Part shown: piece after piece, positions 1 to 64,000 of the stretch
Layout: each line of letters opens with the position of its first letter
How positions within the stretch are numbered: position 1 is the first letter of the stretch
From: Geobacteraceae bacterium
Lineage (GTDB): Bacteria; Desulfobacterota; Desulfuromonadia; Geobacterales; Pseudopelobacteraceae
Reading direction: 5' to 3'
Assembly: GCA_013336525.1 (NCBI GenBank)
Contig: JAAXTM010000005.1
Location: forward strand, 1 to 64,000
Length of the DNA stretch: 64,000 nucleotides
Notes under the pieces: generated by a model
What the model was told of the DNA's origin: nothing
The model's database searches: none
Seen by the model: only the letters and a program-made list of their open reading frames with translations
Position numbers and translations under genes: made by a program

Positions 1-2081
1 CCATCAACACGGATGCCGCTTTTAACTTCTGAAATGGCGCGGGTATAATCCTTTTGGCTTTCGTAGATCGATCCGAGAACCATATAGCCTCGTGCCGAGC
101 TCGGATATTTTTCTATGATTTTATGTGCTTGTTCAACTGCCTTTGCGGTGTCCTTCATATTGACATAGGCGCCTATTTTCAGTGCCACACCCGCTTCAGG
201 ATTAATCGCTTCAACCTCTTCGAAAACTTTGATCGCATCCTTGAACTTTTTCTCGCTGACCAGCACGCGCCCTTTCATTTCAAGAGCGGCAACATTCCGG
301 GCATCAATTTTCAGCAGTTCATCCAGTACGTTAAGAGCTTTGGGCGCTTCCCGCTTTTTCAGGTGATAGCCCGCCTTAGCCATAAATGCATGTGGCTGCT
401 TTGTTTCTGTGGCCTTTTGATAGTACGCAAGAGCATCATTGTCATTACCCTTTATTTCATGTAAGCCGGCCAGTCCGAGCATCGCCTGGACATTAGCCGG
501 ATCGTTGCGTAAAAGGGCCGTGTACTCATCGATCGCCTTCTCGTATTTACCCGTAGCGATAAAATAAGTGGCGAGATTCTGGTAAGAAGCAGGAAAAGCC
601 GGATCCAGCTCCTTGGCCTTTTGGATGCTTTTGAGTCCTTCATCCTGTTTGTTCAGCGAGAAGTAAACCGCTGCAATGCTGTTATAGAGGAAAGCGTCAC
701 TTTTTTTGCCGGTCAAGCCGGCCTTCAGGTCCTTCAGCGCCTTGTCGCCTTTTCCTGACCTGAGATGGTATGAGGCAAGTAACAGTCTGCTGTTCAGGGC
801 ATCAGGTGCAGCCTGGACAGCGGTTGCAAGCTCAGTTTCTCCTTCAACATTTTTCCCGCGGCTGAAATAGAAATACCCCTTCTTAAGGTATGCGTCCACG
901 ATCTTGGGATCAATCTTTGTTGCCTTGTTAAACTCACGCATGCCATCTTCAAACATACCCTTTGCCATATATGCATTACCCAGCAGATTATGGGCGACAG
1001 CATCTTTGTCATCTTTTTGTAAAACCTTCTGGATTTCGGTCACCGCATCATCGAGCCGCTTCTGGGCGAGCAGAATAGTGCCGGTCATCAGGCGGGCCTG
1101 ACGAGAATCCGGGACATTATCGAGGATTTTACGAAACTGGCTCAGGGCACTTTCTAATTCACCGCGACTGTAATAACTAAGTCCAAGGAAATGGTATGCC
1201 TCCAGTGATGGTGAAATTTTAATAGAGCTTTGCAAATAATTCAATGCTTCTGCATAGTTTTTTTGCTGGTAGCTAACAAGTCCCTTCAAACGGTGTCCGT
1301 CTGCCCGTTTAGGTGACTGGCTCAGCAAATCATCGGCAATCTTGCCGGCTTTTTCCAAATCCCTTTTTTCAATATAGATAATACCTGTTTTGTAAGCAGC
1401 AAGAGTCTCGGAAGGGTGGTTAGCACTTATCGTACGATAAATTTCCAGAGCTTTGTCTCTGTTGCCGTTCCTTGTTTCCATGGCAGCAAGCATATAGAAC
1501 GGGCGGGTATTTTTTGGATCTGTCCGGATCAGTTCCTCCAGAATTGTTTTTGCTTTTTCCTCTTTGTCGACAGAGACATACACGGTGGCAAGTTCCAGCT
1601 TGGTTTTCGCTCTGGATGGATCGGCCGCAATGCTCTTCTGCAGATACTGTTCAGCATCGTCAAAACGTTTGTTTATCGCGCTTGCGATCCCCAATATTTC
1701 AAGACCTTCAACGCTGCCAGGGTGTTTGGCAAGATATTGTTCTCCCAGTTTGAAGGCCTCATCTGCCTTTTTTGAAGCATTAAAAACACCGGCCAACTCA
1801 ATCAGTACATCATCCCGCATCGGATTCTGCTTGAGGACTTTATTGAATTCCTTTTCCGCCTGTTCCAGTTTCCCCAATTTTGCATAAGATTTAGCTAGTT
1901 GGAAACGGGCGTCAAGATAGTTTTCATCCTTCTCCAGAGAACTCTTGAACAGGACGACAGCACCGCTCGGATTTGACTCCTCCAGCTGCTTGACCCCTTC
2001 CGCATACAATTCTTCTTTAGTCTTACTGCTGCATGCTGAAAGTGCAAGCAGGATTACCAATAATAATAGTTTTGTTTTCAT
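1..2081 (-). CDS. prsT: PrsT-like TPR-repeat lipoprotein (PEP-CTERM/XrtA exopolysaccharide system), 3' end outside window
   Basis: The reading frame is open from an ATG at 2081 to the left edge, about 693 codons, so the C-terminus is missing. The N-terminus is a lipoprotein signal (MKTKLLLLVILLALSAC) with lipobox L-S-A-C and Cys17 as the lipidation site. The rest is a continuous array of 34-residue TPR units, for example segments with A...G-x-A...A-x-x-P spacing repeated about 18 times. This length and architecture match the TPR lipoproteins found beside exosortase A (PrsT family), which act at the envelope in exopolysaccharide export and PEP-CTERM protein sorting. The assignment rests on architecture; a generic TPR lipoprotein is the alternative. 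The exosortase and polysaccharide genes would be expected to the left, outside the window. Confidence 0.75.
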   Translation of the reverse strand, partial: MKTKLLLLVILLALSACSSKTKEELYAEGVKQLEESNPSGAVVLFKSSLEKDENYLDARFQLAKSYAKLGKLEQAEKEFNKVLKQNPMRDDVLIELAGVFNASKKADEAFKLGEQYLAKHPGSVEGLEILGIASAINKRFDDAEQYLQKSIAADPSRAKTKLELATVYVSVDKEEKAKTILEELIRTDPKNTRPFYMLAAMETRNGNRDKALEIYRTISANHPSETLAAYKTGIIYIEKRDLEKAGKIADDLLSQSPKRADGHRLKGLVSYQQKNYAEALNYLQSSIKISPSLEAYHFLGLSYYSRGELESALSQFRKILDNVPDSRQARLMTGTILLAQKRLDDAVTEIQKVLQKDDKDAVAHNLLGNAYMAKGMFEDGMREFNKATKIDPKIVDAYLKKGYFYFSRGKNVEGETELATAVQAAPDALNSRLLLASYHLRSGKGDKALKDLKAGLTGKKSDAFLYNSIAAVYFSLNKQDEGLKSIQKAKELDPAFPASYQNLATYFIATGKYEKAIDEYTALLRNDPANVQAMLGLAGLHEIKGNDNDALAYYQKATETKQPHAFMAKAGYHLKKREAPKALNVLDELLKIDARNVAALEMKGRVLVSEKKFKDAIKVFEEVEAINPEAGVALKIGAYVNMKDTAKAVEQAHKIIEKYPSSARGYMVLGSIYESQKDYTRAISEVKSGIRVD

Positions 2082-2255
2082 AATTTTATCCCTCTGAAAC
2101 ACCATAATGCCATAAATTATCTATATTGAATTAGTAAGGTAAATTCATTTAATACGTTTTATTTTTTTTGTAAAGTACTTTAACATATTGTGCGTTGGCT
2201 CAGTTAAGCTTCCGAAATGCTTATTTTAATGATGGACGAAATAAATGATGTCAAT

Positions 2256-2516
2256 TTATCGACACGCAACGATGTTCCAGCTCTCCGACGTGAGATCAAA
2301 AACCACTTTGGCCCTGTTATCTTGCAACTGTTTCAGAACCTGAGCAATTTTATCATCCAGCGTATAATCTGAATCACCCAGGTCTGCCCACTCCCTTGTG
2401 ACAAACTCTGAAATCATATTCCTTAAAGTGTCAGGATTTATCTGTTCGAAAGGAATTTCGATACCTTCTTCGAGACTTTCAGTCTGTTTTTGTATGGTAA
2501 CAAGCTGATCGTCCAT
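2256..2516 (-). CDS. yheU: YheU family protein (UPF0270)
   Basis: An 86-residue soluble protein. Its core (IEIPFEQINPDTL followed by an LRNMISEFVTREW-type helix and a KIAQVLKQL helix) matches the small UPF0270/YheU family, whose cellular role is not known. It has about 18 more N-terminal residues than E. coli YheU. It starts 1 base after the stop of the antiporter gene upstream on the same strand, so the two are almost certainly co-transcribed. No function can be assigned from the sequence. Confidence 0.7.
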   Translation of the reverse strand: MDDQLVTIQKQTESLEEGIEIPFEQINPDTLRNMISEFVTREWADLGDSDYTLDDKIAQVLKQLQDNRAKVVFDLTSESWNIVACR

Positions 2517-2517
2517 T

Positions 2518-4077
2518 TCAAGACTTCGTCATTAGCAAAAATAATTGAACAAAAACAATCTTCAGCAGCATACTGAGCGGATAGACAGCTGCATAGCCCG
2601 GCTCAACCCGTTCATTGCCGCAGCGGCCAACCGCAAAACCGAGAACCGCAGGCTGAGTCTGGACCCCGGCTAGTATACCTCCGATGAACGGCCACGTCTT
2701 GCCAACAATCATACGTGCCAGTGCAATTGTCACCAGACAGGATACAATTGTGATGCAGGCGCCCAAAACGAGTGCAGAAATATTTAGCGGTGCCGTATGC
2801 AACAGACCACCGGCTTTAATACCGGCACATGCAAGAAAGACAACCAGACCGAGTTGGCGTAATGACATTGATACGCCATACGGCAGATACCATGTCAAAG
2901 GACCGGTTCTGCCAAGCGCACCCAGTATCAGCGAAACTATCAGGCAACCTGCCACTGGACCGACCTCAAACATTCCGAGCCCCATCGGTAGAGTGATATC
3001 TATTGTGCCAAGGGCAATGCCCATTGCAAGGCCAAGTCCAAAGGTCAGGATATTAAATTCGCTGGCTTCGTGATAGGAATCTCCAATATATTCTGAAATT
3101 GCCGAGAGCTTCTCACGTGGCGCAATCACTCGCAGACGGTCTCCAGGCATGATGGTAGTTTCTGCGTTGGGTATGAAATCAGTATCGCCCCGCCTGATTC
3201 TTGTCACGATACCTTCATAATTACGAAATATCCCCACCTGCTGCAGCGTTTTGCCGCATACTGCCGGATTGGAAACAAAAATCCGCCGGTAATCGAGCTG
3301 GCTCCTGTCATGCAGCACTTCTCCATCGTATTCTACGCCAAGCATCTCTATTGCCTTGCGTACGTCATCCGACAATCCGACCACAGTCACAACATCGCCG
3401 TTTTTAATGACTGAATATCCTGAGATAGCAAACTGCTCTTCGCCACGGACACAACGTGCAAAGCGCACCGATAATGTGTAGCGTTCAAGCAGTCCGGCAA
3501 TTGCCTCGCCAGGATCCTTGACATTACATACCTTGATCGCGGCGCTTTCCAGTGAGTCCCCAGAGGTGTGTGTTTCGCGCCTGAATGGCCATGAAAGCAT
3601 GATTATCGGGATCAGAACACCAAGCGGATAGGCGATTGCGTATCCCAGTGTGGCCTCCGCCCCTCTCTGTCCGAGTGCTGTGGTCGCTGCGGCCAGCGAC
3701 GGAGTATTAGTCAGGGCACCGGCAAAAACACCCGAAGCGGTACTTGCCGGAATATTCAGAAACTGTGAGGCAAAAAAGTCAACACAGAATGCCGCGCCTA
3801 TTGCAACAGGGGGTATCAGTAAAAAACGCCACCCGCCATGCGACCAGGTGTCGAACAAAAAATCGCTTGAAGAAAGCCCTATTGCATATACAAACAGCGC
3901 AAGACCAAAGGTTGCCAGGACGTCAGGTGGTTTTACTGCAGGCTCTAAATATCCCCAGACAACACCGGCAAACAAAACACCGGCAACGCCCAGAGAAACA
4001 TTTTTAACTGAAATGCGGCCAAGCAGGGCGCCGCAACCGATGGCAAGACAGACAAGCAGCAACGGGTTGTCTAGCAT
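2518..4077 (-). CDS. AspT/YidE-type putative antiporter with two RCK_C domains
   Basis: A 519-residue inner-membrane protein. About five hydrophobic helices (residues 1-165) are followed by two cytoplasmic TrkA-C/RCK_C domains (about 185-345, each with a G-D-x-[VL]-x-V-x-G core), then five or six more helices. This split membrane / two RCK_C / membrane plan is that of the aspartate:alanine exchanger family (AspT, YidE, YbjL). The substrate cannot be read from the sequence. The start ATG at 4077 has GGAG five bases upstream and overlaps the stop codon of a 14-codon ORF with its own good ribosome site. YheU follows in the same operon. Confidence 0.75.
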   Translation of the reverse strand: MLDNPLLLVCLAIGCGALLGRISVKNVSLGVAGVLFAGVVWGYLEPAVKPPDVLATFGLALFVYAIGLSSSDFLFDTWSHGGWRFLLIPPVAIGAAFCVDFFASQFLNIPASTASGVFAGALTNTPSLAAATTALGQRGAEATLGYAIAYPLGVLIPIIMLSWPFRRETHTSGDSLESAAIKVCNVKDPGEAIAGLLERYTLSVRFARCVRGEEQFAISGYSVIKNGDVVTVVGLSDDVRKAIEMLGVEYDGEVLHDRSQLDYRRIFVSNPAVCGKTLQQVGIFRNYEGIVTRIRRGDTDFIPNAETTIMPGDRLRVIAPREKLSAISEYIGDSYHEASEFNILTFGLGLAMGIALGTIDITLPMGLGMFEVGPVAGCLIVSLILGALGRTGPLTWYLPYGVSMSLRQLGLVVFLACAGIKAGGLLHTAPLNISALVLGACITIVSCLVTIALARMIVGKTWPFIGGILAGVQTQPAVLGFAVGRCGNERVEPGYAAVYPLSMLLKIVFVQLFLLMTKS

Positions 4078-4115
4078 GCTGTCTCCGTCGCGCGTTTGTT
4101 GGATTTGTTTTTCAT
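4071..4115 (-). CDS. candidate 14-residue upstream ORF coupled to the antiporter gene
   Basis: A short frame MKNKSNKRATETAC begins at ATG 4115, preceded by AGAGG with a five-base spacer, a better ribosome site than many real genes here. Its TAG stop lies inside ATGCTAG, so the stop overlaps the antiporter start and favours translational coupling. The peptide is basic and has no obvious run of a regulatory amino acid. It may be a leader that controls initiation at 4077, or an accidental frame. Confidence 0.45.
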   Translation of the reverse strand: MKNKSNKRATETAC

Positions 4116-4282
4116 TTTTTCCTCTGAGTATTTTTGATGATGGACTTTAGAGACATCCACAAGTCAAAAACATGACACTGATCCATTTAAACGCCACTAA
4201 CCAGTCATTAACAAGATCCATTACTTTGCATAATTTTATGTAACATATTGATACTACTTATATAACAAATAAATTACAACTA

Positions 4283-4298
4283 TGGCACTAATTATGCT
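4283..4298 (+). promoter_or_regulatory. sigma-54 (RpoN) -24/-12 promoter for the diguanylate cyclase gene
   Basis: TGGCAC at 4283-4288 and ATGCT at 4294-4298 put the invariant GG (4284-4285) and GC (4296-4297) at the spacing of the -24/-12 consensus. Transcription should start near 4309, about 70 bases before the ATG at 4379. The region 4116-4282 between the divergent genes is AT-rich and shows no other gene. No enhancer-binding-protein site was identified with confidence. Confidence 0.65.
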
Positions 4299-4378
4299 TT
4301 AGTGACTTTGTCAGCATAATGACACTGAACATAAAAGCGGTCGCAGAGAATAGTGGCGACAGTGGATCGGAGACTATC

Positions 4379-5470
4379 ATGATGACAGATACTATTTACA
4401 ATAAAATACAGGGTGAAATGAAAGCAGCACTCGATGGTGCTGACCGTATGGGCGCAGCATCAATAAGTCATGAAGACATTCACGCAGAGCTTGAAGAGGC
4501 CCGTTTTATCAGTAGTTTCATGGCAGCTGTCTGCTCTTCCCTGGAAGTTGACGATATCTGTTCAATAGCCGCTCGCGCGCTCTATGAACATTTTCCTTAC
4601 TACAAGATTGTATTTGCTTTTTCTGCAGATTTCGAAGGGAAAGTCGTGACCTTTTCCCCGATGATCCAGAAAGGGACTCTCGCGGCCAAACCAAAAGTTT
4701 CTGTGGGTAAACCCTGCTCTCTTTCAACTTCGCATGAAGGTTCACTTGCCTCAGCCCATCTCAGCCTGCTTGACAACATGGGCTCAATTTCTATCTATGT
4801 CAAATCAGGACAGGACAAAACTTTATCCGAGTCGTTTCTTATAAGCGTAGCAGCTTATTTCAGTCAGGCAATTAAAAACGCACAGGAGCATGGCAGAATG
4901 AAGGACCTGGCTATGCGCGACGGACTCACTGAACTTTTTAATCGCAGAATCTTTGATGAAACGTTGGCCCAGAAAGTAAAAAATCAGGACATGCGCCCGG
5001 TTTCTCTCCTTATCATCGACCTGGATAATTTCAAACAGGTTAACGATACATTTGGCCATCCGGCCGGTGATCAGGTCTTGAAAACCGTGGCAAGGATCCT
5101 TAAGGAAAGCTGCCGGGGTCAAGATCTGGTAGCGCGTTTCGGTGGCGAAGAGTTTGCCATTATCCTTTCACAGACAAAGGCCGCCACAGCCCATGCGATT
5201 GCCCAAAGGATCAGAAACAGGCTGTCTAAGACCGTCTTTACCTTCGACGACAGGCCGCTTCATATGACAGCCAGCATAGGGCTGGCAACCTGTCAGGAAG
5301 GGAATACCATCTTCACATCAAACCTTGTCAAGCAAGCTGACCGTGCCCTTTATCAAGCAAAAAGCAGCGGCAAAAACAGGGTCTGCGTGTTCCCGGCAGA
5401 TTTGCTGGAGGAATCTATCCCTTCACTTGGTGAGGAGAACTTTGGTTCGTTTGTTCCTGCAAGCTGTTAG
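4379..5470 (+). CDS. GAF-GGDEF diguanylate cyclase
   Basis: A cytoplasmic protein of 363 residues with an N-terminal GAF-like sensory domain (about 35-165) and a C-terminal GGDEF domain (about 190-350). The active-site signature is GGEEF at residues 255-259, which is functional in many cyclases, so c-di-GMP synthesis from two GTP is expected. An RxxD inhibitory site is present (Arg246-Asp249), indicating product feedback. The ATG at 4379 is preferred over an in-frame ATG at 4319 because it has GGAG six bases upstream (4369-4372) and because the sigma-54 start point would leave only about 10 bases before 4319. There are no membrane segments. The 3' end overlaps the convergent topoisomerase gene by 56 bases. 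Confidence 0.88.
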   Translation: MMTDTIYNKIQGEMKAALDGADRMGAASISHEDIHAELEEARFISSFMAAVCSSLEVDDICSIAARALYEHFPYYKIVFAFSADFEGKVVTFSPMIQKGTLAAKPKVSVGKPCSLSTSHEGSLASAHLSLLDNMGSISIYVKSGQDKTLSESFLISVAAYFSQAIKNAQEHGRMKDLAMRDGLTELFNRRIFDETLAQKVKNQDMRPVSLLIIDLDNFKQVNDTFGHPAGDQVLKTVARILKESCRGQDLVARFGGEEFAIILSQTKAATAHAIAQRIRNRLSKTVFTFDDRPLHMTASIGLATCQEGNTIFTSNLVKQADRALYQAKSSGKNRVCVFPADLLEESIPSLGEENFGSFVPASC

Positions 5471-7274
5471 CAGACGTTTGTGCCAGAACATCTTCTATCC
5501 ACATTGAAAGCGCCTTGCTGTTTTTCAACGTTTCTTCCGGGATATTGAGACTGTTTTTTTGTGCAAGGCTGTTGGCGTATTTAATTTGCGCTTCACTCGG
5601 ACCTCCGCCAGCTGCCCTGACTGGCGGAATAAAAAAACCCATCTTGTTGTGAACACCTTTACAAAAGCGTTGCCAGGTCTCCTTATTTTCAACTACCAGA
5701 TCTAGAAAGTTTTCCATCTTGCTGGTGAGCTCATAATCGATCACCCAGGCATGTTTTTCCCTCAGATAGTCAATCAGCGTCTCCCCCGGTAGAAGAGGAA
5801 CGACCTTCCCCTTCTCTTCCTTGACATAACCGCGATCCGTAATATTTTTGGTGATGGCCGCATAGGTTGATGGTCGGCCTATATCGAGCCGCTCTAATTC
5901 CTTTACCAGTGAACCCAATGTAAATCTGCCAGGAGGTTTGCTCTTTTTCTCTTCAAGAGCTTCATGCACCTTCGGCACCAGCTCACCGACCTCTACCGGC
6001 GGGAGCAGCTGCAGCTTGTCATCATCCCCTTTCTTTTCTTTTTCCTCGTCAACTTCGGCGTATACCTTCAAAAAGCCCTCAAAGACCAGTACTCGCCCGG
6101 CAGCCTTAAACCGCTCACCGGCAACATTAAAGATCATAACGGTTGAATTGTAGCGGGCTGCTGCCATCTGGCTGGCCACTGCACGCTTGAATATCATCTC
6201 GTACAGCCTGGCATGATCAGAAGTAAGTCCCTCTTTATTGACAATTGCCGGGATGTCTGCAACTGAGTGCATATGGGTAGGGCGGATGCCTTCGTGTGCT
6301 TCAGCCTGGGAGTTTTTAGATTTGTGCTGGTTAGGTTGTGCCGGCAGGTAGCTGCTGCCGAGAGTTTTCCCAAGAAACTCCCGAATCTCGTTTACAAAGG
6401 CTTCATCCATTCGAACAGAATCAGTACGGTGATAGGTTATAATACCATGGTCAAAAAGCGCCTGAGCAAGCTTCATCGTATGTTCAGGGGTAAATTTAAG
6501 GCGGGCGGCGGCAGCAGCCTGTAAGTCGACCGTAGTAAAAGGTGGCTTGGGTGACTGCTTGACCTCTTTTTTTTCAACTTTTTCAGCCAGAGCATTTGTT
6601 TCTGCACTGATTGCAGTGATTATCAGCTCAGCATCCAATATGCTTCCAAACTTGCCATTAATATGACGGGCCAGAAAAGTTGTGCCACCCTTATCCAGCA
6701 GAATATCGAGCATCCAGTACGGAGCTGAAATAAAGCTCCTGATCTCACGTTCACGGTCAACAACCAGGCGAACAGCCGGAGATTGTACACGACCGACACT
6801 GTAACCCCTACGGAGGCTTTTACTGGCAATTGGAGAGAGGATATAGCCCACCAACCGATCGCCGATTCTACGCCCAAGGAAAGCGTTGTAGAGACCTTTG
6901 TTTGTCTTCTCGAACGGCACTGCCTTGGCAAGCGACTCCTTCAGCCCCTTCTCGGTAACCTCATAGATCTCCATCCGCAGGCATTCTTTGGCAACTGATC
7001 TAACCTCTTCGTATATATGACAACTTATGGCATAACCTTCGCGATCCGGGTCACCGGCAAGCATGACTGTTTCACCCAGCGCAGCAGCACGAAGCTCCTT
7101 GGGCAGGTTAGCTTTCTTTTCGTGGTAAACAAAGGTTGGTTCATAGGACACCAGATCGACACCTATTTGAGCATCCGGCAGATCTTTGAAGTGTCCTACG
7201 GTGGACATGGTTTTAACTTTAAGGATCGACTGTATTTTTTTCGCTTTGGTGGGCGATTCAACAATTATGAGCAT
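5415..7274 (-). CDS. type IA DNA topoisomerase lacking C-terminal zinc fingers
   Basis: The 619-residue protein starts with a TOPRIM domain (VESPTKAKKI near residue 5, acidic triad in DPDREG at 75-80). The catalytic Tyr281 lies in ITYHRTDS, and GRVQSPAVRL and RPSTYA motifs follow. It cleaves and rejoins one DNA strand through a 5'-phosphotyrosine link to relax negative supercoils. A housekeeping TopA is usually 700-860 residues with Cys4 zinc ribbons; here those are absent and the C-terminus is a short domain (SEAQIKYANSLAQK...) of a kind seen in extra or mobile-element topoisomerases. It is therefore probably a second, accessory enzyme. Its 3' end overlaps the cyclase gene. Confidence 0.85.
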   Translation of the reverse strand: MLIIVESPTKAKKIQSILKVKTMSTVGHFKDLPDAQIGVDLVSYEPTFVYHEKKANLPKELRAAALGETVMLAGDPDREGYAISCHIYEEVRSVAKECLRMEIYEVTEKGLKESLAKAVPFEKTNKGLYNAFLGRRIGDRLVGYILSPIASKSLRRGYSVGRVQSPAVRLVVDREREIRSFISAPYWMLDILLDKGGTTFLARHINGKFGSILDAELIITAISAETNALAEKVEKKEVKQSPKPPFTTVDLQAAAAARLKFTPEHTMKLAQALFDHGIITYHRTDSVRMDEAFVNEIREFLGKTLGSSYLPAQPNQHKSKNSQAEAHEGIRPTHMHSVADIPAIVNKEGLTSDHARLYEMIFKRAVASQMAAARYNSTVMIFNVAGERFKAAGRVLVFEGFLKVYAEVDEEKEKKGDDDKLQLLPPVEVGELVPKVHEALEEKKSKPPGRFTLGSLVKELERLDIGRPSTYAAITKNITDRGYVKEEKGKVVPLLPGETLIDYLREKHAWVIDYELTSKMENFLDLVVENKETWQRFCKGVHNKMGFFIPPVRAAGGGPSEAQIKYANSLAQKNSLNIPEETLKNSKALSMWIEDVLAQTSANSLQEQTNQSSPHQVKG

Positions 7275-7529
7275 AGGGCCTTGAGTGTTGTTTCTTTGCT
7301 GAATAATATGAAGCCTAAAGAAAACAAATTACCGCCATAGCGGTCAAGTCGCAAGCGCTAAAAGGTTTTACCGCGCGAAATGGAATGATATTTACCTTAT
7401 CTTCAGAAGAATATTAGCATTCCTGTTTTATGATTATTGTCGTTCGCACCATAAATAACTTGCGATATTAGTTAATTACCCATATATATTAAATCTTTGA
7501 TAAATAAATCTATTTCAAGGAGTACTCTA

Positions 7530-8306
7530 ATGAAAGAAATGAGCCGGTTATTATCTCTTTGTACCTTTATGATCGGAATATTAATCGCTTACCAACCTGT
7601 CAATGCGGCCACCAATAAGATTGTCAACAGTACTACCGGCATGGAATTCAGTCAGGTACCTGCCGGCTGCTTTCAAATGGGTGACAACTCTGACAATAGT
7701 GAGGATGATGAAAAACCTGTACATGAAGTATGTCTTGACGCCTTTGCCATTGGAACTTTTGAGGTAACTCAGCTGCAGTGGAAAAAGATCATGGGCAATA
7801 ACCCATCACAATTCAAAAATTGCGGCGATAACTGTCCTGTTGAAAGTGTCAGCTGGATTGATGTGCAGACGTTCATATCTAAGCTTAACAAGCAAAGCGG
7901 CAGTGCATATCGCCTGCCTACCGAAGCAGAGTGGGAATATGCAGCGCGCAGCGGCGGTAAACAAGAAACGTTCAGCGGTGGCAATGATCCGAATGAGGTG
8001 TCATGGAATGAGGGCAACTCCGGGCAGACAACACATCCGGTCGGGAAGAAAGGGCCTAATGGTCTTGGCATTTACGATATGAGCGGCAATGTGTGGGAAT
8101 GGACCGCGGACTGGTACGCCGAGGATTTCTACGGGAAAAGTCCCAAACAGAATCCGGCCGGCCCTGCATCAGGAAAGTTCCGTGTTAACCGTGGCGGAAG
8201 CTGGTATATTGAAGCTCCTAATGTCAGGTCAACGATCCGCAGCAGCAGTGAACCGGCGCGCTTTACCAGCAACCTTGGTTTCCGTCTGGCAGCTCCGATA
8301 AAATAG
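7530..8306 (+). CDS. secreted SUMF1/FGE-sulfatase-domain protein, catalytic cysteines absent
   Basis: The start at ATG 7530 follows AAGGAG at a good distance; an in-frame start at 7497 has none. A signal peptide of about 27 residues ends at VNAA. The mature part is one formylglycine-generating-enzyme fold: MEFSQVPAGCFQMG at the start, YRLPTEAEWEYAARSG and GNVWEWTADWY in the middle, RGGSW and SNLGFRLA at the end. The two cysteines that bind copper in true FGE fall in the RGGSW-to-GFR segment, and this segment has none here, so sulfatase activation is unlikely. Such proteins are often exported binding or assembly factors. The gene stands alone, with a terminator just downstream. Confidence 0.8.
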   Translation: MKEMSRLLSLCTFMIGILIAYQPVNAATNKIVNSTTGMEFSQVPAGCFQMGDNSDNSEDDEKPVHEVCLDAFAIGTFEVTQLQWKKIMGNNPSQFKNCGDNCPVESVSWIDVQTFISKLNKQSGSAYRLPTEAEWEYAARSGGKQETFSGGNDPNEVSWNEGNSGQTTHPVGKKGPNGLGIYDMSGNVWEWTADWYAEDFYGKSPKQNPAGPASGKFRVNRGGSWYIEAPNVRSTIRSSSEPARFTSNLGFRLAAPIK

Positions 8307-8314
8307 ATCAGACA

Positions 8315-8349
8315 GCGGAAAGCGGCTGCTTACGGCTGCCGCTTTCCGC
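8315..8349. terminator. hairpin between convergent genes
   Basis: A perfect 12-bp stem (8315-8326 with 8338-8349) and an 11-base loop lie between the stop of the SUMF1-like gene and the stop of the permease gene. The T-tract is weak on both sides, so it may end transcription from either direction only partly. Confidence 0.6.
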
Positions 8350-8417
8350 GTCAGATGTTGTGTTTAATCAGTATATTCAACAGTTCCATGAGTGTTTCAG
8401 TTTTTTAATAGTGACAG

Positions 8418-9719
8418 CTACATCTTTGGTAGAAAGATAAACAGCGAGACGGAAAGAAGAGCCAGCACCCACATACCAGCCTTGACCTCCCCTCCCCTCC
8501 CGGTACAGACCTTAAGCAGAACATATGTAATCATTCCGGATGTCATGCCTACACCAATATTGTAAGTAAATATCATCAGTACTATCGTTAAAAAAGCCGG
8601 AATCAGCTCTGTCAGATCATTAAAGTCGATCTGAATAATCGGCTTGATCATAAATGAGCCGATCACTATCAAGGCGATCCCATAGGCGTGCGGTGGAACA
8701 ATTGTAAAGAGCGGGGCAAAAAACAGCGACATGGCGAACAGAGCCGCAACCACTAAAGCGGTAAATCCGGTGCGTCCTCCCTCTTCGATACCGGCTGCTG
8801 ATTCAATATATGCACCTGTTGTGCTGGTGCCAAGGAGTGGGGCCGCCATGGTAGCCAGAGCATCTGCCAGCATGGGGCGCTCGATTTCCGGAAGATTACC
8901 ATTTTCATCCAGCAGGTCGGCCCGCATGGAAAGACCTATTAACGTGCCTATGGTATCCAGAAAAGCCATTATGAAGATGACCATCACCACTGGAAAGAAT
9001 TGCGGGGTAAGGGCGCCGGCAACATCCAGTTTGAACAGGATTGGTTCCAGCGATGGCGGCAGACTTACAATGCTTTCCGGGAGTGGAGTAATGCCCAAAA
9101 CAATCGATCCGACTGTGGTGGCGATTATGCCAATCACGAGAGCTCCATGTACCCGACGAGAGAGCAGCACCACCACCAGCATAAACCCGGCAACAGCCAG
9201 CAGCACGGAAGGCTGAGCCAGATTGCCCAGCCTGACCGGCGCTCCAGGCACACCAAGTACAACCAAGCCGGTTTCATTCAGTCCGATGAATGTTAAAAAA
9301 AGTCCGATGCCCACGGCAAAACTGGCCTTGAGTGACATGGGAATAGACTCGGCCAGCCAACTGCGTATTTTAAAAACCGTTAAAAGAGCAAAGAGCGCTC
9401 CAGCTATGAATACAGCACCCAGAGCTACCTGCCAAGTATAACCCATAACCTTTACAACCACAAAAGCGATAAATGCATTCTCACTCATGTAAGGCGCAAT
9501 GGCAAATGGACGCCGCGCCCATAACGCCATAATGGTCGTGCCTATAACAGCCGCCAGAATAGTAGCTGTTATAGACGCTCCTCTGGGAATGCCGGCGTTC
9601 TCAAGAATGGCAGGGTTGACGATGATAATGTAGGCCATCGTTAAAAACGTAGTCACGCCAGCAAGGGTTTCCTGGCGGTAACTTGTCTTATATCGTTTAA
9701 ACTCAAAGAATCTCTGCAT
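8418..9719 (-). CDS. NCS2-family purine permease (AzgA/GhxP-like)
   Basis: A 433-residue inner-membrane transporter with about 12-14 hydrophobic segments. The start (F-F-x-F-x-x-Y-x-T-x-x-x-E-x-x-A-G-x-T-T-F-L-T-M-A-Y) and the AFLDTIGTLIGLS and STTGAYIESAAGIEEGGRTG segments are those of the AzgA-like branch of the NCS2 family, proton symporters for adenine, guanine or hypoxanthine. It follows hpt by three bases in the same operon, which supports a role in taking up bases that Hpt converts to nucleotides. The exact substrate is inferred from this context. Confidence 0.85.
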   Translation of the reverse strand: MQRFFEFKRYKTSYRQETLAGVTTFLTMAYIIIVNPAILENAGIPRGASITATILAAVIGTTIMALWARRPFAIAPYMSENAFIAFVVVKVMGYTWQVALGAVFIAGALFALLTVFKIRSWLAESIPMSLKASFAVGIGLFLTFIGLNETGLVVLGVPGAPVRLGNLAQPSVLLAVAGFMLVVVLLSRRVHGALVIGIIATTVGSIVLGITPLPESIVSLPPSLEPILFKLDVAGALTPQFFPVVMVIFIMAFLDTIGTLIGLSMRADLLDENGNLPEIERPMLADALATMAAPLLGTSTTGAYIESAAGIEEGGRTGFTALVVAALFAMSLFFAPLFTIVPPHAYGIALIVIGSFMIKPIIQIDFNDLTELIPAFLTIVLMIFTYNIGVGMTSGMITYVLLKVCTGRGGEVKAGMWVLALLSVSLFIFLPKM

Positions 9720-9722
9720 TCG

Positions 9723-10274
9723 CTATAGTCCTTTTACCGCATAGATTCCAGGTGCATTGCGCCAATACCCCTTGTAATCCAACCCGTACCCGAACAGAAA
9801 ACGGTCTCCTATTTCAATTCCTGTAAAATCTGCCTTCATACCTGGAGTTACCTTGCGCAGGTGCAGTTTTTCAACCAAAACTGCCATAAAAACCTCAGTT
9901 GCACCCTCTTGACGGCAGTAGTCAGCTATTGCAGCAAGCGTTACACCCTCGTCAAGAATGTCGTCTAGCAACAGCACGGATCGACCTTTAAGGTTAAGTT
10001 GCGGCTTTACTGTCCACTGCAGGGTTGTACCGTTAGTATTGTGACCGTAGCGAGTGGCATGGACATAATCCACCTCCAGTGGAAACACAAGTTTGGTCAG
10101 TAACTGTCCAGTAAAGATCAACCCGCCATTCATAACGCAAAGTATGAGAGGGCGACTATCTTTAAGCTGACAGGTGATTTCCTGTGCCAGACGCTTGATA
10201 GCAATCTCTACATCAGCTTCTGACACCAACAGATCCGCTTCACTTTTAACAACATTGGCTTCTTCGATATTCAT
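9723..10274 (-). CDS. hpt: hypoxanthine-guanine phosphoribosyltransferase
   Basis: A 183-residue enzyme that transfers the phosphoribosyl group of PRPP to hypoxanthine or guanine, giving IMP or GMP. The PRPP loop VLLLDDILDEGVTL is present at about residues 100-113, and ILCVMNGGLIF and the C-terminal GDRFLFGYGLDYKGYWRN strand are typical of HGPRT. It overlaps the prmC stop by four bases (ATGA) and is followed by a purine permease, forming a salvage unit. Confidence 0.9.
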   Translation of the reverse strand: MNIEEANVVKSEADLLVSEADVEIAIKRLAQEITCQLKDSRPLILCVMNGGLIFTGQLLTKLVFPLEVDYVHATRYGHNTNGTTLQWTVKPQLNLKGRSVLLLDDILDEGVTLAAIADYCRQEGATEVFMAVLVEKLHLRKVTPGMKADFTGIEIGDRFLFGYGLDYKGYWRNAPGIYAVKGL

Positions 10275-11134
10275 ATGGTCTCCTTTAGTTGCGCTCCCAC
10301 GACTCTCATAATTCCGCCTGAATCAATAGCAATAACCGGATCCTGGAATTTGCCAACTTGTCGAAACAGCTGTTCGACATCGTGTGCTTGTCCAACGCCG
10401 ATCTCTACAAGCAACCACCCGTCATGGTTCAGATAATTGACTGATGACGGGATCAGCAATCTATAAATATCCAGACCATCACCACCTCCATCCAAAGCAG
10501 TCCGTGGATCATAATCACGGACTTCCTGATCAAGAGATTCAATATCTGTTGTAGGAATATATGGCGGGTTTGATACGATCAGGTCGAAACGGCGGCCGGC
10601 AACCGGAGCAAAGAGCGAACCAAGGAGAAATTCAATCGATGATCCATGTCTCAGAGCATTTCGGCCGGCAACTGTTAGTGCTGCATCTGAAATATCTGAG
10701 GCGGTGATATCTGCCATTGGTAGTTTTTTTTGCAGTGAAACAGCAACACACCCGCTCCCGGTACCGATATCCAGAACCGTGCGAGCATCCGGTTTCCGTG
10801 CTATGGCTTCTGACACCAGCAGTTCGGTATCAAAACGCGGAATCAGGACATCTGGTGTGACTTCGTAATCAAGGCCAAAGAACTCCTGGCTACCAAGAAT
10901 ATGCTGAAGTGGTTCCCTTCGTGCCCTGCGTGCTATCAGTGCCCGATATGCAGCCAGTTCACTGTCATTCAAAGGCTTGTCATATTGCAGATACAGACCC
11001 ACCCGATCAAGCCCCATTGCGGCACACAGCAGCCACTCAGCTTCCAGTCGCGCGTTCACTACTCCCTTGGAAAGAAGAAATTCCTTTGTCCAAGCGAGAA
11101 TTTTAAGTGTTGTCCAGGTTTCGGCTGCTGCCAT
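10271..11134 (-). CDS. prmC: peptide chain release factor N5-glutamine methyltransferase
   Basis: PrmC (HemK) methylates the glutamine of the GGQ motif in release factors RF1 and RF2 with S-adenosylmethionine. The N-terminal helical domain covers about 1-85; the SAM-binding motif DIGTGSGCVAVSL and the catalytic NPPYIP motif are both present. An upstream TTG at 11155 is possible, but the ATG at 11134 has GGAG five bases before it, so 287 residues is the better reading. prfA, its common neighbour, is not adjacent here. The gene is first in an operon with hpt and the permease, separated from nuoN by a strong hairpin. Confidence 0.9.
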   Translation of the reverse strand: MAAAETWTTLKILAWTKEFLLSKGVVNARLEAEWLLCAAMGLDRVGLYLQYDKPLNDSELAAYRALIARRARREPLQHILGSQEFFGLDYEVTPDVLIPRFDTELLVSEAIARKPDARTVLDIGTGSGCVAVSLQKKLPMADITASDISDAALTVAGRNALRHGSSIEFLLGSLFAPVAGRRFDLIVSNPPYIPTTDIESLDQEVRDYDPRTALDGGGDGLDIYRLLIPSSVNYLNHDGWLLVEIGVGQAHDVEQLFRQVGKFQDPVIAIDSGGIMRVVGAQLKETI

Positions 11135-11245
11135 TTCAGCTCCTGATATATTCAAACAATCATTTTATTGATTCCGTCATCTCATATTCAAGTTTGTCTA
11201 CTTTCTGCCAGAAATGAAGAGATATCAACTTCAAACTTTTTAATT

Positions 11246-11280
11246 ACAAAGGGCGGTCTCTGTAAGAGACCGCCCTTTGT
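11246..11280 (-). terminator. strong hairpin after the nuo operon
   Basis: A perfect 15-bp inverted repeat (11246-11260 with 11266-11280) with a five-base loop lies 22 bases beyond the nuoN stop and upstream of prmC. The following sequence on the minus strand is A/T-rich but has only a broken U-tract. It most likely ends or insulates the nuo transcript and may protect its 3' end. Confidence 0.75.
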
Positions 11281-11302
11281 TGATGTCATATGTGTAAACT
11301 GA

Positions 11303-12760
11303 CTATATAAGCTTAACAGCCATCTGGGCATACTCAAGAATTACTGATGGTACAATGCCTGGTATTAGTGTGCCGACAGCTGCGATAACTATAGCTAAGG
11401 CGATAGGAGCTGTGACTTTAACCCATTCAAATTCCTCGGTAGACTCTTTGAAATACATGTAGACCATGATACGCAGATAGTAATAGACGGATGCGGCACT
11501 GTTAAGCACACCAATGACAGCCAACCAGATATAACCCTCCTGAATAGCACCTGAGAACAGATAAAACTTACCAATAAAACCGGCGGCAGGTGGAACGCCT
11601 GCCAAAGAAAAGAGGAATAGTGTCATGGCAAGTGCTAGTAACGGATGTTTAAACCCAAGACCGGCAAAGTCAGAAACGTTGCCATTAGTTTCACCTTTTT
11701 TAGTCACAAGGATAATAATTGCAAAAGCACCGATATTCATAAATGCATAAGAGAGCATATAAAAGAGAATGCCTGCTATCCCGGTACCATTTCCAGCAGT
11801 AAAACCAACCAGTGCGTAACCGGCATGAGCAATAGAGGAATAAGCAAGGATACGTTTGATATTATCCTGGCGCAACGCAGTGATGTTACCAACCGTCATT
11901 GTAAGAACAGCTAAAACCCAAAGCACCTGACTCCACTCGACCTGAAGAGTAGGAAGCGCAACAAGAAAAATACGCAGCAGAGCAGCAAAACCGGCAGCTT
12001 TCGGCCCGGCAGACATAAAAGCAGTCATAGGTGTAGGAGCGCCCTCGTATACATCAGGCGTCCACATATGAAACGGAGCTGCGGCAATTTTAAATGCAAA
12101 ACCGGTCATCATTAGCAGCATACCGGCTACTAGCATAATATTGGTAGTAGGCAGTGTCATCTGACCAACAACTTCTGCAATCTTAAAAAGACGTGTTGTT
12201 CCGGTTGCGCCGTAAATAAGGGCCATACCGTACAGCATAAAACCAGTAGAAAAGGCTCCGAGCAGGAAGTATTTGAGACCTGCTTCGTTTGACTTTTTGT
12301 TACCCCTGTTAAATCCGGCAAGAACGTAGAGGGCAACAGACATGACTTCAAGGCCGAGAAAGATCGTCATGAGGTCGGTACCGGACGCCATTAGCATCAT
12401 GCCAACGACTGAGAAGAGGATCAGCGGATAAAGCTCGCCGTGATTACACCCTTCACGCTCCATGTAGCTATCTGAAATCAGGACAGCCAATCCGGCTGCA
12501 ACCAGGAATGTCATCTTGAAGAATGTTGCAAAATTATCAAGAACCACAGAACCACTGAAACTCTCAATGTGGGCTCCCCATCCAATTGCAACCAGAACTC
12601 CCGCTGCAATTATTCCGAGAAAACTAATGTACGCCAGGTTTGACTTCTTTCCGCCTGGTACAAAAACATTGATCAGCAGAAGAATCATGGCCAGCACGGA
12701 GAGAAGTATCTCAGGTAGAATCGGCGCCATGTTGACGGCTGGAATTAAAATCATGTCCAT
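11303..12760 (-). CDS. nuoN: NADH-quinone oxidoreductase subunit N
   Basis: A 485-residue antiporter-like membrane subunit of complex I, last gene of the operon. About 14 transmembrane helices are evident. The Mrp-type motif FKIAAAPFHMWTPDVYEGAP carries the lysine and WxPD signature of the proton channel, and the region around residues 225-320 is the conserved proton-conducting core. It acts with NuoL and NuoM in proton translocation driven by quinone reduction. The ATG at 12760 follows GGAGG. A hairpin closes the operon downstream. Confidence 0.95.
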   Translation of the reverse strand: MDMILIPAVNMAPILPEILLSVLAMILLLINVFVPGGKKSNLAYISFLGIIAAGVLVAIGWGAHIESFSGSVVLDNFATFFKMTFLVAAGLAVLISDSYMEREGCNHGELYPLILFSVVGMMLMASGTDLMTIFLGLEVMSVALYVLAGFNRGNKKSNEAGLKYFLLGAFSTGFMLYGMALIYGATGTTRLFKIAEVVGQMTLPTTNIMLVAGMLLMMTGFAFKIAAAPFHMWTPDVYEGAPTPMTAFMSAGPKAAGFAALLRIFLVALPTLQVEWSQVLWVLAVLTMTVGNITALRQDNIKRILAYSSIAHAGYALVGFTAGNGTGIAGILFYMLSYAFMNIGAFAIIILVTKKGETNGNVSDFAGLGFKHPLLALAMTLFLFSLAGVPPAAGFIGKFYLFSGAIQEGYIWLAVIGVLNSAASVYYYLRIMVYMYFKESTEEFEWVKVTAPIALAIVIAAVGTLIPGIVPSVILEYAQMAVKLI

Positions 12761-12797
12761 CTAAAATATCCTCCGGTCGGATTGACTCATAATTTAA

Positions 12798-14444
12798 TTA
12801 CTTTGCAGCGTGCGGATTAGCAACTGGTGCTGCAGGTGACTCGACTACAGGATGCCCTGCAGGCATATTGACAGCCGGATGACCAGGAGGCATTGCGCTC
12901 GCAGGAACACCAGCAGGCATTTGAGTTGGATCAACGCAAGGAATTGCCATAGCGTTTACCGATGCAACACGGACCTGTGCAACGAGTTTCTTTATTGCCG
13001 GATCCATTTTGTCAATAAACGGCTTGGGATAAAAACCCAGGAAGAAAATCAGCACAACAAGAGGAACCATTATTGTGATCTCTCGAGCATTCAGATCAAG
13101 CAGTTTCTGATTCTTAGGATTATCAAGCTCTCCAAACATAACACGCTGGAATACCCATAACATATAAACAGCAGAAAGAATTACTCCGCTTGTTGCAACA
13201 ATGGTCCACCAACGCAACTGGCTTTCAAAAGCGCCAAGCAAAATAAGGAATTCACCGACGAATCCATTTGTACCTGGTAAGCCGACGGATGAGAAGGTAA
13301 CTATCATGAATATTGTTGCAAATACAGGCATCTGCTTTGACAAACCACCAAAATCGGTAATCAGACGGGTATGCCGGCGCTCGTATATGAACCCGACAAT
13401 AAGGAACAGTGCGCCTGTTGAGATACCGTGGTTAATCATCTGCAGCATACCACCGGTAATCCCCTCAGTATTGAAAGCAAATATGCCTAGCATTACAAAG
13501 CCGAGGTGGGCAACAGATGAATAGGCAACGAGTTTTTTAACATCCTCTTGAACCATAGCAACAAGTGCAGCGTAGATAATGCCGATGACAGCAAGAGTTG
13601 CAATAAACGGAGCAAATTTGTGTGCAGCCTCAGGGAATAAAGGAATAGCAAAACGCACATAACCGTAGGTGCCCATTTTCAGCAATACAGCTGCCAAGAT
13701 AACAGAACCGGCTGTAGGTGCTTCGGTATGCGCGTCAGGCAACCAGGTATGAAGCGGGAACATCGGCACCTTGATTGCGAAGGCGAAAGCAAACGCCATG
13801 AACAGCCAAATCTGTGTAGCCATATCAAGCTTGAGATCAAAGAATTGAAGCAGGCCAAAATCGGTGATGCCTGCCTGCATCCCCTTGAAATACAGGAAGA
13901 TAAGAGCAACCAACATGAGAAGAGAGCCAACCATTGTGTAAATAAAGAACTTTACGGCAGCATATATTTTATTCTTGCCACCCCAGATACCGATCATGAA
14001 ATACATAGGAATCAACATGACTTCCCAGAAAATGTAAAACAGGAACAGGTCGAGCGAAATGAAAGCTCCCAACATGCCCGTTTCGAGCAAGAGCAGACAG
14101 ACCATGTACTCCTTAACCTTCTCTTCAACAGCTGTATAGGTTGAGAGAACGGCAATCGGCATAATAAAGGTCGTCAAGATCACAAGCCAAAGGCTGATTC
14201 CATCAATACCGATATTGTAGCGCATGATAAACGGCCCAGCAGCAATCCAAGGCACATTTTCTACAAACTGGAACTCTGCGTTGGTCTGGAAGCCAGTCAG
14301 AATTAGCAGCGATACCAGGAAAGTCACAATTGTTACCGCGAGGGTGACATTCCGGAGTACTCCTTTGCTGTCTTTCGGGATGAATAGTAGCAGAAGGACA
14401 CCCAGTATCGGCAGGAATGTCGTCAGGCTCAGTACGTTACTCAT
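12798..14444 (-). CDS. nuoM: NADH-quinone oxidoreductase subunit M with Met/Pro/His-rich tail
   Basis: A 548-residue antiporter-like subunit with about 14 membrane helices. The channel motif VPMFPLHTWLPDAHTEAPT is intact. After the last helix (about residue 475) the protein continues into a non-standard polar tail. Residues 509-535 form three nine-residue repeats, MPAGVPASA, MPPGHPAVN and MPAGHPVVE, followed by a Pro/Ala/His end. Typical NuoM proteins end soon after the last helix at 490-510 residues. The core assignment is secure; the tail has no assigned role. Confidence 0.95.
   Translation of the reverse strand: MSNVLSLTTFLPILGVLLLLFIPKDSKGVLRNVTLAVTIVTFLVSLLILTGFQTNAEFQFVENVPWIAAGPFIMRYNIGIDGISLWLVILTTFIMPIAVLSTYTAVEEKVKEYMVCLLLLETGMLGAFISLDLFLFYIFWEVMLIPMYFMIGIWGGKNKIYAAVKFFIYTMVGSLLMLVALIFLYFKGMQAGITDFGLLQFFDLKLDMATQIWLFMAFAFAFAIKVPMFPLHTWLPDAHTEAPTAGSVILAAVLLKMGTYGYVRFAIPLFPEAAHKFAPFIATLAVIGIIYAALVAMVQEDVKKLVAYSSVAHLGFVMLGIFAFNTEGITGGMLQMINHGISTGALFLIVGFIYERRHTRLITDFGGLSKQMPVFATIFMIVTFSSVGLPGTNGFVGEFLILLGAFESQLRWWTIVATSGVILSAVYMLWVFQRVMFGELDNPKNQKLLDLNAREITIMVPLVVLIFFLGFYPKPFIDKMDPAIKKLVAQVRVASVNAMAIPCVDPTQMPAGVPASAMPPGHPAVNMPAGHPVVESPAAPVANPHAAK
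12840..12920 (-). repeat. three 27-bp in-frame repeats in the nuoM tail
   Basis: Three consecutive 27-base units encode nine-residue repeats of the form M-P-(A/P)-G-(H/V)-P-x-x-x. The DNA copies differ at several third positions, so the protein pattern, not just recent slippage, appears to be kept. Confidence 0.7.
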
Positions 14445-14482
14445 GAATTCGTGCTCCTTTATACAAAGTGCTTAGGAATTAG

Positions 14483-16477
14483 TTATTTAAAGATATAGTA
14501 ACCAAGCATTACGACAACACCAAGCGCCATTGAGAACGCATAATTATAGATGTAGCCGGACTGCACATAGCGGAAGATACCACTCAGACCCATTACGACA
14601 TTGGCAACACCGTTAACTACTCCGTCAATAACAAGGACGTCAAATCCCTTCCAGAGAAACTGACCTGCTGCCTTGCATGGGTTAACAAAGATAAAGTCAT
14701 ACAGTTCATCTATGTACCACTTATTGTATACAACACGATGAAGCGTCGGGAATGCGGCAACGAATTTTCCTGGTAGTTCGGTATTCTTAACATACATTGT
14801 AAATGCTATCGCAATTCCGATTAGAGCGATAACAACCGACAGCCCCATCAGCCCCCATTCAATTGCGTGGCTTGGATGAGCGCCGTGGTGTGCGTATGTA
14901 CTTCCATATTCATTTGCCAAAGCAAATACCGGTTCCAACCAGTGCTCAAAATAATTAGGGAGCATCCCCAGAATTTTAGGCATTCCGATATAACCGCCAA
15001 CAGCGGCAAGTGCGCCAAGAACCATCAGTGGAATGGTAATTACCAGCGGAGACTCATGCAGGTAGCTCTTGGCCTTTGAATTTATACGGCACTCACCGAA
15101 AAAGGTCATAAATACCAGACGGAACATATAGAAGGCGGTAAAACAGGCAGCTACTGCACCAATTCCCCAAAGAACTACATTTAGATTACCATGATATGAA
15201 TTTGCAAAGGCCATCCAGAGGATTTCGTCTTTTGAGAAGAAACCTGAGAATCCCGGGATACCTGATATAGCAATTGTAGAAACGAGAAAGGTTATGAAGG
15301 TAATCGGCATCGCTTTACGCAGTCCCCCCATATTCCTCATGTCCTGAGCATCATCGTGCGCATGTATCTTATGGAGAGCATGATGCATGGCATGAATAAC
15401 AGAACCGGAACCAAGGAACAAGCAGGCTTTGAAGAAGGCATGAGTCATCAGGTGGAAAATACCGGCACTGAAAGCGCCGACTCCCATTGCAAGAAACATG
15501 AAGCCGAGCTGTGAGACAGTTGAGTAAGCCAGTACGCGTTTAATGTCGTTTTGTGCCGTACCGATTGTAGCAGCAAAGATAGCTGTCGCTGCACCAACTA
15601 CGGCAATTACCATCATGGTTTCAGGCGATTTAATAAAAACGAAGCTCATTCTTCCTATCATATAAACACCTGCAGTTACCATCGTGGCAGCGTGAATAAG
15701 TGCAGAAACAGGTGTTGGGCCTTCCATTGCGTCAGGCAACCAGGTAAAGAGTGGAATCTGAGCAGATTTACCTGTAGCACCGACGAAAAAGCATAATGTT
15801 GCAAATGTAACAACACCACCAAATGGGAGCAGGTGCGAAGCAGCTTTAATTTCAACAAAGTTTATAGTCCATATATTATGGTTACTACCGAACCACCAAT
15901 AGAGCGTAAACAGACCGATCAGAAATCCAAAGTCACCAACACGGTTCATGACAAATGCTTTTTTAGCGGCATCACCGGCTGATTTTTTATGAAAATAATA
16001 ACCAATCAGCAGGTATGAACAAAGGCCAACCCCTTCCCAACCGATGAACATAACCAGCATATTGCTGCCGAGTACCAGCAGAAGCATCGACATGCAGAAA
16101 AGATTCAGATAAGCGAAGAAACGATAGAAACCTTCCTCACCATGCATGTAACCAATCGAATAGAGATGAATCAGTGAACCAACACCGGTCACAACCATTA
16201 ACATAATCACTGACAGAGGATCTACCAGGAAGGCCATGTCAGCTTTAAAGTTGCCTGAGTGGATCCACGGAAAAAGTACTTTTTCAAATACTCTCTGCTC
16301 CGGTGGCAGGCCGATCATCTGCATGAGTATTCCGCATGATACCAAGAATGACAGAAAGATCATCAGCGTACCAATTCCGCCGATCACGGCCTCATTCTTG
16401 ATCTTTTTCCCGAAGAGTCCGTTGATCAGGAACCCGATGAGCGGGAATAGCGGGATTAGCCATACTTTGTCAAACAT
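14483..16477 (-). CDS. nuoL: NADH-quinone oxidoreductase subunit L
   Basis: The largest antiporter-like subunit, 664 residues and about 16 membrane helices, including the long lateral helix region near the C-terminus that braces the membrane arm. The motif KSAQIPLFTWLPDAMEGPTP is intact, and the histidine-rich loop HAMHHALHKIHAHDDAQ near residue 365 is longer than usual in histidine. It lies between nuoK and nuoM in the usual order, with AAGGAG before the ATG. Confidence 0.95.
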   Translation of the reverse strand: MFDKVWLIPLFPLIGFLINGLFGKKIKNEAVIGGIGTLMIFLSFLVSCGILMQMIGLPPEQRVFEKVLFPWIHSGNFKADMAFLVDPLSVIMLMVVTGVGSLIHLYSIGYMHGEEGFYRFFAYLNLFCMSMLLLVLGSNMLVMFIGWEGVGLCSYLLIGYYFHKKSAGDAAKKAFVMNRVGDFGFLIGLFTLYWWFGSNHNIWTINFVEIKAASHLLPFGGVVTFATLCFFVGATGKSAQIPLFTWLPDAMEGPTPVSALIHAATMVTAGVYMIGRMSFVFIKSPETMMVIAVVGAATAIFAATIGTAQNDIKRVLAYSTVSQLGFMFLAMGVGAFSAGIFHLMTHAFFKACLFLGSGSVIHAMHHALHKIHAHDDAQDMRNMGGLRKAMPITFITFLVSTIAISGIPGFSGFFSKDEILWMAFANSYHGNLNVVLWGIGAVAACFTAFYMFRLVFMTFFGECRINSKAKSYLHESPLVITIPLMVLGALAAVGGYIGMPKILGMLPNYFEHWLEPVFALANEYGSTYAHHGAHPSHAIEWGLMGLSVVIALIGIAIAFTMYVKNTELPGKFVAAFPTLHRVVYNKWYIDELYDFIFVNPCKAAGQFLWKGFDVLVIDGVVNGVANVVMGLSGIFRYVQSGYIYNYAFSMALGVVVMLGYYIFK

Positions 16478-16532
16478 GTAAGACTCCTTTTATGCAATCA
16501 TTAAACGTTGTCGTAATGGGTGTGCTGCTGAT

Positions 16533-16835
16533 CTACCACTTCATCAAATTAGCGTCATCTACATCTATTGATTCTTTATTGTTGTAGAAAGATATGAAAA
16601 GTGCCAGACCGACAGCAGCTTCAGCAGCGGCTACAGTCATTATGAAAAAAACGAATATCTGACCATCGAGATTTCCAAGATAACGGGAAAATGCTACAAA
16701 AGTCAGGTTAACGGCATTAAGCATTAGCTCAATGCACATAAACATTACGATAGCATTTTTGCGGGTCAGGACGCCTATAGTACCGATTGAAAAAAGTACA
16801 GCGCTTACGATGAGATAGCTGTTCAGGTTTTCCAT
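16533..16835 (-). CDS. nuoK: NADH-quinone oxidoreductase subunit K
   Basis: A 100-residue membrane subunit with three helices. The two buried glutamates needed for proton transfer are present in [11 protein letters not shown] and [11 protein letters not shown]. It is of normal length and sits between nuoJ and nuoL, with an AGAGGG ribosome site. Confidence 0.95.
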
Positions 16836-16849
16836 GAAATATATCCCTC

Positions 16850-17353
16850 TTATATTTTTTTCTTGGCCAGAATGACCGCGCCGACTATTGCAACTAAAAG
16901 CAGAATTGATGTTATTTCAAATGGCAGCAAAAAGTTTGTAAACATTTCTTTACCAATCAGCTCTGTATGACCGATATTTTTTATCATGTCACCGCTGTAC
17001 GGACCTGTTGGAACGGCTGCTCGGCTTCTCATGAGCACAAATGCAATATTCAGTAACGTGAAGAAACCGATGATTGATCCGAAAATAAGCTTATGAGAAT
17101 GTTTTTTCGAAGCATCAATTCTGATATTCAACAACATAATCGTAAACACTATCAAAACCATAATAGCGCCGGCATATACCATCACCTGTACAGCTGCCAT
17201 AAATGGAGCGTCCAGCATGACATAATATGTAGCCAGACAGAAAAATGTCATTATTAGCGATAGCGCACTATTGATCGGATTTTTGCAGGTGATCACCAGA
17301 ATAGCCGATACTATTGCTACTAAAGTTATAATGAGAAAGAAGAGGGTTTCCAT
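16850..17353 (-). CDS. nuoJ: NADH-quinone oxidoreductase subunit J
   Basis: A 167-residue membrane subunit with five helices. The conserved [18 protein letters not shown] helix, which contains the flexible pi-bulge region linked to quinone reduction, is present at about residues 58-75. AAGGAG lies before the ATG at 17353. Order and length are normal for complex I. Confidence 0.94.
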
Positions 17354-17364
17354 GCACTGCTCCT

Positions 17365-17769
17365 TTATTGCTTTTCTAAGAGACGTTCTTTGGAATAAAT
17401 AAAGTCCTGACGAGAATAATTTGCCAACTCGAACTCACCCGTCATCTTGAGAGCGTCAACCGGGCAGGCCTCAACACAATATCCGCAAAAGATACAACGC
17501 AGCATATCAATCTCATATACTGTGGCATATTTATCATGATTGGCATCTTCACCAGCTTCAACTGTGATACATTTTGCAGGACAAACTGTAGGGCAGAGAT
17601 AGCAAGCCACACACTTCGCTTTACTATGAGACACCTTAAGGGCGTGAAGTCCGCGGAACCGCTCGGCAACCTTGGGGCGTTCATCTGGGTACTGAAGTGT
17701 TACCGGCTTCATAAACATGTGTTTCAATGTAATTTTCATGCCGTTTATAATCGGTGTAATCGGATTCAT
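17365..17769 (-). CDS. nuoI: NADH-quinone oxidoreductase subunit I
   Basis: A 134-residue iron-sulfur subunit of the hydrophilic arm. It has two 4Fe-4S motifs, CVACYLCPTVCP (N6a) and CIFCGYCVEACP (N6b), which pass electrons from NuoG towards NuoB. It is slightly shorter than E. coli NuoI. It is followed 11 bases later by nuoJ. Confidence 0.95.
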   Translation of the reverse strand: MNPITPIINGMKITLKHMFMKPVTLQYPDERPKVAERFRGLHALKVSHSKAKCVACYLCPTVCPAKCITVEAGEDANHDKYATVYEIDMLRCIFCGYCVEACPVDALKMTGEFELANYSRQDFIYSKERLLEKQ

Positions 17770-17815
17770 ATATCCATCCTCGTTTCTGAAATAACTCTAT
17801 TCAATTCAGCGGGTA

Positions 17816-18880
17816 TTAAAGGAAATAGCCGATGATTCCTGTTACTACAATGTTTACAAGTGCCAGCGGGATAAATACTTTCCAGCCAAGATACATCAGC
17901 TGATCATATCTGTAACGTGGCAATGTTGCGCGGATCCACATACAGACAAATATCAGAAAATAAACTTTGGCTATAAAGTAAACTGGTCCAAGCAACGGCA
18001 TAGCTGCAGTGAATGGCCCATTCCAACCACCCAGGAATAGTGTAACTGTTATCGCACTGACAGTTACCATGTTGGCATACTCAGCCATGAAGAACATTGC
18101 ATATTTCATGGATGAATACTCTGTACAAAAACCGGAAACAAGCTCGGTCTCAGCTTCAGGCAGGTCAAACGGAGTACGGTTGATTTCGGCGAGCGAGCAG
18201 ATGAAGAACATGAATGCGGCCAGCGGCTGTTTAAACAGATACCAGTCAAAACCACCCATACCGGATTGAAGCTCAACAATTTTAGTGAGCGAAAGTGTGC
18301 CTGAGAGCATGAATACGGCAATGATACACAAGCCTGCTGCCAGCTCATACGAAATCATCTGAGCCGAGGCACGCAGACCACCCATGAGAGAGTATTTACT
18401 GTTAGATGCCCAGCCGGCCAACACGATCCCATATACACCAAGTGATGACATAGCCAGAATATAGAGCACACCAACATTCACATCATAGACCTGACCGGCC
18501 GCAGTGTCATAATAGGCAGCGATCTGTAATGGAACCTTGTAACCGGCAACCTCGATGACGCCCCCGAACGGGATAACAGCGAAGGTTATAAATGCCGGAA
18601 TAAGGGCAATTAGCGGTGCGATCAAAAAAGCAAACTTGCTGGCTTGTGCAGGTACTATCTCTTCTTTAAAGAATAGCTTGACTCCGTCAGCGATCGGTTG
18701 CAGCAGGCCATGCCAGCCGGTACGCATAGGTCCCAGTCGCACTTGCATATGACCAATAATTTTACGTTCGGCATACGTGGCATAGGCTACGGTCAGCAGC
18801 ACAAAGACAAAAGCCACTAGGACCTTGGCAACCATGGCGATGTAATACATCAGAGGCAGTCCTAATATCTCGATTCCCAT
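17816..18880 (-). CDS. nuoH: NADH-quinone oxidoreductase subunit H
   Basis: A 354-residue subunit with eight or nine membrane helices that joins the hydrophilic and membrane arms and forms part of the quinone chamber. The quinone-site loop EINRTPFDLPEAETELVSGF and the C-terminal PRYRYDQLMYLGWK motif are both intact. It starts at ATG 18880 behind AGAGGGA. Confidence 0.95.
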   Translation of the reverse strand: MGIEILGLPLMYYIAMVAKVLVAFVFVLLTVAYATYAERKIIGHMQVRLGPMRTGWHGLLQPIADGVKLFFKEEIVPAQASKFAFLIAPLIALIPAFITFAVIPFGGVIEVAGYKVPLQIAAYYDTAAGQVYDVNVGVLYILAMSSLGVYGIVLAGWASNSKYSLMGGLRASAQMISYELAAGLCIIAVFMLSGTLSLTKIVELQSGMGGFDWYLFKQPLAAFMFFICSLAEINRTPFDLPEAETELVSGFCTEYSSMKYAMFFMAEYANMVTVSAITVTLFLGGWNGPFTAAMPLLGPVYFIAKVYFLIFVCMWIRATLPRYRYDQLMYLGWKVFIPLALVNIVVTGIIGYFL

Positions 18881-18942
18881 CTGTCCCTCTTTCCTTGCTT
18901 GTATGAATTAGTTATTTCATCCGGTTGTTAAAAATAAATATA

Positions 18943-21417
18943 TTACTTTACAAGTGTAACCATCGTTACAGGAGCCCCGCTCCAGATTGTATTAATCGGA
19001 GCTGTACTAAAATGATATGGGGCAAACACTACTCCGGCCGGCATCCGCAACGAGACTTTTGCTTTGAGCTGCATGCTTCCGGTTGCCGAGGAAACCGTGA
19101 TCATGTCATTTTCAGCAATTTTATTGGCAGATGCATCAGAGCGTGACAATTCTATATACCCTTCAGGGCAGACATGCATTGGACCTTCACCGTATTGCGA
19201 CAAAGAACCGCTGTGATACAAAGCGCTTCCGGTTACCAAAGCTAATTTGCCTGTTTCTGGAGCAACGGTAGCTAAAGCATGCGGAGTTACAAATGCTGGT
19301 GTTATTTTAACGGGTGCAAAAGCGCCATCTTTTTGAAGAGTAATGTGGCTCATACCAAAATAGCCGGGGGTGTTTGATGCGATTTTTTCGAACTGCGCTG
19401 CAGGTCTTAGCGGTGCCTGACCACCAAGACGTGATATTAAATCCGAGAATATTTCAAAGTCCGTCTTGATCTGAACATTCTTGCGAATTGCCGGTTTTAT
19501 GTACTGGACACGGCGGTCAGTACTGGTGAACGTTCCGTCCTTCTCGGCATAAGAGCAGACCGGCAGAACAACATCGGCAGTTGCGGCCGTTTCAGTAAGG
19601 AACAGCTCTGATACAATCAGAAACTCAACTGCATCAAGAGCAGCCTTGACTCTGTTGCGATCAGGATAGGAAACCAGTGGGTTTTCACCTGCAATAAACA
19701 GTGTCTTGACTGTACCAGCGGCACAGGCATCAAGAATCTGTAAACTATTCAATCCGCCGTCTTGGGCATAAAAGCCCATATCTACAGCGCCTTGGCTGTT
19801 GTTCTTCTCTGACAGGCAGAGGACTCCGCATCCTTCTTTGCCGTATTTACCGGTTAAAATAGCAAGATTTGCAACAGCATTTGCCAGATCAGCGTTATGA
19901 CCAGTATAGGCCTGACCAGTCGGGAATATGATCAGTGCCTTCTCAGCAGCGGCATATTCTGAAGCAAGTTTTTTGATATCGGAGGCAACTATACCAACCT
20001 GAGCTGCTATCGCTTCCGCACTAAAAGCGGATAAGGCTTTTTCGAACTCAGCGTAACCAGCTATCGAAGCAGCTGAGGCGTCAACCAGCTTCTCGTCAAT
20101 AATAATCTTGGCTATTGCGTTCAGTACTGCTACTTCGCTTCCTGGCATGTGAACCAGTGTCTTCGCATCAGGAAGTTTTGAAAGCTTACCGCGTTTATCA
20201 GAAAGTATAGATAGCCTTACACCTTTGTTTTTGACTGCCATATTCACTTCAAAGCCTACTACCGGGTGTGTTTCATAGGCATCAGTCTTTATGACAAGCA
20301 GGAAATCACTTTTCTGTATATCAAGTATGTTGGCAGATGATGCCGTCGCTCCAAAACTGCCGGCAAAACCTTCAGTCAGCGCTGAATGTGCATACCCAGC
20401 TGCATGGTCGAAGTTTTTAGTCCCGACGTTTTCAAGAAGCATGGTTCTGAACAGTGACAGCTCTTCATTAGTCAAGCGTGGTGTAGCAAGTGCGGCAACA
20501 CTAGAGCCGACTTTAAGACGTCCTGCTACAATTTCAAGAGCCTCGTCCCAGGTTGATTCTGTCAGAACACCATTTTTCTTAACCAGAGGCTTGGTTAAAC
20601 GCTTATCACTATTGATAAACTGGTAACCAAATCGTCCACGTACACAGAGCTGCCCTTTGTGGAAACCTTGATCTTCATCATAAATAGTAGTCAGAACTTT
20701 GTTATCTTTGACACCCAGCGTAAGGTTGCAGCCGGTACCGCAATAGCCACATACCGACTTTTGCTTTGTCATAGCCCACCAGCGAGCTTTGTGCTTGAAA
20801 GGACGGGCAAGTAATGAACCAACCGGACAGACTGCTATACATGATCCACAAAACTCACAGTTAAGAGCATCGTCGAATTCGCAGCCAATTTTTGTTTCAA
20901 TGCCGCGGTCTATAAAGGTCAAAGCACCATAACTTACTATTTCATCACAGACTCTTGCACATTTTCCGCACAATACACAGCGGTTCATGTCACGTTCAAT
21001 CAAAGGATTATTGTAGTCTATTTCATGATGAAATTTTTCGTCAGTAAACCGGTTACTGTTTACCTGGTATTCATACGTCAGGTTCTGAAGATCACAGTCA
21101 CCGGATTTATCGCAAACTGGACAATCCAGAGGATGGTTGAGCAACAGCAGTTCAAGTACCATTTTTCGAGCTTTGATAATATCAGGTGTAGATGTCCGTA
21201 TGATCATTCCCTCTGTTACGGGAGTGGTACATGCCGGAATCTGGCGCCCCTTCATCTGCTCTACCTCAACGAGACACATACGACATGCGCCAAAAGGCTT
21301 CAGTTTTTTGTCATGGCACAGTATCGGAATGTTAATTCCGTTCAGTTTGGCCGCTTCATAAATAGTCGCGGTTCTTGGTACAGTAACCTGCTTGTCATCT
21401 ATTGTAAGATTTACCAT
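18943..21417 (-). CDS. nuoG: NADH-quinone oxidoreductase subunit G
   Basis: An 824-residue iron-sulfur subunit. In order: a 2Fe-2S domain (CHDKKLKPFGACRMC, about 34-48), a His-Cys 4Fe-4S site (HPLDCPVCDKSGDC), two ferredoxin-type sites (CVLCGKCARVC, CEFCGSCIAVCP) and a further cluster motif CGYCGTGC at the start of the molybdopterin-oxidoreductase-like domain, which fills the rest. The additional ferredoxin pair gives it more clusters than mitochondrial homologues. It moves electrons from NuoE/NuoF to NuoI. The molybdopterin-like domain is structural in complex I. Confidence 0.95.
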   Translation of the reverse strand: MVNLTIDDKQVTVPRTATIYEAAKLNGINIPILCHDKKLKPFGACRMCLVEVEQMKGRQIPACTTPVTEGMIIRTSTPDIIKARKMVLELLLLNHPLDCPVCDKSGDCDLQNLTYEYQVNSNRFTDEKFHHEIDYNNPLIERDMNRCVLCGKCARVCDEIVSYGALTFIDRGIETKIGCEFDDALNCEFCGSCIAVCPVGSLLARPFKHKARWWAMTKQKSVCGYCGTGCNLTLGVKDNKVLTTIYDEDQGFHKGQLCVRGRFGYQFINSDKRLTKPLVKKNGVLTESTWDEALEIVAGRLKVGSSVAALATPRLTNEELSLFRTMLLENVGTKNFDHAAGYAHSALTEGFAGSFGATASSANILDIQKSDFLLVIKTDAYETHPVVGFEVNMAVKNKGVRLSILSDKRGKLSKLPDAKTLVHMPGSEVAVLNAIAKIIIDEKLVDASAASIAGYAEFEKALSAFSAEAIAAQVGIVASDIKKLASEYAAAEKALIIFPTGQAYTGHNADLANAVANLAILTGKYGKEGCGVLCLSEKNNSQGAVDMGFYAQDGGLNSLQILDACAAGTVKTLFIAGENPLVSYPDRNRVKAALDAVEFLIVSELFLTETAATADVVLPVCSYAEKDGTFTSTDRRVQYIKPAIRKNVQIKTDFEIFSDLISRLGGQAPLRPAAQFEKIASNTPGYFGMSHITLQKDGAFAPVKITPAFVTPHALATVAPETGKLALVTGSALYHSGSLSQYGEGPMHVCPEGYIELSRSDASANKIAENDMITVSSATGSMQLKAKVSLRMPAGVVFAPYHFSTAPINTIWSGAPVTMVTLVK

Positions 21418-21465
21418 CTCAACCTCTGTTAAGTGAGTTTGACCGTGATCGTGAATGAATTTGAT

Positions 21466-23247
21466 CTATTCAAGTGCCATAAAGCGGCAGGCATCGTAGC
21501 AGGATTTGCATTTGGTGCACTTCTCTTTATCCAGGACAGCTAATTGACCCTTTTCCCAGATTATCGCGTCTACTGGGCATGCTTTTTTACAGGCGCCGCA
21601 CTTGACACACTTTTCATCAACAACCTGCCACAACAACAGTTCCTTACAGCAGTTTGATGGACAACGTTTGTCGTTAATGTGAGCTTCATATTCATCACGG
21701 AAATAATTGATCGTAGAAAGAATCGGATTGGGAGCAGTCTGTCCGAGTCCGCATAGTGAAGCTTTCTTGATGGCCACACCCAGATCCTGAAGTGTTGCAA
21801 TGTCGGACGGTTCTCCCCGTCCCTCTGTAATGCGCTCAAGAATATCAAGCATCACCTTGAGACCGATGCGGCAGGGAACACACTTGCCACACGACTCGTC
21901 TCTTGTAAAGTTCAGGAAGAAACGAGATACGTCAACCATGCAGGTAGTTTCATCCATGACAACCAGACCGCCAGAACCCATCATGGCACCGGCCTTAATC
22001 AGCGAGTCATAGTCGACCGGTGTGTCGAGAATATCGGCAGGAATACAACCACCCGACGGTCCGCCAGCCTGAACAGCTTTGAATTTACGATTATTGGCGA
22101 TGCCGCCACATACATCATAAATTACTTCACGTATTTTCATACCTGCCGGAACTTCAACCAGTCCGGTGTGTTTAACCTTTCCGGTAACTGCAAATATCTT
22201 GGTTCCTTTGGTTGTCTCGGTACCCAGCGAAGCATACCATTCACCACCCTTATTGATGATGTGGCGGACGTTACCGAAGGTTTCAACGTTATTAATGTTA
22301 GTCGGCTTGCCCCAAAGGCCGCGTACGGCTGGAAATGGCGGACGCGGGCGACTCATGCCGCGGAAGCCCTCGATGGAGGCCATCAGAGCGGTTTCCTCAC
22401 CGCAGACAAAGGCTCCGGCACCCATTTTAATGCGCATATCGAAGTCGAGTCCCCAACCCTGGATATTTTTGCCCAGGTACCCCTTCTCATAACAGATGTC
22501 GATTGCGTGCTGAAGACGCTGTACAGCCAACGGATACTCGGCGCGTACATACACATATCCGAAGTCGCAACCGATTGCAAACGCAGCAATCATCATTCCT
22601 TCGATGATGCAGTAGGGGTCACCTTCAAGAAGAGAACGGTCCATGAATGCACCTGGATCGCCTTCGTCGGCGTTGCAAATCAAGTATTTGTGATCACCCG
22701 GGGATGCCTTGCAGAAAGACCACTTCATTCCGGTGGGAAAACCACCGCCCCCTCGACCACGAAGACCTGACTTTTTAACCTCTTCGATGACTTCTTCAGG
22801 CTTCATGCTCTTGACGCATTTCTCAATAGCCTTGAATCCGTCTTCTTCAATATATGCATCAATACTGTCAGGATCGATCTGACCGCAGCCGGTCATTACA
22901 ACACGCATCTGCGCATCTACAAACTGGTTGTAGTAAGGCTTGGCCTTTCTTTTTTCCATGACAGTTTTATTGACGATATGCTCATCAATAATCTTTTCAA
23001 CCTCTTCAGGCTTGACAAAATCGTAAGTGATGCGCCCCTGATCCGGAGTAATGATATCTACGAGAACATCGTTAGCACACAGGCCGCGACATCCGGTCTT
23101 GATAACATCACATCGTTTGCCGACCTGGGCATCAACACCCTTTTCCGCGAGAATCTTTACGAAGGCTGCCTCAACCTCTTTGGCACCCATCGAAACACCA
23201 CCGGTACCCTGGCAGATCAGAATTTTTATTCCTGCGTTATCGCTCAT
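21466..23247 (-). CDS. nuoF: NADH-quinone oxidoreductase subunit F, extended form with thioredoxin-like and 2x[4Fe-4S] domains
   Basis: The NADH- and FMN-binding subunit, 593 residues against about 440 for E. coli NuoF. Residues 1-95 form a thioredoxin-like 2Fe-2S domain (Cys at C13, C44, C50 and C54 region), the central part has the NADH loop GLRGRGGGGFPTG, the FMN site NADEGDPGAFMDR and the N3 cluster CGKCVPC, and the C-terminus adds two ferredoxin motifs, CVKCGACKKACP and CTKCKSCYDAC. This layout is the same as in HydB/HndC/HoxF-type flavin subunits of bifurcating and NAD-reducing enzymes. It lies in a normal nuo operon after nuoE. Confidence 0.93.
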   Translation of the reverse strand: MSDNAGIKILICQGTGGVSMGAKEVEAAFVKILAEKGVDAQVGKRCDVIKTGCRGLCANDVLVDIITPDQGRITYDFVKPEEVEKIIDEHIVNKTVMEKRKAKPYYNQFVDAQMRVVMTGCGQIDPDSIDAYIEEDGFKAIEKCVKSMKPEEVIEEVKKSGLRGRGGGGFPTGMKWSFCKASPGDHKYLICNADEGDPGAFMDRSLLEGDPYCIIEGMMIAAFAIGCDFGYVYVRAEYPLAVQRLQHAIDICYEKGYLGKNIQGWGLDFDMRIKMGAGAFVCGEETALMASIEGFRGMSRPRPPFPAVRGLWGKPTNINNVETFGNVRHIINKGGEWYASLGTETTKGTKIFAVTGKVKHTGLVEVPAGMKIREVIYDVCGGIANNRKFKAVQAGGPSGGCIPADILDTPVDYDSLIKAGAMMGSGGLVVMDETTCMVDVSRFFLNFTRDESCGKCVPCRIGLKVMLDILERITEGRGEPSDIATLQDLGVAIKKASLCGLGQTAPNPILSTINYFRDEYEAHINDKRCPSNCCKELLLWQVVDEKCVKCGACKKACPVDAIIWEKGQLAVLDKEKCTKCKSCYDACRFMALE

Positions 23248-23291
23248 GACTCAATTGTCCCCTGCTGGATGGTTTCGTTTCGAGCTGCGTG

Positions 23292-23804
23292 CTATTTCAG
23301 TGGCCGTTGGCTGTAATCGGCTACAATATCATCTACTTTCTGTACAGTCATGCCACCGTAAGTGGAGTCATTGACCATTGCCAATGGAGCCATACCGCAG
23401 GCACCAAGACAAGCAACCTTCTCAAAGGTAAAGCGGAGGTCCGGAGTCGTCTCAGCATGCCCGATACCGAGTTTATCAAAGAAAGTCTCAACAATACGCG
23501 GAGCACCTTGAACGTGACAGGCTGTCCCTACGCACACACGGATAATAAACCGGCCGCGTGGCTTAAGATGAAACTGGGCATAAAAAGTAAGTACACCGTA
23601 TATCTGACTAGGATAAACATTCAGACGCTCGGCAATATGATCTGCCACCAAACGAGGTATATAACCATATTCGTCCTGAGCGGCCTGCAAAACAGGCATC
23701 AGATTTCCGGGCAAATCTATATATTTGTCAATAATTGCATCAGCTATGGAAAGGTCTATTTCCGGCTCTTGCTCTGTGGCCTGCTGCGCTACTACGTCAC
23801 TCAT
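23292..23804 (-). CDS. nuoE: NADH-quinone oxidoreductase subunit E
   Basis: A 170-residue thioredoxin-like 2Fe-2S subunit (cluster N1a). The cluster ligands are in CVGTACHVQG and CLGACGMAP. An ATG at 23813 directly abuts the GGAG ribosome site, while the in-frame ATG at 23804 has a nine-base spacer, so 23804 is preferred. Pairs with NuoF. Confidence 0.94.
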   Translation of the reverse strand: MSDVVAQQATEQEPEIDLSIADAIIDKYIDLPGNLMPVLQAAQDEYGYIPRLVADHIAERLNVYPSQIYGVLTFYAQFHLKPRGRFIIRVCVGTACHVQGAPRIVETFFDKLGIGHAETTPDLRFTFEKVACLGACGMAPLAMVNDSTYGGMTVQKVDDIVADYSQRPLK

Positions 23805-23833
23805 GCGCCCCATCTCCTTTGAATCGTGCGGAG

Positions 23834-25006
23834 TTACCTGTCAATTTCACCAAGAACGATGTCAAGCGTACCAATCACAGCTACAAGGTCAGCCACCATT
23901 GAACCAAGACACATTTTTTCAATGGCCTGAAGGTTTACAAATGAAGGTGGACGAATTCTCAACCGGTACGGTTTGTTGTCGCCGTCGCTGACAATATAGA
24001 ATCCAAGCTCACCCTTGGGAGCCTCGACGCCCTGATATACTTCACCCTCAGGGGCATGAAAACCTTCAGAGGCAATTTTGAAGTGGTGAATCAGACCTTC
24101 AATACTGTTGTAAACATTTTCCTTAGGTGGATAGCAAACCTGCGGACAATCGGCTAATACTGGGCCGGGCTTAAGTTTATCAAGTCCCTGACGAACAATT
24201 TTACAGGCTTCACGCATCTCTATCAGACGTACTTTATAGCGGTCAAAAGTGTCACAGTTTTCACCGGTCGGCACCTTAAACTGATACTTTTCATATCCAC
24301 TGTACTGATTATCACGACGTAGATCCCAATCAACACCTGAACCACGCAGTGCTGGACCAGTCAGTCCGATATCGATCGCGTCTTCGGCTGAAATGACTCC
24401 GTTTCCAACAGTACGCTTAACCCAGATCGGGTTGGTGGTCAAAAGGCCTTCATACTGGTCAAGATAACCAGGCATGCTATCAATAAAGTCACTGACTTTT
24501 TTTACAAACTCATCTGGAATATCCTGGGAGAGACCCCCCACCCGGAAGAAGTTCGATGTCATTCGTGCACCGGAGACAAGTTCATAAGTCTCCATAATCG
24601 CCTCACGCTCGCGGAAAGCATAAATAAAGACCGTCATCGCGCCAATATCAAGGGCGTGACATGCAAGCCACACAAGGTGCGATTCCAGCCTTGTCAACTC
24701 AGCCATGATTATTCTGATTGTTTCAGCGCGCTCAGGCACCTCGACTGCCATCAATTTTTCGACAGCCAGAATATAGCCCAGGTTGTTACTCATAGGAGCC
24801 AGATAATCCAGCCGGTCGGTCAGTGGCAGGATTTGGTGATAGGTGCGGTGCTCTGAGAGTTTTTCTACACCACGGTGCAGATAGCCAATATGAGGAGTAA
24901 TCTTAGTAATGATTTCTCCATCCAGCTCAAGAACCAGCCGCAGAACCCCGTGGGTACTGGGATGCTGAGGGCCCATATTTAGTGTCATTGTTTCAGTAGT
25001 AGCCAT
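23834..25006 (-). CDS. nuoD: NADH-quinone oxidoreductase subunit D
   Basis: A 390-residue subunit of the [NiFe]-hydrogenase large-subunit fold that forms the quinone site with NuoB. MGPQHPSTHGVLRLVLELDG at the N-terminus holds the quinone-binding histidine, and TSNFFRVGGLSQDIP and the C-terminal GTLDIVLGEIDR end are typical. nuoC and nuoD are separate genes here, unlike the E. coli fusion. Confidence 0.96.
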   Translation of the reverse strand: MATTETMTLNMGPQHPSTHGVLRLVLELDGEIITKITPHIGYLHRGVEKLSEHRTYHQILPLTDRLDYLAPMSNNLGYILAVEKLMAVEVPERAETIRIIMAELTRLESHLVWLACHALDIGAMTVFIYAFREREAIMETYELVSGARMTSNFFRVGGLSQDIPDEFVKKVSDFIDSMPGYLDQYEGLLTTNPIWVKRTVGNGVISAEDAIDIGLTGPALRGSGVDWDLRRDNQYSGYEKYQFKVPTGENCDTFDRYKVRLIEMREACKIVRQGLDKLKPGPVLADCPQVCYPPKENVYNSIEGLIHHFKIASEGFHAPEGEVYQGVEAPKGELGFYIVSDGDNKPYRLRIRPPSFVNLQAIEKMCLGSMVADLVAVIGTLDIVLGEIDR

Positions 25007-25050
25007 GTATCGCCTCTTCTATGATCGAAATACAGAAAGATAAAGTAATA

Positions 25051-25539
25051 CTATGACAAACGCCCTTTGTAGGGTTCACGGTCCGGACCTTGAAGCGGAT
25101 AGTCCTTGCGGAGTGGGTGCCCTTCCCAGTCATCAGTCATGAGAATACGACGAAGGTCAGGGTGTTTGTCAAAATCGATACCAAAGAGGTCAAAAACCTC
25201 TCGCTCAAGCCAGTTGGCTGTTTCCCAGACCTGCGTAGCGGTTGGAATACTGCAATCAGACTCGGATACTGGCGTCTTGATACGCAAGCGATCCTTGTTA
25301 GGGATAGAATAAAGAAGATATACCATCATAAAGCGTTCTTCTTTTTTCCCCAAATAGTCTACTGCGGTAAGGTCAGTAAGCAGGTTGTACTGAAGTGATT
25401 GTTTGAGGAACGAAAGGATGTCAATAATTGCATCTTTCGCAACAGTTACCGTCACTTCTCCCCTGAATTCGACTACATCAATGATTGATGCGGCAAATTT
25501 TTCCTTCAGTTTCAGTACTGCACGATTGTTTTCTGCCAT
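25051..25539 (-). CDS. nuoC: NADH-quinone oxidoreductase subunit C
   Basis: A 162-residue 30-kDa-type subunit of the hydrophilic arm. The signature EREVFDLFGIDFDKHPDLRR and the RKDYPLQGP end are present. The ATG at 25539 with AAGGG upstream is preferred over a TTG at 25548. It is a stand-alone protein that holds NuoD and NuoB together at the base of the arm. Confidence 0.94.
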   Translation of the reverse strand: MAENNRAVLKLKEKFAASIIDVVEFRGEVTVTVAKDAIIDILSFLKQSLQYNLLTDLTAVDYLGKKEERFMMVYLLYSIPNKDRLRIKTPVSESDCSIPTATQVWETANWLEREVFDLFGIDFDKHPDLRRILMTDDWEGHPLRKDYPLQGPDREPYKGRLS

Positions 25540-25593
25540 GATATCCAACCCTTTTGTGGGATTTGTGTGTGCGTTAGTTTATGTGATAGAAAA

Positions 25594-26109
25594 TTAAGCT
25601 GCTTCCGGAATATAGCGTTCACCCATGCCAATGGCAGATCCAAACGAGTTACGCTCAGTCATTATCTTGTCCTGTAACTTCATGAGGCCAAACAAAAGCG
25701 CTTCCGGGCGTGGAGGACAGCCTGGAATGTAAACATCTACAGGCAGAGCTTCATCGATACCCTGAACGACACTATAAGTATCAAATATCCCGCCGGAGCA
25801 AGCACATGCCCCCATTGCAATAACCCATTTAGGCTCTGGCATCTGCTCATAAACTGTCTTGATGACAGGCAGCATCTTCTTAGTAACTGTACCAGCGATT
25901 ATAATACAGTCAGACTGGCGAGGTGAAGCGCGGAAAATAATACCAAAACGGTCCAGGTCATTATGTGATGCGCCTGTAGCCATCATCTCAATAGCACAAC
26001 AAGCAAGACCAAATGTCATCGGCCAAACAGACGACTTCCGTGACCAGTTCACAAGAGCGTCTAGTGACGTGGTGATAATATTTTCGCCAAGCGGATTGTC
26101 TACTCCCAT
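25594..26109 (-). CDS. nuoB: NADH-quinone oxidoreductase subunit B
   Basis: A 171-residue subunit that binds cluster N2, the last electron carrier before quinone. The unusual tandem cysteines [11 protein letters not shown], then [11 protein letters not shown] and [13 protein letters not shown], supply the four ligands. AAGGAG lies seven bases before ATG 26109, so this start is chosen over an in-frame ATG at 26130; it overlaps the nuoA end by 10 bases. Confidence 0.95.
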
Positions 26110-26456
26110 TCCAGCGCTCCTTTTTTCCATACATAAATATAACCGACGAAGAGGATAACAATGAACACGCCCATCTCAACCAATCCAAAAACACCCAGTT
26201 TTTTATAAAGGATTGCCCAAGGATAGAGAAATACTGCCTCGATATCGAACAGTATGAACAGCATCGCTATCAGATAAAACTTGATTGAAAAACGCTCGCG
26301 CGCCGTACCTACCGGCTCACAGCCGCACTCATACGGTGCTAATTTCAAGGCGGAGTACTTCTTTGGCCCAATAAGTGAAGAAAAGATAAGCGAGCAAAGG
26401 CCGAAGCCCACTGCCACTAGCACCAGAAGTAATATTGGTAAATATGCTCCGAGCAT
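26100..26456 (-). CDS. nuoA: NADH-quinone oxidoreductase subunit A
   Basis: A 118-residue membrane subunit with three helices, first gene of the operon. The conserved YECGCEPVG loop and the [11 protein letters not shown] helix are intact. AAGGAGG lies just before the ATG at 26456. A sigma-70-type promoter and a 13-base palindrome lie upstream in the 240-base divergent region shared with hemL. Confidence 0.95.
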
Positions 26457-26480
26457 TTATAGCCCTCCTTACTGCGTACG

Positions 26481-26493
26481 GTATACTGTATAC
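26481..26493. promoter_or_regulatory. palindromic operator candidate in the nuo leader
   Basis: GTATACTGTATAC is a perfect inverted repeat (two GTATAC hexamers around one base) lying between the predicted nuo promoter and nuoA, close to the expected transcription start. This is where a repressor would bind. No regulator can be named from the sequence. Confidence 0.45.
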
Positions 26494-26504
26494 AAACGTT
26501 GCCT

Positions 26505-26533
26505 TAGATAGGTTATTTAAATTTCTTTGTCAA
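26505..26533 (-). promoter_or_regulatory. sigma-70-type promoter of the nuo operon
   Basis: On the minus strand TTGACA (26533-26528) is followed after 17 bases by TATCTA (26510-26505). The -35 box is perfect and the -10 box is weak. It points at nuoA, 49 bases downstream. Confidence 0.55.
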
Positions 26534-26609
26534 CAGTTTTTTTACTCCTTTGAAATTTGGTAAAAGGCTTATCAGTTACTAAATTACAAATGAAATTACT
26601 ACTTTACCA

Positions 26610-26638
26610 TTGACACCTACCGATACTTATGATAGGTA
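26610..26638 (+). promoter_or_regulatory. possible hemL promoter
   Basis: A perfect TTGACA at 26610-26615 is followed at 17 bases by TAGGTA, a poor -10 box; an ACCTA...TAGGT inverted repeat overlaps it. The placement 60-85 bases before the hemL start is sensible, but the -10 match is weak. Confidence 0.35.
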
Positions 26639-26696
26639 CGCACCCTGTAAAGAGTCCAATTTAGACATTTATTTCTGATACACCGAGGTGAACTTC

Positions 26697-27983
26697 ATGA
26701 ATCACGAACGCTCTAGTTTTCTTTTTCAGCAGGCAATCACATCAATTCCAGGCGGAGTTAACAGCCCTGTACGCGCCTTCAAATCTGTAGGTGCTGACCC
26801 TCTATTTATAAAAAAAGCTGCCGGCTGCCATATCTATGACGAAGACGGCAACACCTTTATTGATTACGTCGGATCATGGGGACCGATGATCGCCGGGCAT
26901 TGTCATCCGGACATCATTAAGGCGGTTCAGGATACAATGGCTAGCGGAGCCAGTTTTGGAGCGCCTACAGAACGCGAGACAATTCTTGCCAACCTGGTAA
27001 TAGAAGCGGTTCCTTCTATTGAAATGGTTCGCATGGTCAGCTCCGGCACCGAAGCAACCATGAGTGCTATCCGCCTTGCTCGTGGCTACACCGGACGGGA
27101 CAAGATCCTCAAGTTCTCCGGCTGCTATCATGGCCATGCAGACTCACTGCTGGTTAAAGCCGGTTCAGGGGCTGCCACTTTTGGAGTTCCCGACTCTCCA
27201 GGTGTTCCAGCTGAAGTTGCCAAACTCACACTCACCGCCGAATATAATTCACTTGAATCAGTTAAAGCTCTGGTAGCCGAGAATAAAAGCAGCATTGCCT
27301 GTATTATTGTTGAACCTGTTGCCGGTAATATGGGTACTGTTCCACCTCGTGAGGGCTTTCTGGAAGGTCTTCGTGAAGTATGCTCAAATGAAGGCATAAT
27401 ATTAATTTTTGACGAGGTCATGTCCGGTTTCCGAGTATCCTACGGTGGCGCTCAGGAGCTATACGGCGTCACCCCGGATATGACAACATTGGGCAAGATC
27501 ATAGGCGGGGGCCTTCCGGTTGGGGCATTTGGCGGCAAGCGTGAAATCATGGAAAAGCTTTCGCCATCCGGCGGGGTTTACCAGGCGGGGACACTGTCCG
27601 GAAATCCGCTTGCCATGTCTGCCGGCATTGCAACGCTGAATATTCTCAAACAGCCAGGGTTTTACAAAGTACTTGAAGAGAAGAGCCGTGCCGTTGCAGA
27701 TGGCATAACCAGGGCGGCTGCGAATGCCGGCTACCCTATTTACTCTACCCGTGTTGGCAGCATGTTCTGTTCCTTTTTCAGCAAGAATGATGTTTATGAC
27801 TGGCCAACTGCCAGTCAATGCGATACCAAGTCTTTCGCAAAATTCTTCCTCGCCATGCTGGATGAGGGTGTATACCTGGCCCCTTCTCAATTCGAAACCG
27901 CTTTTGTTTCTGCTGCCCATAGCGAAGCCGACATCGAAATGACAATTGCTGCTGCCGCTAAATGTTTCAAGCTGATTGCCTGA
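26697..27983 (+). CDS. hemL: glutamate-1-semialdehyde 2,1-aminomutase
   Basis: A PLP enzyme of 428 residues that converts glutamate-1-semialdehyde to 5-aminolevulinate, the C5-pathway entry to heme and corrinoids. [27 protein letters not shown], the FDEVMSGFR strand and the PLP lysine in [17 protein letters not shown] are all intact. The ATG at 26697 has GAGG eight bases upstream; an in-frame GTG at 26688 overlaps that ribosome site. The gene is divergent from nuoA and followed by the atp genes on the same strand. Confidence 0.96.
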
Positions 27984-28002
27984 CGCTTGTTTTCATTTCT
28001 GT

Positions 28003-28032
28003 TTGACATATCAATTGCACCTGTGGTATTGA
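28003..28032 (+). promoter_or_regulatory. possible promoter for atpZ-atpI-atpB
   Basis: TTGACA at 28003-28008 is followed by TATTGA at 28027-28032 with an 18-base spacer, in the 85-base gap between hemL and atpZ. The -35 box is perfect; the -10 box matches at only the first three positions. Confidence 0.4.
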
Positions 28033-28068
28033 GTACCGGTTTTGTGCAGCTGTCAATGGTTACTGTCC

Positions 28069-28305
28069 ATGACTGGTAACAATCGTCAGCTCTTTAAAAG
28101 CCTTGCAATGGTCTCCAGCATGGGCATTTCTGTAGTCCTGGCTATTGCCATCGGCGTCTGGTTCGGACTAACGCTTGACCGCTGGCTGGGTACCAAGCCC
28201 TGGTTCTTTTATATTTTTCTGTTCATCGGGATTGCAGCCGGTTTCAAGAATGTGTACGTAATTGCCGGCAGGGAGATCCGTAAAAGTGATGATAACGATC
28301 AATGA
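28069..28305 (+). CDS. atpZ: AtpZ/AtpI-family ATP synthase accessory membrane protein
   Basis: A 78-residue protein with two membrane helices separated by a short polar turn (LDRWLGTKPW), the usual AtpZ form. Members of this family sit before atpI and assist assembly of the F0 rotor or Mg2+ supply. The ATG at 28069 is used; an upstream in-frame TTG at 28042 would add nine residues. No strong ribosome site is visible. The 3' end overlaps the atpI start. Confidence 0.75.
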   Translation: MTGNNRQLFKSLAMVSSMGISVVLAIAIGVWFGLTLDRWLGTKPWFFYIFLFIGIAAGFKNVYVIAGREIRKSDDNDQ

Positions 28306-28669
28306 GGATAACCTCTTTGCAGTAATCATCAAAGGGAGCCTGGGGTTACTGTTTTTTTTAGCGCTGGCAGGCTGGGTTCTTTTTTCTCCACGTGTCGGCT
28401 TAGGCGCCCTGGCTGGCGGATGTATTGCGATAGCCAATTTTTTTTGGATCCGGAACGTACTGCAGCGCATTCTCGGACAACTGCCTGCAAATGCAAGCCG
28501 ATATGCCCAACTCAGATTTATTGCCCGCTTGAGCCTGACTGCACTTATACTTTATTTTGTTATAACTTCCGGTTGGTTTTCTCTGGCTGGAGTTATTGTC
28601 GGCCTCTCGGTCATTGTAATTAACATAATAGCGATTTCATTATACAGCGCACTGCGCGCAGGAGGTTAG
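28289..28669 (+). CDS. atpI: ATP synthase subunit I (F0 assembly factor)
   Basis: A 126-residue protein with four predicted helices (about 15-35, 38-58, 75-95 and 98-120), matching the AtpI family that helps build the c-ring. The ATG at 28289 overlaps the atpZ stop by 17 bases, suggesting translational coupling. It is followed by atpB four bases later. Confidence 0.75.
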
Positions 28670-28673
28670 CTCC

Positions 28674-29363
28674 ATGGTTCACCCTTTACTGTTTCTTGAA
28701 TTTTTCCGCAATTTGCTGGCACCTTTCCACATAACCGGAGCGAGTGCCGATGCAATTTCCTATACCTGGCTGATAATAATACTGTTGCTGGTTCTCTCAC
28801 TATTGGCCACTTCGGCGCTGAAGGCCATCCCAAGCGGAATGCAGAATTTCATGGAAACAGTCATCGGTGGCATTGAAACCATGATTGTAGACACAATGGG
28901 AGAAGAGGGACGTCCTTTCTTCCCGCTGATCGCAACGCTAGCTATCTTCGTGCTTGTGTCAAACCTTATCGGCCTCATCCCCGGCTTTTTCCCGCCGACT
29001 GCCAACATCAATACAACTGCTGCCTGTGCCGTAATTGTCTTCGTATCCACCCATGTAGTTGGACTCAAACACCACGGTCTGGGCTATATAAAGCATTTTC
29101 TCGGACCGATCGCCTGGCTGGCACCGGTAATGTTTTTCATTGAAGTTATCGGCCACATGAGCCGTCCGGTTTCATTGACACTGCGTCTGTTCGGTAACAT
29201 GAACGGCCACGAGCTCGTTCTGATGATTTTCTTCGGACTTGCTCCGTTCCTTGTTCCACTGCCAATGATGTTGATGGGTGTTTTGGTGTCATTTATCCAG
29301 GCCTTTGTGTTCATGCTCCTGGCGATGATCTACATCCAGGGCTCGCTGGAGCACGCACATTAG
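28674..29363 (+). CDS. atpB: ATP synthase F0 subunit a
   Basis: A 229-residue membrane stator subunit that forms the ion half-channels. The essential arginine is in [17 protein letters not shown], and the C-terminal helix ([20 protein letters not shown]) is typical. AtpI precedes and atpE follows 117 bases later. The peripheral stalk and F1 genes are not here, so the operon is split. Confidence 0.95.
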
Positions 29364-29370
29364 TCAGTTA

Positions 29371-29406
29371 GTAATCATCTCCTGCGCTTTGTGCAGGAAT
29401 GATTAC
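29371..29406 (+). other. intercistronic hairpin between atpB and atpE
   Basis: An 8-bp stem (29371-29378 with 29399-29406) and a 5-bp stem (29381-29385 with 29393-29397) separated by a small internal loop form a stable hairpin just after atpB. There is no T-tract, so it is not an intrinsic terminator. It could stabilise or process the mRNA so that the multicopy c subunit is made in excess. Confidence 0.5.
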
Positions 29407-29495
29407 ATAATCGCACTTATCCCCTTGCGGAACTAAAACAATTTTCCTTACTCCTATACTGTTTAGGAGACAAAAACCATATGGAGGTAGTAAAG

Positions 29496-29771
29496 ATGGA
29501 TTTTTTCACGATGTGCGTTCTGGCAGCAGGTATTGGTATGGCTCTTGGTACACTCGGCACTGGCATTGGTCAGGGTATGGCAGTTGCACGCGCCGTTGAA
29601 GGCGTTTCACGTAACCCAGGTGCTTCCGGCAAGATCCTGACCACCATGATGATCGGTCTGGCTATGATCGAGTCCCTGGCGATCTATGCACTGGTTGTCT
29701 GCCTGATCATCCTGTTCGCTAACCCTTACAAAGATATCGCTCTTAAACTGGCAGAGGCTGTCGCCAAGTAA
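29496..29771 (+). CDS. atpE: ATP synthase F0 subunit c with Na+-type ligand set
   Basis: A 91-residue hairpin of two membrane helices forming the rotor ring. The ion-binding carboxylate is Glu59 in AMIESLAIYAL. Gln26 lies exactly 33 residues before it, Ser60 follows it and Tyr64 is five residues on; these match the Gln32, Glu65, Ser66 and Tyr70 ligands of the Na+-translocating Ilyobacter ring. The ATG at 29496 has GGAGG eight bases upstream and is chosen over ATG 29481, which precedes that site. A strong terminator follows. Confidence 0.95.
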   Translation: MDFFTMCVLAAGIGMALGTLGTGIGQGMAVARAVEGVSRNPGASGKILTTMMIGLAMIESLAIYALVVCLIILFANPYKDIALKLAEAVAK

Positions 29772-29792
29772 TTCTGATTTCTACTAACACTA

Positions 29793-29836
29793 GAAACTAA
29801 AAAGGGCGTCCACTTGTGGATGCCCTTTTTAGTTTC
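29793..29836. terminator. bidirectional intrinsic terminator after atpE
   Basis: A 21-bp stem (29793-29813 with 29816-29836, one G-U/A-C mismatch) has a GC core flanked by an A-run on one side and a T-run on the other. It ends atpE (+) and the convergent lipoprotein gene (-). Confidence 0.85.
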
Positions 29837-29851
29837 AGCATTTTGATTGAT

Positions 29852-30625
29852 TTATTCGTCGTCCTTCAACACACCTTCAACTTCATTTGATTCAGCACTT
29901 TCGGCAATATTCCCTGATGTCAACTGAATCAGCGCCCTGGCTGAATAGCGGTACTTCAAACCTCTCTCAAGGTTACTGTCAACATAATCATTACCTTTGA
30001 TAGGTTCCCTGTTAAGCGGCAGGTATGAACGAGCAGTCACAGCGGACCATCGATACAGATTGTAACCGAGCAGAGTACCTGACATCACTGGCTGCGATGA
30101 AAACCGGAGCTTAACCTCCGTAGGAAAAGGCTGTATTTTCAAATCCGGCGCCGGAGGAGGAGTAATTACACGAGCCTCGGCAGCTAAGGACGAAATACCA
30201 TCAACGCTGTCTGCTGTGAATGGAACAACAAGGTATGAATATATATTACCGGCACTCACATCATCATCAACTATTATCAGCCGACTGCCAAGGCGCTGGG
30301 TATTTGCCGGCAAGTGATCAATATAGAGAGTTCGAAACAGCCTGTAATCCGATAAGCATGACGTACAAACATTCTTCTGACCAACTTCAGTAGCACGCCT
30401 GTTGATCTTTACGCCAGAAAAACCCTGGAGTGGTCTTCCGGCTCCGTCTTTGTCAGGGATTACAAACTGCAGCTTTACGACTGCACCGCTCTGCTGAGCA
30501 GTAACAGCTGTAGGTGCGGCCGGAACAAGCATCTCCGGATAGATCAATGGCCCTTTTTTACCACAGGCGACTGTTATCATCGACAATCCAACCAACAACG
30601 CTGCTTGCCATTGTCTGCTCATCAT
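29852..30625 (-). CDS. LptM-like / fibronectin-type lipoprotein
   Basis: A 257-residue lipoprotein. The signal peptide ends in a V-A-C lipobox, and the mature N-terminus CGKKGPLIYP resembles LptM (YifL), a small lipoprotein that helps LptD mature. Unlike LptM it then carries about 220 further residues that look like two fibronectin-type III or Ig-like beta domains, with a CTSC pair near residue 88. Its start overlaps the end of the gspB-like gene. The link to LptM rests only on the N-terminal motif. Confidence 0.6.
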   Translation of the reverse strand: MMSRQWQAALLVGLSMITVACGKKGPLIYPEMLVPAAPTAVTAQQSGAVVKLQFVIPDKDGAGRPLQGFSGVKINRRATEVGQKNVCTSCLSDYRLFRTLYIDHLPANTQRLGSRLIIVDDDVSAGNIYSYLVVPFTADSVDGISSLAAEARVITPPPAPDLKIQPFPTEVKLRFSSQPVMSGTLLGYNLYRWSAVTARSYLPLNREPIKGNDYVDSNLERGLKYRYSARALIQLTSGNIAESAESNEVEGVLKDDE

Positions 30626-31302
30626 TTCACCTCTGCAGGCAAGACGGCGTCCAGCTTTATCTCGAACAGTCCCGCTGGCGTTGAAAAGCGAACCCTGTCT
30701 GCCCGAATATCAATAACTTTAGCGCCAGACACAATCGCACCTTCTTTAAGCAGAAATCCGTTTATTACCGCCCTTCTGGCGGTGCGATCCTCCTGCCATG
30801 CAATTCCGGACAGCTTGATGTCAGCAGGAGCCTGCACTGATTGAACAGGGTCTTTTGGAATTAGTGGCTGTGTTTTGATTTTTATTTTTGAACGCCGGTC
30901 CTCACGCAGAGAAGATTCGTTATCTTCTACCGATCTTGCAACTTTGGAAGAAACCGGAGTATTGGCTCGTAGAACTGAAGGCTTTTTAGAAGCCGGTGTC
31001 GGCTGTAGTACTGTTATTACCGGAGCGGCTGCCGGAATGTTTTCTGGAGCAGCGGTTTGGGCTGTAACAGGGCGAATTACTGCGGCACTCTTTTCACTGT
31101 CCCCTTTAAGTATAAACCATGTACCTGCCGATGTAATTAATGACGCAACCACAATAAGCAGAACTATTTTCCAGGGTACGGCTCTGGCTGCCGGTCGACT
31201 CTGTTCCAGAAACAGAGAACCAGCTATACTGATTCTGCCATCTGGACGTTTATTGTTTTTTTCATGCTCGATTTTTTTTAGAGCATCAAGAATATAACTC
31301 AT
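30622..31302 (-). CDS. gspB: GspB/ExeB-type general secretion pathway protein B
   Basis: A 226-residue inner-membrane protein. The N-terminal MSYILDALKKIEHEKN hallmark of the GspB family is followed by one membrane helix (about 44-63), a Pro/Ala-rich periplasmic linker, and a C-terminal domain of about 65 residues (IKLSGIAWQEDRTARRAVING...) typical of T2SSB. With GspA/ExeA it helps place the type II secretin through peptidoglycan. It follows the ATPase gene by nine bases. No other type II secretion genes are in the window. Confidence 0.82.
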   Translation of the reverse strand: MSYILDALKKIEHEKNNKRPDGRISIAGSLFLEQSRPAARAVPWKIVLLIVVASLITSAGTWFILKGDSEKSAAVIRPVTAQTAAPENIPAAAPVITVLQPTPASKKPSVLRANTPVSSKVARSVEDNESSLREDRRSKIKIKTQPLIPKDPVQSVQAPADIKLSGIAWQEDRTARRAVINGFLLKEGAIVSGAKVIDIRADRVRFSTPAGLFEIKLDAVLPAEVK

Positions 31303-31311
31303 ACTGTCAGG

Positions 31312-32175
31312 TCACTTTCTGGCAAACAGCCAACTACAAATACGGTTCCAAAGCCCTATATGTTCGTCATCCGGCTGAAGTTCAGCGATGACTTCCGTGG
31401 CAACCAAATGAGAAACAGACCTGATATCACGTGTCCATGCCATAACCAGCGCCTGTTCACAGGCCACATTAATCAGCCGTGGGATACCGGCTGAAAAACG
31501 ATAGATTCGCTTGATCGCGGCCGGAGAAAAGATATCCGGGATCCGGCTGCCTGCTATTTTAAGACGATGATTGATATATTGTACGGTGTCATCAAGCTTC
31601 ATTGGCGTAAGCCGGCAACGAACGGTAATACGCTGGTTAAGCTGGCGCAGATCGTGGCGCCGGAGGACGGCATTCAACTCAGGCTGACCGGCCAGTATGA
31701 TCTGAATAAGCTTGTCATGTTCAGTCTCCAGATTGGAGATCATGCGCACCTGCTCCAGGACATCCGGTATCAGGTTCTGCGCTTCATCGATGACAAGTAC
31801 AACAGTCCTGCTATTACCATTTTGTTCAATCAGAAAGCGGTTGAGTGCGTCCAGATACCCGGAGCGGTTCTTTTCATCTGCCTCGATCCCAAACTCCCGG
31901 CATATACCGGCCAATAGCTGTTCTCCAGACATGCAGGGATTAAAGATAAGGGCGCTTGTGTATTTCTCAGGGTCAAGCTGAGTCAACAGAGTACGGAGCA
32001 TTGTTGTCTTACCGGTTCCAACCTCACCCGTCAGGGAAATAAAACCCGCATGACTATCTACACCATAAAGTAGGCGAGCAAACGCTTCCCGGTGAACAGT
32101 GCTCAGAAACACAAAATGTGGATTCGGGGTAATCGTGAATGGCTTTTCAGAAAAGCCGAAGTAATCACAATACAT
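31312..32175 (-). CDS. GspA/ExeA-type AAA ATPase
   Basis: A 287-residue AAA+ ATPase of the ExeA/GspA family. The N-terminal YCDYFGFSEKPFTITPNP motif is diagnostic, Walker A is GEVGTGKTT (50-58), Walker B is VVLVIDEAQN with Asp130-Glu131, and a sensor GQPEL follows. Full GspA proteins have a membrane helix and a peptidoglycan-binding domain after the ATPase; this protein stops after the ATPase domain. It is followed by gspB, which supports a secretin-assembly role. Confidence 0.8.
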   Translation of the reverse strand: MYCDYFGFSEKPFTITPNPHFVFLSTVHREAFARLLYGVDSHAGFISLTGEVGTGKTTMLRTLLTQLDPEKYTSALIFNPCMSGEQLLAGICREFGIEADEKNRSGYLDALNRFLIEQNGNSRTVVLVIDEAQNLIPDVLEQVRMISNLETEHDKLIQIILAGQPELNAVLRRHDLRQLNQRITVRCRLTPMKLDDTVQYINHRLKIAGSRIPDIFSPAAIKRIYRFSAGIPRLINVACEQALVMAWTRDIRSVSHLVATEVIAELQPDDEHIGLWNRICSWLFARK

Positions 32176-32181
32176 TTTTTG

Positions 32182-33558
32182 TCAGTTCCCTGCTCTCACG
32201 TTCTGAATCTCGCTATACACCCGTTCGCGAGCCGTTCCACCCGGTACATTACGGGCATTGACACTGGCCTCAACAGTAATACACTCAAAGATATCAGTAT
32301 CGATTTTGGCGGAGAAGAGCTGCCATTCTGCCAACGACAGATCAGTGATATCCATCTCATTTTCAACACAGTAGGCGACCGACTTGCCGACCACCTCGTG
32401 GGCATCACGGAAGGCGAGCCCCTTACGTACCAGATAATCGGCAACATCGGTTGCTGTCGAGAAGCCCTGACCGGCAGCCTTGCGCATATTGCCGACATTA
32501 ACTTTCATCTCGCGAATCATATCGGCAAATATCTTAAGACTCCCCTTGACCGTATCAATCGTATCAAAAAGAGGCTCCTTATCCTCCTGCATATCCTTGT
32601 TGTAGGCAAGTGGGAGCGCTTTCATGGTGGTAAGAAGGGCCATAAGGTTGCCATAGACACGACCGGTTTTACCCCGCACCAACTCAGGCACATCTGGATT
32701 CTTCTTTTGAGGCATGATAGACGAACCGGTACAGAAACCGTCTGACAATTCTATGAATTGAAATGCACTGGTTGACCAGATAATGAGCTCTTCCGAGAAA
32801 CGGGAGAGATGCATCATCAAAATAGAGGCATCGGCAAGAAACTCCAGGGCAAAGTCCCGATCGGACACCGAGTCCAGAGAGTTGCGGGTTATACTCGAAA
32901 ATTCTAACTGTTCGGCAACATATTCGCGGTCGATCGGGAAGGTTGTACCCGCAAGTGCGCCGGCTCCCAAAGGTAGTATATTTACGCGTTTGAGACAATC
33001 GTCCAGGCGCCACTTGTCGCGCTTGAACATCTCGACATACGCCATCAGGTGGTGGGCAAACAGGATAGGTTGAGCGGTCTGCAGATGTGTGAAGCCTGGC
33101 ATAAGTGTATCAATATTTGCTTCGGCCTGGACCAGCAGGGCGTCGATCAACAGATCGAGATAGGTAGTTATCTCCACAATCTCATCACGCAGGTAGAGCC
33201 TGATATCCAGAGCCACCTGATCGTTACGCGACCGGCCGGTGTGCAGGCGTTTGCCTGCATCACCGATGGCGGCGGAGAGGCGAGATTCGATGTTCATATG
33301 GATATCTTCCAGGCTGATAGAAAAATCGAACCCGCCCGCCTCTATCTTCTCCAGTATTTCATGCAGGCCATGGACGATCAGCTCGACATCTTCAAGCGGG
33401 ATAATCCCTTGTTTGCCCAGCATGCGAGCATGGGCAATAGAGCCGCGTATATCCTGATGGTAAAGGCGCTTGTCGAATTGAATAGAGGCGGTGAACTCCT
33501 CAACGAATTTGTCGGTTGGCTGGGTAAAACGTCCGCCCCATAGTTTGTCTTTGGACAT
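32182..33558 (-). CDS. argH: argininosuccinate lyase
   Basis: A 458-residue enzyme splitting argininosuccinate into arginine and fumarate, the final step of arginine synthesis. The fumarase/lyase signature [25 protein letters not shown] and [15 protein letters not shown] are all intact, and length is normal. It lies at the end of the arg cluster; the next gene (ATPase) begins seven bases after its stop. A 179-base gap before it contains no gene. Confidence 0.96.
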
Positions 33559-33737
33559 GTGTGTTGTTTCCTTGTATCTGATTTTGAAGTTAAAGATGGT
33601 GTACTATACGCGATAAATGGACAAAGTCAAAGCAGAGACACTTAGTTTTATTGGGGATTAGGTTTCAGAACATGGGCAGCAAGCAGACGACATGGGGATG
33701 AGATTTCAAGCCACCACAGCTATATATCGTCGACCCG

Positions 33738-34889
33738 CTAGATCTCAAGCCCTGCCGCCGGCATATTTACGGCAATATTGCGCCATTTGCCAGCCTCGTC
33801 AACAGCCATTATGGCATGTACCTTGAGTGGAACACGCGAGGTACGGGGATCAGCTTCATGCTGCGGAGGGAGATTGAAATAGAGCAGCCGCGTCCCCTTG
33901 CTGAAGCGCAGCCTGCAGACCGGGGCACCACCGAAGTCATCCGTATCAAATTCCGAAAAACTGGCTTGAGCCAAGCGATGACTATCGTTGATCACGACAT
34001 ATGAACTGCCAAAAGCGTTATTTGCCGGAGAACCTTCAATCGTGGTTTCCTCGGACACGTTACCGAAGACAGTCACAGTTTCGCGCACACCCGGCGTGTC
34101 CTCCAGGTATTCACCGTAGAAGCCGCTGATTACATCGCGATAGGCACTATGCTCCGGTTTGGGATTGCACTGGATTACAAACAGGGCGTCCAGTCCTTGC
34201 CTGGTTTTAAAATAGAGTTGATTGGCGTGGTCGATAATCTGCCGGATGTTCGACGTGTACAGGTCGCGATAAAGGTAATCCAGGCAGATGATGGCCATGA
34301 AATTAAAACAGGACGGTCGACTGCGAAACAGGTAAAAATGCCTGCCACGATACAGGTCATGGAACTTGTCGATGTACTCCTCACCATGAAAAGGGTGGCT
34401 CTTGGCCTCAAGGAAGACCCGCAAGCGGCCGTCGGCCTCCTTTATAGCAATGCAACACCAGTTAACCGGCATATTCAGCACATCACCCGAATCGATATCG
34501 TGGTCCACAAGTTCGATCGCCTCGACATTATCGGCACGAAAACGCTCCAGCAGGTCGCGATACTGGCGCAACCTGATATGTTCAACACCGAACACAGTCA
34601 TTGTATTCGGGCGGAAGCGCTGAGCAATTGTTGTCAGCATATCATCAAAACGGGAGACGGGGAGGCTTGATTCAGGAAACAGCAGAAAATGAAGTTTTTT
34701 CAGGTTCCCTTCACCGATTGCTACCAGTTCCAGCACAGAATTGACGAGACGCCACTTCTCTTCCGGATCGATCACGGAATAACCGATGTCCGCCCGCTTG
34801 AGGTGGTTGGGGATCTGGGCAACCATGCAGTGCAGGTGATGCCCCAGAGGAAATTCAAGATTTACTTTTTTATCGATGATTTCAGGCAT
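33738..34889 (-). CDS. divergent carbon-nitrogen hydrolase (nitrilase-superfamily) protein
   Basis: A 383-residue cytoplasmic protein without a clear family name. Three separated motifs match the nitrilase Glu-Lys-Cys triad: Glu73 in LLFPESSLP, Lys163 in LEAKSHPF, and Cys202 in MAIICLDYLY; the 39-residue spacing between Lys and Cys is normal for the superfamily. The rest is divergent and the last 100 residues look like an added beta-rich domain. It overlaps the end of the Nudix gene by eight bases and lies between argG and argH. The substrate is unknown; an amidase acting on a damaged or acylated metabolite is one possibility. Confidence 0.6.
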   Translation of the reverse strand: MPEIIDKKVNLEFPLGHHLHCMVAQIPNHLKRADIGYSVIDPEEKWRLVNSVLELVAIGEGNLKKLHFLLFPESSLPVSRFDDMLTTIAQRFRPNTMTVFGVEHIRLRQYRDLLERFRADNVEAIELVDHDIDSGDVLNMPVNWCCIAIKEADGRLRVFLEAKSHPFHGEEYIDKFHDLYRGRHFYLFRSRPSCFNFMAIICLDYLYRDLYTSNIRQIIDHANQLYFKTRQGLDALFVIQCNPKPEHSAYRDVISGFYGEYLEDTPGVRETVTVFGNVSEETTIEGSPANNAFGSSYVVINDSHRLAQASFSEFDTDDFGGAPVCRLRFSKGTRLLYFNLPPQHEADPRTSRVPLKVHAIMAVDEAGKWRNIAVNMPAAGLEI

Positions 34890-35343
34890 CGACGTTATTC
34901 GTCATTTCGCACAGCGGGCTTTGAGGAAAGACCTTTTCAAGAATAAATCGCGCACCGGCTGGCATGGGGTAACCGGCCAGCTCAATACTTGGAACCCAGG
35001 CAGCTTCAGCCACCTCGTGTTCGTTGTGGACAACATCGCAATAGAGCGGACGGCAGCGGTAATAAAGGATCACAAAGTGACAATTGTCATCCCCAGGGGT
35101 GATGTGTTCGAATACATCAATCAGACCTTCTATTTCAATCTCCAGCCCCACCTCTTCATGTACTTCCCGCTTCAACGCTTCGAGGATAGGCTCGCCCAGA
35201 TCTATCTTGCCCCCCGGCATAACCCACTGATCCAGAAAGGGCGGGACACTCCGTCTTGTCAGGAGCACCCGCCCGTCATTGTCCACAATCACCGCCACAA
35301 CGGATGTGACGATGTGTTCTTTCTTGAAGCGCTTCTTCGTCAA
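34882..35343 (-). CDS. Nudix hydrolase
   Basis: A 153-residue Mg2+-dependent pyrophosphatase. The Nudix box GX5EX7REUXEEXGU is exact: Gly45, Glu51, Arg59-Glu60, Glu63-Glu64 and Gly66-Leu67. It probably cleaves a nucleoside diphosphate derivative, but the substrate cannot be inferred. The start is a TTG at 35343, four bases after the argG stop, since no ATG lies near. It is translationally linked to the nitrilase-like gene that follows. Confidence 0.85.
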   Translation of the reverse strand: MTKKRFKKEHIVTSVVAVIVDNDGRVLLTRRSVPPFLDQWVMPGGKIDLGEPILEALKREVHEEVGLEIEIEGLIDVFEHITPGDDNCHFVILYYRCRPLYCDVVHNEHEVAEAAWVPSIELAGYPMPAGARFILEKVFPQSPLCEMTNNVDA

Positions 35344-35347
35344 CCCA

Positions 35348-36571
35348 CTACTTCTTCCGGTTGGCCTGCATCAGCGACCTGATGCGCAACCGCAGAGAGT
35401 TTATCTTGATAAAGCCCTCGGCATCGGCCTGGTTGAAAACCTGATCCTTCTCGAAAGTGGCGAAATCAAGATTGAAAAGTGAATCGGTCTCGGATTTACG
35501 GCCAACTGTACGACAGAGCCCCTTGTAAAGTTTGACGCGGGCTACACCATTTACACATTTCTGAGAATCATCAATCAGGGTCTGCAACATCAGGCGTTCC
35601 GGGGAGAACCAGTAACCGGCGTAGATCTGCTTGGCATATTCAGGAATAAGGCTGTCGCGGATACGCATGACTTCACGATCCATGGTGATCTGCTCTACGG
35701 CGGAATGTGCTTCGCGTAGTATAGAACCTCCAGGAGTTTCATACACGCCGCGCGACTTCATACCAACCGAGCGATTTTCCAGCAGATCGACGCGGCCAAC
35801 GCCGTGCTGGCCACCAAGATAGTTCAGGTGAGCCAGGAGTTGTGCCGGTGTCATTGTTTCGCCGTCAACTGCTACTGCATTGCCGTTTTTGAACTCAATC
35901 TCTACATACTGCGGCTTGTCAGGGGCCTCTTCCGGGGATTTTGTCAGGACATACATCTCTTCCGGAGCTTCAGCCCAGGTGTCTTCCAGAATGCCGCCTT
36001 CAAAGGAGATGTGCAGCAGGTTGCGGTCAGACGACCAAGGGCGCTTTTGAATGGTCGGGATCGGGATGTCGTTTTTTTGTGCATATTCGATCAGCGCCTG
36101 ACGGCTGTTAAGGTCCCACATCCTCCAGGGAGCAATGACCTTGATGGCCGGATCAAAGTGATAGTAGGCCAACTCAAACCGGACCTGATCGTTACCTTTG
36201 CCGGTTGCGCCGTGGGAGACAGAATCACACCCTTCCAAAGCAGCAATTTCCATCTGGCGCTTTGCTATCAGTGGACGAGCGATGGAGGTGCCGAGCAGGT
36301 AGTGCCCTTCGTAGATAGCATTGGCGCGGAACATCGGAAACACGAAGTCACGCACAAACTCCTCTTTCAGGTCATCGATGTAGACCTTGTCAGCACCGGT
36401 TGCCAGTGCTTTTTCGCGAACCGGATCAAGTTCTTCACCTTGGCCAAGATCGGCAGAAAAAGCGACGACCTGGCATCCGTATTCATTTTTTAGCCATTTA
36501 AGGATAATGGAGGTATCTAACCCACCTGAATATGCCAGAACTATTTTTTTTATTTCCTGTTTTTGTGCCAT
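35348..36571 (-). CDS. argG: argininosuccinate synthase
   Basis: A 407-residue enzyme that joins citrulline and aspartate with ATP. The PP-loop [15 protein letters not shown] at the N-terminus and the [10 protein letters not shown] and [15 protein letters not shown] segments are typical. AAGGAG precedes the ATG. It is followed by the Nudix gene and preceded 26 bases upstream by argF. Confidence 0.96.
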
Positions 36572-36597
36572 GAATGAGTCTCCTTTGCTTTCTGATA

Positions 36598-37509
36598 TTA
36601 TTTGATTAACGTGGCCATTATAGCCTTCTGAATATGCAGTCGGTTTTCCGCCTCATCCCAGACAACGGAATTTTTCCCCTCAATAACCGAATCAGATATC
36701 TCCTCACCTCGATGCGCTGGGAGGCAGTGCAGCACGATGCAATCCGGTTTTGCTAATGCCAGAAGTGCATCGTCCAGACAGTAGCCAACAAAAGCATCTT
36801 CACGCTCTTTTTGCTCGGACTCCTGCCCCATACTCGCCCAGACATCGGTGTTTATAACATCCGCACCAGCTACAGCAATCTTCGGGTCAGTCGTCAACGA
36901 AATAAGACCAGGGGCTTTGGATTGGGCCCACGCCATTACATTACGATCCGGCTCATACCCTGCCGGGCAGGCCAAACGCAATTCTAATCCGAAGATTGCC
37001 GCCGCCTCGATCCAGGTGTTGGCCATGTTGTTGCCGTCCCCAACCCAAGCGAACTTCAACCCGGCATAGGTTCCCTTATGCTCGACCACAGTCTGAAGAT
37101 CAGCCATGATCTGGCATGGATGGAACAGGTCGGTCAGGCCGTTTATTACCGGGATATCCGAATATTTGGCAAACTCATCGACTATTTCCTGACCAAAAGT
37201 CCGAATCATCACCCCGTCGCAGTAGCGTGACATGACTCGGGCACTGTCTTTAATTGGCTCGCCGCGACCCATCTGGGAGTTTGCCGACGGCATGAACAGG
37301 CCGTGACCGCCCAATTGAAAGGCACCAACCTCGAAAGAAACCCTGGTGCGGGTGGAGGCTTTTTCAAAAATGAGCGCTACTGTCTTGCCGTCCAGCAACC
37401 TGTGCGGAATACCGTCTTTTTGCTTTATTTTCAGGTCTGCGGCCAGCACCAGCAGAGCATCCAGTTCACCCTTGGTATAATCGTGCAACGCCAGAAAATG
37501 TCGCGTCAT
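36598..37509 (-). CDS. argF: ornithine carbamoyltransferase
   Basis: A 303-residue enzyme forming citrulline from ornithine and carbamoyl phosphate. The carbamoyl phosphate site STRTRVSFE, the [11 protein letters not shown] loop and the ornithine-site [10 protein letters not shown] are intact. AGGAG lies before ATG 37509. It is a standard single-domain catabolic/anabolic-type subunit, here clearly in a biosynthetic operon. Confidence 0.95.
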
Positions 37510-37569
37510 ACTTTTCTCCTATGCCTGCCCAGAAAACTGGATAAGTGTGTTAATGAAATAATTTCTAAA

Positions 37570-39641
<2,072 letters not shown>

Positions 39642-39742
39642 TTATCCAATTCTGTAATACCCTGAAATATAACCTTTTCTAAGATCTTCACGTTATTGCA
39701 GGTTGTGTAACTTACTGTCAGGTCGGTAAAAAACTCAAAAGG

Positions 39743-40864
39743 TTATTGTAGCGGCAGACTTATCGTTACTGTGGTACCAAAACCGGGTTTACTGGCGATA
39801 CTTATGATACCTCCATGCTGCCGGATAAAATCCCGCGCATAGAACAGTCCCAGTCCAAAACCACGGATCTGTCCGGTATGGTTCGGATCGACTTGATAAA
39901 ACTTTTCGAAAACCTTTGGCAGTTCTGACTCCGGTATCCCGATTCCAGCGTCCGACACGGCAATAAATACAAAATCGTCTTGACGTCCCAGCTTGAGAGA
40001 GATGTGCCCAGTGCCGTTTGAAAATTTTATAGCATTATCAAGCACCTGATAAAGTGTAAAGCTGATTTTTGAAGCGTCAAGCTGCACTGGTGGCAGAGCT
40101 TCCGGCGCAGCTTCAAAGTCAATATCTAAAGCACCATGCTCTTTTCTACATTTGATCAGCACATCGGCAACGATTTCGTTCAAGTCGCAGGAACTCTTGT
40201 CAATTCCAGTCCCATTCACCATAACCTGGCTGAATTCCAGCAATTCACCAACCAGTTGAGCAAGATAATGTGCTTCTTCGCTGGCCATGTTAATACACTG
40301 TTGAAATAATGGATCCTCCAGCTTAAACACCCCGGTTCGCAGATTCTGCAGAAACAGGGAAATACCGGTTATCGGAGTACGTAACTTGTGTGACACCAGC
40401 GAGAGAAACGTGTTCTTGATCTCGTCGGAGCGCTTGATATCAGCCAACTCCTGCTTAAGCGCTTTTCTTACCAGGGCTTTTTCGATAGAAGTTCTCAGCT
40501 GGAGGATATTGAGGGGTTTGTTGATAAAATCATCAGCGTCTTCTTTAAGCGCACTCAGTATTGTATCGGTGTTTACAAAACCGGTCATAATAACTACAGT
40601 TGCATTCGGGTCAAGCGTTTTGACACTCCTTAGCAGATCGATGCCGGAGCCTCCCGGCATCGAAATATCGGTAAGAATCAGGTCTGGATGCTCCTTTTCG
40701 TACTGCAGAATAGCTTCCTCGCAAGTAGCAGCCTGGACTATCCGATATTTATTGAGAGCCTGTGTACACAGCTCACGGATAAACCTGTCGTCATCGACGA
40801 CTAAAATAGTCGTCTGTGATGATTGTGACAAATGGCCATTAATGTGAGTGAATGATGCCGGCAT
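39743..40864 (-). CDS. response-regulator/histidine-kinase fusion
   Basis: A soluble 373-residue protein that begins with a receiver domain (phospho-acceptor Asp66 in LILTDISMPG, Lys116 in INKP), followed by a HisKA dimerisation domain (His159 in SHKLRTP) and a HATPase_c domain (N box VLDNAIKFS, G1 DAGIGIPE, G2 GFGLGLFYARDF). There is no sensor or membrane region, so an upstream kinase must feed the receiver. The ATG at 40864 is chosen; a TTG at 40891 abuts the alaS stop. It follows alaS directly. Confidence 0.85.
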   Translation of the reverse strand: MPASFTHINGHLSQSSQTTILVVDDDRFIRELCTQALNKYRIVQAATCEEAILQYEKEHPDLILTDISMPGGSGIDLLRSVKTLDPNATVVIMTGFVNTDTILSALKEDADDFINKPLNILQLRTSIEKALVRKALKQELADIKRSDEIKNTFLSLVSHKLRTPITGISLFLQNLRTGVFKLEDPLFQQCINMASEEAHYLAQLVGELLEFSQVMVNGTGIDKSSCDLNEIVADVLIKCRKEHGALDIDFEAAPEALPPVQLDASKISFTLYQVLDNAIKFSNGTGHISLKLGRQDDFVFIAVSDAGIGIPESELPKVFEKFYQVDPNHTGQIRGFGLGLFYARDFIRQHGGIISIASKPGFGTTVTISLPLQ

Positions 40865-40891
40865 ACCAAGCCCCGAGGTATTAAGTCTCAA

Positions 40892-43528
40892 TTAACGTGC
40901 TAAAAGTATTCCTGCAACTGCAGCCAACGCTTCATCCAGCTTTTCCGGCTGGTTTCCACCGGCTTGAGCAAGCTCCGGTTTACCGCCACCACTACCGCCG
41001 ACAATCGGTGCAATCTGCTTGATTATGTCGCCGGCCTTAATTGTACTACTCAAACTTTTGGTAACAACTACCAGTAAATTTGCCTTGTCGCCGATGGCTG
41101 CGCCAAGTGCAATCACACCTTCTCCGATGCGATCTTTCAAAGTATCTGACAGATCGCGCAACGCTTTTATATCCTCAACCTGCACCTTTACGGCCAGCAA
41201 TCTGACGCCTGCAACGTCGACCGCCTGCGACAGCAGATCTCCCGAAGCGGCAACATTAAGCTTGGACTGCAATGTTTCGATTTCACGCTGTAATTCTTTC
41301 TGTCGTGTCAGCAGTTTTTCAAGCCGGTCGCGCGAATTGCCGGCTTCCGCCTTGAGCAATGCCGCGATCCCCCTCTGCTCATCCTCTATCTGCCGGACAA
41401 AGTCGAGGGCCCCAAAACCGGTCAGCGCCTCAATACGCCTTACCCCTGCAGCAATTCCAGCTTCGGAAACGATCTTGAACAGACCAATATCGCCGGCTGC
41501 CCGAACATGGGTTCCACCGCACAGCTCCATACTGACATCCCCTACCTTCACGACACGAACCGAATCACCATACTTCTCGTCAAAAAGTGCTGTAGCACCA
41601 GCTTCGATAGCTTCAGCAACATTCATTTCACGGGTAACAACCTGATCATTAGCCATAATGAACTTGTTCACAATCGTTTCAATCTGACGCAACTCTTCAT
41701 TTGTCACAGCCGAGAAATGCGTAAAGTCAAAGCGGAGACGATCAAGCGACACCATTGAACCAGCCTGTTTGACATGATCACCAAGTACCTGGCGCAGAGC
41801 ACTCTGCAGCAGGTGTGTAGATGTGTGATTGCGGCAAGTAGCATCGCGTTCGATACGTGACACCTTCAGATCAGCCGCATCGCTGGTTTTTATGACCCCC
41901 TCTTTGACAACCGCGTGGTGTACAACCATATCGATAAAAGGGCGGCTCGCCGTAACAACATCAAGATGTGCGTTACCGGTAGAAATCGTCCCGCAGTCAC
42001 CTTTCTGGCCACCGGAATCACCATAGAAAGGGGTTTTTTCCGTGATCACCACAACAGAATCACCGGCGGCAGCAGAATGGACAGAAACTCCGTCCCGAAT
42101 AATCGCCAACACCGTGGCATACGTTGACATCTCATCATAACCGACAAACTGGCCGCGCACGCCGCTGTTATGAAGTTCTTTATATATCGGAGCAATCCCC
42201 TCTTCACCGGAGCCCTTCCAATGTTCACGAGCCTGCGCCCGCTGCCGTTCCATGCAAAGTTCAAAACCGTCCTCGTCAATGGTAAATCCTTCGCTCTCGA
42301 CTATATCGGCGGTCAGGTCGGTTGGAAACCCGTACGTGTCATACAGCTTGAACAATACATCACCAGGAATAACTTTTTGCCCGGCACTTCGCAGAGCAGC
42401 AACCTCATCATTAAGAATTGCCAGGCCTCGGTCCAGGGTTTCGATAAACCGCTGTTCCTCACCCAGAACCACTTTTTTGATATACTCTTCACGCTCCTGC
42501 AGCTCCGGATACGCATCCCCCATAACTTCGCGCACCGCATCAACCATATTATAAAGCATCGGTTCCGCACAGCCGAGCATCTTGGCATGACGCGCAGCCC
42601 TGCGCATGATGCGCCGCAATACGTAGCCGCGTCCTTCATTGGAAGGGAGCGCGCCATCACATATAAGAAACGTCACCGCACGGGCATGATCGGCAATAAC
42701 CCGCATTGAGACACTATCCTTTTCATCGGTACCGTAGCGCTTGCCCACAAGTCTTTCAATATGGCGGATAATTCCCTGTAGAATATCGATATCATAGTTT
42801 GAGCTTACACCCTGCATAACAGCAGTAACACGCTCAAGACCCATTCCGGTATCAACAGACGGCTTCGGAAGCGGCGTCAGCGAGCCGTCACTTGACCGGT
42901 TAAACTGCATGAAGACGTTGTTCCAGATTTCCATGTAACGGTCACAGTCACAGCCGACATTGCAATCAGGGCGATCACACCCTACCTCGGCCCCCTGATC
43001 ATAAAATATTTCACTGCATGGACCGCAGGGACCGGTATCACCCATTGACCAGAAGTTGTCCTTCTCGCCAAAACGGAAAATCCGCTCCCGCGGGATGCCT
43101 TCCTGGGTGTGCCAGATATCAGCCGCCTCATCATCATCGGTATAAACAGTAACATACAGGCGACTTTTGTCCAGCTTCAACTCCTGAGTCAAAAATTCCC
43201 AGGCATAAGCAATCGCCTCTTTTTTGAAATAATCACCAAAGGAAAAATTCCCCAACATTTCAAAAAACGTATGGTGACGAGCCGTCCGGCCGACGTTTTC
43301 AAGATCGTTATGCTTACCACCCGCCCGAACGCATTTTTGAGAGCTTACTGCCCGGTAATAGCCACGATCCTCCAAACCCAGAAAACAGTCTTTGAACTGG
43401 TTCATGCCGGCATTGGCAAACATCAGGGTCGGATCATTCTTGGGGAGTATTCCGGAACTGGGCACAACCGTGTGCCCCCGGTCGGCAAAATATTGAAGAA
43501 AGCGTGCGCGAATTTCTGTACCTGTCAT
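40892..43528 (-). CDS. alaS: alanyl-tRNA synthetase
   Basis: An 878-residue class II synthetase charging tRNA-Ala. In order: catalytic domain (about 1-240, including [10 protein letters not shown]), tRNA-recognition region, the editing domain with HTSTHLL and CGGTH zinc motifs, and a C-terminal DHHA1 domain with [15 protein letters not shown]. Length is normal. It lies between recX and the kinase fusion, a common recA-recX-alaS order. Confidence 0.96.
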
Positions 43529-43566
43529 GATGTCCTCGTTAGAATATAAATAATTACAAAAAATAT

Positions 43567-44049
43567 TTACTCATCTGTCCGTAAAGCCCGCATTATCGCG
43601 GAAAATCCAAATCCACGCCGCTGCAAAAAACCGATAACGCGGCGTTTGTCCCGTTCACTTGCCGTCGAATAGGAAAATCCGGGGTAGCGCCGCTCTGCCG
43701 CCGACCTGACCTCGGATACTTCATCTCTCTCCGCCAGAAGATGCGCAAGGGTTTCACCAACAACTTCCGCAGTAAACCCCCTGCGTCGCATCTCCATACG
43801 AAGTCTGGCCCCGTAAAAACGACCGGAGGACAGCGCCGAATCAGCAAACCGTTCGGCATACCGCTGGTCATTCAGCCATCCCTCACGCTGCAGGCGGGTT
43901 ATCACAGTGTCAATATCCTGCCAGGACACTTCCCGCGCCGACAGTTTCTGACTTATTCTGGCAGTTGAATAATCCCGGCCGGTCAGCAGCCGTAAAGCAT
44001 ACGGGTAAACCTGATCGGGCGTTAACGGCTTAGTATTTTTCGATTTCAA
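43567..44049 (-). CDS. recX: RecX regulatory protein
   Basis: A RecX family protein with the three-helix repeats that cap and limit RecA filaments ([20 protein letters not shown], then a second repeat [18 protein letters not shown] and a third ending FLQRRGFGF). The frame is open further upstream into pilT, with ATGs at 44184 and 44076, but the family usually begins near the first repeat. A TTG at 44049 has AGGA five bases before it and overlaps pilT by only 20 bases, giving 160 residues. The exact start is uncertain. Confidence 0.8.
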
Positions 44050-45187
44050 GCTTGTCCTGCTCCGCAGCAGCGTCATCTGGCTTATTCTCAAAGCCTTCCC
44101 AGGAAGCGTCTGAAGTTGAGGAGATACCGGAAACCTTGAGGGCAAAGTCGTCTGGATTGGAGCTCTGACGAATCGCTTCTTCATAGGTAATCAGCTTGTT
44201 GGAATAGAGCCTCATAAGCGACTGATCAAAGGTCTGCATGCCATACGAGACGAAACCCTGAGCGATGGCGTCATTCAACTGTTTGGTCTTGTCTTTGTCA
44301 TCAATACATTCCCTGACACGGGCGGAGGCCAGCATAACCTCCACAGCCGGAACACGCCCCTTGCCGTCCGCCTTGGGCACCAGCCTTTGGGAGATAACCG
44401 CCCTGATGATACTTGCCAGCTGAATTCGGACCTGGCGCTGGTGATATGGCGGAAAAACGCCGATGATACGGTTGATGGTTTCCGCAGCATCCATTGTGTG
44501 AAGGGTGGACATGACCAGGTGACCGGTTTCTGCAGCGGTCATTGCCGTTTCGATTGTTTCGTAATCACGCATTTCGCCAACAAGAATGACATCGGGATCC
44601 TGGCGCAAAGCCCCTTTCAGTGCGGCTGAGAACGTAGGAGTGTCGGTACCTACCTCGCGCTGGCTGATGATGCTCTTGTTGTCGCGATGCAGGAATTCAA
44701 CCGGATCTTCGATAGTGATGATATTGCAGGTACGCTGACTGTTGATGCTGTCAACCATTGCCGCAAGCGTACTCGACTTGCCGGAGCCGGTTGTTCCGGT
44801 CACCAGGATCAGTCCCCGCTCTTCCTGGCAGATTTTCTGCATAATCGGCGGAAGGTTCAGCCCCTCCAGCGTCGGGATAACAAAGGAGATAGAACGGAAG
44901 ACCATCGCTACTGTGCCACGCTGACGGTATACACTGACCCTGAACCGACCGAGCCCCGGTACGGCATGCGCCAGATCTATTTCAGAATTTTCCTCGAATA
45001 TGCGCCGTTGACGATCATTCATCATCGACTGTGCGGTATCAGAAACAAAGTCAGGCGACAAACGCGCTGCGTTTGGAATCGGGTGCAGACGGCCGTCAAT
45101 CCTTACAATAGGAGGAAGCCCTGTCTTGATGTGAATATCAGAACCTTTGGCCTTAAACGCAATGGTAAGTATCTCGTTCAGATCCAC
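44030..45187 (-). CDS. PilT/PilU-family twitching motility ATPase
   Basis: A 385-residue hexameric ATPase that powers type IV pilus retraction. An N-terminal PAS-like domain (1-100) precedes the RecA-like core: Walker A GTTGSGKS (131-138), Asp box ITIEDPVEF, Walker B ILVGEMRD and the His box STLHTMDA. The AIRAVISQRL motif differs slightly from PilT1 (AIIxQxL), so a PilU-like role is possible. The start is a GTG at 45187 with GGAGG six bases upstream. It is co-directional with recA and recX. Confidence 0.85.
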   Translation of the reverse strand: MDLNEILTIAFKAKGSDIHIKTGLPPIVRIDGRLHPIPNAARLSPDFVSDTAQSMMNDRQRRIFEENSEIDLAHAVPGLGRFRVSVYRQRGTVAMVFRSISFVIPTLEGLNLPPIMQKICQEERGLILVTGTTGSGKSSTLAAMVDSINSQRTCNIITIEDPVEFLHRDNKSIISQREVGTDTPTFSAALKGALRQDPDVILVGEMRDYETIETAMTAAETGHLVMSTLHTMDAAETINRIIGVFPPYHQRQVRIQLASIIRAVISQRLVPKADGKGRVPAVEVMLASARVRECIDDKDKTKQLNDAIAQGFVSYGMQTFDQSLMRLYSNKLITYEEAIRQSSNPDDFALKVSGISSTSDASWEGFENKPDDAAAEQDKLEIEKY

Positions 45188-45202
45188 AGCATACCTCCGT
45201 TA

Positions 45203-46240
45203 CTACGCAGCTTTAACTACCTTGTCAGGCAACGGTACCGGCTTGAGCAGGTCCATCAGCTTGCCTTCAATCTCAGCAAGCGTTTCAGGATGCTCGGTCA
45301 ACCAGGTACGGGAATTTTCACGCCCCTGACCGATTCTGTCTTTGCCGTAGGAGTACCATGCGCCGCTCTTCTCGACGATATTTTTGTCAACCGCCAGATC
45401 AAGCACATCTCCGGTACGCGAAATGCCTTCACCATAAAGAATATCGAATTCCACCTCTTTAAAAGGTGGAGCTACCTTGTTTTTGACAACCTTGACCCGG
45501 GTGCGGGAGCCGATAATCTGATCGCCCTGCTTCAGTGTGGCGATCTTGCGAATATCCATACGCACTGAAGCGTAGAATTTGAGTGCATTACCGCCGGTGG
45601 TCGTTTCAGGATTCCCGAACATGACACCAATTTTCATACGTATCTGATTGATGAAGATCACGCAGCAGTTAGACTTGCTGATAATGCCGGTCAGCTTGCG
45701 GAGCGCCTGGGACATCAGGCGTGCTTGAAGTCCCATATGGGAATCACCCATGTCGCCTTCTATCTCGGCCTTGGGAACAAGAGCGGCTACCGAGTCAACA
45801 ACAAGGATATCAATTGCACCGCTTCTTACTAGGGTCTCGGTAATTTCCAGCGCCTGTTCACCTGTGTCCGGCTGCGATACCAGCAGGTCATCGGTCTTGA
45901 CGCCCAGCTTGCGGGCATAGCTGATATCGAGCGCATGCTCGGCATCAATAAAAGCGGCAATACCCCCAGTTTTTTGTGCCTCGGCAATTATATGCAGAGC
46001 CAGCGTAGTTTTACCTGATGATTCAGGACCATATATCTCGATTACTCTGCCACGCGGGACACCACCGACCCCCAGAGCCATGTCGAGAGAAATGGACCCG
46101 GTAGAAATAGCCTCGACCCCCGGAAGCGCCTCATCATTACCAAGCCGCATGATTGCGCCCTTGCCGAACTGTTTTTCGATCTGACTCAGGGCCAGCTCAA
46201 TCGCCTTGTTTTTCTCCGGCGCGTTGTTTTTCTCAGCCAT
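45203..46240 (-). CDS. recA: recombinase A
   Basis: A 345-residue recombinase and LexA co-protease. Walker A is GPESSGKTT (71-79), followed by [12 protein letters not shown] and the DNA-binding loops L1 and L2 ([18 protein letters not shown]). AGGAG precedes ATG 46240. The order recA-pilT-recX-alaS separates recA from recX by one gene. No GGTT...ACC-type LexA box was found upstream in the 267-base divergent region. Confidence 0.97.
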
Positions 46241-46348
46241 TGGTAGGTATCTCCTAGAGGATATAGTTCACAGATTAAAGGAGTAGAAATTAACATATCC
46301 GGCAGTTGCACCGCAAGGTTTTATCTGACCCAGCCGTCCTTGTGCGTC

Positions 46349-46385
46349 TGATCTAAAATTCACAGAAGATATATGATCTAAAATT
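46349..46385. repeat. two 12-bp direct repeats between recA and the chemotaxis gene
   Basis: TGATCTAAAATT occurs at 46349-46360 and again at 46374-46385, a 25-base period. The spacing is near two to two-and-a-half helical turns, which suits a regulator that binds direct repeats. It could act on recA (-) or the chemotaxis gene (+). Confidence 0.5.
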
Positions 46386-46507
46386 ATGCTTATTCTCTTA
46401 ATATATCCGTGTTATAGTCTACCCGTGTGTGCCATAAGCAGTCGGTATATAAGCCTTTTAAAACTCATACACTGAAATAAGCATCTACCCTTTTATGAGG
46501 TGACATC

Positions 46508-47686
46508 ATGAATTACCTGTTAAACCTTTATATGAGCTTCAGGATTCGTACCCGCATAATTTTTCTCTGCATCTGCTACAGCGCCTGTATCGTCTCTGCG
46601 GTCGTTGCAGCGCGCATGCTTTCGCAAACAATATCCATCCTCTCCACCGTCGCATTCGTTCTGATCGGAGCATTTTTCTGCGGCCTGCTTTACTGGTCGA
46701 TCGACCAGGCACTTGTCAGAATCATGGGGTATCTTTCCAAGATGACCGAAGGGGACCTGACTCTGGAAATCAAGCCCAAACGCAACAATGAAATAAGTGC
46801 CATAATCCGGGGTATTGGCACGCTTCAGTCAACAATGCGTGAAATTCTTGGACAGATCTCACAAACGTCACAGCAGATAACTCTGGCATCGGGCAGACTG
46901 CAAACCAGTGCAAGCCAGATCGCCTCAGGAACCGAGGAGGTGGCGCAGCAGACCAACTCGGTTGCTGCAGCGAGCGAGGAAATGGCCGCCACGTCAAATG
47001 ACATCGCCCATAACTGCCTGAGCGCCGCCGAAAATTCGAACCGGGCCAGCGACACCGCACGCTCGGGAGCAGAGACTGTCAGGCGGGCAACGAACGGTAT
47101 GGAACGTATTGCCGCCAGAGTAAAGGATACGGCAAAAACCGTCGAAGAACTGGGCACGCGCTCCGACCAGATCGGCCAGATCATCGGTACAATCGAGGAC
47201 ATTGCAGACCAGACCAACCTGCTGGCGCTCAATGCCGCCATCGAAGCGGCCCGGGCCGGGGAGCAGGGGCGCGGCTTTGCAGTTGTCGCCGACGAAGTGC
47301 GGGCGCTTGCGGAGCGCACTACCCGCGCTACCCGCGAGATCAGCGAGATGATCAAGGCTATCCAGAAGGAAACAAAGAGGGCAGTGGTCGCCATCGAAGA
47401 AGGTGTAGCTGAAGTTGAGAAGGGTACCGAATATTCCATCAGCTCCGGTCAGGCGCTGGAGCAGATACTCTCTCAGATAAACGACGTCACCATGCAGGTC
47501 AACCAGATTGCCACCGCAGCCGAAGAGCAGACTGCAACCACTGGAGAAATCACCTCCAACATCCAGAAAATTACCGCGGTGGTGCAGCAGACTGCCGGCG
47601 GTGCGACAGAAACCGCCACGGCATCTTCAGGCCTATCAAAGGTGGCCGAGGATCTTCAACATTTGGTAGGAAAGTTCAAGCTCTAG
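46508..47686 (+). CDS. methyl-accepting chemotaxis protein without a periplasmic sensor domain
   Basis: A 392-residue transducer. Two membrane helices (about 16-36 and 43-63) are separated by only a few residues, so there is no external ligand domain. A short HAMP region follows ([16 protein letters not shown]), then the signalling coiled coil with the CheW/CheA-binding tip [20 protein letters not shown]. The last residues lack the NWETF-type receptor-methylase tether. It presumably senses an internal or membrane signal. GAGGTG precedes ATG 46508. Confidence 0.9.
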
Positions 47687-47695
47687 GGAACTCAC

Positions 47696-48499
47696 TTATT
47701 TCTGGCAACCACGGCAGAAAACGGTGCTCCGCCCACCGATCCTGATCTCTTCAAGCGGCTCATTGCATTTATGACAAGACTCACCACTCCGCCCGTAAAC
47801 CTTGAAGGTCTGTGGATAATAAGCCACTGTTTCCTCTGCGACCAGACAGGCGTCCCCTTCCTTAATTGATTCTTTCAGCACATCCCTTATGGTAGCAACC
47901 AGCTCTGTACATTCCAGCGGAGTTAGATCTCCGGCGGCCCGGTCCGGACGGATTCGGGCACGGAACAGCGCCTCGTTGGCATAGATATTCCCTACCCCGG
48001 CCACAACGGCGCTATTCATAATCAACTGCTTTACCGCTACCTTGCGACCTCTGCTCGCACCAAAAAGGTACTCACCCTCAAAACCTTTGCCAAGAGGTTC
48101 CGGGCCGATTTCTGCAAGAAGCGGGTGCTGCTGAGGATCGCCGATAAACCAGGTAACAACACCAAATTTGCGCGGATCGTAGAAACGGAGCAGCTGACCA
48201 TCTTCAAATATGAAGTCAAGATGATCATGTTTTCCAGGCGGAGGTGCACTACGGAGCAACTTCAGGAAGCCGGTCATCCCCAGATGTACGAGTAACCAGC
48301 CGACCTCGCAGTCAAACAGCAGATACTTCCCACGACGGGCAATAGCCCGCAACATTCGCCCCGAAAGAACCTGATCCAGATTTGCCGGAACCGGCAGTCG
48401 GAGCTTCTTAACGCGGGGAACCACCTGTTTAAATCTACTCCCAATCAACTCCCGCTCCAGCCGACGGCGGGTTACTTCCACTTCCGGGAGCTCAGGCAC
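47696..48499 (-). CDS. mutM: formamidopyrimidine-DNA glycosylase
   Basis: A 267-residue glycosylase/AP-lyase that removes 8-oxoguanine and ring-opened purines. The start is the GTG at 48499, because it follows GGAGG by five bases and puts the catalytic proline at position 2 (PELPEVE); an upstream in-frame TTG at 48511 would bury that proline. The helix-two-turn-helix and the C-terminal zinc finger (CHKC ... CRGC) are intact. Last gene of a larB-larC-cinA-mutM run. Confidence 0.95.
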   Translation of the reverse strand: MPELPEVEVTRRRLERELIGSRFKQVVPRVKKLRLPVPANLDQVLSGRMLRAIARRGKYLLFDCEVGWLLVHLGMTGFLKLLRSAPPPGKHDHLDFIFEDGQLLRFYDPRKFGVVTWFIGDPQQHPLLAEIGPEPLGKGFEGEYLFGASRGRKVAVKQLIMNSAVVAGVGNIYANEALFRARIRPDRAAGDLTPLECTELVATIRDVLKESIKEGDACLVAEETVAYYPQTFKVYGRSGESCHKCNEPLEEIRIGGRSTVFCRGCQK

Positions 48500-48528
48500 A
48501 TTGTCCTCCAAAAGTCAATTTGGCGTTG

Positions 48529-49776
48529 TTACTCCCTCTTCAACAGATAACGCCGCAGCCAGTCAAGAGCCGTCCACGCCGTCAGGGTTCGAATATCGTC
48601 CCGGTTCCCGTTAAAGTGAAAACGCTTGGTCCAGCAACCATCCGCTGCCGCAAGCGAAATAAATACCGTGCCGACCGGCTTGTCCTCGCTGCCACCGTCC
48701 GGCCCGGCAATGCCGGTTACCGCAAGGCCAAGATCACTGCCGGAAGCCTGCCGGATCCCCTTGGCCATCGCCGAGGCACATTCGGAACTGACCGCACCGG
48801 AGCCGTTCAGTAACCCTGAAGGAATGCCCAGCAATCGCATTTTCGCGTCATTCGAATATGTCACCACACTCTCTAAAAAATATCGGGAGCTGCCGGCAAT
48901 ATCAGTGAGCCTTTTTGCTATAAGTCCACCACTGCAAGATTCGGCCAGGGAAACAGTCAAACAACGATCTCGAAACAGCTCAGAAACGGCATCGTCCATG
49001 CAGACATTGCCAGAGGAGAAACAATAATCCTTCAACCTCTCCCTCACAACATTAACCGCCGGCAGAAGAAGGTCAGTTGCCGCATCATGGCTGTCCGCTT
49101 CGGCCCTCAGTGTCACTTTCATCCAGGGAAAGGTTACGCAAATGCCAAGGGTCAGACCACTCGCAGGGTTGACTATCCCAAGCAGCAACTCATCTACTTC
49201 CGCCTCACACGGTCCGAACAGGTTCAAGCTTTCAGTGCGGATAACCCGCTTGTGGGGAACACGTTCCAGGAGGAATGGCAAAACAGTGTCATGCAGCATA
49301 ACGATCATCTCTGACGGAACACCCGGCATAAAAAACATAAAACAGCCGTTGTGCATCAGATGAAAACCACAAGCGGTACCGCGCGGATTAGGAATCAGCA
49401 CAGATTTAGTCGGGATCATTGCCTGTTTATCGCTCAAAGGGCATAAAATCAGGTTTTCAAGCTTACCTGACATCAGGCGAACATGATTGCGCGCCTCATC
49501 ATTAATAACCAGGCGTCTGCCGGTTGCCCGCGCCGCAGCCCGCGACGTCATATCATCCGCAGTTGGACCAAGTCCTCCGGTTACGATGACCGCGTCGCTG
49601 ACCCGCCCGAGATCGCTCAGCGCACCAATGATATCCGACTCATTGTCCCCAACCGTAATGTGGCGCTGAATCAGCAAACCTTCCGCAAGCAGCGTCGAAG
49701 CAATTGTACCGGCATTTGTATCAGTCAACTGACCGCAGATCAGTTCATCACCGATACTTAACGTTGAAATTTTCAT
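48529..49776 (-). CDS. cinA: CinA family protein / nicotinamide-nucleotide amidase
   Basis: A 415-residue protein with an N-terminal MoCF-like domain (1-170) that has ADP-ribose pyrophosphatase activity in characterised members, and a C-terminal amidase domain (about 255-410) with the [16 protein letters not shown] motif and [18 protein letters not shown]. Together they recycle NMN to nicotinic acid mononucleotide in pyridine-nucleotide salvage. It overlaps the larC stop by four bases. Confidence 0.92.
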
Positions 49777-50954
49777 GCTTCTGATACCCCTATGTACTGC
49801 AGTCGCTCCATGACCTCTCGACAGGGGATCTCCTTTTCACGGGCTATACGGCGGCAATCTTCATATTCAGGGGACCTGCGCAGCATTTTACCACTACTGT
49901 CTATAATTTCCTTAAACCTGACCGGGCCAAAATCCGTCTGCCGTTCAACAACCCGTCGCTGCAGAATGATGCGATCTGCACGGTAATAACGAAGGCCGAT
50001 AGCAGTAGTTTCAACCAGCAGCGTTTGAGACAGCAGCTCAAGCTGTTCAGGATGGCAGAGAAATGACACCATCACACCCGGGCGGTTCTTTTTCATCTGA
50101 ATAGAGGCAAAGAATACATCCAGTGCCCCCTCTTCAAGCAGCCGCTCCATGGCGTAACCGAGGACTTCAGGTGTAGAGTCATCAATGTTAGCCTCAACCA
50201 CTATTACTTCATCGGCATGGTCAGATTTTTCAACTTTACTGCCAAGAAAAGCGCGGAGAATGTTAGGGCAATCCGTGAAATCGCGCCCGCCTGCACCACA
50301 ACCTGTTTTTTCCAGCAGCATTGTCGGCTGCTGCCCAAACCCGCTGACCAGCGCCACCAGAATTGCAGCTCCTGTCGGCGTAACACGCTCTCCCGAACCA
50401 CACTCGCCATGTACCGGTAATCCTTTTAAAAGCTCAGCCGTAGCAGGAGCCGGCACGGAGAGCCGACCGTGGGCTGTCTCCACAAAACCGCTACCCAGCG
50501 GCAGCGCCGAAGCATAAATCTGTTCCACCTGAAGATGTTCAAGACAGATTGCAGTCGCGACAATATCAACGATGGAGTCAATCGCACCAACTTCGTGAAA
50601 ATGAACATTTTCAATGGCCACACCATGCACCTTGGCCTCGGCCTCAGCCAGACAACGGAAGATCAATCGTGATTTTTCCTTGACCTGGTCAGACAGCCCG
50701 CTTGCAGCGATCATGGCATCAATCCTGGAATAGTGCCGATGAGTATGATGATCATGCACCGCCACATCGAATTTCAGAGCCGGTATCTGCAGCCGTTCAG
50801 TACGGCTGGTTGAGAGTGTATAGGAGCCGGGGGGGAGTTCCAGCGCTGACAGTTCCTTCCGCACATGCTCCAGCGGCACCCCTAGATCGAGCAGGGCGCC
50901 CACAGTCATATCGCCGGAGATTCCGGCATAACAGTCGAAATAGAGAGTTATCAT
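49773..50954 (-). CDS. larC: nickel-pincer cofactor biosynthesis protein LarC
   Basis: A 393-residue CTP-dependent nickel insertase that places Ni in the pincer nucleotide for lactate racemase-type enzymes. [20 protein letters not shown] at the start and [19 protein letters not shown] are the family motifs. In Lactobacillus plantarum larC needs a programmed frameshift; here it is one uninterrupted frame. larB precedes it and cinA overlaps its end. Confidence 0.92.
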
Positions 50955-50960
50955 ATCATG

Positions 50961-51710
50961 TCACATCCGATTCATAAGGCTCGCCGCACAGGCGGCACCG
51001 AAGCCGTTGTCTATATTTACGACCGTAACTCCGGAGGCACAGGAATTTAGCATTCCCAGCAGCGCCGCAATGCCGCCGAAGGAAGCGCCATAACCGACCG
51101 AGGTCGGCACCGCAATCACCGGTTTATCTACGAGCCCGCCAACCACTGAAGGCAGCGCCCCCTCCATACCGGCCACGACAATAATGACCGCAGCAGCAGC
51201 CAATTGTTCGCTACGGGCAAGGAGTCTGTGGATACCGGCAACGCCGACATCATAAATCTGCTCAACCTGATTACCCAAAAATCGAGCCGTCACCAGCGCT
51301 TCTGCTGCGACCGGGATGTCAGAGGTGCCGGCAGAAACGATCAGAACCGTTCCCTTGCCAAGCTGTTTCGGTGACTGATGTTCAAGAGTAAGACAGCGAG
51401 CATCATGATGATAAATTGCTGATGGAAAGACAGAGATTACCTGATCGGCCTTGCCCTTATCCAGGCGAGTAACAAGGACGTTACTCCCCCGTTCCGACAT
51501 AGCGGCTGTTATTGCTATAACCTGCTCTGCGGTTTTGCCTTCACCAAAAATCATTTCCGGCATCCCCTGACGCAGGTGGCGGTGATGATCGACCTGAGCG
51601 CAACCGATGTCCTGATGGGGGAAATGACGAAGCTGTTGCACGGCGTCATCTATGGAAAGACCCCCCTGCCGCACTGAATTGAGCATTTCTTTCAGTTTTT
51701 CAAGATTCAT
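50961..51710 (-). CDS. larB: nickel-pincer cofactor biosynthesis protein LarB
   Basis: A 249-residue AIR-carboxylase-like enzyme that carboxylates and hydrolyses nicotinic acid adenine dinucleotide, the first step of pincer cofactor synthesis. The conserved ALPSVVGGLVDKPVIAVPTS and GYGASFGGIAALLGMLNS loops are present, and the short N-terminal helical region is typical of LarB. It is first in the run with larC. larE and larA are not in the window. Confidence 0.9.
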   Translation of the reverse strand: MNLEKLKEMLNSVRQGGLSIDDAVQQLRHFPHQDIGCAQVDHHRHLRQGMPEMIFGEGKTAEQVIAITAAMSERGSNVLVTRLDKGKADQVISVFPSAIYHHDARCLTLEHQSPKQLGKGTVLIVSAGTSDIPVAAEALVTARFLGNQVEQIYDVGVAGIHRLLARSEQLAAAAVIIVVAGMEGALPSVVGGLVDKPVIAVPTSVGYGASFGGIAALLGMLNSCASGVTVVNIDNGFGAACAASLMNRM

Positions 51711-51890
51711 AAAATCGTCCCTGCCGCCTTGAATTGGTTGGTGCCGTTATACCATGCCTACGGCAGTTTTCCATGAAAAAAACCTGATTTTCGGCCGATA
51801 TTACGCCATCAAAAAAATGTTCCCCGGTTTACTTTTTACCGGCAGCTATGCTACAAGTTTACGAATACTGAATCATGCGAGGGCAAAAAA

Positions 51891-53174
51891 ATGGGTAAAA
51901 CAACTGCAGAAAAGATATTTGATGCTCACCTGGTAAACGAGCCGTTTCCCGGCACCAAAGTGCTGCGCCTGGATGCGGTACTCTGCCATGAGATCACCAC
52001 ACCGATTGCCATTGATGACCTGATCAGGCGGGGCAAGGATCGCGTCTTTGATCCGAGCAAGATCAAGGCGGTTATCGACCACGTCACCCCCAGCAAAGAT
52101 ACCAAGACCGCCACTCAGGCAAAGATTCTGCGTGACTGGGCGCGCCGTCACGATATCAAGGATTTCTTCGATATCGGCGCCAACGGTGTCTGTCACGCCC
52201 TTTTCCCGGAACGCGGCTTCATCCGTCCCGGCTACACGGTCATCATGGGTGATTCACACACCTGCACCCACGGGGCTTTCGGCGCCTTTGCCGCCGGCAT
52301 CGGCACAACAGACTTGGAGGTCGGCATCCTGAAAGGGGTCTGCGCCTTCCGCCAGCCTAAAACTATTAAGTTCAATGTAAATGGTGCCCTGCCAAAGGGC
52401 GTCTACGCCAAGGATGTCATCCTTCATATCATCGGCAGGATCGGCGTCAATGGCGCCACCGACCGGGTCATGGAATTCCACGGCTCGACAATCGATGGCA
52501 TGACGATGGAATCCCGCATGACGCTCTGCAACATGGCCATAGAAGCGGGCGGCACATCAGGCATCTGTCAACCGGACATGACCACCGTAGACTATCTGTG
52601 GCCCTTTATTCAGGGTGAGTTTGCCAGCAAGGAAGCCGCTCTGGCCGATTATTCGCAATGGCGCGCCGACGCTGACGCCGAATATGACCAGACTATTGAG
52701 ATTGATGTCACTGTCATGGAGCCGACCATTACCTTTGGCTACAAACCGGATCAGGTGAAGACAGTCTCCGAACTGGCCGGCACTCGGCTTGACCAGATTT
52801 ATATCGGTTCCTGCACCAACGGCCGCCTCGAGGACCTGCGCATCGCCGCCCAGATTCTGAAAGGGCGCAAATTGGCTCCGAATGTACGCGGTATCCTTTC
52901 ACCAGCCACACCGGCAATCTTCAAGGACGCGACTAAAGAGGGGCTGATTGACATCTTCATGGAGGCCGGATTTTGTGTTACCAATCCGACCTGCGGCGCC
53001 TGCCTCGGGATGAGTAACGGAGTACTCGCCGAGGGTGAAGTCTGCGCCTCAACGACCAACCGCAACTTCATGGGACGTATGGGCAAGGGGGGCATGGTTC
53101 ATCTGATGTCGCCGGCCACGGCAGCAGCAAGCGCAATCGAGGGGATGATTGCCGACCCGAGGAAATATCTGTAA
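51891..53174 (+). CDS. leuC: 3-isopropylmalate dehydratase large subunit
   Basis: A 427-residue aconitase-fold protein that with LeuD isomerises 2-isopropylmalate to 3-isopropylmalate in leucine synthesis. The 4Fe-4S ligands are Cys308 (GSCTNG) and Cys368 and Cys371 (NPTCGACLG). The length and sequence are of the shorter LeuC type shared with homoaconitases. leuD follows 31 bases later. A homoaconitase role is a possible alternative. Confidence 0.92.
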   Translation: MGKTTAEKIFDAHLVNEPFPGTKVLRLDAVLCHEITTPIAIDDLIRRGKDRVFDPSKIKAVIDHVTPSKDTKTATQAKILRDWARRHDIKDFFDIGANGVCHALFPERGFIRPGYTVIMGDSHTCTHGAFGAFAAGIGTTDLEVGILKGVCAFRQPKTIKFNVNGALPKGVYAKDVILHIIGRIGVNGATDRVMEFHGSTIDGMTMESRMTLCNMAIEAGGTSGICQPDMTTVDYLWPFIQGEFASKEAALADYSQWRADADAEYDQTIEIDVTVMEPTITFGYKPDQVKTVSELAGTRLDQIYIGSCTNGRLEDLRIAAQILKGRKLAPNVRGILSPATPAIFKDATKEGLIDIFMEAGFCVTNPTCGACLGMSNGVLAEGEVCASTTNRNFMGRMGKGGMVHLMSPATAAASAIEGMIADPRKYL

Positions 53175-53205
53175 ACTTCTAACTTCTGCTTTAAGGAGCA
53201 ACCAT

Positions 53206-53733
53206 ATGAAAGCATTCGGAGGCCCCGTCCTCTTTCTTGACCGCAGCGACATCAACACCGACGAGATAATCCCGGCCAAGTATCTGACCGAGATCACCAA
53301 GGAAGACCTCAAACCGTACATCCTCGAAGATTTGAAGCTACCCGGTTTCGATCCGAATGGACCTAAAACAAAGAGTGCCCGGGTAATCGTCTCCCGCGCC
53401 AACTTCGGCTGCGGTTCGTCACGCGAACATGCACCATGGGTATTCGAGGTCAACGGCATCACCGCCGTTATCGCCGAATCCTTTGCACGAATTTTCCGTC
53501 AGAACATGTTCAACTGCGGCATGGCTGCGATTGAACTTCCCAAGGCAGATCTGGATCTGATCTTCTCCCACGCGAACAACGAGAATGCCACCATGAACAT
53601 CGACATCGAGGCGGGCACTCTGACAATGAATGGTGGCGACAAACAGAAAACATTCAGCTTTGAAATTTCACCATTTGACAAGGCCCTTGTGTTGGCCGGT
53701 GGCTGGGTGGATTACGCAGACCTGAAATATTAG
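53206..53733 (+). CDS. leuD: 3-isopropylmalate dehydratase small subunit
   Basis: A 175-residue subunit that completes the active site. NTDEIIPAKYLT and GCGSSREHAPW are the small-subunit motifs. The ATG at 53206 follows AAGGAG, so the frame that opens at 53149 inside leuC is not the real start. A strong terminator lies about 67 bases downstream. Confidence 0.93.
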   Translation: MKAFGGPVLFLDRSDINTDEIIPAKYLTEITKEDLKPYILEDLKLPGFDPNGPKTKSARVIVSRANFGCGSSREHAPWVFEVNGITAVIAESFARIFRQNMFNCGMAAIELPKADLDLIFSHANNENATMNIDIEAGTLTMNGGDKQKTFSFEISPFDKALVLAGGWVDYADLKY

Positions 53734-53799
53734 CTCGTTGGAAATTGTTTAGTAAACGCTCTTATTCAGTTATCTCGGCTGACTACATAGCAACTTAGC

Positions 53800-53836
53800 A
53801 ACAAAAATGCCCCTTGTAAAAAGGGGCATTTTTGTT
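53800..53836. terminator. bidirectional terminator after leuD
   Basis: A perfect 16-bp stem (53800-53815 with 53821-53836) and a five-base loop have a GC core flanked by A5 and T5, so it works in both directions. It closes leuCD (+) and the DUF3187 gene (-), whose stop codon is at the stem edge. Confidence 0.88.
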
Positions 53837-54864
53837 CAGAACCGCTTGCTCAATCCCAGATGGAAACTTACATCCGGTGCAGTAGCTCCCGCCACATCCT
53901 CGGCAACACCGATATCAAGCAGATACTCGTCAGGCAACCTGAGCGCTCCGCCAAAAACCAGCGACAGAGGGCTTTGAGAAAGTTCGTCAAGCGTGCTGTC
54001 GCGATATAACGGAGTATTGCTATTCAGCTGGGCCTTGAACGATATCCACGAAGCTGGCCCCCAGCCAAGGCCGAGTGTGCCAAAACCTGCGAGTTGTTTG
54101 TGCTGGTCGCGCAGCACATCGCTCCTCGACATGGCGAGTCCTCCAATAGTGCCGTATACCCCGAGAGCCCCCCATTCGCTATAGTTAATCATACTGCCGC
54201 ATAGCTGGATCATTAAATCGGTGCTGCCACTTCCGTTCAGGCTTGCACTGTCACCGGTTGGCAATTTGACCGCTCCTTTAATCGTCAGCCTATCCTGATG
54301 CTCCGTATCGCGAACATCATACAGGCTGTATCCTCCGGTAAAACTTATATCACCTATCCCGGAAGCAGCTTGATCCACCAGCAGTCTTTGCACACCGTCC
54401 TTACGATAGCTGTAGTTGATGCGCCCCTTAGGGGCACTGTCTCTGCCACCCTGCGGTAGCCGGAATGTGTTGTGCCAATTGATGATAAAAGTATCGAGAA
54501 AGCCACCCCCTTGAAAAAGGTAAGGGATTTCCACACCAACCTCCCAGCGAGTGGTAACACCGTAACGCGCTGCTAGGGCCAGTCGGTAGGTTTCGCCGTC
54601 GAGCGTTATCTGTTCGTGCGTGTTTTTGCTGACGGTATAGTTGCTGGAGAGGTCCTGGTTCAGGCTTACACAAACCTTGCCAGGCGGGACTACGTCAGCG
54701 CCGGTATCAGACGGGAGTCCATAAATCTGCACCAGCGGGCTTTGGTTAAAGGTACTGAAAGGAGTTATCTCCATATCTGCAGCGGCAGCGACACCAGACA
54801 AACAGAACAGTGAGAAAAAAAACAGGGGGCACCTTATCCTATTCATAATTGACTGACCCATCAT
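53836..54864 (-). CDS. DUF3187 outer-membrane beta-barrel protein
   Basis: A 342-residue exported protein. The signal peptide ends at GVAAA|AD (several Met codons precede it, so the start is open). The mature part has alternating amphipathic strands and ends in an aromatic residue (LSKRF), typical of an outer-membrane barrel; NQSPLVQIYGLP and YGVTTRWEVGVEIPY match the DUF3187 family. The function is not known. The gene stands alone on this strand. Confidence 0.75.
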   Translation of the reverse strand: MMGQSIMNRIRCPLFFFSLFCLSGVAAAADMEITPFSTFNQSPLVQIYGLPSDTGADVVPPGKVCVSLNQDLSSNYTVSKNTHEQITLDGETYRLALAARYGVTTRWEVGVEIPYLFQGGGFLDTFIINWHNTFRLPQGGRDSAPKGRINYSYRKDGVQRLLVDQAASGIGDISFTGGYSLYDVRDTEHQDRLTIKGAVKLPTGDSASLNGSGSTDLMIQLCGSMINYSEWGALGVYGTIGGLAMSRSDVLRDQHKQLAGFGTLGLGWGPASWISFKAQLNSNTPLYRDSTLDELSQSPLSLVFGGALRLPDEYLLDIGVAEDVAGATAPDVSFHLGLSKRF

Positions 54865-55023
54865 TCCGACCTAAACCCCACAATGCTTTTATATGTATTG
54901 TTTAATATATGCCACCCTTGTAACACGAGTCAAAAACGGTGTCAATGGATCACACCCTACTTTTCAAGGACAACCACCTGATTTAAAACATCTTGGCATT
55001 ATGCAATCCAAGCTGGCCATTTT

Positions 55024-55055
55024 AATCAAGTATTGCAATACTTGATTTTTTTTTT
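55024..55055 (+). terminator. orphan intrinsic terminator upstream of tatA
   Basis: A perfect 24-base palindrome (55024-55047) followed by a run of T up to 55055 is an excellent plus-strand intrinsic terminator. No plus-strand gene precedes it between 54865 and 55023, a stretch that holds only a small CTTGG...CCAAG stem. It either ends an unannotated small RNA or acts inside the tatA leader. Confidence 0.75.
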
Positions 55056-55106
55056 CAGCAATGAGATAGTGCTTCAACAATACACACTCGCAGCAGAGGA
55101 GGCACA

Positions 55107-55295
55107 ATGTTTGGTTTTGGCATGCCGGAATTGATAGTTATAATGGTCATCGTTCTGGTCGTTTTTGGGGCGGGAAAACTTCCGGAAATCGGTGGGGCTC
55201 TTGGCAAAAGTATCCGGAACTTCAAAAAGGCATCTGATGGAAAGGACGAAATTGAAATCAAGCCCAAGAGTGAGGATAGTGACAAGAAAGCCTGA
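55107..55295 (+). CDS. tatA: Sec-independent protein translocase TatA/TatE
   Basis: A 62-residue protein with one short membrane helix (about 6-22), the [23 protein letters not shown] amphipathic region and a charged tail. It forms the pore of the twin-arginine system for folded proteins. GAGGAGG lies before the ATG. tatB and tatC are not adjacent. A strong terminator follows at once, so it is a single-gene unit. Confidence 0.93.
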
Positions 55296-55314
55296 TCAGG
55301 CCGCTGTTCTTGAT

Positions 55315-55363
55315 ATACAAAAAAGGGGAGAGAGGCGCTATGCCTCACTCCCCTTTTTTGTAT
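55315..55363. terminator. bidirectional terminator after tatA
   Basis: A 22-bp stem (55315-55336 with 55342-55363, one A-A mismatch) with A6 and T6 flanks lies between the convergent tatA and aminotransferase genes. Confidence 0.87.
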
Positions 55364-55377
55364 CATGACCACGAGTA

Positions 55378-56682
55378 TCAGGATTTAAGATACTCCCCGA
55401 TTTTCTCCGCCAAGGTGCTGTAAATCCGGCGGCACTCGTTTTCATCCTTCTCCAGCAGCGTCACACGGAAACCCTGCAGAGGCGTAGAGAATGAAGAAAG
55501 TGGCACAGTGCAGATGCCGGTTGTTGCCAGTATCTGATAAACGAAGCGTTTATCGGGTGAGACTCCCGGCTGGTTGATCAATCCCTCAACGAGCCCCTTG
55601 ACCTCAGAGTTGGCAATTGGAATAGACTGGCGGTTGTTCAGCAAACCATCCTTGAACGCCACTGCCATATAAAAAGCACCATTGGTACGATTCACCTGTA
55701 GCTCAGGCACCTGACTGAGACAGTCAAAAGTTATATTGCTCATCCGCTCGTAGCTGGCGATGCGCTGCGCCAGGTAGGCTGAATATTCTGGATGACGGAC
55801 GATTTCAGGGATAACCATCTGCGGCAACGTTGTGGAACAAACCTCATTCATCTTGCCGGTAAGGATCAGGTTGATATATTTTTGAAAGCGTGCGTCTTTA
55901 TGGCCATTATACACTTCAATCCAGCCGCAGCGTGATCCCGGCCAAGGGAATTCTTTGGAAATACCTTTCAATGAGATGGCGGGAACATCTCCGATCACAT
56001 CACTGATCGGCACAGTAGTCTCGCCGTTATAGACAATATTGATGTAAACCTCATCGGCGATGATAAACAGATCGTACTCACGGGCTACGGCAACAATCTC
56101 CTGCAGCAGCTCCCGGGTGTAGACCATGCCGGTCGGGTTATCAGGATTGATCAGCATGATTGCACAGATATTCGGATTGTAGCGGACATGGTTGCGCAGA
56201 TCTTCCATATCCGGGTACCAGTTATTTTCAGGCTTCAGACAATATAGCGAGGGAGCCGAGTGAGCGTGCCCGATCTCGCCCAAGGTATGGGTGGTGTAGG
56301 ATGGCGAAGGCATAAGAACCCGCGCTTCAGGACGCAAGCAGCCGTAAATCTTGGCAATAGCGTCTCCAAGCCCATTAAAGAAAATGATGTCATCAGGTGT
56401 GATCTGGGCACCACCACGGCTGTTGGTAGTTTCACAGATAAATTCACGGGTTTCAAGCACACCTCGGGTATGGCAATATCCCCAGGTACGATTATCCATT
56501 GCGGCCCTGGCAACAATTTCCTTCATCCACTCCGGAATGTTCTCACCCTTGACAATCGGATCGCCAATATTTTCCCAGTTAATCTTGACACCATGCTTCT
56601 GGAGTTTCTCTGCCACATTGACGATATTTCTGATTTCATACGTCAACTCGCCAGTTCCTGGCGGCACCAGTTCGATTCTCAT
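55378..56682 (-). CDS. AlaA-like class I aminotransferase (probably alanine-pyruvate/glutamate)
   Basis: A 434-residue PLP enzyme. TWGYCHTRGVLETREFI, INPDNPTGMVYTRELLQEIV and IIADEVY match the class I fold, and the PLP lysine lies in KGISKEFPWPGSRCGW. Its segments align by eye with E. coli AlaA (YD-I-R near the start, GYC, NPDNPTG), so alanine synthesis from pyruvate with glutamate is likely, though tyrosine or aspartate aminotransferase activity cannot be ruled out. Upstream lie a terminator and an Ala-rich leader ORF, suggesting regulation by alanine supply. Confidence 0.85.
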   Translation of the reverse strand: MRIELVPPGTGELTYEIRNIVNVAEKLQKHGVKINWENIGDPIVKGENIPEWMKEIVARAAMDNRTWGYCHTRGVLETREFICETTNSRGGAQITPDDIIFFNGLGDAIAKIYGCLRPEARVLMPSPSYTTHTLGEIGHAHSAPSLYCLKPENNWYPDMEDLRNHVRYNPNICAIMLINPDNPTGMVYTRELLQEIVAVAREYDLFIIADEVYINIVYNGETTVPISDVIGDVPAISLKGISKEFPWPGSRCGWIEVYNGHKDARFQKYINLILTGKMNEVCSTTLPQMVIPEIVRHPEYSAYLAQRIASYERMSNITFDCLSQVPELQVNRTNGAFYMAVAFKDGLLNNRQSIPIANSEVKGLVEGLINQPGVSPDKRFVYQILATTGICTVPLSSFSTPLQGFRVTLLEKDENECRRIYSTLAEKIGEYLKS

Positions 56683-56737
56683 TAGCGTTCCCTCTCTTTA
56701 CAGGTTTATATGTATCTGTTCTCTGCCACAATTGAAT

Positions 56738-56769
56738 AAAAAAAAGCCGTGGACTCCTGCCCACGGCTT
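56738..56769 (-). terminator. intrinsic terminator upstream of the aminotransferase gene
   Basis: On the minus strand a 9-bp stem (AAGCCGTGG, 56769-56761, with CCACGGCTT, 56752-56744), an 8-base loop and a run of eight T form a strong terminator, 56 bases before the aminotransferase ATG. Part of its 5' arm and loop (56764-56758) can pair instead with TGCCCAC at 56807-56801. Confidence 0.88.
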
Positions 56770-56797
56770 GCGATTATCTTTAAAAGCGGAACGACAA

Positions 56798-56881
56798 TCA
56801 GTGGGCAACAGGCAAAAGTGCGGCATCACGCGCCGCGGCGATAATAGCTCGTTCTGATTTTGCTGTAATCATGATTATCAT
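56798..56881 (-). CDS. candidate Ala-rich leader peptide
   Basis: A 27-residue frame starts at ATG 56881, with an in-frame ATG nine bases later and another 18 bases upstream. Eight of its codons are alanine, most of them in AIIAAARDAA, and it ends PVAH just before the antiterminator segment. No Shine-Dalgarno sequence is visible before any of these ATGs, a real weakness, although a TATGAT at 56900-56895 could start a nearly leaderless transcript. It resembles no known protein. Confidence 0.4.
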   Translation of the reverse strand: MIIMITAKSERAIIAAARDAALLPVAH

Positions 56882-56945
56882 AAGGGGTGTCAATATCATA
56901 CCGGATCAGTGACGTCAATGGTTTTTAAAACATCACAAAAGCATG

Positions 56946-57557
56946 TCATGGATTGGTCCCAACCAGCAATCTGCCATCATCGTCACGCCAGCGCAACCAG
57001 CCGATCAGCGCCTGATCGGTCAACACCATACCCCAGTCATCCTCAAGCGTCAAAACCTTAAATAACTGCTTTGGTGAAAGTGTAGCAAGTAATTTACCGC
57101 CGGGTTGCTGTTGCAGTTTGTAATACAGCGACGGCAGGCCGGGAAGAATGTAGCCGGTCTGCCGTTTCAAAAGCTGCTCCCACGATTGAAAGCGCCCTTT
57201 ATTCTCAGGATTAATCCATGCTTCCCGGCCGGCATCGTCATAAACAACCCGCAACCAATCGCCTTTGCGAGCGGATACTATCAGCGGCGGAAGTCCCTCA
57301 AGCGAACCAAAAACCCACTCATTTCCCGACCGTTTGGAATCGTTAAGCATTCCAACACGCAACAGGCCAGGCTCTTCGTAAAGCTGTAAGCGCAGATCCT
57401 GAGCCGGAACTTTGTCTGGCTGAGCAAAAATAAAGAGGCCAACCCCTGTGTATGGGCGCATACGTGGGGGAGTTGCGGCGAATCCGGCTGAACCGATAGT
57501 ACTGATGACGATTAAAACCAGAAATAAAGCAATGGGGCGGCCTGAAACGTCAATCAT
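56946..57557 (-). CDS. exported SH3-like domain protein
   Basis: A 203-residue protein with a signal peptide or membrane anchor of about 28 residues (ending GSAGFAA). The mature part appears to hold two SH3-like beta domains: one around WLRVVYDDAGREAWI (about 100-115) and one around VLTLEDDWGMVLTDQALIGWLRW near the C-terminus. Such domains often bind peptidoglycan. It follows the VOC gene on the same strand, 53 bases away. The specific function is unknown. Confidence 0.6.
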   Translation of the reverse strand: MIDVSGRPIALFLVLIVISTIGSAGFAATPPRMRPYTGVGLFIFAQPDKVPAQDLRLQLYEEPGLLRVGMLNDSKRSGNEWVFGSLEGLPPLIVSARKGDWLRVVYDDAGREAWINPENKGRFQSWEQLLKRQTGYILPGLPSLYYKLQQQPGGKLLATLSPKQLFKVLTLEDDWGMVLTDQALIGWLRWRDDDGRLLVGTNP

Positions 57558-57610
57558 ACTAACTCCGCAGACGCAGCAAAATGCCTGAGCCTGCCGGTTT
57601 CAATCTTCAA

Positions 57611-57964
57611 CTACCGATCCACCAGAGCAATCATATTACCGTCAAAATCCTGCACAACCGCCATCTTGCCCCACGGGCTGGATTCGAGCGGCTCCACAAA
57701 ATGAACACCGCCGTTTTTGAGTGTTTCGCACAATCCAACAATATTTTCCGTCTTAAGGGTTATTCCGGTATGCCTTCCAACAAGAGTACGGGAATCTTCG
57801 TGCAATGCGAGTGAAACACCCATAGTCGTGGAGGTTCCCGGGAAAAACTCTATCAGCATCTCGCTCTGTCCGGCAACCGGCAGCCCGAGAAGGTCAACAT
57901 AGAATGATTTTGCCTTAGCCAGATCAGTGACAAATACTACGATATTTTTAAGTGCAATCGACAC
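57611..57964 (-). CDS. VOC (glyoxalase/dioxygenase) superfamily protein
   Basis: A 117-residue single VOC module pair. FVTDLAKAKSFYVDLLGL at the start and VQDFDGNMIALVDR at the end are the two half-motifs, with likely metal ligands including His66 and a C-terminal acidic residue. The substrate is unknown. The start is a GTG at 57964 with AGAGG upstream. It follows hemE by 15 bases. Confidence 0.75.
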   Translation of the reverse strand: MSIALKNIVVFVTDLAKAKSFYVDLLGLPVAGQSEMLIEFFPGTSTTMGVSLALHEDSRTLVGRHTGITLKTENIVGLCETLKNGGVHFVEPLESSPWGKMAVVQDFDGNMIALVDR

Positions 57965-57979
57965 AAGCAGCCTCTTGAA

Positions 57980-59002
57980 TTATTTTTGCGACAACCGGTG
58001 CACGCACTCAACCATGAATATGGCGTTTTCAGGTGGAACCGTTGGCAGGATGCCGTGTCCAAGGTTAAAGATGTGCCCAGGACGACCAGCGTTCTCATCC
58101 AGGACCCGCTTGACTTCGCGCTCGATAATTTCCCGCGTTGCGTACAGCACGGTAGGGTCGAGATTACCCTGGACCGCCATCTTTGGTCCGATCAGATCCC
58201 TGGCTTTCCCCAGATTTACGTGCCAGTCGAGCCCCATAACATCTCCGCCGGCTTTCTGGACAGTGTCCAGCATGGATCCGGAACCCTTTACAAAATGGAT
58301 AACCGGCGTTTCCATACGGTTCAGCCCATTGATCAGCCTGGCAGTATATGGCAACACATAGCGCTCATAATCGGCAGGAGACAGGATGCCGCCCCACGTA
58401 TCAAATATCTGAATACACTGCGCGCCGGCAGTAATCTGGGCGTTCAGATATTCTATGCTCATTGAAGTGATTTTTTCCATCAATGCAGCGTACACATCCG
58501 GCGCTGCATACATCATCCGCTTGATCTGGGCAAAATCTTTGGAGCCTTTACCCTCAACCATATAACAAGCCAACGTAAACGGCGCGCCACCAAAACCAAT
58601 CAGCGGCACTTTCCCGGCAAGTTCACGACGCAATATTTTAATAGTTTCAAGCACGTATGGGACATCCTGCTCCATCTGCGGGATGCGCAACTTCTCCACA
58701 TCTGCCATGCTGCGGATCGGGCTTTCAAATACCGGTCCCGGGACAAAGTCCAGCTTCATCCCCATCGGCTCAACCGGTGTCAGGATGTCAGAAAACATGA
58801 TCGCGGCATCTACACCGAGAATATCAACCGGCTGAATAGTGACTTCAGCAGCCAGCTCCGGTGTTTTACACAGTTCAAGAAATGTACATTTGGAACGAAC
58901 CTTCATGTACTCTGGCAGATAACGACCGGCCTGACGCATTAGCCATACGGGAGTACGGTCTACGGGCTTACCCCAACAGGCATCGAGAAATCTCATATTC
59001 AT
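57980..59002 (-). CDS. hemE: uroporphyrinogen decarboxylase
   Basis: A 340-residue TIM-barrel enzyme that decarboxylates uroporphyrinogen III to coproporphyrinogen III. PVWLMRQAGRYLPEY is the signature at the N-terminus, and GFGGAPFTLACYMVEGKGSK and FNLGHGILP are typical. GGAG lies before ATG 59002. It is grouped with the VOC and SH3-like genes rather than other hem genes. Confidence 0.96.
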   Translation of the reverse strand: MNMRFLDACWGKPVDRTPVWLMRQAGRYLPEYMKVRSKCTFLELCKTPELAAEVTIQPVDILGVDAAIMFSDILTPVEPMGMKLDFVPGPVFESPIRSMADVEKLRIPQMEQDVPYVLETIKILRRELAGKVPLIGFGGAPFTLACYMVEGKGSKDFAQIKRMMYAAPDVYAALMEKITSMSIEYLNAQITAGAQCIQIFDTWGGILSPADYERYVLPYTARLINGLNRMETPVIHFVKGSGSMLDTVQKAGGDVMGLDWHVNLGKARDLIGPKMAVQGNLDPTVLYATREIIEREVKRVLDENAGRPGHIFNLGHGILPTVPPENAIFMVECVHRLSQK

Positions 59003-59155
59003 TGCATTTACTCCTTAACAGCCTACACAGGCTTGGGGATTGGCTCCAACAAGGGTTGTATTCTAATTTCAAACAACTGGAGAAGTCAAATTATTTGAGC
59101 GCTGGATATTGTCGAGTCAGGTAAAGCAACTCCGCTAACGCCAACCATACAGCAT

Positions 59156-59359
59156 TCAAGCAGATTCAACCGTGAACTTTCTTTTTCCGTACACGACCCG
59201 GTCCCCAGGATACAACTTGCGACCACGACGAAATTCTACTTCACCATTTACCGAAATATATCCCTCTGCGATCATGGCCTTTGCCTCGCCACCGGAAGAA
59301 ACCGCATTTTCCGCTTTCAGGAGACAGTCCAGTTTTATGTAAGGTGTAGTTATTTGCAT
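59156..59359 (-). CDS. S4-domain RNA-binding protein (YbcJ/YaaA-like)
   Basis: A 67-residue protein made of one S4 domain (LDCLLKAENAVSSGGEAKAMI, then EGYISVNGEVEFRRGRKL and PGDRV). Family members bind structured RNA. It lies between hemE and a tRNA-Ser; the 150 bases between hemE and this gene show no other feature. Confidence 0.78.
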   Translation of the reverse strand: MQITTPYIKLDCLLKAENAVSSGGEAKAMIAEGYISVNGEVEFRRGRKLYPGDRVVYGKRKFTVESA

Positions 59360-59431
59360 ATCTCAGCTATTCCCCCCCTTGTGCTACAGTATCTTGTGAC
59401 TTCATTTTACCTGCAAGCGCAAATAGCCAAT

Positions 59432-59466
59432 AAAAAAGGCGGTTAGCATATAAGTAGCCAACCGCC
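59432..59466 (-). terminator. terminator of the tRNA-Ser transcript
   Basis: On the minus strand a 10-bp stem (59466-59457 with 59447-59438, one mismatch) and six T (59437-59432) lie 12 bases after the tRNA CCA end. Confidence 0.85.
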
Positions 59467-59477
59467 GTATCTTATAA

Positions 59478-59565
59478 TGGCGGAGAGGGTGAGATTCGAA
59501 CTCACGGAAGTGTTACCTTCGGCGGTTTTCAAGACCGCTGCCTTAAACCACTCGGCCACCTCTCC
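59478..59565 (-). tRNA. tRNA-Ser (UGA)
   Basis: An 88-base type II tRNA including an encoded CCA. The acceptor starts GGAGAGG and pairs with CCTCTCC; the anticodon stem GCGGT/ACCGC encloses CTTGAAA with anticodon TGA (59531-59529); the long variable arm and the GTTCGAATC T-loop are typical of serine tRNAs. serS lies 112 bases upstream on the same strand. Confidence 0.97.
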
Positions 59566-59676
59566 ATTGTCATGCATCCGACCTTATATCACAACTGTTT
59601 CTGTTTTTCAAATGGTAACCATCACCAAGAGCACGTTATATCAATATTACTGCTGATTTGAATCAAACGCAGAAAT

Positions 59677-60960
<1,284 letters not shown>

Positions 60961-61028
60961 TTATTTTTCAGTAGTAAGCGTGTATTTATTAGCACTTGCG
61001 CCCTTATACGTCAATGCAAAAGAGCCCG

Positions 61029-62051
61029 ATGAAATCAATCATTACCCACATTCTGCTGGGAGCGACACTCCTCAGCCAGCCTTTATGCCTGCACGCAGAG
61101 GAGATCATCATCAACGCCGTTGGTGACATCATGTTGGCCGGAAGGTGGGCACCATTTCTGCGGCAAAAAGGGTATGATCACCCGTTTAATGGCGTCAGGA
61201 ATGAAATGGCCTCTGGTGATATCAATATAGCCAACCTGGAATCGCCTATAGCCGAGGCTGGACAGGAATTTTCCGAAAAAAGGTTTCGTTTCCGCGCAGA
61301 GCCACCTGTTGCAAAGGCCATTCGTGCTGCCGGCTTCAATCTGGTGACGCTTGCTAACAACCATAGTATGGATTTTGGCGGTGATGCGCTGACAGAGACA
61401 TTCCGGCATCTGAACAACAATGGCATTGCCTGGGCTGGCGCCGGTAAAAACCTGTCAGATGCACGTAAAATGGCACTTTACACGATCAAAGGCAAAAAAA
61501 TTGCCTTCTTTGGCTACTCGTTGACCCAACCGATCGAGTTTTTTGCCGGACATAATCGTCCCGGCACCGCCCCCGGCTATGAAGAGCTTGTCGCTGCCGA
61601 CATAGCAAGCGCTCGCAGCCAGACAGACTACGTCATCGTCTCATTTCATTGGGGGAAAGAGGCGATCAGCACGATTCAGCCATACCAGAGGAGCGCAGCC
61701 CACAATGCCATCGAAGCCGGTGCGGATGTTGTCATCGGCCACCACCCCCATATCCTTCAGGGAATCGAACGCTACAAAAACGGTATCATTTTTTACAGCC
61801 TGGGCAATTTCACCTTTGCCAGCAAGAGCAAGAGTGCAGACGTCAGCGCCATTATCCGCCTGAAGCTGAATGATTCCAATCGCATAGCAGAAATACTGCC
61901 GCTCGATGTTCTGCACCGACGGGTCGGCTTTCAACCACAACTGTTGTCTGGTAAGCATGCATTTACCGTTATTGAAAAACTAAGCCGCCTTTCAAGACCC
62001 TTCAATACGGAGATTCAGAGCAAAGACGGCAAATATTTCCTTACTTTCTGA
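61029..62051 (+). CDS. CapA/PgsA-family exported metallophosphoesterase-like protein
   Basis: A protein of 340 residues. The start is taken at ATG 61029, which gives a clean signal peptide (MKSIITHILLGATLL...CLHA); ATG 61014 is also possible. The CapA core is present: NAVGDIMLAGRW, NLESPIAE, LANNHSMDFGG, VSFHWGKEA and HHPHILQGIE, with the metal-binding His and Asp residues. Family members function in poly-gamma-glutamate capsule synthesis or act as envelope phosphoesterases. The real substrate is unknown. It is 12 bases from the radical-SAM gene. Confidence 0.8.
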   Translation: MKSIITHILLGATLLSQPLCLHAEEIIINAVGDIMLAGRWAPFLRQKGYDHPFNGVRNEMASGDINIANLESPIAEAGQEFSEKRFRFRAEPPVAKAIRAAGFNLVTLANNHSMDFGGDALTETFRHLNNNGIAWAGAGKNLSDARKMALYTIKGKKIAFFGYSLTQPIEFFAGHNRPGTAPGYEELVAADIASARSQTDYVIVSFHWGKEAISTIQPYQRSAAHNAIEAGADVVIGHHPHILQGIERYKNGIIFYSLGNFTFASKSKSADVSAIIRLKLNDSNRIAEILPLDVLHRRVGFQPQLLSGKHAFTVIEKLSRLSRPFNTEIQSKDGKYFLTF

Positions 62052-62063
62052 GACCACAATCAC

Positions 62064-63758
62064 ATGAAAATCCTTCTCACAACCCTCCACGCCAAATACT
62101 CGCACGCATCGCTGGCCCTCCCCTGCCTGGCGGCTTACTGCCATGACCTTTCTGGTGCAGATATAACGATTCGCGAATGGACCGTTAACGAACCGCGTGA
62201 GCACATCCTGAGACTTGTCATGGCCGAAGGGGCCGGCCTGATCGCCTTCTCCTGCTACATATGGAATATCGAGCAGACCCTGCGAATTGTTTCTGATATC
62301 AAGAAAATATCTCCTCAAACCCGTATAGTCCTCGGCGGCCCTGAGGTTTCCTTCGGGATATTCGATCTTATGCACGATAACCCTGCAATCGACTTTGTGA
62401 TCAAAGGTGAGGGAGAAGAAACTTTCAGGCGTTTGCTTGTGACTCTGATGGAGGAAAATGCAAGTATACTGCAGGAAAGCCTTGCAGAGATTGAGAACCT
62501 CTTTTTTCGTGACGGCGACGACTCGGTTTCAGGGCCACTCAGCATAAAGAACCTGGAACTCGACAGCCTCCCTTCACCCTTCGAGGCGGGGCTGGTAGAC
62601 TTTTCAAAGCCGTTGATCTACTACGAAACTTCTCGCGGCTGCCCGTTTTCCTGCGCTTTCTGCCTTTCGTCTACGGAGGGGGCGGTACGCTCCTTCAGCA
62701 TGGACAGGATTAAAAAGGATCTTCTGTTTTTGATGAACCGCAATGTTGCACAGATAAAACTGGTGGACCGTACCTTTAACTATGATGCGGTGCGGGCAGG
62801 AGTCATCTGGGATTTCATCCTTGGACATAACCGCAACAGTCATTTTCACTTTGAAATCGCCGCCGATCTTCTGACCGAAAAGAACATGGAGATACTGGCA
62901 CGTGTCCCGGAAAACATCTTCCACTTTGAGATCGGCGTCCAGTCATCATCGGCAGCAACCCTCGAGCAGGTAGGGAGAAAAGCCGATCTGCCACGGATCT
63001 TTGCTAATGTTGAGCGACTAAGGATCGAGACATCGATTGAGCTGCATCTTGATCTGGTGGCTGGCCTGCCGGGTGAGGATTACGACGGATTTTTGATCTC
63101 ATTGCAGGCAATTGCCGAACTGAAGCCGGGCATGATCCAGATCGAGCCGCTTAAAGTACTGAAAGGTGCCCCGATGCGTGCGATTGCCGCTCGTGAAGGA
63201 TATGCTTTTTCGGAGGCCCCTCCTTACACGATATTGCGCAACCCGTGGCTTTCCTACGATGATATCTGCCGTATTGAGACAATCGGGCGCCTGCTTGATC
63301 TTTTTAGCAAGCATGGCGGATTTACGGCAACGTTCCAGGTTCTGCAACGGAGCACGTCATTCTCCGGCATTCTTGACAGCCTGGCACGAAGGGCGGGTAA
63401 CGAAAACCTCTCCAGCATGTCATGCCGAAGGGTTTTCGAGCTTTTTGCACGCCTGGCCGAACCGTTGGGAGATGTGGCGACACTTCATGACGCTCTCTTC
63501 TTTGATTACTGTCAGGTCGAAATGCCGCTGATGGGCAAACTCCCCTCCTTCGCTGCTAATCAGCAGAGCAACTGTTCCTGGCCCGCTCTTCGGGATCTTC
63601 CGGAAGATTGCAACCTGCCGCCAAACAGCAGGGTTAAATCATTCCGTTATGAGTTCAGATGTGATTATCGAACAGAAGAGAAAAACGGGGGACCGGCAGC
63701 CATTACATTTGTCTACGTATCGAGTGCAGGGCGTGGACTGCAGGTGCTAACTGTGTAA
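62064..63758 (+). CDS. B12-binding-domain radical SAM protein (DUF4080 type)
   Basis: A 564-residue protein. Residues 1-130 form a cobalamin-binding-like Rossmann domain (GLIAFSCYIWNIEQTL, IVLGGPEVSF), followed by a radical-SAM domain with CPFSCAFC near residue 195 binding a 4Fe-4S cluster, and a C-terminal helical extension (DUF4080). It probably methylates or otherwise modifies an unknown target. The adjacency to CapA is suggestive but not informative. Confidence 0.8.
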   Translation: MKILLTTLHAKYSHASLALPCLAAYCHDLSGADITIREWTVNEPREHILRLVMAEGAGLIAFSCYIWNIEQTLRIVSDIKKISPQTRIVLGGPEVSFGIFDLMHDNPAIDFVIKGEGEETFRRLLVTLMEENASILQESLAEIENLFFRDGDDSVSGPLSIKNLELDSLPSPFEAGLVDFSKPLIYYETSRGCPFSCAFCLSSTEGAVRSFSMDRIKKDLLFLMNRNVAQIKLVDRTFNYDAVRAGVIWDFILGHNRNSHFHFEIAADLLTEKNMEILARVPENIFHFEIGVQSSSAATLEQVGRKADLPRIFANVERLRIETSIELHLDLVAGLPGEDYDGFLISLQAIAELKPGMIQIEPLKVLKGAPMRAIAAREGYAFSEAPPYTILRNPWLSYDDICRIETIGRLLDLFSKHGGFTATFQVLQRSTSFSGILDSLARRAGNENLSSMSCRRVFELFARLAEPLGDVATLHDALFFDYCQVEMPLMGKLPSFAANQQSNCSWPALRDLPEDCNLPPNSRVKSFRYEFRCDYRTEEKNGGPAAITFVYVSSAGRGLQVLTV

Positions 63759-63791
63759 ACAGGGCGCTGATGAAGCTCGAGACCAACAGAT

Positions 63792-64000
63792 TCAGAATGC
63801 ACTGCCCTCTTCATGCCACAGGACGGGCTCCATAACCACCTGCCGCCCCAAATCTGCAAGCAGCTCATCCATATCATCAACAAAGCCCGGCATAATGGCG
63901 ATGCGGATGATACCAACACTGTTATCAACAGTACTCATGACATTCATCCCCTCATACGCTTCCAGAATGAATTTCAGAAAGACCATATCCCGGTGGGCAA
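63792..64000 (-). CDS. DUF4911 domain protein, 5' end outside window
   Basis: The frame continues past the right edge, so the N-terminus is missing; the Met at 63986 is internal. The visible part (FLKFILEAYEGMN, IIRIAIMPGF, DELLADLGRQVVMEPV) matches small DUF4911 proteins of the Geobacter group, of unknown function. At least 69 residues are in the window. Confidence 0.6.
   Translation of the reverse strand, partial: AHRDMVFLKFILEAYEGMNVMSTVDNSVGIIRIAIMPGFVDDMDELLADLGRQVVMEPVLWHEEGSAF

Follow-up and report, generated by a model that had tools for sequence, protein, structure and literature searches.

Positions 56738–56918 on the reverse strand of the window, the 64,000-nucleotide stretch of Geobacteraceae DNA analysed here, very probably act as a ribosome-mediated transcription attenuator, sensing charged tRNA-Ala to control the gene for a PRK06855 aminotransferase. 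Comparison of sequences across relatives reveals a leader open reading frame (ORF), its alanine codons, a terminator, a covarying pairing between two segments termed 2 and 3, and a link of all of these to the aminotransferase gene. The features concerned, all on the reverse strand, are the following.

55378–56682, reverse strand: PLP aminotransferase of NCBIfam NF005334 (PRK06855), assigned by profile score; the presumed regulated gene, with its ATG at 56682.
56738–56769, reverse strand: intrinsic terminator AAGCCGTGGGC-AGGA-GTCCACGGCTT followed by a T run, stem 56769–56744 (fold and stem covariation).
56758–56764, reverse strand: segment 3, GTGGGCA, in the 5′ arm and loop of the terminator, partner of segment 2 (pairing and covariation).
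56801–56807, reverse strand: segment 2, TGCCCAC, the 5′ strand of the antiterminator, in the last codons of the leader ORF (pairing and swap tests).
56820–56836, reverse strand: hairpin GCGGCG-CGTGA-TGCCGC within the ORF, similar to a 1:2 hairpin and a possible pause hairpin (fold).
56831–56839, reverse strand: presumed control codons GCC GCG GCG, Ala15–17 (alanine conservation in group-A leaders).
56846–56851, reverse strand: invariant CGA GCT, Arg11-Ala12 (codon counts in group-A leaders).
56881–56798, reverse strand: leader ORF, MIIMITAKSERAIIAAARDAALLPVAH and a stop codon, probably leaderless (frame and alanine codons conserved).
56890–56918, reverse strand: predicted promoter of sigma-70 type for the leader, with TTGACG at 56918–56913, a 17 nt spacer and TATTGA at 56895–56890 (recognized from its sequence, with a putative function).

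The original prediction had described a leader of 27 codons, 8 of them for alanine, and reading the window sequence directly confirms this ORF and its position at every point. On its own the window sequence is a modest, suggestive signal: the probability of at least 8 alanines among 27 codons is 4e-4 at the local alanine frequency of 0.070, calculated for the window leader alone. Comparison with relatives takes this sequence signal far past chance. From 58 related genomes and 80 named contigs, among them those of Oryzomonas, Geotalea, Geomonas, Citrifermentans and Geomobilimonas, the sequences preceding the orthologous genes were collected; they yielded 49 distinct complete Geobacterales leaders with an alanine-rich ORF and a terminator. 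Alignment of these regions, which had been proposed as the check, finds the ORF, alanine codons, antiterminator pairing and terminator conserved together.

Across 85 leaders, alanine accounts for a mean of 33% of codons in the ORF frame versus about 5% in the two alternative frames, the longest alanine run is at least three in 81, and the next commonest amino acid, arginine, reaches 9%. The other frames contain stops in 71/85 and 41/85 leaders; the ORF frame is free of them by construction. In Geobacterales leaders the distance from the ATG to the conserved core is 30, 33, 36, 39 or 42 nt, only ever a multiple of three, and insertions and deletions between the two are of whole codons only. The core itself, approximately AARA(I/T)xAAAxxAAxLPAA, is present in 40 of the 49 complete Geobacterales leaders. 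At positions 15 to 17 alanine is encoded in all 40 group-A Geobacterales leaders, with synonymous variation (GCC, GCA, GCG or GCT) at the first control codon of the group. Geomonas and Citrifermentans carry a divergent form, for example MYTNSVTSRGSVHEAAAARPF and stop, that is largely different in sequence and has a run of four to five alanines. Within this form (L099, L100, L103–L109) the N-terminus MYTNSVTSRG..VH is conserved along with the run of four to five alanines, and a hairpin, GGCAGCAGCGGC/GCCGCCACTGCTG, surrounds the leader stop codon. The whole-codon indels and the frame-specific alanine content, together with promoter-to-ATG spacing or Shine-Dalgarno-like motifs, lead us to infer that the leader ORF is translated.

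That spacing also bears on how translation might begin. The leader ATG of the window begins 8 nt after the −10 hexamer, and all 49 complete Geobacterales leaders scored have TTGAC, 16–19 nt (mostly 17) to a −10 element and an ATG 6–10 nt downstream, a count that is not unbiased, as the promoter search helped to recognize the leaders. Among leaders whose upstream sequence is complete, no exception to the pattern was seen. As the normal transcription start point would fall on or beside the ATG in Geobacterales, the window ORF is probably leaderless, with a conserved predicted promoter ahead of it. It had been noted, correctly, that no Shine-Dalgarno sequence precedes the leader ATG. The observation stands, while its use as an argument against the ORF does not, because a predicted start at or beside the ATG would explain the absence, and about half of the sampled sister-family leaders have a Shine-Dalgarno-like motif. 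In those families the ATG is farther downstream, and such a motif is found in 18 of the 36 leaders sampled, for example aggaggagttcATG in L193.

One feature of the ORF is accounted for neither by alanine sensing nor by either RNA pairing. In group A the pair CGA-GCT is nearly invariant (CGA in 40/40, GCT in 38/40), and CGA is rare, comprising 4 of the 126 arginine codons in the window genes counted. The nearly invariant CGA followed by GCT or GCG could mark a site of ribosome or polymerase pacing. We tentatively entertain, as a doubtful reading, that this pair, three to four codons before the alanine run, is a programmed pacing signal that slows the ribosome or marks a polymerase pause, by which leaderless ribosomes and RNA polymerase would be brought into step ahead of the attenuation decision. 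An invariance of CGAGCT at the nucleotide level that exceeds the needs of the code might instead belong to a riboswitch, or to a leader RNA bound by a protein, in which the conserved nucleotides only happen to read as alanine codons. This is extremely unlikely, since indels are of whole codons, stop codons are kept beside segment 2, and alanine runs are retained in the Geomonas form, the sequence of which is without CGAGCT; nor did a T-box or any other Rfam leader family give a covariance-model match to the leader, in the window or at 10 leader loci.

The attenuator reading also calls for an intrinsic terminator between leader ORF and gene. The predicted strong terminator (56769–56738) and the seven-base complementarity between TGCCCAC (56807–56801) and GTGGGCA (56764–56758) are both present. 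The terminator hairpin has 11 GC-rich base pairs followed by a T run, and its stem covaries between A-U and G-C at alignment columns 129/154 and others. In the window and most Geobacterales an SH3 gene ends 32–64 nt upstream on the same strand, and the hairpin had been suspected of simply ending a hemE-VOC-SH3 transcript, with the small ORF an accident. This is almost certainly not the case. The leader is kept with other neighbours, as in L069, where a glycosyltransferase-like gene lies upstream, and in L145, which has a divergent lipoprotein-like gene, and because the unit stays with the aminotransferase when its neighbour changes, the terminator is not merely the end of the upstream unit. 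Many close relatives are without both leader and terminator, their aminotransferase mostly directly behind SH3. Codon phase, frame-specific alanine content and covariation also stand against a chance ORF in front of an operon terminator, a candidate that was rejected. In L032, L033, L041, L043, L046, L048, L049 and others that have lost leader and terminator, the aminotransferase behind the SH3-domain gene is presumably under upstream control.

Evidence for an antiterminator is strongest between families. Within the window leader a complement of at least seven bases is not exceptional, occurring in 269 of 5000 shuffled leaders (about 5%), and the terminator appears in the minimum free energy fold of the full leader, with z = −1.9. 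Segments 2 and 3 read TGCCC/GGGCA in most cases and TGTCCAT/ATGGACA in family f5, with further solutions in L182, L190, L193 and L167, and wherever the terminator differs segment 2 changes along with it. Terminator-loop positions that are dispensable for the terminator carry A-U, U-A, C-G and G-C pairs with segment 2 across families; these pairs were chosen by best fit, and the swap test is the unbiased one. For 36 leaders outside the order, segments 2 and 3 from the same leader pair better than swapped ones, and 0 of 5000 permutations reach the value for the true pairs. With one leader per family, over 19 families, the median permutation p is 0.002 and the largest 0.026. Inside Geobacterales alone the test is weaker (53/5000), and fixed-register 2:3 covariation within the order was not above column shuffles. 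There segment 2 has two registers in tandem, which in the window read TGCCTGT and TGCCCAC; this makes fixed-register counts uninformative and is the reason that a register-free swap test was used. In Geobacterales, 84–87% of cells pair, compared with 29–58% in slid controls.

The effect of a ribosome was modelled by folding with the 5′ part masked, an equilibrium treatment in which the RNA stops at the terminator loop and kinetics lie outside the model. In this model the probability of the 2:3 pairing in the window leader is 1.00 with a ribosome at any alanine codon as far as codon 21 and falls to 0.04 with one at the stop codon, while the mean over leaders rises from 0.25–0.35 at the stop to 0.84–0.92 at the longest alanine run. 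By pairing and model, the antiterminator is mutually exclusive with the terminator, free when ribosomes occupy the control codons and masked when they reach the stop, although the case is weak inside Geobacterales alone. The hairpin within the ORF has six pairs, most of them unchanged or almost unchanged in 34 leaders, and the 1:2 hairpin of the window leaves segment 2 unsequestered. In the model, window RNA free of ribosomes likewise forms 2:3, so termination would need either a ribosome at the stop codon or a greater stability of the 3:4 pairing. At 56683–56800 (reverse strand), the minimum free energy fold pairs the Shine-Dalgarno region of the aminotransferase, GAGAGGGAAC, with GTTCCGCTTT directly after the leader stop, possibly an extra layer of translational control.

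The same model predicts that a ribosome stalling anywhere ahead of the final few codons would free segment 2, as expected of a general ribosome-stalling sensor that is not specific for alanine. The whiB7 upstream ORF is a precedent for such a sensor, its attenuation being linked with alanine starvation (PMC10727445, PMC13370626). We consider it very unlikely that the present leader works in this way, as about a third of its codons specify alanine against only 9% for the next amino acid, arginine, and the gene behind it is no stress regulator but an aminotransferase closest to alanine aminotransferases.

That enzyme scores 743.8 bits against NF005334, for which the curated cut-off is 443. The nearest solved structures are 1xi9, a putative transaminase of Pyrococcus furiosus, and 4cvq, the glutamate-pyruvate aminotransferase AlaA of E. 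coli; both are nonetheless distant relatives (E about 1e-40). PRK06855 is a separate NCBIfam equivalog with no named substrate in that library, and sequence places the protein near AlaA and the alanine aminotransferases. The aminotransferase is found in 57 of 58 relatives and alanine dehydrogenase, above its cut-off, in only 16 of 58, a distribution that favours the attenuator reading; it counts against this reading that the genome of the window also has an alanine dehydrogenase. By its sequence relationships, the PRK06855 aminotransferase probably makes alanine from pyruvate. A TatA/E-like gene (55107–55295, forward strand) is convergent with it, and a palindrome near 55320–55365 (CAAAAAAGGGGAG..CTCCCCTTTTTTG) resembles a bidirectional terminator shared by the two genes.

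Relatives with the terminator but no ORF would have spoken against the original prediction; no such case emerged, the relatives having either the whole unit or none of it. Of the 141 genomes in the order, 117 are matched at E ≤ 0.01 by R1, a covariance model built from 34 leaders, weak chance matches included; strong matches (above 60 bits) number about one per genome, and each one fetched stands before the aminotransferase. Among the weak extra matches inspected as possible second sites within genomes, those in G025, G104 and G043 (contig C38) were rejected as false positives, being terminators at the 3′ ends of alanine- and lysine-rich coding sequences. The site on contig C101 of G043 is a genuine leader, separated from the aminotransferase by an inserted gene. 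This inserted gene (L173, about 330–1280 after reverse complementation) has some 320 codons and is possibly a methyltransferase. A search of the class found the leader in at least 16 families beyond Geobacterales, before aminotransferases of 54–65% identity. Beyond the class, a looser rule finds a similar arrangement of alanine-rich ORF, terminator and a more distant homologue at five loci (L223, L230, L235, L237, L239) from four families in the phylum. The unit is absent from 31 of 89 scored rows, a count that wrongly includes L077, which has the leader; these losses among close relatives weigh against the attenuator reading. With L077 scored as lacking, the enzyme tree requires 14 changes of the unit at the fewest, at least 6 of them forced by well-supported branches. 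From this tree the unit looks ancestral in the class and repeatedly lost, and since it would have been lost several times, it would represent an optional layer of control rather than an essential one. Taken with the covariation of the pairing between families, the conservation of the whole unit before the aminotransferase supports the attenuation originally proposed.

The mechanism would bring together several predicted activities, namely promoter function, leader translation, stalling, a response to alanine and the reaction of the enzyme. The transcript would begin at, or adjacent to, the leader ATG, with a ribosome trailing RNA polymerase through the alanine-rich ORF. When alanine is sufficient the ribosome would reach the stop codon and cover segment 2 (TGCCCAC), leaving segment 3 to pair with segment 4 and transcription to terminate. 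When Ala-tRNA is short it would stall at the alanine codons and leave segment 2 free to pair with segment 3 once this has been made; the terminator would then be unable to form, and the aminotransferase gene would be transcribed.

Classical attenuators, described for trp, his, leu, ilv, thr and phe in E. coli and other bacteria, have a leader ORF rich in codons for one amino acid. The present unit shares that ORF, the mutually exclusive antiterminator and terminator and a probably biosynthetic gene behind them; it differs in using alanine and in having the 1:2 hairpin of the window beside segment 2 rather than over it. No alanine leader-peptide attenuator for an aminotransferase was found in searches of the open-licence PMC literature. 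Our best reading is that the mechanism itself is classical attenuation and that alanine as the sensed amino acid is new as far as that literature shows. If this is correct, alanine joins the amino acids to which ribosome-mediated attenuation responds, through one unit that extends throughout a bacterial class and in similar form to some families elsewhere in the phylum. It would also provide regulatory evidence for a function, alanine synthesis, of a widespread aminotransferase without a named substrate. The natural series from Shine-Dalgarno-led to leaderless leader ORFs would offer a means of studying the coupling of leaderless translation to transcription in Geobacter.

Two further known systems are close. 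The leader RNA of Sinorhizobium meliloti trpL starts at the ATG of a leaderless leader ORF, and both the peptide peTrpL and the RNA rnTrpL act in trans (PMC7298713). The start at the ATG is shared, by prediction, with the present leader, whereas trpL has tryptophan codons and precedes trpE(G), and here the ORF would be leaderless in Geobacterales only, with about half of the sampled sister-family leaders having a Shine-Dalgarno-like motif. With that precedent, a small leaderless mRNA and a conserved peptide core, AARA(I/T)xAAA, could suggest that the peptide or the terminated RNA also acts in trans here. This is very unlikely, since the two ends of the peptide are free to vary, as they would be in a leader acting in cis, and the unit is often lost. 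For alanine, the nearest precedent is the upstream ORF of actinobacterial whiB7/wblC, where ribosome stalling forms an antiterminator (PMC10727445, PMC13393426) and the regulator is required under alanine starvation (PMC10727445, PMC13370626). Both systems would couple stalling in an upstream ORF to antitermination, and both are connected with alanine starvation; the actinobacterial one controls a transcription factor in response to many ribosome stresses, while the unit described here would control a single metabolic gene through alanine-specific codons.
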